DNA of 64,000 nt from Watersipora subatra. Its lineage: Eukaryota > Bryozoa > Gymnolaemata > Cheilostomatida > Watersiporidae. Location: assembly GCF_963576615.1 (NCBI RefSeq), contig NC_088711.1, positions 39,056,621 through 39,120,620 of the forward strand, given 5' to 3'. The stretch's first letter is position 1, and each line of letters begins with the position of its first letter. The notes under the pieces are model-generated. The model ran no database searches. It saw nothing but the letters and a program-made list of their open reading frames with translations, and was not told where the DNA came from. The position numbers and the translations under genes were made by a program. Positions 1 through 64,000 of the stretch are shown here, one piece after another.

Positions 1-3000
1 AATTATGGCATATAATTAGACCCGCCGTATAAGTCAAGGTTTTAATTTTGGTTTTAAATTCATGGTTTTTCTTTATACCTGCCATGTACATGTAAGTCAA
101 CCCTGTTTCTGGCTAAAATCGCTTGATCGCTACTAGTTCAGTCAGCATTAGAGGTGGCCAATGCATAGCCGAGGAGACAGCATTCAAAAATACTTTCAAC
201 AAAATTGCCTATGTTTTTGGTGCCATCGCCAATACAATAATTAACAATAAAAAAAGAAGACCATTCTAGTGAATACCAAAGGATACAAAAAAACAGCATT
301 TCACCATCATATTGGCCTGTTTTGCTTGTAGAACAAAATTGCCCCCTCTCCTTCCTCTCTCTTTCCCTCCTCCCTTTCCCCCCTTACCCCAACCCCCAAC
401 CCCCCCCCTCATCGATACTGCATACATATTTAACAGAAAAACACTACTGCAAGACAGAGTTCTGTCAGGAACTGTAATTCATGTACAGAAAAAAATACGA
501 ATGGACGATATTGGATGTAAGAAATGAACTACCAAAGTACTGATTTGTAGGCAAATACTACGAAAAGAAGCATTAAACGCTAAAAAATGTTTTTCCAGAA
601 ACGAATCGTAGCAATTTGACAATTTGGATGGTGAAGAATGAGACTTTATGTTGACTTATGTTGAGCAGGATTACTAGCATTTTGCTAATTTATAGATAAA
701 TCCCTATCCCTAGATATATCCCTACCCTATGTAGTTTTGACTTGCAATGATTATTCTAACTTTACTAAAATTCAAATCATGAAAAACAGGCTGTACAAGT
801 TGAGGATAAAATTTTAAGCTTGAAACTTGTTGTCAAATTTGCGACATATACACTAAAATTTACAGTGTAGAACATTTCACCCACAATCTTTAATTATTTT
901 TACTTTATGGGCGTTTTTCATTCTAACTCACTCCTGTCAATCGTAGTAGCTTACATAATTATCTGGTAATTAAGTTTTTTTTAGACTTTAAATAATGGTT
1001 TAGATAATGGTAAATAGTGGTTTAAATAATGGCCTCACTTTCAGAATCGCATGTTCACATATATTCTCAATGGGATGTTCATGTTAATTACAGTCAAGAA
1101 TTTGCAGCAGAACGCTGAGTATGCTCTAAACTGGAAGTTCGGTGATGACTATTATCTAAGACTCAGACAACAAATCACCTTATAAATTTTATTTCTACGG
1201 GAAGTGGAAGTCAATTAATCTAGTTTAGTTGTCAAATCAAACTTGTAGTATAGAAATTGCATTTACTAATGTAATTAATAGGAATACAGCTGATGAGTTT
1301 CTTGTGGATTAGTGGAAATTTTATTGGTGTATGCTTTTTTATTCTGACAGTCTATAAATGGTATTTGTGATATGTAGTAGAATTTACGGTATATAGAACA
1401 CGTTCTAGTGCTATCCTGTTGGTGTTTTGTTTTAATATATTAAAAAATAAATGTAATATTATTATTAGAACAATCATTAAAAAGTGTTGTATTACTTAAA
1501 TTGATTTTCACGGATGAGATTATTTGTCTAAAGGCTTGCTTAAAAATGTTTTATATTTTAAAAACATATTTTTCTGTTAAACTTAATGTGGAAAGAGATC
1601 AATTTGTTTCACAAAAGCTTGTTAAAAGAGGAAGTTTTAACCCAAATACTGTACGTTACTTAGGGTTTTCTTACATCGCGTGTAAACATTCTCTAGATTG
1701 GCCTATGATATAATATTATATGGTATAATATTATAACATGATACAATATGATATGATATAATATTATATGATATAATATTATATGATATAATATAATATG
1801 TTATAATATTTTGCATCTTAGCATGTTAGCTGAGTTTTGATGTTTAAATATATATTTTTTCCACTTTTTCATCAATTTTTTCTTAAAGGTATTTATCTGC
1901 CAAATAAGTTAAGCAAGCGAAATTGCTGTCCCTAAGTATGTTAGCAAATCAAATAAAACAAGTTTTAAGGACTTAAATTTAATTTACTCTATTAATGCAG
2001 CGGAAAACTGTATTACAATCACAATAAATCTTTCATAGTTGATCACGTTGATCACTTCTCTGTTCATAGATTGGCTATTATATACAAACCCTTCTATAGG
2101 TATGAGCTTAGAATAACTGAAGAATGTTTGATACATCATCATGCCACTGTAACCCAGTCTACACATTACTTAAAGTGTTACTAATAAGTAAATCAGTTAA
2201 TTTAACAATATATATTACTGTAAAGGCTGATTCGCACTATACCGCAGTATGTCTGCGTTAATGCTACGGTACATTGGTAATCTTCTGTGATAACATAGTT
2301 CAAATTATTACAAACTTATCCACATTTATATCAGTGTATAGTCTACGACGTAATGTTCCAGCACTCAATCCTATTACTGAAACAAACCACTAGTCTTGCA
2401 GCAACTATCACGAAGGGAAATATATGTAGATAAAGCAATATACGACAGCCAATCACCATCGCCGAAGTGATGCACACTGTTCAGACTGATGTATATACTA
2501 GGCAAAATATGAAAATATGGAGAAGTTTAACAATTGCAATGTTTCCCGGCATATCTGCATTGCCTCGAAGATGTCGTCAGTTTAGGGTTTACATAGTCGG
2601 CAAATAATCGTCGAGAGGACAACCCTGACATACGGCGGGTACATGGTCAACCAGCTTTAGCTAAAATATGTTTAGTACAGCTCAAGCAAGATCATCTAAC
2701 TTTCTGTTTTGCTTTGAAACTTTATTCGCTATGTATTTGTATTTTTTGTATCATTCATGTAGCTAAAACATAAAAACCAAATGTCAAAAAAATTTTAATG
2801 TTTTCAAAATCGTTTTAAATTAAATTAATTAATCTTTTTAAATTAATTAATTGTTTTAAACCGGGTTAAAAATGGATTATTGAAAACAACTTTCACAGCA
2901 AATAGAGGTGCAGCGATTATAATAACATTATTTCTAACCATGAGCTGTAGTCTATTCTCACTCATTGTTGTTGTAATTTTTTGTTATTTAGAGTGAGCTG

Positions 3001-4740
3001 CGATCAGTTTTGCTTCAACTAATTTGGCTTTAATCGCTTTGGCCTCAGCCAACTCGGCATCAACCAATTTGTTTCCAAGCAATTTGGCTAATAAAGAGAA
3101 CTGTTGAGTTAGCTAAATTTAAAAAAAACTCAAACAAACGCAAACACAAGTATGAGAAAAGTATTTATTAGCTTTGCTAGTGGCACAGCCTTTCCTATAT
3201 TGCTAGTGAAGTCCTTAAATTTTATAAGATTTGCTATTACTTTACTAGTATCTGAAGTTGCTTGTAATTAAAATCAAAACAATAAAATATAACTTAAATA
3301 AATTTAAATAAAATTTCTATTTATTTGCTTTTTTTAAACTGTTGATATCAACACTCAATATATCACAGGTCATATTTAGCTTTTTCAGAAGGTAATGAAG
3401 AATAAAAGTTGAATTGTCTTCTGTGCATTGCGAATCACTCTAAAAAATCACAATATTAAAAGCTAGTAGGGCCTACTGATTCTTCCATCTGTTGCTATTA
3501 TAGAACTATTGAACTCAATAAATAAATAATTTTTAACTGGAAATTTTTTACTCAATTTCGTGTAAAGATGTATTTCAGAAGTACCCAACTCTCAGGTTCA
3601 GAGTTGGAAAAATGTATGATTTTTTTTAGTTGCGTTTTTTTCAATAGAGAAGCAATTTGGCAGTTGGATTTAGTTTAAGGAGTTGCAGTGTCAGCATCGA
3701 AATTTTAGTATAGCATACTAATAATGCACTATTATTCATAGCTTATGTCAATAAAGAAGAGAGAAGTTCATTTTTATACACTTCCGGCGTTTCATATGCT
3801 TAGAATAGACACAGTTCTGTTAATTCTTTAACAATTTTTTAATTGATTGTTTAAACATCCTGCCAATGATTGAATAGTTCATAAGATCTCTTTGTAGTAA
3901 CCTGACTAAGCTTGTTTGCCTCAGACCTATCTGATACTAAATGTTGTAAATTTTAATAAAAAATGCTAAAACACTCAAAGTATCATGAAAAGTTACATTC
4001 AGCACTAGTTAAAAACTAAATATCGACGTTGGCCATATCGATAAAAATTAACTAACAGTAGTTTCAATAAAATTGATCAAATCTAGTAAGTTATTAACTA
4101 CACAGGAAGACGGATTGCAATTAAAAGCACTAATACATATAAATCATGGACTATTAGTTATAATTTTTTTATATATTATGTAATTATATATTATATAGAT
4201 TAGTATTAGGTTGTATAACAATGCTAACTACTTCTTATATGGTTTCACTGTTTTGTAATCTGGAGTTTAGCAATGTACGGTTAAATATAATAATAAGACA
4301 AACAATTCTAACAAAAATTCCTTCTCGAAAAGTTTTTTTCTTGCTCCTATTAAAATCGCATAATATTATTTGAAAATTAATATAATTTGCTAGTATCAAG
4401 CAACTTTTATTTCAAAGACAAATACATAAGATTTATAACCAGACAGATGGCTGGACCAGCTCACATCAAACACTCTTGACCATCTTTGTCAACGGAATAG
4501 CATCAGCGACACTAACAATCATATCATCTACGTAAACGCATCCTACAATATAATAATACTGAGTCTTATCAGCTTGATAGGCTAAGCCATAGACCTATTA
4601 ACTATATGAACCATAGACCTATGAAGTATGAACCATAGGCTTATTAACTATTAAGTATAGTGAATAGGTCTATGGGCTGAACCTATTGTAAAGGAAGCAG
4701 CCTAGTTCCTCTACTTGCTCCACAAGGAAACAACTCATTT
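1..4740. other. Non-coding AT-rich region
   Basis: No open reading frame here has protein-like composition or usable splice sites, and the short ORFs are chance. The region holds an AT microsatellite (1704-1806), AT-rich stretches with repeated TTAATTAA words (about 2810-2850), a short degenerate repeat built on CAATTTGGCT (about 3010-3095), and several copies of CCATAGACCTAT in both orientations (about 4590-4680). Confidence 0.6.
1704..1806. repeat. AT-rich microsatellite
   Basis: Imperfect repeats of ATGATATAATATTAT-like units run through this stretch. Related low-complexity AT sequence recurs at about 12870-13130 and 30490-31200. It is simple-sequence DNA without coding meaning. Confidence 0.75.
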
Positions 4741-4745
4741 GATTG

Positions 4746-4826
4746 CAAGGCAATCTATATATTTCTCAAATATATACATTGCCTTGATCCTATGCTACCA
4801 AGGGGCTCCACCCCTCGGTAGCGTAG
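4746..4826 (+). other. Two adjacent hairpins
   Basis: Two stem-loops lie 3 nt apart. The first (4746-4786) pairs CAAGGCAAT with ATTGCCTTG, then after one C-C mismatch TATATATTT with AAATATATA around a CTC loop. The second (4790-4826) pairs the 16 nt at 4790-4805 with 4811-4826 around the loop CTCCA, with one U-G wobble and one A-C mismatch. The stretch lies inside a chance reading frame (4715-5044) that resembles no known protein. Origin unknown. Confidence 0.6.
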
Positions 4827-5057
4827 TCTATTCAGCAGCCAACATTTGGCCAACCGAAAGTATCAATGGGGCTGCGTCATCTGCAAAGTCAGGACTTGGT
4901 TCATTCGTGGCGTCAGTCGCCTCGGGGTTGGCTTCTCTCTTGCATCCAAGTCTGGTCTTAGCGATCGTTCACCATACTATCTTAAAAAGTTATATGCCTA
5001 CATATTCAAAATTTTGGTATGATACAATACACATGGTAAAGTAAAGCACACCATCTG

Positions 5058-5345
5058 AAGCAGTTTTATGATATATGACTTTGGTGGGTGGCAGTTTAAA
5101 CCGTTCGCATTGTAATGCTAAGAGTTGCTTTTGAAACCATGGAATGCATTTCAAGTAATAAACTATGACTTGATAGTTTGTTGAGGTCACTAATGTTATA
5201 TACATATATACTACTTTTTAGAAATTCTTTTATTTCAAATAAAAATGATTTTCAAATTATGTCATTCAACAATAATAAAACAAAAGATCTGACTATATTC
5301 ACTTAAAAAGGAGTATGTAAACAGAAAGAATTATCCGTGACCATT
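5058..5345. repeat. Dispersed repeat, copy 1
   Basis: This segment aligns over most of its length with about 10680-10975. Both share TTGCTTTTGAAACCAT, the words AATAAACTATGACTTGATAG and TTATATACATATATACTACT, and AAATAAAAATGATTTTC. The second copy lies in the first intron region of the first glycine-rich gene. It could be an unclassified interspersed element or a relic of a duplicated gene leader. No terminal repeats were seen. Confidence 0.6.
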
Positions 5346-5349
5346 TCTC

Positions 5350-8300
5350 CTCATAACTTATACCTATATCGTTTCTCCTCAAACCACTGATTTATTTTTT
5401 TCACAACAAGATACTGATATTCTGTCAGGGAAGAGTTAATCAGGTAGTGAATAATTTATAGATGATGTCTCTAGATGCATGTCCTGCTTCCTGCTTACTT
5501 GGGCTTATCTATCAGATGAGATTATTTCGGTCAAACTCTTTTTGCTTCATGATATAAAAAGTCTACACCTTATGTAGTTCTTGCAGAGCAAATAAAGTGT
5601 AAGATGTGTGTATAAATTTTTCTGCATTGGTAATCATCATGCCATAAAAAATAAATAAGAAAAGACAGAAATCCAGAATTATTGAGTTGAACAAAAGTGT
5701 TTTCAAAGTTGGTAATTTAGTAGTATTGTGGAAGTCAGAGTAGGGGATTGTAAGTTGCAGTAAAAGAAACTAAATACAAAAATAAAATTATACAAGGTAT
5801 AGAAACTTCAATAGTTCAATAATTTTTCAAAGATTTCTGTCTAAGATTGCTAACTGTGTGCAGCCAAAAGGGTTTTTCCTTCCCTTCACACATACATTGT
5901 ATACAGCTTTTGATCATACAAGCCTAAAATATGGAGACTACTAGGTTAAATTTAATGGTGAGAGTTCAAATTTTAAGCCGCCTGCATACATATATGGCTA
6001 GCTTAGTTAAGGAGTCACAAATATACTGCCCTTGACAGAAGCAAGTTTCAGTAAGTCTATTAAAATTCTCCTAATTTGAACATCTTATTTAAGTTCTATT
6101 CTGAATGTTTCACAAAATAAAAGAAATATTTAGCTATTAAAGCAATATTTCTAACAGTTTAGTAGGTTCACAAAGTTATTGCTTTCTGTTGGATGGTATG
6201 AAAACCGTCAATAAAAACAATTTAGTAGTATTTGAAAATAGGAAGATCTACAAAACAACAGACATAGAAATATAAAACAGTAATTATATTTTCATGCTAT
6301 GCGCCCTTGTAAAAGACTAACCTGTACATAGAAGTACATGTATAATGTGTTAGATGGCAAAATACAGCACTTGATATTAAGGACCATGATAGAAGCAATG
6401 TTAATGCCGGAGAGAAAAGTTTTTTCTAAGTTTAAAACACATATATAAAAGTGATGGGCAAAAAACAATATATATGGCTACGAATATGGTTAGCTTGTTG
6501 GCGTTGCTAACGTAATGAGGCAGGTAACGTTAAATGGTTTATACTCTGGCAAAATGTTTTGTGGATTGAATACTGAAATATGGAAGACACAGAGTTTACA
6601 AGTATATATAGTCAGACTAGCTAGTAACTTTGCAGTTACATTTAGATAAACACAGTCAGGTACAGTTTAGATTTACAACTTGACATTAAGAGTAATAGTC
6701 ACCGTCTGCAATCCCTCATTTAACGAGTATGATGTCTGCTTGCTAGCTAATGCACTCTCAGATGGCCAATGAGTCTAATCCAATATTGGCAAACTTTAAT
6801 AATTAGCATGGTAGTAATACCATGCTCAATTATTCCCATATGCAATAAGGCAGCCAATCGGTGAAGGTGATAGAGTGTTACTCTACCAACTATCTTTTTT
6901 TCACAAAGTTTACCCATATCTTTGGACAGGCGGACACGGCTATTAGTGTAGTACATATTGCTGGCAAGTTGTCATCACTATAAGCCCTACTCTGTGGGAA
7001 ATAACTTAAAGGAGCTGATATACATGTATATTAACTAAAATAATCACATATGCTCTGTAACGTTTATAAATCTCATTCTTGTGTTTAGTAGGTTTAGTGA
7101 GAACTTAAAAGAAAGAAAATATATCCACCGAGTTATTGTAGATACCATAATCAAAGGCTATGTTATTGTAGTTATATTTTCAGGCCATGTTATTTGTTTT
7201 AGTAATTTTAATTGTATAGAAATACTTACCTCTCTCATCTATATATAAACCAAGTTTGCATATATATGCATGAAGGTGTTGAAAGATGGATGTTTGAATG
7301 AGTACGTGAGTAAAGATGTGAATATCGATGTGTGAGTGCGTAAAGTAGAGTATTTGCTTAGCTTGTATTAAAATATAATAAAGAGTCATAATTTCACATT
7401 ATAAATATAACAAATAATAACAAAATTCAGCAATGCGTTTAAAAAAAGTTATTGTTAGAAAAAAATCCAGCTGCATTGTTACAATCCTTACAACTGAAAA
7501 ACTCACCAATTTAACCAGGTAACTTGGTGATATTGGCAGCACATTAAATAAAAACTACAGTCTAGTTCTATAAGCTATTTTTAACATCTCTTTGAAGTTT
7601 TATACAATTACTTGCATTTTCACATTGATTTGAAAAGTTACCCTCAACATTTTAATAGGATTTTTCAACACAGCCATCAACTCTATCAGAAATTATTGTA
7701 TGTCATTCCGTTAAAAAGCAATTAAACCAACACTTGAACCCTCAGTAGCTCAGTTTGAATCACTCGAACAGCTCTATTTTATGTATTTATTTGGAGTAAT
7801 AGTTAATAAAGTCTTTAAAAATGTTTATATCTGTTTTAATATCTAATCAATAACTTGAAAAACCATCCTGCTCCATCTTTATTTACTAATTATAGAAGAG
7901 AGCATTCCAAGTTTTCCAGTCTCATCCAGTGAAGTGTGACAACTTCTTAGACAGGCTGTAACTTTATAAGTTCTTTATCTTGAAAACATTGAGATTGTAT
8001 CACAAGGAATAAAAAAGTCATAAAATCTAATCAGGAAGTTGAACAAGATGGCCTTTTCCTTCTCAATGTGTTTATCAAAGTATTTTGATGACTGTTTTCT
8101 TCCTATTCTTTAGCGATGTGCCCATTGATAAGAAGGTGGTGATCAACTAACTGCCTATGCTATGCCAGCGTCTACAATTTGAGCGATGTTCTTTGTCTTG
8201 GCAGCAGCAATGTAACAGTAGATGTGCTAATCATTTTATCAAACTAAAAATGGCACAAACTTAACATTCACAACGTTTCTATGCTTCGAATGGGCACGGA

Positions 8301-10380
8301 GTTCCGTCCACTCTGAGTCATAGAAACAATACAATCCAAACGCTTTTGATGCCATTTTACTTTGCTAAACCTTTTCGTAGGCCCTCACTGTGAGAGCACT
8401 ATTTGACATCACAGAAACCCTCACTGCTGATGGATCCTAATCAGTAATACTCGGCTATACTTTTTCCAGTGGAAGTAAAAGAATTTCAGCTCACAACTAT
8501 GCGGGTCTCTGCTATAAAAACATTCTACTGCTACTCAATACCGTTTCTGCTTGAGTTTTTGCATCTGTTTTGAAAGATACATTGTTAGTATTATAAAAAA
8601 TCTATAGTACAACTCCAAATCATTGAAGTGGTAGGATGCAAATTCATCGGCAGTGGGCAACTCCAAACTCAATCAAAGCATGAAAATGGCGTGATTTTTA
8701 CCGGTAATTCAGAGCTGTTTTAGCAAATCATGGTGACTTCACATAAAAAAGTGATATATTTTGGTAAATTTTTTGTCATTTTTGTGTCAGTATTGCTGCT
8801 CTAAAGTTCTATTTTTGAACTTTACTCAGGAGTCAAGTGAGCATTTTTAACTGGATCTTTTTAAACTATTATCTACTTCCACAATCACTAGTTGAGGACC
8901 AAATGGAAATGTTGGACTAGAGCAAGCAGTAGGGGCAGCTGTATATACTGGTATTTAAACATCTCTGCTAGGTGTAAGAGTTCAGTTAATGTCGTCTCAC
9001 TTCTGACCAAGTTTATTCAAAAATAGTTTTTATATCAATCACCAAGCTGTGAAATCTTCCACAGTCCTTCAGCTTCTGTTGTGAAAGATTAGGAGAAATT
9101 TGACTGGATTATGTTCAATGTTTAAACATCATTAATGTTATATTTTAGCACTGATATCCCATAAGACTCTCCACTCACTTTTACACGGTTTCTAAATTTT
9201 ATAAAATATGTTTTTAAAGCTACCACTCTAAAGTTTTGTATATGCAGATGATGATGTGTTTCTTCACAGTGGAACGTTTATTATATCATCAAAACTAAAT
9301 AAAATCATAGATTTTAGAGCATCTAGCAAATAAAAATTGTTTTTAGTATATGACAATATTAGAGAATAATTTACAATGACAAGTGGCAAGTAACAATGAA
9401 ATCTAACCATTGTTAGATTTATTCAAAGGGCATCGACTATTAGTTATTTTAAGTCCATGTGACCCACTAAATGAACAAAGAATCAATAATCAAACGACTT
9501 GGTAACAAAAGCAATCAATTAAAATGTGATACAGTTCCTTGCAGCATACTAGCGTACAACCTTATTAAATAACAATATTCGATATATGTATCTAACTGCT
9601 AGGACCATTTTTCTGTTTAAAGCAATTTCAGCCAGCTTTTATAAAATAAAGTTATTACGTTCCAGTTTTCTTCTCAAAGGTATGTGATACTAATCAAGTA
9701 ATGATTTATTTTGTTCTTTTTTATCCCGGCGCACCAACATACTACAGCCACCATTGTATGCTTCAATTTATGGACTCTCTCTCTCTTACTACAACATACA
9801 ATTCAATATCCCGAATTCTTCCCAATGCTATTGGATGACCAACTTTTACAACATGTTTGTTCAACTCACTAAATAATTCCTGATTTATATCTTTTTTTCT
9901 TTTTGGCATATTACAAAAAAACATAATTTTCTCAAAGACTTCTAGTAGGTAGGTTTGTTTGCAAGTATTTTTGGAGAAACGCCAAGATCTCAAAGACATT
10001 AGCCAATCAGCTACTATATCTACTACACACTTCATTAATTAAGTTTATGGAGTTCCACTTGACAGAACGGAAGTCGTATCTAGTTGCATCTTTAAAACTG
10101 TGGCATGCTAGGGTAGCCACTTAACCGCCTAAAGTTGTTTCATCTATTTTAATTAATTGGCCTTGGGTGCTGACCTCTCTTCCCTTACTGCTTGTGGCAA
10201 CTACGAATCTATTTCCTTGAGAGATTAATGCGCTATATGGAAGTAATAGAAATGACAAATGCTCAACTTCCATGCAGTCAAATAATGATAGCTGATGGTG
10301 TGTCTCAAGTCAGGCTCAATAAAATTGCTCATCTAATTGAGTAATTTTAAATTAAGGTAGTCAATAAATTCTGCTAATGG
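5350..10380. other. Non-coding region
   Basis: No supported gene. The longest frame is a 90-codon minus-strand frame at 9763-10035, rich in charged residues, with no recognised domain and no convincing splice context. Nothing else of note was found. Confidence 0.5.
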
Positions 10381-10392
10381 TTTCGAAAAAAG

Positions 10393-10399
10393 TATAAAA
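10393..10399 (+). promoter_or_regulatory. TATA box of first Gly-rich gene
   Basis: TATAAAA sits about 25 nt upstream of an initiator-like TCAGT (about 10418) and about 75 nt upstream of a strong splice donor at 10471. This gives a short untranslated leader exon of about 10422-10470. The third Gly-rich gene has the same layout at 34242-34351. Confidence 0.6.
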
Positions 10400-10595
10400 G
10401 TTGCTGCAAAAGCTCAATCAGTATACACTGCTGTTTGCACTCACCTACTCCTGCAGCCTCCGCATCTACAGTAAGTACAAGGTTTTTTAGTTCATGAGCT
10501 CAATGTAACAAAATATTCAAACTGTTTTTATATTGACAAAACAAAATTATTGTGATTTTACTTTGACTGCATGTAATTGTTCAACTCGTTTGCAG

Positions 10596-10638
10596 AATGT
10601 AAAGCTTCAAAACAAATTGGCTGCTCTGTTGTTCATTT
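10596..10638 (+). other. Possible small untranslated exon with start-stop uORF
   Basis: A 43-nt segment is bounded by a good acceptor (TCGTTTGCAG) and a good donor (GTAAGTAA). It begins A-ATG-TAA, a start codon followed directly by a stop. The rest resembles a signal-peptide coding stretch out of register (in one frame it reads LQNKLAALLF). It could be an optional 5'UTR exon with a minimal uORF, or a decayed first coding exon. Transcript evidence is needed to choose. Confidence 0.35.
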
Positions 10639-10679
10639 GTAAGTAAAATAATATTATTTGTGTAAAGTTAAAAATGAAT

Positions 10680-10975
10680 TTAGTGAACTTATAATATATG
10701 GTTTTGGTAAGTGAAAGTTTAAAATGCTTGCATTGTATTAGTAAGATTGCTTTTGAAACCATAGAATGCATTTCAAATAATAAACTATGACTTGATAGTC
10801 TGTTGAGGCCATCAATGTTATATACATATATACTACTTAATTAGCAACAATTTCATTTCAAATAAAAATGATTTTCAAATTATGCCATTCAACAATGATA
10901 AAACAAAAAAAGAAATATATTCTAATGTATATTTTAAATTGATTGTAAAATCTGACTATATTCATTTAAAAAGAT
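10680..10975. repeat. Dispersed repeat, copy 2
   Basis: Second copy of the segment at about 5058-5345, same orientation, with scattered substitutions and small indels. It lies in the intron between the leader exon and the coding exon of the first glycine-rich gene. Confidence 0.6.
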
Positions 10976-12115
10976 GCATGATTGATTGTTTTGATTGTAT
11001 ATAAAAAAACTTTTATAAATTAATTTTAAATGCTCAAATCTTGTTCTACTTTTTTTAATAAATCCATATGAAAAATTTTCCAAGCAAGGTAAGTGTTTTC
11101 ATGAAACCTTGTTTTTACAAACTTACTTGTTTATCAGTTGCAATTTTTAGAGCTTAAACAAAATTTTTTAGAAAAAAATGAGCATATCTAAATACTCTGA
11201 AAATGCCGGAGTATGTCTGACCAAGCTTGAGCAAATAAATGAATAGGGGATATAGTTTAACTAAAAATAGAGCTTTCGTAAGTTGCAGGTTGTATTTGTT
11301 GATTACTTCCATTTTGCTTTGTTTCTTTTAGTTTGCTATTTAATTTATTTATTATTAAACAGACAAAATATGTGATTTTACTTTCAAATTACGCTTACAG
11401 TACCATACAGTAAAAACTGTGCTACAGGTTCAGCAAGGATTTGGCTCATTTTTATTAAAAATTAACTCTACCTGAAGTCTGTGACTCACTAACATCCCAT
11501 AAGAGTAAATTGTTCAGTTTGAGTTTTACACTGTCAATTGAATGAAGCAGTAAAAAGTTCACATAAATATAAGTTTTCTTATACTTTTGTTAGTGTTTTA
11601 TGTTCTAGTTTTGAGGGAATTCGGTACTTTATTGCATAATGTCAATATTTAATGAACAAATACTCGCATAATAATATTAGTGAAAGTAATAATTACAAAC
11701 AAAACTGTTTGTTTTTGAAATTCGAACAGTAATCGGTAATTCTAGGGGCAGTACAGAGAAAGGTTTTACAGTAGAGGAAGAGAGTGACACACTTTTTGTC
11801 ATTGCATAGAACTTTTGTTCACTTACAACCAACTTTAAAGGTTGTGATGAAGATCTTCTGTAATCCTACAAATAATAACCATAACAATAATACATGTACT
11901 AGCATTTCAGCACAAATGTTTGAGTTGATAATAAAATATCAAGTTACCCTTGCTATTTAGTCAAAGATCACAAAGTTTTATTATGAAATTTTGGTAATTA
12001 TTCAGTTTTGGTAAAACATAGCACCAGTTACCGTAAGTTGAATTTTTATTTTGCGTAATTCGTGTACTATTATTAAAAGCTGTAAACTATATTTTGTTCT
12101 TTGCAGAAATCTAAA

Positions 12116-12767
12116 ATGAAGTTCTTGATTTTGATGTCCATCTTCTGTCTGGCTCTTCCCCTGCTCTCCAGTGCATTCTACCTCCCCGGATACAGATTTG
12201 GCGGTGGATTTGGTGGTTCATTTGGTAATCGGCAAGGTTATGGAGACTACCGCAATTATGGAGGCTTTAACAACTATGGAGGCTTTAGTAACTCTGGTGG
12301 TTTTAGGAACAACGCTGGCTTTGGAGCGTAAGTGGTACCAATACTCAGACTACAGAACCTCAATAACCATAAATTTGAACTGCGGATTTAAAAAAGTTAT
12401 TGCTGTCAGGAATAATAGGGATTCACAAAAGAGTTTAAGATTACCACATGAAGTAGCCTTCCCTTGTTCTATGAAATCACTTGAAACTTAGAAACAATTT
12501 TTTTTTGTTAAAGTTGAGGTTTATAATTTGTCGTTGAAAATGGCAATACATGTATAGGTTTCGTTGAAATTAACCAACTGCTGCAGCAAACATATGAATC
12601 CCTGACATTGACCATGTACTGCCATAAGTTGGAGCTGCATCAAATAGTTTTTGTTTGCAGAGGATTCGGAGGAGGATTCGGCGGAGGACTCGGAGGGGGA
12701 CTCGAAAGAGGAATTGGTGGAGGAATCGGAGGAGGAATCGGAGGAGGACTCGGAGGAGGTTTAGGAA
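12116..12767 (+). CDS. Glycine-rich secreted protein 1 (partial, 2 coding exons seen)
   Basis: Coding exons 12116-12327 and 12661-12767. The first follows an acceptor at 12106 (TTCTTTGCAG) and starts with a clear signal peptide: MKFLILMSIFCLALPLLSSA, then FYLPGYRFGGG. Mature exon 1 has NYGG and SGGF repeats; exon 2 reads as GFGGG, GLGGG and GIGGG blocks. The join is in frame (GC|A). Exon 2 ends in phase 1 at a GTAAGC donor. The 3' exon is not resolved: acceptors at about 13155 and 13795 are candidates, and an AATAAA lies at 13836. If the first donor is not used, TAA at 12329-12331 ends a 71-residue form. Probably an extracellular structural protein (shell, cuticle, byssus or silk type); composition alone does not say which. 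The 106- and 62-residue frames here in other registers are shadows. Confidence 0.75.
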
Positions 12768-13835
12768 GTAAGCATTTTTGTTTCTGTTTATATTAGTTCC
12801 TAAAGACAGTATAAGAAGGTTTAGTCTCATGTCTCTAGTCGCTGAGATATATGGTAATGAACACAACATAGTCTACTATATTATAGTATAACATGATTGA
12901 ATACAGTTAGATAAGAAAGAATTGTAGCATCATCTACTAAAATATGATAATATAACACAATACAATGGCATATAGCATAATAAAGTATAATTATTATATA
13001 CTATAAAGATATTTTATAACACTAAATAATATAATATATATGATATAATTGAACATGAGACAGTATAACATAGTTCAGGTGTAAATCAATATAAATAAAT
13101 GCAATATAGCATATCATTATGTAAAACGGTGCAATTTAATAGTTCCTAAAATTTTAGGTAGCATCTTTTCTACAAATCTTCACCAACATTGTGCTGGAGT
13201 TGTCCTATCTTTTGAAGAGATATCAAGCGAAATAATATACATGTAATGGAATTTTAATTTTTGAGTTATTATATAATAATTTGCTTTAATTTTTTATTTG
13301 TAACATTTTATAGATATTTAGATTTATGTATTAGTTTGTTGTGTATCCTTAAAGTGTGCAATAGATAATTGGAAACAACTATCTACATGTTTATACCTGG
13401 AAACTTGTAAGAGTGCTGTTGATTTATTGAGAGGTTGAATGAACTTTAATCTTATTAACACATGTGCATTATTTAATTATGTTTAGATGCCTCTGTTTGA
13501 AACTTTTGGCATCTGTCAGATTCATCTGGCATTCAAAAATTTCTACTTAGTATAACACAGCAAAAGGCACATTTAACGTTTGCTATTGAATGTTGTAGGA
13601 TTCGTTTAGAGTCTTTCTCAAGTCAATGGACAAGGGACCTCTTCAGCCTGCAACCTAAAGTTCATGCTTTATATAGATTTTGACCTCTTTTGAACAACTA
13701 TATATCTGCTTAAAACCTGCTGTCATTTTGTTTCTTGTTATCCACAACACTGTTGCTATTATATGTTGTTGTCTGTTTTTAATTGTTTTATTTAGGTGTT
13801 AAAAGTTACACAAAGATATGTTGTTTTCTTGAGGC

Positions 13836-13841
13836 AATAAA
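13836..13841 (+). terminator. Candidate polyadenylation signal, Gly-rich gene 1
   Basis: AATAAA lies 40 nt after an acceptor (TTTTATTTAG, ending 13795). It is the first canonical signal downstream of the Gly-rich exons, so it is the likeliest 3' end of that gene, but the last exon is not fixed. Confidence 0.35.
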
Positions 13842-14245
13842 TATAATACTTTTCTGGTTAGAAAAATAAATGAGCAGCAAACTTTGAATGGTTGCGAGTT
13901 ATTTGATTGGATGAAGGAGTCACACATCAGAGTCATCACAGGAGCAGTTCTAGTATAGTGTAACCTTATATAAACTTAAAATGATTAACTAAACATAGTC
14001 AGATGCATTGCATTTAGTTACTTTGGCCAGGATTACAGCTTGTTAATGAGTTTATTATAAAAAATTGTATGTGTCTCTGTTTGCTTGTTTAACAGGGTTG
14101 AATGTGAGGAACGCATCAGAAAAGCTTCATTTTTCAGTAATAAGTTCATGCATTCTCTTTTATCAGATGACTTTACGAAATAAGGCCGTCTTATTATAAC
14201 TCAGTTGCATAGTTCATGCAGGATGAAAGGCATTATAGGCAAATA

Positions 14246-15053
14246 CCGTAAAACCTTTATTCGAGCACCATGGCGCTTTACTTTTCAACTCTTTTTCATA
14301 AGTGACGCTTTATTAGAGGTGACGTTTAAATAGAGGCTGGCATTGTATTTTTTCAAATAGCTTGTCAGAATTTTGGGAAGATAAATTTAAACCTTTCACG
14401 GGCAAAGCAAATGTTGCCTATATTTTGCACTCTCCTTCGAGCGAGTGTCATTAACCTTTTTTAATGCTTTTTAAAATTTGCATTAGGGAACTGAGTCATA
14501 TTTCTACTAGTTGGTATTTATTGCTTGCAATTGTCTAAGGGTGATCTTGTAGCTTGCGTTGAAACTTGTTGGAGCCTTCAATTTCTTTAATTTTTTTTCC
14601 AAATTTTTAAGGCATTTTTATATTTTACAACTAAATTTAAAAATATTGTACAAAAGCTCATTGCATTTATGAATATTTTTGCTACAGTTTGCCGCTAAAA
14701 CTGGCTTTTTATGGGCAATAGAACAGGAGTTACAAGCGCCGATCCATTGTAAACCAAATTCATATATCCGCAATGATGCTACCAAGTAATATGCTATAAA
14801 TCTGCAAATTCACAAGTTATTTAATAATAATCTATCAAATGCTACAAATATATATTCAAGAACAAGTGCTATTATAAACAAACCACATTTATATTACATG
14901 CAGAAACAAAAATTGGTATTTTTGAAACGAAAATCGTTTGTGTGACCGGTTATTGTTTCTGGATTGTTATTGTTGCTTACGTACGGAACCCTTTAACATT
15001 TAAATAGTGATGGCATTCAAATAAAGGTGGTGTTTGAATAAAGCTTTAACAGT
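14246..15053. mobile_element. Short TIR element, family A (copy 1)
   Basis: About 0.8 kb bounded by imperfect terminal inverted repeats (left CCGTAAAACCTTTATTCGAG, right end read inward ACTGTTAAAGCTTTATTCAA) with TA on both flanks. Subterminal words such as GGTGGTGTTTGAATAAAG and GGTGACGTTTAAATAGAGG repeat the same theme. No transposase frame is visible, so it is a non-autonomous element, probably mobilised by a Tc1/mariner-type enzyme. A relative lies at 24752-26072. Confidence 0.6.
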
Positions 15054-16314
15054 TACAAGTAAGCTGTTTGTATCACACACAAAATTTACTACCAGCATTT
15101 GAAAAATACATTCATTGTACAAACGTTAAACAGAGAGGCATTTCAGCAAGGTTTTGGGAGTTAGTCTATTGACACTATTCCATGTTGCATGGGATAAAAT
15201 GCATGGACTAATCTTGGCAATGAATTTCTGACTATCGAAAGAACGGTTACCTTCAGTTCATACATTTTTAATAGCAGCAACACTTTTATGGAAACAATCG
15301 TGGATTGGAAGTTTAAAATAAGCTACTACTATATGATAAAGATTTTTGTACAAAATAGTCTCTAACAAGTGTTGTCTTCTCTTTCTACTCTGTTTTTTTA
15401 TCTCAACTAGATCAATGAAAAATAAGGTGCACTTTAGACTAACTTAATGCAAGAAGTAAAAACCAGAGCTGAGTATATGATACCATGAACTACAATAGTT
15501 GTTAGTAGGTAATGTATTGAAGTCCATGTAGTTATTCAAAGAGTGGCAGTTAGTTGAACAGAGGTGAGCAACTCTGATATGCTACGTTCTCTCTACCACC
15601 AAAGGAACTATAGTGCGCTATGTCTGTTTATCATGGAAGCAGCTATGGTGTGGTAGGAGCTCTGTAACATTTAGGTAACTGAGATGCTCCAGATTGACTC
15701 TATACTGTGCAGTTAATCATATGTACTAGGTCTTTTCTACATCACACATATGGTTGTGCCATGTAATTAATTGAGTATTTCAACCGTTATTGTAGAAGTT
15801 TAAATTTTGCAACATCAAATATTTAAGTTAATACTCAACCAGAATTAGGTTGGTTAAAAGATCATCAAAGTTTTCCTTGCTCTTGTTGACCATGCAGCTA
15901 GTGTGTAACGGGTTTAAGCTATACTGAGTTTTGATTTTAAAAAATCGCAAATATACTCTACAAAAACAATTTGTTCAATAGTATCAACAATAAATATATA
16001 TCTATGTAAAGTGACTTCAGCAGAAAAATGAAACTAGTAAAGGTACCTGTTACACATCTTTATCTGCATATTCAGCTCATTGGTAGTCTCAGGTGTAACA
16101 GCGCTAACAGGGCAAGCACTGGTACACGTTGTCAAAGTTTGCGTATTCTGACCCAAACAATAAGGAGATACTGTAGAGCCATGCAACTTCAGTTGCAGAT
16201 GATATCTGTATAGCAATGAGTGTGTTCTTTATTTACATGTATCTTTACCAACACGTCTCATTCTGTTACCCACATTTCCTATGCATCCATTGATAAGTTT
16301 GCTATACACTAATG
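15054..16314. other. Non-coding region
   Basis: No supported gene or repeat. Two short opposed frames at about 16030-16215 are overlapping chance frames. Confidence 0.5.
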
Positions 16315-16819
16315 TAGGAGAAGAGTAGGATACATGGACATGGAGGTTACTTGGACCACCCCCTATATCTAGACTTGTGCCCTTTTATCTTGGTAATTGC
16401 TGCCATAATCCGTCAAGCCAATCAGCATAAAGGTCACGGTTGCCATCTTAGGTCAAATCATACAAAGACTCTGAGCTGTGGAGGTAGGTTGTCTTATGCA
16501 GGATATTTTTTGTTAAATTTCTTGATTTCAAGATTGTGTACACACTATAAAACTGATGATAGTGATTAGACAGTGAAGTATATGTTGGAACAGTTTGTTA
16601 AAATTATATTTTTACTAGATTGAAAGCTGTTGGAATAAATTGTCAAATTTTATTGCTTATTGAAAATCACATGGTCTGGGGATACATGGGACATTTTTGA
16701 AAAGGATACATGGTCCAACCGGTCCATGCTTCCTCCTCTATTGGTTCTCATAAGAGGATACTTGGGTCAAATAGCCCAACCAACCTCTTGCAGTTGTTAT
16801 GTTTTTATATTAGCAGATA

Positions 16820-19344
16820 ATGTCTCAATTCTACAAAAAAAACTGATCGCTGTCATCTTCCACATGAGGAGATGAAGCTGGCTGTACAAAAGGTAGTAGA
16901 GGACAAGGAATCATTGAGGAGCGTGTCAAAAGCGATGAACATTTCGCGTTCAACTCTCAGTAGGTGAGTTACTAGAAGTGAGTACAATTTTTGTCTGTAG
17001 GCCTATAGGCCTACTTTCACATAGCCCTATGGCCTACTGTGACTACTGACAATTGGCCTTCTGGACTTGGCGTCGGTATATTTAGCGTAGTTCCCTTTTT
17101 TATATTCACAGAACCTTGTAAGTGTGAAAGTTATATTGGGTTGCAGATTATATTTCAATGAATGCTGCATTGGTGCCTCATTATCAAGCTGTGCGTTTGA
17201 ACAGTCATTTTCACATGATGCTATAGATCAATTATCAAATTATCATTTCAGATATGTGGAAAAGTACGAAGCCAGCAATTCTTCAACTCTCACTCTAAAT
17301 TTTCACCAAAGAATGTTGTTCTCCATGGAACGGGAAACTACAATCAAAGAATACCTTATCGACTGCTCCAATCGGTATTATGGTCTCACTCGCGAAGCTA
17401 CTCGAAAGTTTGTTTATGATTTGGCCAAGGACAACAACATCAAGATGCCCAATTCCTGGATAACAAACAAAGCTGCAGGAGAAAAATGGCTGGTTGGTTT
17501 CATGGCGAGAAACAAGGAGCTATCTCTGCGACAACCTGAAGCAACTTCCATTGCCAGAGCAGCGGCCTTCACGAGAAGAAATGTCAGTAGCTACATCGAT
17601 TCATTAGAGAAGTGCACAAACGTACAAATGTTGATGGCTCTAGAATATTCAATTTTGTCGAATCCGGGTTCACCACCGTACAAGAACTACCCAAAGTCAT
17701 ATCACCAAGAGATCAAAAGCAGGTCGGGCAACAGACAAGTAGAAAGAGAGGTAAACTGGTCACCTGTTGTGTGATAGTCAATGCAGTCGGTAACAAGCTG
17801 CCCCCAGTGTTGATTTTCCCAAGAAAAAGGTATAATGAAACCTTCATGAATGGAGTACCAGAGGGAAGTCTTGGTCTAACAAACACCCTAACAGGATCTG
17901 CATGGATGACATCTGATTTGTTCATCAGAGTTGTTGAACATATCATAAAGCATGCCAGGCCAACAAAGGAAGCCCTGATATTCTTGGTGATGGATAACTA
18001 TGCAAGCCATTGTGGCTACACTGTGCTGAAGATGTGCAAAGATAATGGCATCTATATCGTCACATTGCCTCCTCATACTTCAAACAAAACCCAGCCACTC
18101 GATCGCTCGGTTTTTGGTCTGATGACCCAATATTTCAACTCAGGAGCTAACTCATGGCAGATCGCGCACGCAGGGCAGCCAATCACCATCTACCAAAGTG
18201 CTCAACTTATTGGATCTGCGTACACTCGAGCCTGCAGCGCGGAAAATATCATAAGTGGATTTAAAGCAGCTGGAATTTGGCCACTCAACAGAGATGTCTT
18301 TACTGATGTTGATTACCTCCCATCCACAGTGTTTCAGAATGTCCATACAGCTCCTACACCTGACCAAGAACAACATTTTACAAGTGGTGCAGGTGGAGCA
18401 TCAGACTAGCAACCTTTTACAAGTGGTGCAGGTGGGGCATCAGACCAGCAACTTTTCTCGAGTCATTGCAGGTGGAGCATCGGACCAGCAACCTTCTACG
18501 AGTAGTGCAGGTGGAGCATCGGACCAGAAACCTTCTACGAGTGGTGCAGGTGGGGCATCAGACCAGCAACCTTCCACGAGTGGTGCAGGTGGAGCATCGG
18601 ACCAGCAACCTTCTACGAGTGAGGTAGTGACTAGACCTCTGCAAAAGCAAGGCGGATTTGAAAACCCGCCCTCAGTTGTCAGATCACTTCCAAAAAAGAT
18701 GGCTGTTGCTAGTTCAAAACGAAGAAGAAAACTGGCCAAACATGGTTACATTAATTCAACGCCATCCCTAAAAAAGAGAAAGCCTGTGCTCCATGATGAC
18801 AGTTCCTATGGGGACGAAGTTGATGATGTTGTACCACTTGATTCTTTTGGGGATGAACTTGAAGAGCCTCCAGTGGAACTCCCAGAGGTTAGTGTGTTGT
18901 GACTTATGTCTAGTTGAATCCATCAATACAGGCTAAAGGACTTGGGAACTTGGTGCAACTTCTTAAATACATAAAGCATTTTTATAGCAGCGGGGTGAAG
19001 GGGCCCTATACAAAAGTTATTCATGAAGGTTTTTTTTTTTTTCATTTCAGGAGATCAAAGCAGAAGTTGGTAAATACTACGCGGTACAATTTGATACAAA
19101 GAAAGTTCAGGTGTTTCACATGGGAAAGATTGTTACTCTGGTCGATGATTCCAGCGTAGAGATGATATTCTACCGCAGAGGAGCTGATGGTATTTTCCGA
19201 CTTCCTGCTACAGAGGATCTTGCGACAGTCAGCATGGTAGATTTACATACCATGCTCCCTGAGCCCACCAAATTATCTAGAAGTCGAACCAGGCAGCAGA
19301 GAGGGCTCAAATTCGACGTAGAGTTTAGAAACAAACTCAGATAA
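16820..19344 (+). pseudogene. Pogo-type transposase pseudogene
   Basis: Exon 1 (16872-16963) encodes a psq-type helix-turn-helix (KLAVQKVVEDKESL, SVSKAMNISRSTLSR). An upstream ATG at 16820 is out of frame by one A in a poly-A run. After a GTGAGT donor, exon 2 (from 17252) resumes with a Tc5/CENP-B-like region (WLVGFMARN). A frameshift near 17612 moves to the frame with the DDE domain. There the first Asp of the usual NFDESGF is Val (codon 17657-17659), while the Asp of VMDN (17993) and of QPLD (18101) remain. A stop at 18407-18409 and another shift near 18460 fall in a 39-bp repeat region. A basic/acidic tail follows, then a GTTAGT donor at 18892, then a last exon 19051-19344 (FHMGKIVTLVDD) with a proper stop. 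The enzyme would cut and paste the element. These breaks make it inactive. Confidence 0.85.
18380..18625 (+). repeat. 39-bp coding minisatellite in transposase
   Basis: About six units, each encoding a 13-residue block of the form GGASDQQPSTSGA, near the C-terminal linker of the transposase. One unit has TAG in place of CAG and another has an extra base, so the array itself carries two of the inactivating changes. Confidence 0.8.
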
Positions 19345-19759
19345 ATATTTAGTAACCTTTCATTCAATAGTTTAGTCATAGTGCAATACACTATATGTCA
19401 AATTTCATATATTCCATGACCACAAATATAACCTAACATGAAATACAAACTACTGTAATTTTCATATTTGAACAGGATACTTGAACCGCCCATGTCCAAG
19501 TATCCTTGGTGGCGGCCCATGTCTCCTACATGGTGGCTCATGTATCCTGATTTGAAGGATACATGGGCCACCACTTTGGTTGGCAGATTCTGTGAATACA
19601 TTTAGTTGCACCATGCTGCTATTTGCTGCTCGGGTAGACTTTACGTAGGTCTATTCCATCACTGATTTTCAATCATGTACTTAGCAAGGCTATTTAGATA
19701 TTAGCGTCTAAAGAAAAATGCCATTTCCGAGGCCCATGTATCCTACTCTTCCCTACATG

Positions 19760-22080
19760 CAAAATGAACTCATCTTTGATATATAACAGCTGAATGTCAG
19801 GCATAGCACAGGTAATAAAAAAGGTTTGTGCGCAGCAAATTTATTTTTATTTTACATATATAGCATTTACCATTCTAACTTTTAAAATAAAAGTGTTTGC
19901 TTACTTTTGTGTGTGTCTGACCAATTGCATAAAAATAAATGAAAATAAAAGAAAAAGCTAGGATGAAAAAGAAGTACCATCACTCCATCGCTAATGAATA
20001 TAAAAAAGTGGAATTACTGCAATGCAATGTTAGTTTAATATTACGAGTTTACTGAAAAAAACTTGCACCAACTTGACATACATTATTTGTTGCTTACGAT
20101 TGAAGATTTTTCAAGCTGCACACTAATTTTTACAGTCTGAACCACTTTAGACCTCGCATGAGTCAAAAAGACACACCAACATGCATGAGATAAAGTATAT
20201 ATACTACTATATGTACGTACGCCTTCAACATGGTTCCTAATCTATAAGCCAATTGTGAGTATTGGTAATTGTGCTATCTTTCTTAATGCTGACTCAATTT
20301 TTAAAGAGTCTCATTTTAATAGTTACAGCCCAGCAAAACATACAAAATAATTTGAGCGATGTCAACAAAGGCATTAAGCTATTGAAACACTTTTGGAATC
20401 AACGTCTTGACGATTTCCATGATGTCTTCTGGCTGCCAAAGAAACACTACTGCTGAAGAAGGGTAATTAAATTTTTACTTAGCATCTCCACCTGCTGTAA
20501 AAGTCTATCCTATTGGAGAAATGAACAAAAAAACATACAGAAGCTTTTTTGATTGCATGAGAGCCTAATCTTACAGAGATTAATTCATTTCTAATTTCAA
20601 GAGACTATCATTTTGTAAGATAGATAAGATTCTCTAATTCTATCCGTAAATCCATTAAATATATTCAAATTAGATAAATAAGATTATAAGATTAAATAAA
20701 ATAATCTCCAAAGTGCCATCTTGAGTAGCATGGCACACCAGTTGGTCTAGAGCTGAACACAGTAGATGCTCCTACAATGTAAATAATCTGTTCCATGAAC
20801 GTTTACGTTATAGAGATTTTACCTTATTCGAACAGTAAACTACATGTAAATTGTCTAATTGATTCCAAGATCTTTTTAAACTCACTTCATTGGCTATACA
20901 AAAAAGAAAAACTATGCTTGAATTTTTAATTTGTGAGCTATTTCGTAACTGCAGTACTATTGGTTTGCAACGATAACTTTTCTCCTTTTGCTGATCAATT
21001 TCATCGGCTTTATACAGTATTTTTGCGATAATTTTACAATACGTTGATTGCGAGCGCATGCCTTTGAAAGTCATTTACAATTATTTGTTTTTTTTCTAAA
21101 CAGCAAAGTTTATTCTGTAAAGAAAAACTAATAACAAACATTTTATATGTCTACAATAAAGCAAAACAAAAATATGTTTTTACTATAAAAGAGTGGTGTC
21201 TATTCGTTTGTCATCTATCTGTATTCAAGAACCAAGGTTAGGATAAAAGATAACTTTTAGGGATACTTCAACTCAAGATATTCAGATTGGTAGACCGACG
21301 CTGTAACACCTGTACCAATTGATCGCCTTCAAGTATTTCTGAACAATTGTGCAGCTATCCTATTATCTGTTATGTCGACACATCTGACGATCTATCACAA
21401 CAAACTAGAATGTCATGGAAGATGTAAATATATAACGCTATATGTACATCGTTCTTTCACAAGTGCGGCAAGATAAGTTAATGTTCAAATCAAATTTGAG
21501 AACTTGTTCAGACTTGACACTTTACATTATATAAAATTTTGACATGGTACGAAGTAAAGCCTTCACATAAATTATTTACATAATCTGGAATTTACATTAT
21601 AGGAGGTATACATTATAAGAGCGTGTACTGTATCTAGTAAAGATACAGAATTAAGTCTTGACTGCGTTACACAAACCTAAAAACTCTAATTAAAACATAC
21701 ATGTATACCATAATTCCCCAATAATAAGACAAGACTTGTATTATTCTTCGTCTAAAATGTGACATGAGAATTTACTACCAATTGGACAGTCGTGTGCTTA
21801 ATCAGAATGTTGATGATGGAGCTACTACCGGTAACTTCAACCTGCCCATATTGATTTTTAAAAAGGATCTTCAATGTATAACAAATGCATCTCACTAAAG
21901 CAGTTTGAATAACATTTATAGACTTTCTGGTTTGTTTTCATTCTTTCACCATTATTTACTAGTCTATTATGATGTAAGGGTTTATACAACAACCAAACTT
22001 AAAAATCATACAGTCTTGTTATCTTGTAAGCTTTATTACTGAAGAAACACGGTAAGCACACAGGTGTTGTAGCATGAGAC
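19760..22080. other. Non-coding region
   Basis: AT-rich sequence with no protein-like frame, conserved motif or clear repeat. The short frames at 20262-20456 and 20808-21074 look like chance. Confidence 0.5.
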
Positions 22081-22083
22081 CAT

Positions 22084-22467
22084 TGACCTATATCTGTATC
22101 ACTGACCTATATCTGTATCACTGACCTATATCTGTATCACTGACCTATATCTGTATCACTGACCTATATCTGTATCACTGACCTATATCTGTATCACTGA
22201 CCTATATCTGTATCACTGACCTATATCTGTATCACTGACCTATATCTGTATCACTGACCTATATCTGTATCACTGACCTATATCTGTATCACTGACCTAT
22301 ATCTGTATCACTGACCTATATCTGTATCACTGACCTATATCTGTATCACTGACCTATATCTGTATCACTGACCTATATCTGTATCACTGACCTATATCTG
22401 TATCACTGACCTATATCTGTATCACTGACCTATATCTGTATCACTGACCTATATCTGTATCACTGAC
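22084..22467. repeat. 19-bp minisatellite, about 20 copies
   Basis: Near-perfect tandem copies of TGACCTATATCTGTATCAC. The uniformity of the units points to recent expansion or homogenisation. Because 19 is not a multiple of 3, it is not coding. Confidence 0.95.
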
Positions 22468-22469
22468 TG

Positions 22470-24749
22470 CAAGGAAAATAAGCAAAGACAGAATCAAAAG
22501 GCTAGGTGTTAAAAAAAATTTTATTTTATTTAAAATATGAAAACTTCAACTAAAATAGCAAAGGCGACTCACCTGTCAACCCTTTTCATAAAGGATTACT
22601 TACCGGTGAGCACTTGCTGCAAACTGTCACTAACTTGTGAGAACTTGTTATGATTGATCATTCACTTGCAGCACTGTTTCAGAAGTGTCACTTCTCCTCA
22701 CGTTTTAGGCCCAAAGATTTAAGTAACGAGCCACTGTGTCCAAATAAAAACAGAACAGTAGCATTGACCAAACAACAAGAATCATATGAGAAGACACATT
22801 TATTAGCAAGTATATTACGATCAACAAGAATGAAGAAAATAATTATTTTGCCAAAAAGCCATCAAATGCAATGTAGACAAATATGGTTAGCTTTTTGGGA
22901 AGTAGCCAAAATTCAATCACGAAGTTTCATTTAGATTGAGATTAAGCTCACAATAGACATGCTGCCATGATCTACAAAAATCTGTGTTAGCTTTTAATTA
23001 CTTAAATAGCGTAACTTTAGTCTTATATCAAAATAATAACATTTTATTTATTTTCTGAAAATCTGAAAAAAATGAAAGTTTAAAGTTTTATTTAGGAAGA
23101 ATTTAAACTAATATAGGGAGTGGAGAGACCTGTTTCAGAATGATACAGCATACATTAGATCGATAAACTTTATCGGCATTTGCTCATTTAATTAGATTTA
23201 GCTGATGGCCATTGCATCGAAACGACCAGCGGCTGGTGGCTTGAAACTCTGCCAACAAAGCTCCTATCCTAGCCAAATTATTTGACATTGTGAAACTGCC
23301 ATAGTCTTTTTAAACCAGTCAAGTGTGGTCACACATAACTGTTAACTATATAGCCACAATTTATGGTAGATTAACAATTCTTCATAATATATTCTTGCAA
23401 ATCAACTCGATATATTTGAGGTGTGCACTGATTTGTCCTCACCAGCAAGTTTGTCATTTTAATCAGTCAATGCTACATTGTTGTCAGTAGCAATTTCTCA
23501 TTCACACTTGCTAATTGTTTGGGGTTTTCAAAAGTGATGTATTCTTTAAGGAATGCCAATAATACCTGCCATAAAAAGTTACATTGTTCTAATTGGTGGA
23601 CTCTATGTCTTTGTCAAAGTTTAATGTTTGTGGCTTGCTAATTTTTTACTGTTTACAGCAAACAAGTATTTCAGTAATTTAGATATTAGCCACTTTTTCT
23701 CAAAATTGCCAAAACACTGTTGTTATGGTTGCTATCATGCCTTAAGTCTAGCAACAAAGTAATTTCAGAAAAATATATCAAACTTTCTCAAAATTGTTCT
23801 ACCAACTTGACCTTTTATTGGCAACTATTAAAAGTTACATATTTCAAATATGTGAATCCAAAGTGTGAAAGTCCATAGTTTGGCTAATGCTTTATACGTG
23901 TACAGATGACAAGATACATGGCTGTTTGGTATCCAGATCAATTATAAGGCAAGATCTGAACTAATACTTGATGTCTAAGCAAGAAAATTAACTACTTCAT
24001 CAAACTTTGGATTACTCTAATCTAAGCACTAAGTAAGTTGACCTGTTTCAGGCCAACTCAAGATTAGGAGCTTCTGAGCCGCCTGTTAAAAATGTTGAGT
24101 CATTATTCACGTCTACAGCTTATGTAAAGCAAACTTGGGGTCAGAATAAACATCTAATAAATTAAGATGCAAGCGCTCATTAATGTCATCTGGCAACTTC
24201 AAAGTGTTCTCACCATTAAATCAGCTTACTAAAGATTACCTCTGTACTCAAATCAGTTATACAGTTTTCAAACCGTCTAGAAAGTAGCAGGCAAGGCCAT
24301 ATTAAATTTGTCAGTTTTTTCTTACAGAGGTTTTGTGATGATTGAAATAGGCGAATAGATTTTTAGTACGCTTCAAAGTATAATTTACTTTTTGAAATTT
24401 TTTAGATTAGTTTCATGTTCAACAGTTTTGGGTTTAGAATGCAGAAAAATATTTTGATACAGATTGTTGCTATTTGAGGTTTTGCGAATTTTGCTTCATT
24501 GGAGCTAAGACTAAAGATTGTGTTTATTTTTCATAATGTTACGGCCTAGTGGCGTGACCAGAGTCATGGTTGAGGAACAACTGATGAAACCGATTAGAAG
24601 ACCGAGTGTAAAAGAAAGAGAATAGTGGGCGGAGCTTGAAACAGAAGAAAGCATAAATAAGAAGCAAGATTCGATCATTTTGGCAGAGCAGTATGCGCAC
24701 ACTCTCTGTATGTTTGAATGTAGTCTATTGCCTGTCACACATGTATGCT
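22470..24749. other. Non-coding region
   Basis: Contains a 94-codon chance-like frame (22650-22934) of mixed composition without a recognisable domain. No other feature seen. Confidence 0.45.
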
Positions 24750-24751
24750 TA

Positions 24752-26072
24752 CCATAAAACCTCTAATTGAACGCTACCTTTATTTGAACACCCCCTCTAA
24801 TTGGCTGCCACTGAGAGAAGGGTTGAAAAATAGAGTGCTACCCTTTAATTGGACGACACCTCTATTTGACCGCCACTTTGACAATCTTTAATCTTTACGA
24901 ATCCATAATAGCAAGTGATCAGTAGAAAAGCGTTCACAAAATCGTATTAATAATGAATATTTTACATCAATAGCTCTAATAATGTCAAACTACAGAGGTT
25001 TTCATTTTTATCTCATTAAAACATTGAAAGCATTGCCATAGAAATACTTAGTAACTGTCTCAGGCTAATAGTAGTTTTTTTATGCTCTCTTGATACTTCA
25101 AAGTATATAAAAACATTTTACATTTATGATGGTATATGAGCGACTAGTTTCAGGTTAAAAGTTGTGCTTAGCGAGCAAAACTTTTACGCTTTGTATTTTT
25201 GCAAAATGCAGCGGCAAAAGTTTTGCTCTGCTAAAATAATTGTTTTGACGATAGTATCAGCTAGTTATGCAGTGCAGAAGAAGATTTGAGATCAGAAGAC
25301 ATTGTGGAAAGTATTGAACAGTCAGAAAATGTTGTTCCATTAAATGCAACAATCAGAGCGCAGTTGGCTGAGCAATTGATGCTAATATTTTTTGTTTTAA
25401 AGTTGTTAATTTTTTTCTTGCATGTATTATAAGTATGGTTTGTTTATATCGCTTGTTCATGAATATATATTTGTAGCATTTAATAGATTATTGTCATATA
25501 ACTTATAAATTTGCAGATATATAACATATTGTTTGATAGAAGTATTTGCTGTAATCTAATCTACCAATGGATTGACAGCTGTAACTCCTCTTCTAATCCA
25601 CATAAAAAACTAGGTTGGCTGCAAACTAGCAAACATACCATTGAGTGAAATAATTTTGTATGCAACGCTAGTAAATATAGATATAAAATATGTTTTCAAA
25701 ATTATAATGAAATAAAAATTTAAAGCTCTACCAAATTGCAAAGCAGGACACAGGCTATAGTAACATCACAGTTTAATTGCAAGCAATAGATAGCAATGCA
25801 TATTTATTAAGAGAGCTTTGAGACGTTTAGGGTATGTTAGCAGATTTATTGCGTGCAAAAGGGTTAGCATCGCTCTACCAGTAAAAGAAGGCCAAAGTTT
25901 AGGCTGCATTCGCTTTGCCGTAAAAGGGCTAAATTTATTTTCCCCAAGTTCTGGTGAGCCATTTTAAAAATATGTTGATAGCCTCTATTTGAATGCCACT
26001 TCCAATTTACCGCCACTATAGAGAAAGAATTGAAAGATAGAGCGCCATGGCGTTCAGTTAGAAGTTTTATGG
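24752..26072. mobile_element. Short TIR element, family A (copy 2)
   Basis: About 1.3 kb. The left end reads CCATAAAACCTCTAATTGAA; the right end read inward is CCATAAAACTTCTAACTGAA. Both are followed by blocks such as CTCTATTTGA and CCGCCACT. The left flank is TA; the right flank is CA, probably mutated. The ends match the element at 14246-15053. No transposase frame is present. AT-rich filler without coding potential lies between the ends. Confidence 0.65.
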
Positions 26073-26074
26073 CA

Positions 26075-27180
26075 TGTTCATTTATTTATTAAATATATAC
26101 ATGTATACATATATACATATCATTGTTGGCTAACACTCGGTGTAGTGGCTTGACTGTCTTGTGTAGAGTAAAGAGAATCAGCAATTTCCTTTACAGTGAC
26201 TCATAAAAGATTATTCAGTATTCCACCACATCGACATAAGGGTATGAACGTGCTGTGTTTTCTATAGTTAAATACAATAATAGGTATCAGTCGCTTGAAT
26301 TTTATTTCTAATCACACATTAACAAGTATCAGTGGTAATTCTTTAAAAATTTTAAAGCGAGCACTTTCATTTTGAATATTTAACAAATGTTATAAGCAGG
26401 CGAATGGTGTAACAGAATATTTTTAAATTTCTGGAAATTCTCCAGAATCAATAACATTTTAGAAAAAGAAAACTAACAAGAAATCCATCAGACTTATGAC
26501 TTACTTCAATTGCAGCTATTTTTTCAAAGCTCATGGAGTGGCATATCAATTCGTATAAACACCAAAGTTTGTCATTAAACTGCGGCTGACCCTCATCAAA
26601 CCAACTTTAAATAAAATCTTCAAAATGCTGAATTAAAAAGTAAACCATTGTCTCTCATGACTTGTGTTAACAATCATTTAGATGTACTTACAAAAACAAG
26701 TCATCGATGTCATCGATTAACATTATTGTACCAGGAGGGCACATATTTGCTGTCACACAATGAACTCTGTAAATGGTCTTTTTAAAAGTTATCCTTCTAA
26801 AACTGTGCCTATGCAGATGATATTGCATTCTTAATAGTAATGAACATCTTACATTACTAGAACTGAGCTGAACAGTTATCTTCCGTTAATAAGTTGTTGG
26901 TGTAAACTGAACCAAATTCAATCAATATGACACAATCTAACTTTCTTTTACATAATATTCAAAAAATTTTAGACTGTGACTTACTCATTAGCACTAGTAA
27001 AGCAACCCATACTCAGAACTAACAGCATATGCCTCTTCAAGTTTATTTTTAGTGTTCTTCAATAAAACTAAAACAAATGCCACCTGTATGTGCATGTCAG
27101 AATACCTACACAAACTGCACCTTAACATGAACAGTTTGATACAATCATCAACATATTTGTGAAAATGTTGTTTGAACGAA
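26075..27180. other. Non-coding region
   Basis: No gene, repeat array or conserved motif recognised. Confidence 0.5.
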
Positions 27181-27224
27181 TGAGTTATGTTACATCATTT
27201 TATTGCATGTTACACCATACTGTC

Positions 27225-27810
27225 ATGTTATCTCATGATACATTATTCTACACCATGTTGCGTCATGTTATCTCATGTTACATCATGTTATCTCATGTTA
27301 CATCGTGTTATCTCATGTTACATCATGTTATCTCATGTTGCATCATGTTATCTCATGTTACATCATGTTATCTCATGTTGCATCATGTTATCTCATGTTG
27401 CATCATGTTATCTCATGTTGCATCATGTTATCTCATGTTGCATCATGATATCTCATGTTACATCATGTTATCTCATGTTGCATCATGTTATCTCATGTTG
27501 CATCATGTTATCTCATGTTGCATCATGTTATCTCATGTTGCATCATGTTATCTCATGTTGCATCATGTTATCTCATGTTGCATCATGTTATCTCATGTTA
27601 CATCATGTTATCTCATGTTGCATCATGTTATCTCATGTTGCATCATGATATCTCATGTTACATCATGTTATCTCATGTTGCATCATGATATCTCATGTTA
27701 CATCATGTTATCTCATGTTGCATCATGTTATCTCATGTTGCATCATGATATCTCATGTTACATCATGTTATCTCATGTTATTTCTTGTTACATTATGTTA
27801 TGCCATGTTA
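27225..27810. repeat. 20-bp minisatellite, about 28 copies
   Basis: Tandem CATCATGTTATCTCATGTTG with two common variants (final G or A; GTTA or GATA in the middle) arranged in longer patterns. The array is stop-free in several frames, which produces long false reading frames of the SCYLMLHHVI type. These are artefacts of the repeat. Confidence 0.95.
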
Positions 27811-27829
27811 GGCAATTGTAAGGACTGGT

Positions 27830-29530
27830 TCAAAAAATGTTGCATCTCAAACAAAAAACAATTGGCAGTTTCGTAATAGCACAAGTAATAAAACCAAAAG
27901 AGGCAGCTTGACTGTACAATATTATTCAATGCTGACTAGCAAACTAGGTTGGTTCTAACTTTTAGTTTAGTTTGTAACGAATCAATAGATGCATACAAAA
28001 CCATAAAACTACATATGGCATTTTATTGTAAGTGTAAGTTACAATAATGATGTATTGAATGTGTTTTGAAGATACCAGCAACTCCTGCAATTTTATCCAT
28101 CTCAGTACTGTTAAGCAGTTTTTACAACATCAATTATTGTGAATTTTATTAGTAACTTGTTACTAGCATTGAAAAATTGATGATTTTCTAATTGAGACCT
28201 CATTGTTTCATGTGGAAATATGTTACGAATAAATAGTTTAAATTAAATATAGTTAAAAAAGGCTTTTCACTAGATCAAGCACAAAGCATTTTCATGTTTA
28301 ACTAAATATATTTAATGCAGTTAATCAATTAAAATTTGCCTATTTCATAGTATTCAATAATTGATTTTATGATTTGAACAGAATCAAATGACTTTAAGCT
28401 TTCAAGTTTGTATAAAGTCAGTGTAATGTCCAGTGAATGTTATTTACACATTTGCTTGGTAAATTTGCATAATATAATTTAGAACTAAAGGCAGCTAAAA
28501 ATTAAAATTACTCAATCTTTTAAAAACTGCATGCATATTGAAAGTATTGAAACAAAAGAGCTATGATTTAAAGTTTAATAGAAGCTCATGTTATTTATAG
28601 TTCTGGTAAAACTTTATTTTTAATTTTATCAACCGAAACCCCTTTTCTACACACTATTATATCAAAATTCATAAAATTGTAAAACTTTTATCCCATTGTA
28701 AGCATGTTTAAAACTATCGCTATTTCTAGTTTATAAGTTAGATTGTGCAAATACTGGTCTGTGACTTTCGGGCGCAAGACTTTTTAGCAATGCTATTTTT
28801 ACACCAAAGAAATTATTTATGGTTATTTACAGTAAATAAATAATTTGATGAAAATAAATGAAAAAAACTTTATTTTCTTTATGAAATTTTACGCATAATA
28901 CCTTTTGCTTCAAAACACATGACAAAAATAAACTGCAATATTATTTCCGTTTGGTGTATTTCACTTGCTTAGTTCAGTAGTTAACTTAGTGTTTTATTGC
29001 ACATTTTAAGTGAGCAACATCACTGGACATCATTTTTATTCTAGGCACACAGAGACAGAAGCAACAGGCAAACATATAGAGATGTATTTGCATAAACAGG
29101 ATTCATCATTAAAGCTGACATGCTATTTTAGAAAAACATTTCCTGGCATCAAATTCTATATATTGTACATCATTGTCAGACTTTGAATTCTAAATATTAT
29201 TGTTTTGCATTCCAAAATTACTCGCATGTAGATGATAATAAACGTAACTAGAATTAATGTATGTTGAAACGACTAGATATGACATAGGAATGGAAAGATG
29301 CTGGTATGTTGAGGGATCTTAGTAGACAAAAACAGAGGATATGGGAACAGAGATGGTGAGTTGGTGGTGAACAGAGAGGTGGTTTGATAGGGAAGGTTCG
29401 AGTATCATCTATCCTTGAAATAGATAAACATATCTCACAGTAGATGGAAGACTGATTGACTGACTACCAAATGGGTAACTTGCATCTTAACAATTATAAT
29501 CGTGGTGGTATGAAGAGGAGAGGACTAGAA
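27830..29530. other. Non-coding region
   Basis: AT-rich sequence between the 20-bp array and the Gly-rich gene pair. No supported feature. Confidence 0.5.
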
Positions 29531-29543
29531 AAGGCTTTTACAA

Positions 29544-29855
29544 TATAAAAGCTTGCATTCCTCTTTTGAGCTAAAAAAGATAATCTAATTTTTGAACTGA
29601 GATGAAAAGGAGCAATTAAGAATGTCAAGTGCTTTTAATAGAAGTCGAGAATGGGTGGTTGCCATTTGCATAATTTTAAAATTAAGCCTCAGTGCACCAA
29701 CTTATCTAAGAATTACATGTACATGCCTGATAGTTACTACAACAATTTTGATTTGGCTGACCTTGCCTAGGTTTCTGCTGATTGGTCCTTTCTCCCAATT
29801 AATGATCACAGTACCCTTCCGGGACTGGCACCGATTTCTCGATGAGTCATTCTAG
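29544..29855 (+). CDS. Possible small secreted peptide gene or relic
   Basis: A TATA box (TATAAAA, 29544-29550) precedes an ATG at 29622. The first 28 codons read like a signal peptide (MSSAFNRSRE, then WVVAICIILKLSLSAP). After that the frame becomes hydrophobic and threonine-rich. In the +2 register the downstream DNA reads YMYMPDSYYNNFDLADLA and stop, which looks more like a secreted peptide. The locus could therefore be a small peptide gene with a frameshift, or a coincidence. A tiny uORF (from 29601) precedes the ATG. No homologue recognised. Confidence 0.25.
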
Positions 29856-30077
29856 TGAGCAATCTACGTGTATCTGGTAATCTAGGATTAGGTTAATTGA
29901 AAGTTTGACATGGCATAAAGTGGTGGAGAGCTTGAGAGATTATAAGATTATAAAACAAGATTCACAAAGCAGCTGAAAATTGCAATTACAAGGAAGTCCT
30001 TTCAAAATACTGTCTATAATTTTGATATATTATATTTAAATTGATTTATTAGGCAACATTGACTAATCCGTAGAAGC

Positions 30078-30146
30078 ATAAAATGGTGAACCAAAATTGG
30101 TGAACACAGTTACCAGTCAACAACTCTGACTTGAAGGTTCGTACAG
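30078..30146 (+). promoter_or_regulatory. Candidate promoter and leader exon of Gly-rich gene 2
   Basis: ATAAAAT at 30078-30084 is followed about 60 nt later by a strong donor (ACAG|GTGAGTGC, intron from 30147). This resembles the TATA-plus-short-leader layout of the other two Gly-rich genes. An alternative start is the stronger TATA box at 29544. Confidence 0.35.
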
Positions 30147-30489
30147 GTGAGTGCTTCTTGTATTTATTTTATTATCATTAGCTAAATGTTACACTGCTTG
30201 TATTTCTTTTTAACTATTCGAGTTTTACTGTAGAGCATTCTAAAAGTTTTGTATACTTACAAGCGCATGTGAATTTTAAAAACCCAAAAATACACTTGTA
30301 CATACATATATGCATGAACATGCATGTATATGAAAAGTACTATAAGCTAGTTAAAAAAGCTTTGCAATGCAACCATACATATTATATATAATAGTTTTTG
30401 TTTAATTCAAGCAGTTTTCAGAACTGTGAACAGAGATACTAGTTATTTGATATCTTCTATGACATTGTCTATCAATTTGATATTATGCC

Positions 30490-31200
30490 ATAAGTATTAA
30501 AATATATATTGTATTATATTATTTTGCGTTTTGGTAGTCGATGCTATCTTTTAATATATGGCATTAGGTTATGTTATAGTAATATAACATTATGTAGTGA
30601 TATGTTACTATATATTACTTTATGTTCATTCTGTTTTATTATTTTGTATCATGATACATTCTACAGCATTATATTATCAACAAGTATTTCTATTACGGTA
30701 TAATATACTGTTTCTTAACATCAATTTATATTATTTTTTATAATAATACTACATTATTACACTATTATGTTTTATAAATATAATAATATAATATTATGTA
30801 TATATATTATATCATTATAAAATATTTTTAAATTATACCATGCGACATTGCGTAATATCAAATTGTATATAATTATAATGTATGATATTTTATTATATAC
30901 TATAATATTATATTTTATTATATTCTACAATATATGTTTATATTATAAGATATATATTATAATATATTATAATATAAAATTATAGAATATAATATTATAG
31001 AATTTAATAAAATGCATTATATACTATTATGTCAAATAGTGATACAACATATTATATTAAAGGTTATTATGTAGTGTTATATTGTAGCTTATATTTCATT
31101 AAATTATATCATAGTCTATCTTGTGAGCTTATCCTGTATTGTATCATGTTATAACGCTTTACATTGTATGGTAATATATTGTGTTATAGTAGAGTGTGCA
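30490..31200. repeat. Decayed AT-rich simple sequence in leader intron
   Basis: Long run of TATAATAT-like words with no regular period, lying in the leader intron of the second glycine-rich gene, similar to sequence at 12870-13130. Confidence 0.6.
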
Positions 31201-31307
31201 GTATTTTTAGTGGCTATTTTCAGTGGCTATGTCTAAAAATAATTCATAATATTTTATAGTTATGTTTACAGATAATAATACAAAGAAGACACAATCACCC
31301 CTCTGTC

Positions 31308-32348
31308 ATGAAGTGGAGCATCGGGTTTGTGTATCTTAGCATAGTCTCTGGTTTAGTCTGCTCGATGCCATTAGGTGGTGGACTCGGCAATGGTCTAGGA
31401 CAAGGTCTTGGAGGAGGATTAGATAGTGGACTAGGAAACGGTCTCGGAAGTGGGCTAGGAAATGGGCTTGGAGGTGGGCTCGGAGGTGGACTAGGAAATG
31501 GACTTGGAGGTGGACTAGGAAATGGACTTGGAGGTGGGCTCGGAGGTGGACTAGGAAATGGACTTGGAGGTGGACTAGGAAATGGACTTGGAGGTGGGCT
31601 CGGAGGTGGACTAGGAAATGGACTTGGAGGTGGACTTGGAGGTGGACTAGGAAATGGACTTGGAAGTGGCCTTGGAGGTGGAGTAGGAAACGGACTTGGA
31701 GGTGGGCTTGGAGGTGGACTAGGAAATGGACTTGGAGGTGGACTTGGCAGCGGACTAGGAAATGGACTTGGAGGTGGACTAGGAAATGGACTTGGAGGTG
31801 GGCTTGGAGGTGGACTAGGAAATGGACTTGGAGGTGGACTAGGAAATGGACTTGGAGGTGGGCTTGGAGGTGGACTAGGAAATGGATTTGGAGGTGGACT
31901 AGGAAATGGACTTGGAGGTGGACTAGGAAATGGACTTGGAGGTGGACTAGAAAATGGTCGCGGAGGAGGATTTAGAAGTGGACGAGGAAATGGACTCGGA
32001 AGCGGGTTTGGAGGTGGCGTGGGAAATAGTCTCGGGGGTGGACTTGGAGGAAATTCAGTGGGATTCAGCAACAATAGGGGAAATCAGAATGGTGGTTCAG
32101 AGGTGTTTCAAACAGAATCAAGAAGGTAGAATATTTATTACAAACAAGTATCTTAATGGAGTCTAGAACTATTCGTACTTTCTTATTACGCTGCTACTGA
32201 CTTTGATAGTACTTTGCTATTGTGACTAAGCTGTGTTCTGATTATCTCTTAAAATATATTGTATGATAACAAAACTGCTACTATGCAATCTTTTATCATT
32301 ATATTTTATGCATTTTGTAGATATGTTGATGGACAAAGAGTGCAGTAA
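31308..32348 (+). CDS. Glycine-rich secreted protein 2 (2 coding exons, 281 aa)
   Basis: Exon 31308-32125 follows an acceptor at 31271. A 28-nt final exon, 32321-32348, follows ATTTTGTAG. The signal peptide is MKWSIGFVYLSIVSGLVCS, then MPLGGG. The mature protein is almost entirely GGGLGNGL / GGGLGG repeats with a few Asp, Ser and Arg interruptions, then a less repetitive tail (GGNSVGFSNNRGNQNGG, EVFQTESRR). The last exon adds YVDGQRVQ and a TAA stop. A GTGAGT donor (32382), an acceptor (32886) and an AATAAA at 33116 suggest a spliced 3'UTR. Likely an extracellular, elastic or matrix-forming structural protein. The proline-rich minus-strand frame over the same DNA is a shadow. Function is inferred from composition only. 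Confidence 0.85.
31379..31960 (+). repeat. Coding repeat array of Gly-rich protein 2
   Basis: Units of 24 and 18 bp encoding GGGLGNGL and GGGLGG alternate through most of the exon. Copies between 31500 and 31900 are nearly identical at the DNA level, so the array has been homogenised by unequal exchange or slippage; allele length probably varies. Confidence 0.85.
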
Positions 32349-32641
32349 CTTAGCAACAAGAAATCTGCATAGACTATGCTTAGGTGAGTATAACAATCAA
32401 AACATATTTTAATATAATGCCAGTTTTAGCAAAACTAATAGTACAGTATATTGTTAAAATTCTATAATTAGTAGTTGTTTAAAAAATTATAAAATATACT
32501 AATATTTCTGTAATAGCAAAATAGTGGTTTACAAAACTAATCAATAATTTTTACGGAGCAAAAATCTTCATGATTGAACACATTTTATCATTACTGGATA
32601 CTGAATATCCATCAATTTTGTATTATCTAAAGTCTTTGTTA

Positions 32642-32747
32642 AGTGGCTTAAGATAATACAAAGTTGATGGATATGAATTTTGTATTATCTTAAGCCACTG
32701 TGATAAGATGGCAGTGGCTTAAGATATACAAAGCCATTGCCATCTTA
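32642..32747 (+). other. Two adjacent hairpins in 3'UTR intron of Gly-rich gene 2
   Basis: The first is a perfect 21-bp stem (32642-32662 with 32679-32699) around a 16-nt loop. Five bases later, a 17-bp stem (32704-32720 with 32731-32747) has one G-U pair and a 10-nt loop. Both stems contain the word GTGGCTTAAGATA, and a further partial copy lies at 32618, so the locus is built from inverted copies of one short sequence. Confidence 0.75.
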
Positions 32748-33110
32748 AAATTTCAAAACAGTAACGCTAAAAAGGAACATTATTTGGCATTGCCAAAGAG
32801 AAATATCACTGCTGTAGTGAGATTAGCTTGATGTTATCTGGTTGTCCCAATGAACCAAGTAAACTCACACAATGTTGATGTTGTAGGTATGGAAAGAAAA
32901 ACAGCTACTGGCTTCAACACAGCGTCTGTCTCATCAATCAACAATCACCTCAACTCTGTACCGTATATCAACATCTAGTGATTTTTATTCTGAATGAAGG
33001 CAGACAATATTATTTCATGATATTATAAAATTTGAAGATTTTGCATAATTTATTTATATACAATATTTTTTTTGGGATTTATTACATACTACTGTTTTAA
33101 ATTTTAAGCT

Positions 33111-33121
33111 TGCAGAATAAA
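33111..33121 (+). terminator. Candidate polyadenylation signal, Gly-rich gene 2
   Basis: AATAAA at 33116 is the first canonical signal downstream of the stop codon at 32346-32348. Confidence 0.4.
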
Positions 33122-33129
33122 GCAAAATA

Positions 33130-34240
33130 CTGTACATGAATACTATGTAGAAATGACACAGAATGCAAAATTTAGACTTTGTATTTCAGCCTTATGACTT
33201 GCACAGATATATCATTTAAAAATATGCTTTAAATTGTAACTTGATAAATTCATACATGTCCAAAAGTAAAGGCTTAGATTTACATCTGATATTGCTATTC
33301 AAAGGTAGTGTGTACCTTATAAACATATAGTTCTAGCTGTTACAATGAGATACAATTGACTACCTCAATGTTACTTTTGCCATAAGAAATAACGTTGTAC
33401 AAGGTTTAAACAACCAGAAAATCTAGGAAAAAACTGTGTCATTGCAGCAAAAAAGCCACATGGAGACAAAGGGATTTTTCCACAAACTTTATATTGTTAT
33501 CACTGCTACCTTTCATCAAAAACCTTACTTATCCATTGAGCTTTAAAATATATAGAGTTGTGAAGTGTATGAGGGCTTTTGTACCTTTCGTTCTTTTAAA
33601 ACAATATTTTACATAGTTTGCAAGGCAGCTATGTTGGCAGTAGAAATGTAGAATCATTTTATTGTCATGAAATATAAAAAATACCTAAATGACCTGGCAA
33701 AATATTGAGCTACAGCACATTTAGTGCGGTGAAAAATTGTATTAATCAACTTCATTCAATCTGCATGAATCAGCAATATTGGAATTTTTGAAATCATATC
33801 AATCTTCTCAAACTTATTTAGACCCTACTATAATCCGTTTTACAAAAACAAGTTGTGCTTGCCTGAAATCTTGTAAACTTGCACCGTTACAATTATCCGC
33901 TAATCTATGGCACATCCTAGCACAAATAATTATGCACAAATCTTACGTAGGTTGATGCAGTTAAGTCATACATCTGAAATGATTGTGGTTTAGTTTTTCA
34001 GTTGATCTAACATGAAACTGATTAGCTATTTTAAAAACTTGAAGACATATCCATAAGCTGCTGCCTGTCTCCGCCTACTTAATCTAAAGATGATCCTGAT
34101 CGTTAATGAGGATTAACAGTTAGTAGACGATAAGAAGTAGACGTCAAAAAGGCCTAACAAAATGAAGGTTGTACTGTGATATTAAGGGTAATCTCCATTT
34201 ATATGGTTTATAGCAAGTTGATATATCACCCTAATCTCGG
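33130..34240. other. Non-coding region between Gly-rich genes 2 and 3
   Basis: No coding or repeat feature recognised. It should hold the upstream regulatory DNA of the third gene. Confidence 0.5.
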
Positions 34241-34241
34241 G

Positions 34242-34351
34242 TATATAACAGGATTCACGTGAGCCGAGTACAGTTGTGATTGCGGGTCAATCCATCTGAG
34301 CTACACTTTATCCAGCTTCTTTCTGTCGACTATATTACCTCTTCCCACACT
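34242..34351 (+). promoter_or_regulatory. TATA box and leader exon of Gly-rich gene 3
   Basis: TATATAA at 34242-34248 lies about 100 nt before a strong donor (CACACT|GTAAGTAT, intron from 34352), so the untranslated leader exon is roughly 34270-34351. The matching acceptor is TTATAG at 35533-35538, 33 nt before the start codon. Three copies of ATGCGCTTACTT follow the donor directly (34361-34399). Confidence 0.6.
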
Positions 34352-34509
34352 GTAAGTATACTATGCGCTTACTTATGCGCTTACTTATGCGCTTACTTCA
34401 AATAATCTTTTGATTAAACTTAAAAGGTTTTTAAAGAAAAAATAGCTGTTTTTATTGCTGCTGCTAACCTTGCAGCTTTTTAACAGAAAGTATTGCAAAG
34501 GGAGCTATA

Positions 34510-35065
34510 GTTAGCATGATATAGTCACCTTGTAACCTGTTTATAGCCTGTATGTTATACTTGTAGTGTAACCTGTTTATAGCTTGCATGTTATACTTGT
34601 GGTGTAATCTGTTTATAGCTTGCATGTTATACTTGTAGTGTAACCTGTTTATAGCTTGCATGTTATACTTGTGGTGTAATCTGTTTATAGCTTGCATGTT
34701 ATACTTGTAGTGTAACCTGTTTATAGAATATATGATACACTTATGGCATAACCTCCTTATAGTGTGTATGTCATCATGTAGTGTAACCTGTTTGTAGCAT
34801 GTATGTTATACTTGTAGTGTAACCTGTTTATAGAGTATATAATACACTTATGGCGTAATCTCCTTATAGTGTGTATGTTATACTTGTAGTGTTACCTGTT
34901 TATAGCTTGCATGTTATACTTGTAGTATAACCTGTTTATAGAGTATATAATACACTTATGGCGTAACCTCCTTATAATGTATATGTTATCATGTAGTGTA
35001 ACCTGTTTATAGCATGCATGTTATACTTGTGGTGTCACCTGTTCATACTGCACATGCTATACTTG
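34510..35065. repeat. 36-bp minisatellite in leader intron of Gly-rich gene 3
   Basis: About 15 units containing TGTAACCTGTTTATAGC and GCATGTTATACTTGT, with period about 36 bp. Variants alternate (GTAACC/GTAATC, TAGTG/GGTG), giving a partly 72-bp higher-order pattern. Repeated peptides in minus-strand frames are artefacts of the 3-divisible period. Confidence 0.9.
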
Positions 35066-35571
35066 TTTGTAATATTTTTGTAACATTTGGAAAAAATTTT
35101 ATATGATTCAAAAACCTTTGATTTTTGCAAATCATGATATTATCATATTGTTTAAAATACAATTTTATTGTTCTGTCGATTGCTTTAGATCATCTTATAG
35201 GACAGAGTGCAGTATGTTTGTACAAGTTAAACTCAGCTATGTCATAACTAATAGAACTTACTTATACATGTATACTAGTCAATATTTGCTTCCAGGAAAC
35301 GTTAATATATTATTTTCATATTTATTTCTATTATTATATTCTATATTAATATACTATTACCTTATTATTGCCCTATTAGCTGTTTTTCCACATAATTTGC
35401 ATTCGAGTTTACTTCGTTTTAGAACAAATCTGAGTGGAAGCAACTTAATTAGTTTAGTGATTTTGTATATGTGATTAGTTGTTGGCCTCTGCGACCGCAT
35501 CTAGTAATAATAGTTTTATTACTTTGATTCAGTTATAGCTTCTGAAGAACAGTCATAAAACAAGATACACG

Positions 35572-37382
35572 ATGAAGTGGCTTATCACCTTGATATACAT
35601 CAGTGCAGTATTGCATCGCGCTACCACAATGCCTCGAGGACCCAATTATGGTCCAGTTGCTGAAAGCGAATATGGTGTAGGCGAAGGTGGTAATCAAAGA
35701 GGAGGCTATGAAGGTGAAAGTTTTGATGGTGGAGAAGGCAGAAGAGATTCTGGAACAAGACAAAGGGGTTCTGAGGAAGGGTTTGACCAAGGGCAACAAG
35801 GTGGTAATGACGAAGGTTTTGGAGAAAGTTCATCAAGTGTAGGAGATGATGAAAATCAAGGAGGGCTTGGAGGTGGTGCAAATCAAGGAGGGCGTGGAGG
35901 TGGTGCAAATCAAGGAGGGCGTGGAGGTGGTGCAAACCAAGGAGGGCGTGGAGGTGGTGCAAATCAAGGAGGGTTTGGAGGTGGTGCAACTCAAGGAGGG
36001 CGTGGAGGTAGTGCAAATCAAGGAGGGTTTGGAGGTGGTGCGAATCAAGGAGGGCTTGGAGGTGGTTTTGGAGGAAGTTCATCAAGTGTAGGAGGTGGTG
36101 CAAATCAAGGAGGATTTGGAGGTGGTTTTGGAAATGGAATTGGAAATCTAGGAATTGGTCTGGGCAATAATTTTGGAGGCCAGTTTGGAGGGTTTGGAGG
36201 TAGAGCTGGAGGATTTAGCGGTGGGTTTGGAGGAATTGGAAGTGGAATTGGAGGTTTTAATGGTGGATTTGGAGGTCTCAATGGTGGGCTTGGAGGAGGT
36301 CTCAATGGTGGGTTTGGCGGAGGTCTCAATGGTGGATTTGGAAGAAGTCTAAATAGTGGGTTTAGTGGAGGTCTCAATGGTGGGTTTGGAGGAGGTTTCA
36401 ATGGTGGATTTGGAGGAGGTTTAAATGGTGGATTCGGAGGTCAGAGTGGCGGATTTAGAGGGGACTTCAATGGTGGATTTGCAGGTTTAAATAGTGGACT
36501 AGGTGGAGGTCTCAATGGTGGATTCAGTGGTTTAAACAGTGGATTGGGCGGAGGTCTCAATGGTGGATTTGGCGGAGATCTCATTGGTGGATTTGGTGGA
36601 AGTCTCAGCAGTGGGTTTAGAGGGGGTGTCAATAGTGGATTCGGAGGTCTAAATACTGGATTTGGAGGTGTTAATGGTGGGTTTAGTGGAGGCTCAAATG
36701 GTGGATTTGGAGGTGTCAATGGTGGATTTGGAGGTGTCAATGGTGGGTTTAGAGGAGGCTCAAATGGTGGATTCAGCGGGGTAACTGGTGGGTTGAATAG
36801 AGGTTTTGGTAGTTCCACAAGTGGATTTGGAAGAAACATCGGTTCAGGTACCGGATTTTCAGGTGGTTCTGGAAACAACCATGGAGGTAGAAACTTTGGT
36901 GAAAGTGTTGCTGAAAGCCAAAGCGTCAGGTAATAAATCTATTAACAAGTTTGAATTTCTAGCTTCTATCTTATGGATGAATAATATGACTGATTAACCT
37001 TCTGATTAATGATGTATCAATTTTAATACCTTTTATTAGAGCCTAAAGACAGCATACTGTATACTTATTCTACAACTTATTGATTTCCTAATGCTCTATT
37101 TCATTTAGATCGGTAGAGTAACACACATAAAAGGTCGATCTATAGTTTTAGCAGAGTTACATCTTTTAGGGCTGATGTAATACTGCTAAGTCGACATTAA
37201 AACTAAAACTTATCTTTTAGTTTGTGGAATTAATAAATACTTTTTATTTGTACTCTACTCTTTGTAACTCTTTCTCTTTGCTACTGCAAACTAAAAAAAA
37301 AACAATTTGAAATGTGTTTTATTATTAACAATGTTTTGAATTTCGTTTTCACAGGTTTGAAAATGGACAACAAGTATGGTAA
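35572..37382 (+). CDS. Glycine-rich secreted protein 3 (2 coding exons, 461 aa)
   Basis: Exon 35572-36929 and a 28-nt exon 37355-37382. The signal peptide is MKWLITLIYISAVLHRATT, then MPRGPNYG, close to the MKWSI...MP start of gene 2. Mature order: an acidic/Gln-Gly region (residues about 30-95: EGGNQRGGYEG, DQGQQGGNDEGFGE), GGGANQGGRG repeats (about 96-165), FGGGLNGG repeats (about 170-410), then a Ser/Asn/Gly tail (SVAESQSVR). The last exon adds FENGQQVW and stop, matching the YVDGQRVQ end of gene 2. The final TGG-TAA overlaps a GTAAGC donor (37379). If that is used, an acceptor at 39225 joins in frame and adds DMVKGNLKQITVESD and a Cys-containing end, stopping at 39310. Probably a secreted structural protein. 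Minus-strand proline-, His- and Leu-rich frames are shadows. Confidence 0.85.
35860..36060 (+). repeat. 30-bp coding repeat (GGGANQGGRG)
   Basis: Seven near-identical 30-bp units encoding ten residues each, with the eighth residue switching between G/R/F/L contexts. This Asn-Gln-rich block distinguishes gene 3 from its two relatives. Confidence 0.8.
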
Positions 37383-38754
37383 GCAGTTGTGTTCAACAAA
37401 AAAGATACATTCCTCATACTAAGGTTGGTAAATATTATCACAATAATCTATTGATTTTGTATTTTATTTTATTACAGCTAATAATCCTTGACATATACAT
37501 ATAAGTGTCAACTTATAATGAACACCTAAAGAAGCTACTACATAGCAGATTGCAGACTCATTTTGAAAGACCAATCTGAAAAACTTTTTAGGCTGGCAAC
37601 ATCATACACCTCAACACTGCATAACTTCAGTCTCTTTCTAAAATTTGCTTTCGCTTTTAAGAGCACACGTTAATGCAACAAAAAAATTTTCTGTACTTAT
37701 TCAGTAGCTTAAATCTCAGATAAACTGGTTAATATGGTTTCTACTGTCTAGATGGTAAAGAAGTTACAACATATCTAAGTTTGTCGGAACTAAAATACAC
37801 TCAAATTTAGATGATGCCAAACCAATTCATGAGATCAAATGTTGTTAATGATCTTTTTGTGTGACCAACATGTTTACAGCAAAATCAAATGCAGATTTAA
37901 AGCTAAAATTGCCTTTTGATAATACCATATTTGTCTGCTGTATTTTATATGAAGTATACTTAAATTTGATAGGCTTACACTAATATGTTTGCATTATGTT
38001 GTTCAACCCATACGTTGGCCAATAAAATCCTGGTATCTCTTTGCAATAACTGAACAAGACTTTAGCAGCGTGCAACTTTTTAATCATTATTAAAAAGTGT
38101 TTCCCATTTCAGTATAATAATAAATAATAATAATAAAAGAAATATAATAATATAATAATATAATAATAAAAGTATAATAATAAAAATTTTGTTTTATTTT
38201 TGTTTGGATTTTTCTCATCTAAAATCCATTGCGTAACAGAAATTTAAACAATTCCTTTTTGTCAAAACAATTGTAGTTAGTTTTTTTAAGTGCTAAAGCA
38301 ATTTAAAAAGCATAATTTTGTTTAATAGTATAATAATGCCATAAAAATATTTTTCACAAAAAGATTTTAAAAGTAATTCTGTAATTGATAAGTTTGATAT
38401 AGTTTAACTGTTTGTTGGATGTTTATGTTGACTAATAATAATACGAGCCTGTGGTCCACAAAATGCATTATGCATTTAGTTGATCATAAGCATAGCATGT
38501 AAAAGGTATGTTAAACATGTCAAATTTTTGATTTGTTAGCTAAAAACTTGCAGTCAGCCATATCATAGAACAGAGTCAACCCTTTTGTCTATTCTCACCG
38601 TTGATACACTAATGAGTGCTTGAGTAGATATATGTAAAATTATTTAATGCAAAAATTAGTGGTTTTCATCTTGTTTCAGTTCTGAGTGAAGCAGAATTAT
38701 ATGAGGTTTCCTAGTAAAATCTTTTGGTTATTAGTTTGACTTTTCAGCTGGTGT

Positions 38755-39065
38755 CTACTGTAACAAAACTGGTGTCTGCTTTAACAAAACTGGTGTCTGC
38801 TTTAACAAAACTGGTGTCTACTGTAACAAAACTGGTGTCTGCTTTAACAAAACTGGTGTCTACCATAATGCGACTGGTTTTTCATTTATTTATTTAGTGT
38901 CTACTGTAAAGTAGCTGGTGCCTACTGTAGCATAGCTGGTGCCTACTGTAACATAGCTGGTGTCTACTGTAACATAACTAGTGTCTACTGAAGCATAGCT
39001 AGTGTCTGCTGCAATGCAACTGGTATTTTCATTTACTTATTTGGTGTCTACTGTAACTGGTGTCA
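38755..39065. repeat. 21-bp minisatellite
   Basis: Tandem CTGGTGTCTACTGTAACA-type units, period about 21 bp and degrading to the right. The first copy starts directly after a CTTTTCAG acceptor-like word. It lies in the possible long last intron of Gly-rich gene 3. Confidence 0.85.
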
Positions 39066-39225
39066 ACTGCAATGAATTGCAATGTAGCAAATATCCACTG
39101 TTATGAGTGATTGTAACTTCATTAAGTATACAAACGAATCTAATGTTGCTTTCTAACTAGTTTATAAGTGCATCTGCACTACTCTGAACTTATATTGTTC
39201 GTTTAAATGTTTTTTTCTTTTCTAG

Positions 39226-39310
39226 GGATATGGTGAAAGGGAATTTAAAACAGATTACAGTGGAATCTGACGTTGCACTCGATTCCATCTGTTCTTGTGG
39301 CATTTTGTAA
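39226..39310 (+). CDS. Possible alternative last exon of Gly-rich gene 3
   Basis: A very strong polypyrimidine acceptor (TTTTTTTCTTTTCTAG) ends at 39225. Joined to a donor at 37379 it continues in frame for 27 residues (DMVKGNLKQITVE, then VALDSICSCGIL) to TAA at 39308-39310. This tail contains two Cys residues, unlike the rest of the protein. No canonical AATAAA follows closely. It could instead be a 3'UTR exon. Confidence 0.3.
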
Positions 39311-39835
39311 TACTTGTAAATAGATCATATAATACTATTACGAAGCATTATATTTTTTAATTTCACATGTATATTGATAATATAGTGCTAATACAACAAC
39401 TGATAGCTTTTTTAGCTTTCAACTTGAGTGAAACACTCTGTTTTGAGTCGTAACGCATGTTTTTTATTTCACTATAACAATGAGAGCAATGGCTGAGGGT
39501 GAATATGCAATCACTAAATATTTCTACATGTTATTTTAATAACTGATTCAAAACTGCACAGTTTCAAATGACTCGCTAACTAGTGCATTGATCTTACAAC
39601 TTAGTATACGATAGAATACAACGCTTCCAATGTTGGAATTCAGTGACTGAAATGTAAGAAAAAAGTAGTGAAGATATAAAAGACTGCCTGAGTTACATAC
39701 ATCCTAGAACATTCTAGAATAAATGCAGCAGTTGCAATTATTATTAATAGTAATAAATGGCACGAACTTGAGCTGAAAATATTTACAGAGCATGAGAGTG
39801 ATACCATACTGTGTAACATACCGGCCAAGAACTAG

Positions 39836-39930
39836 CATTTAATAAACCCAATATAATATATTGGGTTTATTAAATGGATCTGTGGTCTTTGACGTTTACA
39901 TATTATGTAAACATCAAAGACCACAGATCC
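39836..39930. other. Two abutting palindromes
   Basis: The first (39836-39876) has 20-bp perfect arms around one A. The second (39876-39930) has 26-bp arms with one mismatch around ATT, and begins at the base where the first ends. Each would extrude as a cruciform, or fold in RNA. Confidence 0.85.
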
Positions 39931-41399
39931 AAAGAATGCACTATTATTGATGTAGCCATTTGATTGCAATGATTCTGAGAAAATTACAGAGAAACTAGCT
40001 AAAAATAACCACCTGAAGGTTGAGGCACTTGGAGAATGACTACTAAAACCATCTTAATTATAATAGACCTACTAGTAAAGATGCTAAAAACACTTTGTTA
40101 GTGCCCAGCACTTTCACCAATCAATGTTAATTGTTAATTGCAACAAGTTCAAAAGGTGAACTCACATGAGAGAGCTCTGTCAGCGCAATAAGATCATTGA
40201 ATAATCAATCTTCTACGGATTCACTGTTTGGATCTAGACACAGGCTCAGACAATTAGTGACTATAATAGTTGTGGTAAAAATACATAAAATTAAAACTAT
40301 AAAAAGCACCCAAAATAATATACAAGGCTGTAGAGGCTCTATGATGCCAAAATTTTACAGATAGCAGATAATGCTTTGGTAGCAAATATGGTTTTCTAGT
40401 TTTAGCTATTTATTTTAGAATGCTAGCTAAAAGAACGTGTAGCAGACAACAGCATAAACCAAAAAACTATTTGTATAAGTCATGTAGAAGCAATTACCAT
40501 ATATTATTTCATTATTGGCTGAACAAGAAAAATATTTAATACACTCAAATGTACTTTAAATGTTAAAGTAAATGAAACCTTGTTGAGTTAAAGTCATAGC
40601 ATTTTTTTTTTAAATAATCAAGAATTTTGCTCCTCAGACTTGTAAAATAACACAGCATTACTGCTGATACGGCTTTAAGGTTAATCCTCTTTTTAGTAAG
40701 AGATAAATTATACTGCCGCGTCAAGTTAGTTTTATGCGGAGGATTAGCACAGCTTCTTAAGATTAGTGTACCAGGGACCACCTGCCATTTAAGACAAAGC
40801 AGTAATATATATCATGATTATGGCTACAGCCTTTAATGGCAGGTTAATTCAACTTGACATTTTATAATGTTTTTACTTTTCAACGTTTGAGTAAAAGATC
40901 TGGTTAATCAGTATACCCTAGGACACTTATGTATTCACCTCATCTAACTTTCGCGTTTTCGCGGAGTCATCCTCCCGCAAAAATTTCATGAACGAAACTA
41001 AACTATCATAACGAACGAGCGAAAGCGCGGAATTAAATAGCTGTGTTCATTGATAGTCCAAGAAACAAATGGCAGCAAGCGATCTAATTGCATTATCGAT
41101 CTCGCACACACAGTTCTACCTGCGGATCACAATTACAAACTAGTCCTAAATTGGAATTTTTTCTTACCGGTGAACCAAACCTGAGGAATATAATTATGTT
41201 TCCTGGCCGAGATTATAATCCTGGCCGAGATTTCTTTCATTTATAAACAGATATTTTGATAGATAGTCTGCAGGTTTATGTTTGAGAGGCTGGTTCTCAG
41301 GTATCGGTAGATATAAGTTTAGGCAAAATTATGCAAAAATTATCTGTGTGTGATTATTGATATGCGAGTGATGAAATCGGCCAAAAGGTGGGAAAACAC

Positions 41400-41600
41400 A
41401 TAATATTTATGCAGACAAACAGATACGCACAGACACGCACAGATACGCACACGCACAGATACACACACGCACATGCATGCACACACGCGCACACACACAG
41501 ACGCACAGAGACGCACAGACACATGAACACACACATACACCCAACGCACACACACACGCAAAGACACGCACAGACACATGAACACACACATGCAATGACA
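41400..41600. repeat. CA/CG-rich microsatellite
   Basis: Mixed ACACGCAC, AGACAC and ACACAC runs of about 200 bp. This purine/pyrimidine-alternating sequence is stop-free on both strands and gives false His/Thr- and Cys/Val-rich frames. Confidence 0.9.
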
Positions 41601-41924
41601 AAGTATGATATATTGGTATAAATTTATGATCAAGCACTAATTGTGTAGGTAAGATTTATTATGAAGAACTAATAAGATATATTTTATTACTAACTTCAAC
41701 AATATATATTTTATTGCACATTGTCAATATTTATTTTATTATAAGCATATATTACGTTGTTGTTTATCAACAGTATATATGATGAGATCGGGTATAAAAG
41801 CTACATGTAAGCGATTTGGTTGAGTGATACCAAGTATAAAGGCGCAAACACACTAGGCGATGTGTAGTGCAATATTGTGTTGTGTGGTGTCCATCGGCGC
41901 CAATTTGCTCTGGATGAGTTGATA

Positions 41925-41983
41925 CTGAGCGACAATGCTAGACTTACTCAATCAGTCTAGCATTGTCGCTCAGACTGATTGAG
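41925..41983. other. Overlapping, mutually exclusive hairpins
   Basis: Stem 1: 20 bp perfect (41925-41944 with 41954-41973), loop TACTCAATC. Stem 2: 12 bp perfect (CTCAATCAGTCT at 41947-41958 with 41972-41983), which uses the right half of stem 1 and its loop. Only one can form at a time. Confidence 0.8.
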
Positions 41984-43019
41984 CTTTAAACTCATCATTG
42001 AGTTTTAAAACTGCTTGAGCTTGAGTGCACGCGATGCACATGTCAATCGGTTGTTTTTTCCTAGAATGCTCTGCTTTGGCTGCTAGACATGCTCCGCAAT
42101 AGCAATGAGAAAGGTTTCATGACTAAGCACTAAGAGTATAGCTACAAATGAATACATCACCTAGTGAGATCACGGCGCTCCCTATATGATTAATTATTCC
42201 TGCCCGCTACCTTTAATAATATGCATGTAAAAGTTTATTTCTCTAGGATATACCGCAATATCAGTGACACCAATTTAGCCCAACCTTTGGGTGTATGAGT
42301 GCTGAGGCAGTGTGGGGCTAGAAGCATAAATACAAGCTTTACAAAGTAGCTCCAAAAGACTAACAGATACACACACTCACAATGGCAATGACATAGGTTT
42401 CATGACTAAGCACTGAAAGTATAGCTACAAGTTACAAAATACGTCAACAATGTATTATTGTATGTTGGCAATATTATCTAGTTTATTATGTTATGTTATT
42501 GGCTATCAATAGTATATATATTGATATTAAGTTTTATAGCTACTCATAAAGGATTATTTACCATGACCTAATTTTAATGATTAATTTTTTTGGTCATTCA
42601 TCTAGTAGTACATTTGTTAAGGTTGGGTGTAGAAGCTACTTATAAATGATTTCGTTAAGCTATACAAGTACAAGCCCACTCAAGTTCACAGTGACAAAGT
42701 TGATAAAAGGAATGTTTTATACATCTTGAATTTTAATCATAAGTCTTTCCTAATCAGCTGCAAATGTTTTCATTGACCATCTACAATTTTCCTACAGTAT
42801 ATCAGTTCATGCATCTTCTAACATACCTTGTGTAGTGTAACTGTAAGTTGAAAGGTCTGCCAAGTCATCCCTGTGGTAAGGCAAGCCTTACAGGTTCTCT
42901 TATATGGTGAGTTTATATCAACATACACAGACCTCAAATCACATGACTTTCCAATTACTTTCTTGGCCAGACAAAATTGTAGCAATAAACAATAAATCAT
43001 ACTAAGAAAATCTAGTAGT

Positions 43020-43080
43020 CAGGTAATGTTGGTGTCCTGGGTACAGGTTCAAGTCCTGCTCCGTGTCTTTTTGGGTTATT
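43020..43080 (+). repeat. Possible tRNA-derived repeat fragment
   Basis: GGTTCAAGTCC is a good RNA polymerase III box B, preceded by GTCAGGTAATGTTGG and followed by a T-rich end. No full cloverleaf was found, so this is a SINE fragment candidate rather than a tRNA gene. Confidence 0.3.
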
Positions 43081-43449
43081 ATATACGCCGCATTACTACT
43101 ATCTCTGTATGCCTATTTGCGTACATATCGTCCACCTTTTAACTATGTTTTATGTTCTATAATAATATCCAATGTATAGGGAGCTTTGTGCTAATCAATA
43201 TCTGAAGAGACAACACTAGGTGGACGTATTGCAGCATGTCAGAAGAGCTGTTATATGACTCAACAGAACAATTGTTTGCAATGATTACTAAATCTTTAGG
43301 GATAATCAGGGGTTTGAACTACACCAACTAGTGAGTACAAAACAATAGAAGTTGTTCAAGTTTTTTTTTTCTGTTTTCAAGTTACTAATCTTTACTATAA
43401 TAAGACCCATATTTGTTCATTTGTCTGTCCAAAACCATAGTTGGAGTTT

Positions 43450-43565
43450 AGGAAAAAGATTACACCGTACAGGATTCGAACCCACAACTTCAGAACAATT
43501 GTGCAGATACTTGCTCGTTGTGCACATGATGATCTTTCACAGCCCCATTGGACTGTCAGGTCGCT
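43450..43565 (-). repeat. Possible tRNA-derived SINE
   Basis: Read on the minus strand, the segment has GTGGGTTCGAATCC (box B), then TGTACGGTGTAATC and a T run, after an A-box-like start in GACAGTCCAATGG. This resembles tRNA-derived SINEs of molluscs, but no second copy was aligned inside the window. Family assignment is inference. Confidence 0.4.
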
Positions 43566-45363
43566 GGTATAATTAAAACTTACTAAATTATATATTCTAG
43601 CAAGCAGACATATTGTGTATAATCTCTAGTGAAAACAAATGACAGGTGATTTATGACACTACCAGCCAGCACTTGTTATGTTCTGTCAATTAACAAGATA
43701 ATATAATTTATAACACAGCGGAGTACACATATTATTGGTTTACAACTGTGTTGACCTAATTAAATTGATCTTCAACAGATACCAATGAATTGTCTCTTTT
43801 ACTCATAAGGTTGTAATTATAAGTACAACTGTCAGGCTATAGTTGGTAAGAAAATTGACAATCTGTTTCCTTCAACATTCCTCTCCAAAGTTTTTCATAA
43901 ATTTGAATACCAGTTTTATGAGCGGCTTTATAGATCTTAAAAAACTTTTTGTTACAAACCGCAAAGCAAAATTTTTAGAATATTATTTTCTATTGCTTTA
44001 CAATTCATTATAAATTAAACGGACATCTTACATCTTCTTGCAGAACAAGAATAGAATTGATTGCTGTTCATCATATTTTTGTCAGAGCTTGTATGAGAGA
44101 AAACTGTTTATCTGTTCTGCATCATTTGCACCCATACATTTACGAAATATGAGACCAAAGGCTATGTTTATTTATGGTTGGGTTTACACAGGTCTCATGG
44201 GCAGGAACACTTTACTGAAAGTTGATGGACTATCTGCATCAAATGGCTATCTCATGAAGGTCAGAGGTCACATGAATCTTAAAGGGTACCATTATAGTTG
44301 AAAGGACTTTGTGAGAGTTCCTACAAATATTGTAGAAAATGAGCTCTAAACTTGACCTGTGTACATGAGTACAGTTCTAGGTATGACAAGTGATTACTTA
44401 AAGATGCAATAAAAATGGACGAATACCCTGAGAAGATTATGAACTATAGACTGAGCGAAATTACTGGTCAAGTTAATGAATAAGGTATTATCTACACGTT
44501 ATTTAGAAAAGAAACGTGCTGTTTGACAGAAGCGTATAATGCTATTCATGTTTAACTATTTGTATTATGGTAGATTGTTTTTAAAATAGACTTGCACAAT
44601 TTGTTTAAAGTTTTATCAGAAAATATCGGTATTTTCCTATCATTTGCGATTGTTTTTTATGTTTGAGGTGATCTAATAGCTAGAATGTTTCTAGATTAAA
44701 ATCGATAAAATGTGAATGCAATTAAAACGATCAGAAGAAACATTTGTGCAAAATGATGTCATTAGTTGATATCGATGTTATGGTTGATATCGGCTCCTGT
44801 GTTCATGTTGCAGCATTATACGTTTCTATTATGTCAGGCTCTTTACAACTATAGATGTCATAATCACACTTTCACTTGATCTGACCATTTTAAACATGAT
44901 CAAGTTTCATTGATTTTGATCTAGAACTAGTTTAGTAATTAGATTTTGAAATATTCTGACAATTAAAACACCTCAAAAACAATTGCAAATGATAAAAAAA
45001 TATTCATACTTTCTGATAAAATCTGCAAAATTTGTGTGTAAGCTAATCTTTAACTTTAGCATAAAAAGTAGACAATTTTATATAGAATTAAAAAACATTT
45101 AAAAGTGATAATCTGCTCAAAGTATTATCTTATGTGTTTGTACTAGCTTTGACAAACAGTGGAGAATGTTAACATCGTTAATACCACTTCTTACACTTGT
45201 GGAAAAAGCTGAAGGTTACTGAAAGGCTACCCTTATACGTTTCAATTTGATCGATTTGTTTTACAGAGTTCAGAACTTGCTGCAACTTACCTATGTATTA
45301 CCTGTCTTCGCAAAGAGTCATTTTTAATTTGATACTTTAAAACTCTGTTCTCCTCAGATAAAA

Positions 45364-45403
45364 CCATAGATATATATACCTATATAGGTATATATATCTA
45401 TGG
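45364..45403. other. Perfect 40-bp palindrome with flanking direct repeats
   Basis: A perfect palindrome centred between 45383 and 45384. The 9-mer GATAAAACC occurs at 45357-45365 and 45403-45411, overlapping both edges. Target duplication of a minimal palindromic insert is one reading; replication template switching is another. Confidence 0.8.
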
Positions 45404-45598
45404 ATAAAACCAACACATCTTTTTAACTCTCTGCCTTTCGCTTGCACAATTGACTCCCACTTTTAACCTTTGACCTTATGAAAATAGACAGTTGCTCCTG
45501 AAGTCATCGACCTTTACGCATTGTAGTACTAGAAGCTGACCCCTTACTACTCAAATATCTTGTTGGCAGCAAGTCATACGGGAGGCCACATCGGCAGC

Positions 45599-48500
45599 AT
45601 GTCTATAAGGAGGTTTGACGGTAAAGAACATGCTGAAGCATACAAGAAATACAGACCTGTATTCGGGGAAGAACTGTTTGTTAGAATAATGGAGTATGTT
45701 TGGTCTTCTCCCGTTGCCCGCAAGCCTGAGGTAAGTTCTAGAACATGCAGTCGAGATAAGGAATATCATACAATTACTCGTCATATAAACTGCTAGATAC
45801 AACTGGCTGTTCTCTCTGTCCATTATAAATTCACAATCTTACAAACCTTTGTTTCTTCATAGTATTGACATTAGGATTGCCCGTTATCATAATTCAACTA
45901 AAAAAACTACTGTAAAGATTTGCTTTGAACACTACTAAAGGAATCAAAGAGTTAGGAGACACACTGCAGTGATAATATTAATAATGCTAACACTTTGGTT
46001 GTTCTGGTTCACCTGAGTGGATATTATAGGCTATGAGAGATACATGTACATCTGTCTGTCTGGATATTTTGTCACCTGTTAATGACACACTGAGTTAGTA
46101 CTCTATATCATTAAAGCTCATATCATTAGAGCTCGATGTAGTAGTTGCTAATTTAGGTCAAGGGTCAGCACTCCACAGGGCTGCGCTGCTTGTAATTGAG
46201 TTACCCTAGACTTGAATGACACTGCACAAATGGACTTGATAGTCTTTGCTGAGCTAGAAAGCCGGCAATAACTTTCAGAGTTTGTTATCAAATAAATCTA
46301 AGTATTGCTGCCGTGTAACTCAGTTTGTTCTTATAGTTTACACCCAAAGGCATGAACACATCACTAAGGAAAGCTTCAGATATAAAAGCCGCATAAATTA
46401 CAACTGGAATGACTGTCTTTAAACGATAAAAATTAGCTAATCTTACTTTTACAGTTATATTTCAACAGTGCAGTGAAAACATTCAAACATTTGGGAAGGA
46501 GAAAGAATGGAGAGGGGAGGCAGTAAGGAAGGGGAAGGGGAATAACAAGTATAAACATGGAGAGAAAAATAGAAGATAAAGGAAGGAATCAAAAGGGGAA
46601 GGGAAAGTGCTATAGAAGTGAGGTGGAGGAAGCTGGAAGAACAGAAAACGAGAAAAAAAAACCTGGTGTTGCTGCAGCCTCTATACCGTCTTTTGCAACA
46701 CCTTCAAACTTGCTCAAGTTCAGTGTTCACTAGAATGAATTTTTCCATATTGTACATTTTTGCGCGCCAACATGCAGACATGATCAAGTAAACACCTTTG
46801 CATATGCATTTCTGTGTATGCAGACACAATCAAGTTATCATATCAAGTAATTTTAGTTAGTTAGTATCAAGTAAGCATCACTTCATGTACATATCTGTGT
46901 ATGCAGATATAACCAAGTAAGCATCACTTCATATACATGTCTGTGTATGCAGATATAACCAAGTAAGCATCACTTCATATACATGTCTGTATATGCAGAT
47001 ATAACCAAGTAAGCATCACTTCATATACATGTCTGTGTATGCAGACACAATCAAGTAAACATCTCTCCTTATACGTGTCTGTGTATAAAAACATAATCAA
47101 GTATAAACATCGCTCTATAAGCATGTCTCTCAACGCAGACATAATCTTCCATCTACAGAAAGAAGCACATCATGTGAAAAAAATTTAAACAGAGTCTTCA
47201 ATTTACAAGGTCCAAGGCTTGACATCAGCATTCTCTAACCAGTTTCTTCAGCACAAACACTGTGTTTCCATGACGCGCATAATTCGCAAATTTGAGCCAA
47301 TCCGCAAGTTATCTGCGCCATGGAAATGGCATAAATCCGCAAGCTAAGCGAGTTTTGGGGCGATCCGCAAAACTTAATTGAATCCATCGTGCTTACGAAT
47401 CATGGAGACAGCGCTTGCGTTTAAAGATGTGGTTGCGTCAAATTTGAGTTGATCTTAAAAGAAAGCATTTTTTTCTCTATCAGTTGATATGTTGTTTGTT
47501 GTGTTACGCGATCGCATTGCCAAGATATTTGAAGATTAAAACCGAAAAAGTCTGATAGCTGTAAAAACGCTCAGGCCACAAAAACGTGCCCAGACTTGCC
47601 CAAAATGATGTCACACGTTATACAATCTGTCTCTATCTCTCGTATTCACATTGGCTATTTGCGATAAAAGTCTAGTCCTACGTGGCTCTATTGGCATATA
47701 TCTTATTTTGTATTTGCTCATGTTGGCTAGAATAAAATTTTTAATCCAGCTAAAGATGGATTATTATGAATGTTTTAAAGGCATCAAATAACAAAAATTG
47801 AAAATTTGTTCTACTCAATTTCTCCAAATGTTGTGTAAACATTTGGGTACCGACTACCAATTCTACCGGTCTACGGTAATTCTGTCAAGCTAACTATGTT
47901 GAATAACGTCTTTGTATCAGCACAGTTCCGCAGCTACCCATACTAACGATATACAGCCTCCCATAAGTCCCGCCCACCTTATGTCCGTCGCCTATCCTTG
48001 GGGCGGGGCTGAATATCATTGCCTACACCGACTACAGTACTAGTTTCTTACTACCGTAAGTAAGACGCGTCTTTGGAAAGAATATACATAGGGATAGAGT
48101 TTTAAGGATGAGAAGTTTGCTGCAAACTGGATTTGAACTCACATTCTCCAGTTCTGCGGACATCCATATACCATATCCAATTCACTACAATATTCTGCAA
48201 ATCATGTTTTGCATTATCTTCAACAATATTATTTTATTATATAATTTTTACAAGCAAAAATATTTTCATCTCGGCATAAAGCTTTTATTAAAAATATTCA
48301 TCAAGTCGTGGCCACTCACATAGTTTTAGCTGATACAATAAGACAAATTCATATACTGCAACAAACTCAAACAAAATATCATGGTTTATGCAGCACACAT
48401 TCAAGTCTCTCTTTCCCCTTTATGGCACTTTCCACACTGACAAAGCTTCTTGACATAAACATTCTGTAATCAGTAAAACAAATGCAATAAATATATGTCA

Positions 48501-51500
48501 TTCATAGATATGTCATTCTAAAGCGTATCTATCGACAGCTTCCAAATTGGGAGTTTGATAGATTGCGAGTGTAATTTTAAAAACGAATAAACGTTTAACA
48601 AAGGCACAAGTACTCCAAGCCAACGATTCGAAGCTTCGGTTCTGGAAATTAAAGATTTGCATTGATCAATCGATTTTCTTCACTTTCTACAAGTGAAAAG
48701 TGAACATCTAATGTCAAATCATAAATCTAATTTACTAGATAAAGATGCCACAGAAAATTTGAAGCAAATGTAGCTAGGTGAACCGATAAAAAAATATAAA
48801 ACGATGATTAGTGATAGCAAAAAGTTACAATTTTATTAATTAGTACATGTATTAATGAGTACTAAAATATTACCTCTAGTATATTCATCAATCTAAGCCA
48901 TTGTATAGCTAGATGCTAAAGATTAAAAAGAAGCCATCAAGAACTTACTGTACATAGGTATCTCGCACGCGCAGGAAATTACATTTTAGCCTCAAACAGG
49001 GAAATATAATCTGAATGTAAACTCAACAGGAAACTCTATTGGAGACTCAAAGTAAAAGATAAATTTACCTCCATTCTCTGAGCTTCCTCTGTAGAACTTG
49101 AACTACCTGATGCCAAAAAAACTCGGAGTCACCTTCGCAGTAACTTTACAGCAATTTTACAATTACATGTATGTTGTTCGCCAATAAAATGTGTCGATCG
49201 AGTAATTCATTAAAGTAACGATGTTAATTAATTTAGTAAATGTCGATGTCCATGTGAATTAATAATAGAGTAAAATCCCTAAATTTGAGATCACAGACAA
49301 CACGCTTTACGAGTGATAACATTTATTATGGCCTATATAAAAATTTCACGCTGATGATTGGCTAAGGGAGCGACCTCATATTTATCGCTCGTGGTTTCTT
49401 TTCAGATATATTGCTTGTGACGTCACGAAAGAAGCACCCGCTGGAACGTGAGCTTTTTAAAAGAGGGCCTCATTCAAACGCATATATCTCTGGACAGGGT
49501 TGGTCTAACAAGACAAAAATGGCATCAAATTGTAGCTGATGTTTTAGCTTTTTATTGGTCTTAATTTCATTAAATCGAATTTTTTGACGCAACCACATCT
49601 TTAATGAGCATTAGAATATCGATGGCTATTACATTAAATGCATTTTCACGCTTCAGTCGTTTTTATGAGGTATTTTTACGCACCAAATATGGCTAACAGA
49701 CTTTTTAACAGACTTTGGTATGATCTCTATTTATATTAGTATATTTTGCTCTTTTTAAATCTTTAATGGTTAAATAAGTCAATTGCGAATAGCTGAGATA
49801 GGTATTTATTAAAAAATAATGACGTTTTTGATTGTTTTCTGATCACTATCTCACTCAGTAAAAACCCCCATAACGCCATGGAAAACCCTGGGAAATCCTT
49901 TTTGTGAATGCTATATGATCTCTGAATGAAATGCGCAGTTTCACATGAGTGAGATAGTGATCAGAAAACAACCAAAAACGTCATTATTTTTCAATAAATA
50001 CCTATCTCAGCTATTCGCAATTGACTTATTTAACCATTAAAGATTTAAAAATAACAAAATATACTAATATAAATAGAGATCATACAAAAGTCTGTTAAAA
50101 AGTCTGTAAGCCAATTTCGGTGCGGGAAACATGTCTGTTTTTATTTCGATTTCAGCAGTCTCAATGCGCCAACGTTTCGAGAGATTGCTGCTAAGCTTAG
50201 CGTGACAAGACTGCGTAGCTAATTATAGAGCCATTAATTAGTCTACTACTTGACCTATGGGGTCAAGCGCTGGCGTTAAATCTGCATCAGCAGGTGTTCA
50301 TTGAAACGCTTGATTGCACAGTAACTGAACTTGAATCATTCGAATTATGTGAATCATGCAAATTATGTGAGTCATGAAAACATAGTAAATGTAAACCCTA
50401 TCTCGCCTGCTTAACTGCTAATGCAGGTAGCTTGAGCCAAATCATAAAGCAAATTCTCTGCCTGTAGAGAGTTGTAAAGTTGTAATTAAATAGGTGAGAT
50501 TTGTCAAACTTAGTGACATAATAGATATGAACTGCAATCATGTGTAGGTGAGTGCGTGCGTGCGTGTGTAGGTGCGTGCGTGCGTGCGTGCCTGTGGATT
50601 CTTTCATAGATTTTTACACATGAGGTGTTTGAATCCCAATGAGAATCTTTCATAATTTAATGAAAATATATAGTGGTATTTGCCTTCACTTGAGTATATG
50701 ATGGTATATGATAACAAGACAGTTTCTGGAAATCTTTATAACCAAACTAGTGCTATATTTTACAAGGCATACAAGTGAAAAAACTTTTTTGTATGCACAC
50801 ATTTTGTACCTCTTGAAAATGAAATTAGGTCACTTAGTTTCTCATTAACTTATTGACTTTGGCTACAGTCAGCAGTAGTTTTATAGACTGTTTTTACTAG
50901 CTAAACTCTCATCATGGTGATCTGTTTTTGTACAGCCCAGCCATCTGATCTCTGATGATAACACTATAAAGGTCATTAACAGGTCACATGATAGGACTAA
51001 CTATAAGTAGAGATATTTTACATATGCAATTAAAGTGTTTGCCAAAAAAAATGCAGAGTCATGTTTAAAAATATTGCCACATATCTTGCAAAAAGTTTAT
51101 GTCAGCTTAAAAATGATCGCTCTGTCTGTAAGGAATGTTCTAGAAAGGTTAAGCGTTATGGGTAGAAAAGCTTGATATGAATGTGTTTTTAACGCCTTAG
51201 AATTGATAAACTTTTTGTTAGTGTTCAGTTTGTCTAGAAATTATGTTTTGCATAAACGGTCTAATATCCATGTCTGTCAGGCTAAGAAACACGCAAAGAT
51301 GATATTCCCTTTGAGTAAACTAGCTATGCATAAGATTATTTTTTGCATAGAAAGCTGTTATGTTCTTGGTACAGGTTTTGCCATCCAAAGCTGACAGACT
51401 TTCTCTGGCGGCAGATATTGGTTGTGGATCAGGGCAGTCAACCAAGGGTCTGGCAAAGTTTTTTGACTCTGTCATTGGTCTGGATGTGAGTGAGGAGCAA

Positions 51501-54500
51501 ATACAGCAGGCTATCGCGGACAACACATTAGACAACATCCAGTTCAAGTATGGCCCTTCATAGAGCTGACCCATTATATCATGGCTACAAAGTGTTACAT
51601 GTATATTGATTACTGATTAGCACTATTCAACACTGGTCTTAGCATATCTCCTATGTTTCTAATACATGCTTATGGAACAAGCCAAAGTGAGAGTCAGGTA
51701 GTTACGTGTTTAATTAAGTATATGAGATTAAAGTTAACTTTTTAATTCTCAAGTGTCATAATTTATCATAGTTTCCAACTGATACATTTGCCCTTACATG
51801 TTGTGGCTGCTACAGTTGTCTCTTTTAAGTCTGGTTTCCATATGACAGCGCAAGGCGCGCAACAAGGCGCGCAACAAGGCGCGCAACAAGGCGCGCAACA
51901 AGGCGCGCAACAAGGCGCGCAACAAGGCGCGCAACAAGGCGCGCAACAAGGCGCGCAACAAGGCGCGCAACAAGGCGCGCAACAAGGCACGCAACAAGGC
52001 GCACGACGTCGTGCGTAGGCCAGCTGTGATATGGAAACGTCAACGCACGACGATCGCGTGACGTGCGTATGCTGATCGCAAGGAGCCAACAGAATAGATC
52101 CTTGCGACGGGTGCGGGCGATGATGTATCCAACAATACACCGCTCGACCTTTTCAATCTATCCAACAATTCAAACGGAAAGCTGTTTTCCGAAGAAATCG
52201 ATCTCCCGTACAAAAGAGTAGGCCTGGTTTTTCTACGACAGCGCAAGGTCGCAACGGAGGGCTGTTTTTCGAAGAAATCGGTCTCACGTATGAAAAAGTA
52301 AGAAAATTACCCACCCTGTCCAATGCCAGCATGGCGCCTAGGCGCGCTATGGAAACACTGCGTCACAGCCCAAGAAATGCATTGCGCACGATCACTGGGC
52401 CGCACACAATCATTGCGCTATCATATGGAAACCAGGCTTAAACGCGGCATACTATTTTGCACATATTTTCATACCAATTAGATTAATCCCCAGGCTTGGT
52501 ATCTGATCATTAGAGGTTATTAAAGCTGATCATGTTTTGATGCAATAGTTGATTGCTTTCTGAATCGTATCTTGCAGAGCGTCAACAGCGGAAGATTTGC
52601 CTTTAGATGCTGTCTCAGTTGACTTGGTAACTGTTGGTATGGCTCTGCACTGGTTTGACTGGCCAACATTTTACAAGGAAGTGAGATGAGTATGCTTGTT
52701 ATGTCTGTTTTAATGTCAGTGTTACACATTTCAGTTCAATAACTATTTGATACACAAATTTTTAATGTAAACTATTTGTACTAAGTCATTGAGATGTGCT
52801 GCAGAAATACTTGGCCTGAGAGAAATTAGTGTTTTCAGGAAAAGATTTTGTTGTCTGAGATGAAGTTCATGGTCAATAATCTGTATTTGGAAAACTGACA
52901 TAAGACTGTATAACATATTAGATTACATATCACATTAAACAGTACCATATATCAGATAGTAACACATATTAGTCTGTGCTACATATAAAACTGTGTCACA
53001 CATTAAATTGTGTCACACATTAAACTGTGTCCCACTTTGGACCCGAATGCATATTAGCTGGTATCACACATAAGAATGTGCCACATATTACACTTTTTCA
53101 CGCATAAAACTGTGTCACATATTAGACTGTGCCACATATTAGACCATGTGACGCCTTAGCCTGTGTAACATCATAGACTATGTGACAAATTAGACTGTGT
53201 CACAAATTTGACTGTGGCAAACATTAAAATATGTCACATATTAAACTGTGTCACACATTAGACTGTGTCACATATAAGAGTGCCCCTCATATTAGATGAT
53301 GTCGCACATTAGGCAGTGTTGCTTATTAGACTGTTCAGAGCATTAGACTGCATTATAGCAATATAAATGAACTTATTACAAATTCATTTATTTTGACAGA
53401 AAACTTCTTTTTTTGTTCGTATATACATATAAAAAGAATGACCAACTATCACAGGCTGGTCGCTGGCCACTTTAGGTCAACATGTATAGTTTTAGCATAC
53501 AAAAAAGACAAACTACCGTACAGGATGAAAATATTCGTTGGTTATAAAAATTCGCGATTTCGCGAACAGACAACTCCGCGAATTATAAAATTCCGTGAAT
53601 AATTAGTTCTATTTTTAATCACAATGGAGAATAACTACTGCATCAAATTAAAAACTAGCCGCTAGGCTGGTTTTTAATATAAATACTAAACGTAGTTGAG
53701 TTTCAAAACATTTTTAAAATCATTGCCTAGGCTTTGAGCTAACACCATTGCCAATGCATCACATTTCTTTACAAAATTTGTCACAAGATATGCAGAATGG
53801 CGTCATTGCAAAAATAGCCACTAAGCAGAGGTACTAAGCGTAGCCGAGTTCCAAAACATTTAAAATCATCACCGGGCTTCGAGTTTTATTGCCATTGCAT
53901 CAAACTTTACAAAATTATTCAAGGTTTTCACAAGTTGTTCGGCATGGCTTCATCATCACAAAAAAATCTCTCCTAGTCTTTTTACATTGAAATCAACTCC
54001 ATCAATCTCTAATACCGAAGTTGAGGACGATCATGATTCTGATCTGGACATTATGGTATGTAATTGATTTGCAGTGCAGATAGGTTTTTCCATAATTAAC
54101 TGCATTAGTTAATTCTTTTGTTTAAAACTGATCGCTTTCATTAAATACTTCAGCTATTGTTTTTGTACTTCCTTGACACTTGTTAATATTTTTTTCTTTT
54201 TTGTGTTTGCTGCAGATTGAGTATGAAACAACCTACTCTGAGTACAAAAACTAGAGACAAGTAGTAATATTCATCAAGGCAAGAATATTGGCAGAGAAGC
54301 AACCAGTCAACTTAGTCAACCAGTCAACTTCATCGACAACTCATTGATATCACTGCAGCAAACATGATTAAATTATATATTTTATTTCATGTATAGATAT
54401 ATTATAGTTTATTACAAACTTGAGTGTACAAATAAAATATTTCAAATACAAATAAAATTTTACAAACGATGAATGGAGTAAATATAAACAGTTTAGTCAT

Positions 54501-57500
54501 AATGGCGGTTATCTAGCAATAAAATTAAACTGGTACTCTTGATAAGTGAATACTAGCGTGAAATGGTGCTCTCTGACTAGTTATTTTGGTAATAGCAGCA
54601 TTGTCACTTTCTTGGGTAGATGTTAAAGGCGATTCTCTCGCTACTACACGACTGGTAAGGAAGTTATCATCAGAACTCTCCTCGTGGCTTACTATTGTAA
54701 AGTTCTGCCAGTTGGCCAAAAATTTGTGCTCATAAAGGCGTCTTTGTTCCTTTTTTAAAACAGATATATTCTCCTCGTTAGCAGCTGCGGCCACTTCTAC
54801 TTCAATTTCAAGACCTCCCTGAATGATTGGTGATCTTCTATAAGAATGACATCTACCACCCTTGCAATCATTGTTCTTCCGTGTATGATGAAAAATTTCT
54901 CTCTCACACTGAAACAAATAATGAAGCGGTAGGGATGGAAAAATAAATATTGCGTTTTACCGAAGAAGCAAAGTAAAATTCAACTAATTTAGTTAATGTG
55001 AAAAACTCATTACTTACCACAAATTGTTGGTTCATCAAAGGCCTCCAAATCTATGAATATTCGTGAAAACCTCTGAACGCAGCAAATAATTTATAGCTTA
55101 GCCCGATCCACCCGTAGTTGTAAGCTAAATAGAAAACAAAACGGGCAATGCGCGTAGTCACGCATGCGTAAGGTTAACTCTATTGCTAGGCGTAATAGAG
55201 TTAACTTTTCCTAGAGAGTGGCAGTTTTCAGCCGCGAATAAATTCATCCGCGAATTTGCATAAAAAGACAATTTTCGCAAAATATAACTCCGCGAATAAA
55301 TTCATCCTGTACGGTAATTATCAATCCCTTTGTTTGTTTTTGTCCGTCGATCGCTGACTATTTCCCTACCACTTTTGTTGCTGTATGCTATTAAAATCAA
55401 CATATAGTGTCTTTAGATGTGGTCTTGTCTTCTCGGGTCTTCTCTTTTCTTTTAATACGTCATGCATAAAGATAATTTTTTGAGAAGACAAATGGCTTAT
55501 GGCGTAATAGTATTTTGATTATATAATTTTTGTTAAAATGACAAGTTTGATTGCCATGGACGCTTCAAATAATGAGGCATTTGTGTCAGTCACAAATTCG
55601 ATATTCAATATTTTGTTCGCCTTAGCGAGCTAAGACAGGTAAGCTAGACAGATCATGTATGGTCAGTTGAGTTGAATAATCAGAACAGGTCAGATCAACT
55701 GAGGTGATTAATCAGAACAGAGCAAGTCAGGTCAACCGAGGTGATTAATCAGAACAGGTCAGATGAGGTATCATCTTATGACATAGACCTCATGCTAGCC
55801 CATGCTGTAAGGAGTTCAATAAAATAGAACCAACCAATAAAGCCTTAGTTCTGAAACAAGTTGGTATACCAGATGATATCTTAATTGTAGCCTTAGTTCT
55901 GAAACAAGTTGGTATACCAGATGATATCTTAATTGTAGCCTTAGTTCTGAAACAAGTTGGTATACCAGATGATATCTTAATTGTAGCCTTAGTTCTGAAA
56001 CAAGTTGGTATACCAGATGATATCTTAATTGTAGCCTTAGTTCTGAAACAAGTTGGTATACCAGATGATATCTTAATTGTAGCTTTAGTTCTGAAACAAG
56101 TTGGTATACCAGATGATATCTTAATTGTAGCCTTAGTTCTGAAACAAGTTGGTATACCAGATGATATCTTAATTGTATTTTGTATATGCCTCCTCCATCA
56201 AATGCTTCTGTTTACTGCTGTTGACATAAAAATTGTACATGTTATTGAAACAGCTGTGTTCCTTTACTACCTGACAAGAAACCAAATATTCATTTTTCAT
56301 AATAAAATATACATACATGTATATATAATATACAAGTATACATAGTCGAGAGTGCGCATACAAATTAACTACATCAAATGAGTCATGCTCGTTTATGTAG
56401 TGCTTTACATCAAATGCAGAGCATTTCCCATTTATCCGGGATGAATGGGGAGTGCTCTGCCTTGTTTACTGATTTATGATCTATCCTCTTTTTTACGATG
56501 CGAGCCGACAGGGTCTGCCCCCTTCCAAAAACCCAACTCGGTAACAGGTTGCTTCTTCATCTGCTGACTTGGTCACAAATCGGTCCTCTCTTCTGTCAGC
56601 TCAGTGGCCTATCTGCCGTACTTCCAGCTGGATGGAATGCAAACTCAGTTTCCTGTTGGCTCGACCTTGCGAGGACTATTTGCATCTTTAGCAGTTCAGA
56701 AGGTCTGCGCTGGCCTTCTGAACTCAGCATCTCTAGTTGGTCGTGCTGGCTTACCTTGGCCCTGGGCTCGGCTATTGCCTGTTGTTAAAATATCACAAGA
56801 GCTTGTTAAGACCTGTTCTCAAAGTTACTACCGTACAGGATGAAAATATTCGTTGGTTGAAAAAATTCGCGATTTCGCGAACAGACAACTCCGCGAATTA
56901 TAAAATTCCGTGAATAATTAGTTCTATTTTTAATCACAAGGGAGAATAACTACTGCATCAAATTAAAAACTAGCCGCTAGGCTGGTTTTTAATATAAATA
57001 ATAAACGTAGTTGAGTTTCAAAACATTCTTAAAATCATTGCCTGGGCTTTGAGCTAACACCATTGCCAATGCATCACACTTCTTTACAAAATTATTCAAG
57101 GTTGTCACAAGATATACAGAATGGCGTCATCGCAAAAATAGCCACTAGGCAGAAGTACTAAACGTAGCCGAGTTCCAAAACTTCTTTAAAATCATCGCTG
57201 GGCTTCGAGTTTTATTGTCATTGCATCAAACTTTACAAAATTATTCAAGGTTTTCACAAGTTATTCGGCGTGGCTTCGTCATCGCAAAAAATCTCTCCCA
57301 GTCTTTTTACATTGAAGTCAACTCCATCAATCTCTATTACCGAAGTTGAGGACGATTATGATCTGGACATTATGGTATGTATTCGTTTTGCAGTGCAGAT
57401 ACGTTTTTCTATAATCAACTGCATTAGTTAATTCGTTTGTTTAAAAACCGATCGCTTTCATTAAATACATCAGGTATTGTTTTTGTACTTTCTTAACACT

Positions 57501-60500
57501 TATTAATATTTTTTTTCTTTTTTGTGTTTGCTGCAGATTGAGAATGAAACAACCTACTCCGATTACGAAAACTAGAGACAAGTAGTGATATTCACCGTGG
57601 CAGAAATATTGGCAGAGAAGCAACCAGTCAACCTAGAAGCAAAGCAACCAGGCAGAAAAGCAACCAGTCAACCCTTTCATCGACAACAACTCCTTGATAT
57701 CGCTGCAGCAAACATGATTAAATTATATATTTTATTTCATGTATAGATTTATTACAAACTTGAGTGTACAAATACAATGTTTCAAAAACAAATACAATTT
57801 TACAAACGATGAATGGAGTAAATATAAACAGTTTAGTCTATATGGCGGTTGTCTAGAGCAATAAAATTAAACTGATACTCTTGATAAGTGAATACTAGTG
57901 TGTAATGGTGCTCTCTGATTAGTTATTGTGGTAATAGCAGCTCTATATCGCTGTCACTGTCTTGGGTAGATGTTAAAGGCGATTCTCTCGCTACTACATA
58001 GCTGGTAAGGATGTTATCATCAGAACTCTCCTCGTGGCTTACTATTGCAAAGTTCTGCCGGTTGGCCAAAGATTTGTGCTCGTAAAGGCGTTTTTGTTCC
58101 TTTTTTTAAACAAATATATTCTCTTCGTAAGTAGCTGCAGTCACTTCTACCTCAATTTCCAGATCTCCCTGAGTAATTGGTGATCTTTTAAGAATGACAT
58201 ATACCACCCTTGCAGTCATTGTGCTCGCGTGTATGATGAAAAATCTCTCTCACACTAAAACAAATAATGAAGCGGTAAGGATGGAAAAAATAAATATTGC
58301 GTTATACCGAAGAACCAAAGTAAAATTCAACTAAATGGTTTTGAGAAAAAACTCATTACTTACCGCAAATTGTTGGTTCATCAAAGGCCTCCAAATCTAT
58401 GAATATTTGTGGAAACCTCTGAAAGCAACAAAGAATTTATAGCTTAGCACGATCCACCCGTAGTTGTAGGCTAAATAGAAAACAAAACGCGCAAAGCGCG
58501 TAGCCGCGCATGCGTAAGATTAACTCTATTGCTAGACGTAATCGAGTTAACTTTTCCTAGAGAGTGGCAGTTTTCAGCCGCGAATAAATTCATCTGCGAA
58601 TATGCATTAAAAGACCATTTTCGCGAAATATAACTCCGCGAATAAATTCATCCTGAACGGTATTTATACCAAAAGCTACTGACACGATGGAAGCACTTAT
58701 AAACAGATATATTTTTGTGCAGGTAGACCGAGTTCTTAAACCGGGAGGAGTTATTGCTGTATACATGCACAGCTATTGGGTTGAAGTTGTAGACCATCCT
58801 AAAGCTCCAGATCTTACAGCATTCTTAACAGCGGTATGTTCAGTTTTTATGGTTCGCTAACATCTTGGTTATTTTTACTGTCCATGGTATAACTTGGAAA
58901 AAAACTATATATATATATATTGTTTCGTTGAACCACAATTTTTATTTAGTAGTTTATTTGAGTTTTAGTATTATTTGTCATTCTCTGGTTGTAAGCTGAA
59001 TCTAATAGCACTATTTTATGGTGCTGACTGCAGCTAATTAGCTTCCTGTGTTTATAGGTACAGGATGACAACATCATTATATAACTTTGATATGTATATG
59101 TTCAATTTGTATAATTGTTCTATTGAATAACATTTTAAAAAATGTGCAGGTAATGTGCCACAGACTTCAATAATGGAGCATTCTTGCAGCAGTTCATGAC
59201 TAAACATTTTTGAGACATTTATTTTACTAAAATAGCATATAAACTTGGTGAGTAGCTTGTAAAATACCATTTTCTGACGTGTAAAATTATATTTAAATGT
59301 TGGCTTAAAAATATGTGTGGTTTTAAAAGGTTTATTTGTGTTATCACTTGTACAAACCAGAAAAGTGTGATAAATCTAAAAATAAAAATAAACTTACATC
59401 AAGGAAATCAGTGTAATCTTATAAGAGTTATTTTTTACATTGTACAACAAACTCATAGAAAATATGCTCAACGAAGCTTTGTTCGGTGATGCAGAAACTA
59501 TATTTTCAGATCTGATAAATACTTTTAACGATACCACATCAAAACTCTCCTTATCATAACATTGACTTTAAAAAAATTCCTTTTTTAAGATGATGATGAT
59601 GATGATATGAAACTTTGACAAATTCCAACTTTTTTAAATGGTCCAAAGGTCTTTGTGCTTGTAGTTGAGAGAAACTGTACCCATAATAGTCATAATAATA
59701 AAATATCTCATTCGGAAGTCCACGCTAGATAAAAGTCGTTTGTTACAGCTTCTGAGGGAGGAACCTATATATAGCTACTGGCACAATAGAGATAAATGTT
59801 TAGATGCTAGGTATACAGAAGAGGGCTTACAGATACCTTATCCTGATACTGAGAGGTGAGTATTCTTAATATCCTGATATTAATAGGAGAGCATTCTTAA
59901 TATCCTGATATTAATAGGAGAGTATTCTTAATATCCTGATACTAGTAGGTGAGCATTCTTAATATCCTGATACTGAGAGTTGGGTATTTTTAATATCTTG
60001 ATACTGAGAGGTAAGCATTCTTAATATCCTGATACTAATAGGAGACTATTCTTAATATCCTGATACTGAAAGGTGGGTATTCTTAATATCCTGATACTGA
60101 GAGGTAAGCATTCTTAATATCCTGATACTAATAGGAGAGTATTCTTAATATCCTGATACTGAGAGGTGGGTATTCTTAATATCCTGATACTGAGAGGTAA
60201 GCATTCTTAATATCCTGATATTAATAGGAGAGCATTCTTAATATCCTGACACAAATAGGAGAGTATTCTTAATATCCTGATACTGAGAGGTGAGTATTCT
60301 TAACATCCTAGTACTAATAGGTGAGTATTCTTGATATCCTGATACTAATAGGTGAGCATTAGTAATATCCTGAGAGTGATAGATAAGCATTCTACATATC
60401 ATAATACTGATAGGGGATTCATCCGATGATAATTATTTAATGACACATAATAAATGCTTACAGAGTATCAAATTACAATTTGGAAAACATTACTTGTATA

Positions 60501-62295
60501 TATTCGAGTGATCATACATGCTACCAAACTTACCCTGATACACAGCCCTCATTTAAATTCTAATATAAGCATCTGAGCCTATCCTGATACATTGCCTAGG
60601 ATTTATATCCTGACATGAGCACATGAACTTACCCTAATACATTACCATATGATCTTATCTGTTGTCGTGTATATGTTCTTATGATATCAAGCTGATTGCA
60701 TACAATTCTGTGTCTACTGGACAAACAGCTTCACTGAAAATCTTTTACCCTCAGACCAAAGGGTATAGTAATTGTCAATATCATCTGTTGAAATAGTCAT
60801 ACTGAGTACTTGGTGAGATGGAAAGTTTTTTACTACAGTAGATAGCAGTTACTATACGCTCAGCAACCATAACAGGAGGATACAACTACAATTACTTAGA
60901 TCAGTCAATCAGATGGTCAAAAACATACTACCAGTTTAATTAAGGTGAATAAACATATTGCAGAGATGAAAGCATGGCCCTGCATATTACCACAAACATT
61001 GAGGGTCTTTTTGGCTTCTTAAGCACAAGATCTGCACTCAACTGCTACAGAAATGCGCATGAAGAAAAATGGGATACATTTTGGAGTGACACTATCAACA
61101 GGTACTTTTTCCCTTATTTTGGAGTTACACTGTCAACAGGTACCTCTTTATCTTATTTTGGAGTGACAATATTAACAGGTAGTTATTTTCCTTATTTTGA
61201 CGTGATCTCATAAACAGACCCTTACTTTATTTCGGATAAACTATCAACAGCTACTTGCTTCATTGTAGCTAATCCACTTATTTGCGTTTGATTTAATTTT
61301 CCCGTTTAAAAAAAATACTTATCTGTACACAACTAATCTCCTTAGACATATAAGCATTAATAATATAACATCAAAAGACACCTTACCTTTTCTAGCTAAA
61401 CTAGTTTTTTGTCTCTTTGAACTTTTGGCTTTCATCAGCCTTCTCTTTAAAACTAAGGCTAGCTTTCTAAACACTGTTTATTCAGTACACCGCCAGAAAA
61501 TGGGCTAAAAAAAGAGTTTTAGAAAAATCATAGTTCTGAAACTTACTGTTGGATTAGTCATTAGACAAGACAAATCAAAGAGAAATCAAGACCTAATCAA
61601 AAAATATTCACATTTAATATTCATAAACAAGCTGAGACCTTACATTAAGGGTTCTGGTCTAACCATTATAAAGCGCTAGTGCTTTTTGCTGTCAACTCAA
61701 CACTGACAACAGTAAAGCAACCACTTTAAGCTTTTGAGTTCAAAACACAACAGTATGTCAGTAAAAAATAAGGAGGAATTCGTACTACATATATTTGAAA
61801 TCTCATAAAATTCTATTAATTACTAAAACAGAATTATTGAAATGAGTATGACTCACATTATAGCTGCCCACGATAATAGAACAAAGGCTACACCAGTTCC
61901 CTCCACAAATTAGACTGTGTCATATTTTAGACTGTGTCTTATAGTAAAATGGATCACATATTAGACTATGTCACTTATTAGACTGTGTCTCACATAAGAC
62001 TACATCACTCATTAGACTGTGTCCCTTATTAGACAGCGTCACACATTAGACTGTGTCCCTTATTAAACAGTTTAGAACATTAGACTGTGTCCGTTCACTT
62101 CACAAGTGAGATGCTTAAAAGTAGGTAACGCGTGAACCAGAGTATTAGCTACTGTCTCATAACGCCTTCATTTATATTTTTATTGACATAAACACTCTAT
62201 ATTTTAGGTTTTGTGAACTGTATGGATCAACAGACATGAGTTCACCACTCAAGTACAAACTACAAATATACCTTCTTCTTGGAAGGAAGCCATAG
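45599..62295 (+). CDS. SAM-dependent class I methyltransferase, 7 exons, 311 aa
   Basis: Exons: 45599-45730, 51375-51547, 52578-52680, 58723-58833, 59665-59855, 60964-61101, 62208-62295. Every junction is GT-AG, phases agree, and the total is 936 nt with one terminal stop. Start chosen at ATG 45599 (MSIRRFDGKEHAEAYKKYRP), as in relatives beginning with F-x-G-x-x-H-x-x-x-Y-x-x-x-R-P. Motif I is ADIGCGSGQ (residues 57-65), the acidic SAM-ribose residue is in IGLDVS (D81), the post-motif region is AEDLPLD (106-112), and VGMALHWFD (121-129) and RVLKPGG (139-145) follow. The C-terminus ends YLLLGRKP. This is the Methyltransf_11 fold, closest in pattern to the uncharacterised DDB_G0268948-like / yeast trans-aconitate methyltransferase family. 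It would transfer a methyl group from SAM to a small molecule; the substrate is unknown. No signal peptide, so probably cytosolic. Introns of 0.8-6.0 kb hold most local mobile DNA. Confidence 0.93.
46772..47147. repeat. 46-bp minisatellite, about 7 copies
   Basis: Units contain CAAGTAAGCATCACTTCATA and ACATGTCTGTGTATGCAGA. The central copies are almost identical; the outer ones are degenerate. It lies within intron 1 of the methyltransferase gene. Confidence 0.85.
47259..47418. mobile_element. Possible small MITE
   Basis: About 160 bp with imperfect inverted ends: CTGTGTTTCCATGACGCG at the left, and CTGTCTCCATGATTCG when the right end is read inward. It abuts the TTAA element that starts at 47425. 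Internal ATCCGCAA words repeat. No clear target duplication, so the call is tentative. Confidence 0.35.
47425..49600. mobile_element. 2.2-kb TTAA-flanked TIR element, non-autonomous
   Basis: Perfect 18-bp terminal inverted repeats AGATGTGGTTGCGTCAAA at both ends, each flanked by TTAA (47421-47424, 49601-49604). TTAA target duplication is the hallmark of piggyBac-type insertion. No transposase frame is present; the longest frame (71 codons, 48108-48323) starts over a minus-strand tRNA-like segment (box B-like AGTTCAAATCC near 48126-48136). It sits in intron 1 of the methyltransferase. Confidence 0.75.
49691..50112. mobile_element. Foldback element with about 167-bp arms
   Basis: 49691-49857 is the near-perfect reverse complement of 49946-50112, with an 88-bp spacer. 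Similarity weakens outside these limits (CGCACCAAATATGG versus the complement of CCAATTTCGGTGCG). No coding content. It could be a foldback transposon or a recent inverted duplication; no clear target duplication was seen. Confidence 0.75.
51829..52437. mobile_element. 0.6-kb TTAA-flanked MITE with internal GCGC array
   Basis: The ends read GTCTGGTTTCCATATGACAG and, from the right end inward, GCCTGGTTTCCATATGATAG; both go on to CGCAA. Both flanks are TTAA (51825-51828, 52438-52441), so this is a piggyBac-type target duplication. It is clearly more GC-rich than its surroundings. Inside are a 12-bp array (51852-51998), a palindrome GCACGACGTCGTGC, and a direct duplication of a block containing CGAAGAAATCG (about 52180-52300). 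It lies in intron 2 of the methyltransferase, with no transposase. Confidence 0.8.
51852..51998. repeat. 12-bp GCGC-rich tandem array
   Basis: About twelve copies of AAGGCGCGCAAC inside the TTAA-flanked MITE. The period is divisible by 3, so both strands are stop-free and give false GAQQ, RALL and CAPC repeat peptides. Dense GCGC sites make it a likely methylation target. Confidence 0.9.
52895..53360. repeat. Degenerate about 19-bp repeat (ATTAGACTGTGTCACAC), array 1
   Basis: Roughly twenty diverged units of CACATTAGACTGTGTCA in intron 3 of the methyltransferase gene. A second array of the same unit lies in intron 6 (about 61905-62100). Confidence 0.8.
53944..54254 (+). pseudogene. Plus-strand mini-gene of TIR element copy 1, frameshifted
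   Basis: Exon 53944-54055 starts with ATG in a strong context (GGCATGGCT), and exon 54216-54254 ends ETTYSEYKN and stop. A seventh A in a poly-A run at about 53960 shifts the frame and brings TAG after ten codons. The homologous copy at 57270-57575 has six A residues and stays open. A duplicate start upstream (about 53797) gives the uORF MASLQK. Function unknown; the product would be a short acidic peptide. Confidence 0.55.
54525..55035 (-). CDS. Minus-strand spliced gene of TIR element copy 1, 133 aa, unknown
   Basis: Exon 1 (55035-55018) encodes MNQQFV and ends at a GTAAGTA donor. Exon 2 (54908-54525) follows TTTGTTTCAG in phase 0 and continues CEREIFHHTRKNNDCKGGRC, then IEVEVAAAANEENISVLKK, a basic stretch (KKEQRRLYEHKF) and a Ser/Thr/Asp-rich tail, to a stop at 54525. 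The first 25 residues hold three Cys and two His, which could bind metal, but no known finger pattern fits. The splice sites are present in both element copies; only this copy keeps the frame open. No homologue recognised. Could be an accessory transposon protein or captured host exons. Confidence 0.5.
55680..55775. repeat. About 40-bp triplicate
   Basis: Three copies of GTGATTAATCAGAACAG / GTCAGATCAAC-type sequence in intron 3, between the two TIR elements. Confidence 0.6.
55842..56177. repeat. 48-bp minisatellite, exactly 7 copies
   Basis: Seven consecutive 48-bp units (336 bp). All start GCCTTAGTTCTGAAAC except the sixth, which has GCTTTAG. In one plus frame each unit reads ALVLKQVGIPDDILIV and the frame is open from 55782 to the stop near 56343 without an early ATG. 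The reverse strand is open as well, so coding is not supported. Confidence 0.92.
56416..56460 (+). ncRNA. 22-bp RNA-type hairpin in intron 3
   Basis: 56416-56437 pairs with 56439-56460 throughout, with three U-G wobble pairs and no mismatch in plus-strand RNA; the minus strand would have A-C mismatches at those places. The single central base means the real loop would open by a few pairs. The host intron is transcribed on this strand. No miRNA family is recognised. Confidence 0.35.
56490..56825. other. GC-richer unexplained segment
   Basis: This stretch is richer in G+C than its surroundings and holds two overlapping frames (96 and 79 codons) with Leu/Trp-rich products that resemble nothing known. 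It contains inverted GTTCAGAAGG / CCTTCTGAAC words. Possibly a fragment of an unrelated repeat. Confidence 0.35.
57270..57575 (+). CDS. Plus-strand mini-gene of TIR element copy 2, 47 codons, start lost
   Basis: Exons 57270-57374 and 57537-57575, joined in phase 0 by a GTATGT donor and a TTTGCTGCAG acceptor. The frame is open throughout: after GTG (ATG in copy 1) it reads ASSSQ-type residues, KISPSLFTLKSTPSIS, a strongly acidic stretch (EVEDDYDLDIM), and IENETTYSDYEN with stop. With no ATG, translation is doubtful. Function unknown; conservation of both splice sites in two diverged copies is the main evidence that the unit is a real gene. Confidence 0.4.
57890..58395 (-). pseudogene. Minus-strand gene of TIR element copy 2, broken
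   Basis: Corresponds to 54525-55035. Exon 1 would read MNQQFA with a GTAAGTA donor, and the acceptor is present as TTTTAG. Loss of one base after CERD shifts exon 2 to a stop within a few codons. Other small indels follow. Confidence 0.55.
59590..59607. repeat. GAT microsatellite
   Basis: Six GAT triplets about 60 bp upstream of exon 5 of the methyltransferase. Confidence 0.85.
59838..60410 (+). repeat. 31-bp minisatellite spanning the exon 5 splice donor
   Basis: About 18 units of the form GTGAGTATTC-TTAATATCCT-GATACTGAGA-G. The last 16 nt of exon 5 (ATCCTGATACTGAGAG) and its GTGAGT donor form the first unit. Copies therefore carry donor-like GTGAGT, GTAAGC, GTGGGT and GTGAGC, interspersed with a variant (TTAATAGGAGA) that destroys the site. 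Confidence 0.88.
61069..61255 (+). repeat. About 39-bp repeat spanning the exon 6 splice donor
   Basis: The last 26 nt of exon 6, ending GAGTGACACTATCAACAG, and its GTACTT donor are followed by four diverged copies ending GTCAACAG|GTACC, ATTAACAG|GTAG, CATAAACAG|ACCC and TATCAACAG|CTAC. Donor quality falls with distance from the exon. Confidence 0.8.
61905..62100. repeat. Degenerate ATTAGACTGTGTC repeat, array 2
   Basis: About nine units related to the array at 52895-53360, here in intron 6 of the same gene, roughly 100 bp before the last exon. Confidence 0.75.
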
Positions 62296-62945
62296 ACATA
62301 GACATAGACACCCTTAACTAGTAAAGCCTATGACACCTGCTATAGTATATCTATTTTTAAGATGGTAGAAGCTAAACCTTTCTCTAACTTCGAATGGCTG
62401 TCAGCAAATATGATACTGACAGCTTGCTAAAATTTATTCTAACTAGTATAATTGTTGCTGTTTTATTAATTATAGTATTTTATAACATATTGTTGGGAAG
62501 ATAGTAGCCAAGTGACATTTTTGACAGTTTCTAAAAATTAAACTAGAATATCTGCTATTTGCTATTCATGATATTTTTATGCTAGTTTTTAGGTTGCTTG
62601 TAATCTGTTTGCTAATTGCTAGTTAATATAGCTTTTGCTAATTATTGATTCGCTTGTAAACCATTTGCGAATTGCTAGTTGAAATAGTTTTTTGCTGGTC
62701 ATTAATTTTAACCTTTGCACGTATTGTAAGTTTTCTAATAGCAACTGACAAGTCTAGATTAAAGACTTAAAGTGAGCAGACATAGAAAATTTAGAATGTT
62801 GAATATTAAGGGGTAGCTATATAACAGCTATAAGGGACAAATATAACACACATGCGGGTAAATGTTATTCCTACTGGTTTAATCTGCCTTCAAATTTATA
62901 TTTCTTAATGATATATGCATTTATTTCTTTTGGTTAACTCAAGTA
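62296..62945. other. 3' flank of methyltransferase gene
   Basis: No canonical AATAAA occurs in this stretch; the nearest is near 63485, beyond the foldback element, so the 3'UTR end is not placed. Repeated TTTGCTAATTGCTAGTT-like words occur at 62590-62680. Confidence 0.45.
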
Positions 62946-62949
62946 GGTG

Positions 62950-63349
62950 GTTGTCTGCTCAAACTTGGGTCTCCTACAAGAGAACCGGAAGTTAGATCAT
63001 TCAAGATCTTGGTCATTCTCAATTGCATTGTTTTCTAAACCTGACTTGTGCTGACCGCTGCTGGTGTACATATATATGCCTTATAACTGTATAGGTTCTT
63101 ATCTTTAACACAGAGAAATGTAGCCTAGTATTTCATTCCAACGGTTATAATATTTTTAAAAATATTAGGAAGTGTTTAGCTCAAACAAGAACCTATACAG
63201 TTATAAAGTATAGGGCATATATATGTAAATCCCCCCCAACAGCAGTCAACAAAAGTCAGGTGTAGAAAACAATGCGATTGAAATTGGCTGAGACTGAAGG
63301 CTCAAACTCCCAGTCTTCTGGTAGGAGAACTGAGCTTGAGCAGACAGTA
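62950..63349. mobile_element. Foldback element with about 160-bp imperfect arms
   Basis: The left arm (about 62950-63105) matches the reverse complement of the right arm (about 63185-63349). The best stretches are AACTGTATAGGTTCTT with its complement, and CATTGTTTTCTA...CCTGAC with its complement. The arms are more diverged than those of the 49.7-kb foldback. No coding content. Confidence 0.65.
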
Positions 63350-64000
63350 CTGGCAACTTGGGTTAGGAGGGGTTACGAAACAATCTTACATAAACAGTGA
63401 AATATCTGCTTGCTATGTTAACTCGGTCCAGAAGCCACTTCATTTAGAAAGGAGAAAAGTTTTTAAGTAGAAATCAGTTTCACCAAATAAATGCCATAAT
63501 CTGTTTGTTCAATGCAACACAATAATCAAACATAACACCTGTATAAACTACAAATACATGTCATAGCTAACACCTGTAACAATGACTTGTTAGAATTTTA
63601 GTACTACATCATAAAAGAAATCAAAAAGTACACTTCAAAAAAAGAAAGAACAGAAAAAAATGAAGAAAAACTATGAACGGTATGTCTGTCTGTTTGTCAG
63701 TCAGTTTGTTACCTTTGATGTGACTAAGAGAAGACCGTGGAGAGAGGATGATGTGAGTGTTATATTGTTCTTCTAGTTTCATTTTGCTGAGTATAATTAC
63801 GTTTTGGAACATAAGTGGAATGGTTTATTTACATCATGAACTGAAAAATTTATAATCATACAGAAAACACAGAACTCGACTTTTAAAAACACAAGTAGTT
63901 TTACTCTGTATGATATATATGTTAACTCCAAATTGTATGGCTGGCGAGCAAAAACAAAACACACACCGTTCATTGATTCTTGCTAGCAAATAAAACTGAG
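63350..64000. other. Non-coding end of window
   Basis: No supported gene. Contains an A/G-rich stretch (63630-63675) and short CTGT/GTCA repeats (63682-63710). Confidence 0.5.

Follow-up and report, generated by a model that had tools for sequence, protein, structure and literature searches.

Two similar stretches of about 1.8 kb lie close together in the 64,000-nucleotide window analysed here (C4:39056621-39120620 of a 784-Mb eukaryotic genome in 239 contigs), and each holds two gene-like segments that point at each other between inverted ends. The locus raises the question of whether these segments are genes and of what moves the element around them. A sequence-only reading of the window had described two ~1.8-kb copies of a transposase-less element with terminal inverted repeats (TIRs), common CCGTACAGGATGAA ends and TA flanks, carrying two conserved spliced genes. 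The copies, ends and flanks were borne out, with one mismatch to CCGTACAGGATGAA in the right end of copy 2 (its ends lie at 56831-56844 and 58647-58660):

53516..55314, plus strand: element copy 1, a TA-flanked, non-autonomous TIR transposon of ~1.8 kb, 96.3% identical to the 43-copy consensus
53516..53529, plus strand: left terminal inverted repeat of copy 1, CCGTACAGGATGAA
55301..55314, minus strand: right terminal inverted repeat of copy 1, CCGTACAGGATGAA
56831..58660, plus strand: element copy 2, TA-flanked, member of a small subfamily (five members in one clustering, six in another)

Another TIR-like place in the window, at 43465, was rejected as an end and reads by eye like a tRNA B box.

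Genome-wide, there are 499 exact matches to the 14-mer CCGTACAGGATGAA, 253 forward and 246 reverse, whereas the reversed control has 0 and 1; the ends are thus no product of chance. The 95 places on contigs C1 and C2 (among 100 listed of the 499 ends) resolved into 36 pairs and 23 single ends. Within these pairs, 34 of 36 are spaced 1.64-1.90 kb apart, and the remaining two represent a copy split by another repeat (3.2 kb) and one with a 395-bp insertion (2.2 kb). If most of the 499 ends are paired, the genome harbours at least ~250 copies, to which diverged copies would add more. The majority consensus of 43 copies is 1806 bp long (at positions 1090-1094 it is a composite that matches none of the copies), and 42 of the 43 are 92.4-97.4% identical to it. 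L056, in which the middle (positions 572-1491) is inverted, for that reason reaches only 71.7%. This 920-bp middle was considered as a switchable segment and rejected: its junction pattern, at up to two mismatches, was found once in the genome and the reversed control also once, so that it was taken as a private rearrangement.

For comparison within the family, 75 copies were used as a non-random sample: L009-L038 were chosen by similarity to the copy 1 minus product (whose genome search gave 3812 first-look candidates, among which 150 were scored and 30 loci obtained), L039-L075 by exact ends and L076-L105 by a variant 5′ junction, while loci whose consensus match was split or <1.6 kb, including the inverted copy L056, were left out. 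Due to the first of these choices, the sample favours long minus frames. Clustering revealed subfamilies of 20, 12, 5, 5 and 4 copies, the rest forming smaller groups; mean pairwise difference in the 20-copy subfamily is 2.2%, and copy 2 belongs to a 5-copy group.

All 45 element records (two of them duplicates) and 65 of 68 end pairs have TA at both flanks; position −1 is A in 44 and position +2 is T in 41 of 64. Flanks joined with one TA were aligned to the available sequence, yielding 40 alignments that cross the junction. Among the 13 inspected, 8 have TA in the unfilled sequence and 5 do not (74-83% identity). One unfilled counterpart lies in the window itself:

49335..49604, minus strand: paralogous empty site of L035 with a single TA, 90.7% identical to the joined flanks and gap-free around the junction

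The joined flanks of L035 also match L097 (88.5%, gap-free around the junction), and those of L097 match L020 (86.9%, with one gap and an alignment that stops roughly 12 bases beyond the TA). These empty sites support a cut-and-paste element with TA duplication over one whose ends include the TA.

That the element is transposase-less, as had been proposed, holds for the family. The longest stop-free stretches in the 43-copy consensus are 156 (the minus frame), 74 and 70 codons, which is too short to encode a transposase; Pfam gave no match above the cut-off for either product. Near both ends (consensus 36-62 and 1725-1783) are grouped seven CGCGAA/TTCGCG words, and a ~140-bp tandem duplication (consensus 166-308 and 323-460; halves 79-81% identical in L056) lies upstream of the plus frame and takes in its start. 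AATAAA/ATTAAA words are found on both strands between the stop codons of the two frames.

A relative with the same ends and a transposase was found neither among the 36 exact-end pairs of C1 and C2 nor among 30 loci with a variant 5′ junction, within a search that covered 100 of the 499 ends and compared 150 of 488 DDE_3 candidates. With 34 of the 36 pairs at 1.64-1.90 kb and the other two explained by inserted sequence, these exact-end pairs include no longer relative that bears a transposase. A different base after the 5′ junction was seen at 37 places, of which 30 loci were read, comprising 18 full-length copies, the inverted copy and 11 truncated, deleted or interrupted ones. Exact ends followed by C or G were seen at 2 places, and a different base before the right-hand junction at 10. 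Foreign DNA at the breaks of L102, L011, L100, L031, L037 and L088 showed no end-like sequence and no stretch common between loci; that of L102 contains, by eye, a reverse-transcriptase-like frame. DDE_3 transposase domains are plentiful in the genome, where a search gave 150 scored matches from its 488 candidates. A comparison by eye of the ends and DDE_3 places listed for C1 and C2 showed one of the latter close to a copy, ~570 bp outside it; this flank resembles, by eye, the C-terminal end of a Tc1-like gene and is a neighbour outside the copy, and no second element end was present in the 601 bases read there.

The gene-like segments are located as follows, with splicing of either frame predicted from the sequence:

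53944..54055, plus strand: exon-1-like part of the 49-aa plus frame in copy 1, with ATG but frameshifted here (open in the consensus)
54216..54254, plus strand: its exon-2-like part in copy 1
57270..57374, plus strand: exon-1-like part in copy 2, with GTG in place of ATG
57537..57575, plus strand: its exon-2-like part in copy 2
55018..55035, minus strand: start of the minus frame in copy 1 (MNQQFV), followed by GTAAGT
54525..54908, minus strand: exon-2-like part of the minus frame in copy 1; the 133-aa reading needs the 2-bp insertion of this copy

The GT/AG junctions named in the sequence-only reading are present in the sequence. Its account of the plus gene proved right for the damage in the two copies (a frameshift behind a retained ATG in copy 1, GTG for ATG in copy 2), but not in holding the frame open only in copy 2: of the 75 copies, 43 have an undamaged frame that begins with ATG, and the ATG is kept in 70, the GT in 73 and the AG in 71. 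At ~96% identity, copies would be expected to keep the frame to this extent even if selection were absent. The two copies in the window are among the damaged ones, and the other four of the five members of the copy 2 subfamily have the ATG. The consensus product (MASSSQ...DLDIM joined to IENETTYSDYEN) is 49 aa long and rich in acidic residues; a reading without splicing would stop at 40 aa.

The minus frame fared worse. An intact 133-aa gene had been reported for copy 1, but as a family trait it does not stand: with the same donor and acceptor, a stop follows the 28th residue of the spliced reading in 45 of 75 copies, and 4, copy 1 included, yield more than 100 residues; in copy 1, a 2-bp insertion (CTTCTATAAG versus CTTCTAAG in the consensus) gives access to the long frame. 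Splicing was rejected as the family-wide minus reading, since the spliced frame meets a stop after 22 residues of the second part in the overall consensus and in all five subfamily consensuses. On the family consensus, which the sequence-only reading had named as arbiter for both genes, the minus gene is closed and the plus gene is open. Without splicing, the same ATG opens a frame of 151 aa in the majority consensus. This frame, too, proved fragile: ATG plus at least 140 aa is kept in 5 of 75 copies, and at least 90 aa from an internal methionine in 25 of 75. Its C-terminus has two versions (frames worked out by hand arithmetic): the consensus frame (...ELLLPK), with an 8-base insertion, in 26 of 75 copies, and a shift to a longer frame (...SRVPV) in 49 of 75.

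Constraint on the frames was assessed as the ratio of observed nonsynonymous to synonymous variant sites (N/S) against the expectation from the substitution spectrum that these copies show in sequence beyond the frames, with CpG treated separately. Counted by site (95% intervals in brackets) for all variants, for those in at least two copies and for those in at least four copies, respectively, N/S is 1.08 (0.77-1.52), 0.94 (0.55-1.61) and 1.02 (0.42-2.48) in the plus frame, 1.02 (0.79-1.31), 0.94 (0.65-1.35) and 1.15 (0.66-2.00) in the minus exon-2 part, and 1.05 (0.85-1.30), 1.06 (0.76-1.46) and 1.18 (0.71-1.96) in the unspliced minus reading. The method scatters widely, as by-site ratios from control frames in this stretch ranged over 0.74-1.78. 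Counted by cells, shared variants in the plus frame gave 0.74 and 0.72, values that come with no interval and count inherited changes many times. Stop-making variants present in at least two copies numbered 1 (2.7 expected) in the plus frame and 2 (5.7 expected) in the minus exon-2 part, that is, 3 against 8.4 together, and 7 (7.8 expected) in the unspliced minus reading.

Distinct indel events numbered 107 per kb in the plus frame, 122 in the minus exon-2 part, 140 in the minus 5′ part and 121 in the rest. Multiples of three made up 6 of 16 events in the plus frame, 7 of 40 in minus exon 2, 3 of 18 in the minus 5′ part and 32 of 145 in the rest; the plus-frame share is not clearly different from that outside, and for the minus frame both density and share in threes are neither lower nor higher than outside. 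Events present in at least two copies (27, 43 and 47 per kb, respectively, versus 28 in the rest) are not rarer inside the frames. It is concluded that neither frame is visibly maintained, although the wide interval leaves room for constraint on the plus frame in a master lineage. The description of two conserved spliced genes is accordingly not upheld, as the spliced minus reading closes in every consensus and neither frame gives a clear sign of purifying selection.

The likely explanation is a non-autonomous, TA-targeting TIR transposon family that is moved in trans and carries drifting coding remnants. Observed are the ends themselves and their number (hundreds), the duplication of TA together with empty sites, the division into several subfamilies and the absence of an internal transposase; we infer mobilisation in trans and the type of enzyme. 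A ~1.8-kb element with short TIRs would insert at TA and duplicate it, and a transposase made elsewhere would recognise the ends, perhaps together with the CGCGAA-rich subterminal repeats, and move the element by cut and paste. The convergent segments would be coding leftovers, most simply a first and a last exon that remained when a longer parent lost its middle, and would have drifted since that loss without detectable constraint. The 20-copy subfamily spread although 14 of its 20 members have no full minus frame. Counting against this explanation are the failure of the search to find an autonomous partner with these ends, the shortage of shared stops in the plus frame and the minus exon-2 part, the by-cell N/S of the plus frame and a plus frame that is open, with ATG and GT/AG, in all five subfamily consensuses.

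It is rather unlikely that the open frames are accidental, lying in noncoding element DNA that was never a gene. N/S values near 1 and a low-confidence structure (AlphaFold on the unspliced minus product from 13 copies gave a mean pLDDT of 46 and is not usable) would fit such an origin, as would the longest ATG frames of two of the five subfamily consensuses, which are unremarkable in length. These longest frames are 153, 114, 52, 97 and 114 aa and are matched in length by 0, 16, 747, 57 and 15 of 1000 shuffles, respectively, the first figure being that of the 20-copy subfamily. Yet the longest frames of the other three are seldom matched, the 151-aa frame of the overall consensus is matched by an ATG frame in 1 of 1000 dinucleotide shuffles (by a stop-free stretch in 4 of 1000), and GT/AG junctions in both of two convergent frames would take more than one coincidence.

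Capture of host exons and introns by a TIR element, resembling Pack-TYPE elements, is quite improbable. The GT/AG junctions and the length of the consensus minus frame are in its favour; however, no host parent gene was seen among the 150 scored candidates (30 loci) of the minus-product search, and Pfam placed neither product above the cut-off. The only Pfam listing, PA-IIL for the minus product (E 0.05-0.06), is below the cut-off, and a PDB search with that product gave nothing better than E 0.4; this match, 1v65 (presumably KRAB-like, its database entry naming only a RIKEN cDNA), was treated as chance, Pfam giving no KRAB match. Viral contigs contained no relative of the minus product and no match to the right end of the element. 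Pack-TYPE elements, described in plants (PMC8903248), are likewise TIR elements without transposase and with exon-like content; in the present family, a host origin of that content would be putative, as Pfam and, for the minus product, the PDB gave no match.

A small functional protein that aids the spread of the element is very hard to credit: the plus frame in all five subfamily consensuses, its by-cell N/S and the few shared stops speak for it, but N/S by site for variants in at least four copies is 1.02 (plus) and 1.15 (minus), indels are equally dense inside and outside the frames, and most members of the youngest large subfamily have no full minus frame. Equally slight is the chance that a spliced 49-aa plus product of rare master copies influences mobilisation or silencing while offspring copies decay.

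For the remnant-bearing transposon family favoured here, the mobilising enzyme is probably of Tc1/mariner type because of the TA duplication, although the superfamily is not proven, as the search found no autonomous partner with these ends. Among Tc1/mariner criteria, the family displays the TA target duplication (with single-TA empty sites) and terminal inverted repeats. Like non-autonomous Tc1/mariner-type (MITE-like) elements, it has TIRs, a TA duplication and many copies in subfamilies, without transposase; unlike them, it holds two convergent gene-like segments, and its mobilising transposase is putative. A length of 1.8 kb is long for a MITE. According to PMC7325037, the IS630/Tc1/mariner group is linked by its TA duplication. 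Autonomous ISL2EU elements (PHIS superfamily) mostly have two ORFs and a 2-bp duplication (PMC4482050), to which the present family offers two gene-like frames and a 2-bp duplication; ISL2EU differs in duplicating AT in place of TA and in TIRs that usually begin with GG. Pfam matches above the cut-off, which would be needed to see the DDE/THAP transposase and YqaJ ORFs of ISL2EU here, came from neither product. The CCGTACAGGATGAA end is absent from the literature searched, where no such element is described judging by titles and the beginnings of abstracts, and the family may be an undescribed one.

The locus illustrates how a view of two copies misleads, as the 133-aa 'gene' of copy 1 vanishes once 75 copies are compared. 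In annotation of the genome, the family explains repeats numbering a few hundred, and calling its frames genes would require transcript evidence. Discovery of an autonomous partner would make the family an example of a two-gene parent shrinking with its exon borders kept.

Past position 1163 of the 1806-bp family consensus, the DNA of two truncated copies, L087 and L088, is 96% identical across 153 bases. This is a truncated family copy, multiplied along with its flanking DNA. L087, L088 and L089 all show about 86% identity, with a common endpoint at consensus 1163.

C5:25.80 and 26.70 Mb, three truncated copies (L087-L089)
G000:C1:45440200-45444000, copy with a nested repeat at about 560-1970 (L039)
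C9:46585594 region, interrupted copy with an insert at 2020-3018 (L102)
G000:C2:11410973-11413400, copy with an inverted middle (L056)
Window 43465-43490, tRNA B-box-like GGATTCGAACCC
Window 53016-53366, degenerate 17-bp tandem repeat immediately ahead of copy 1
Window 55793-56225, 48-bp tandem repeat, flanked by copy 1 on one side and copy 2 on the other

The repeat inserted within L039 is a separate one that looks partly palindromic by eye, and L102 is broken by a reverse-transcriptase-like frame of 290 codons (also by eye). Within the window, the multiple 48-bp units are almost identical to each other; the B-box-like site is possibly a tRNA-derived SINE, and scanning the window with ARAGORN and Rfam returned no matches.

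In L056, a single copy, the central 920 bp are inverted, bounded by both splice-donor-like sites, and a pattern across the inversion junction matched once genome-wide. Because the inversion lies between these sites, each exon-1-like part now stands opposite the exon-2-like part of the other frame.
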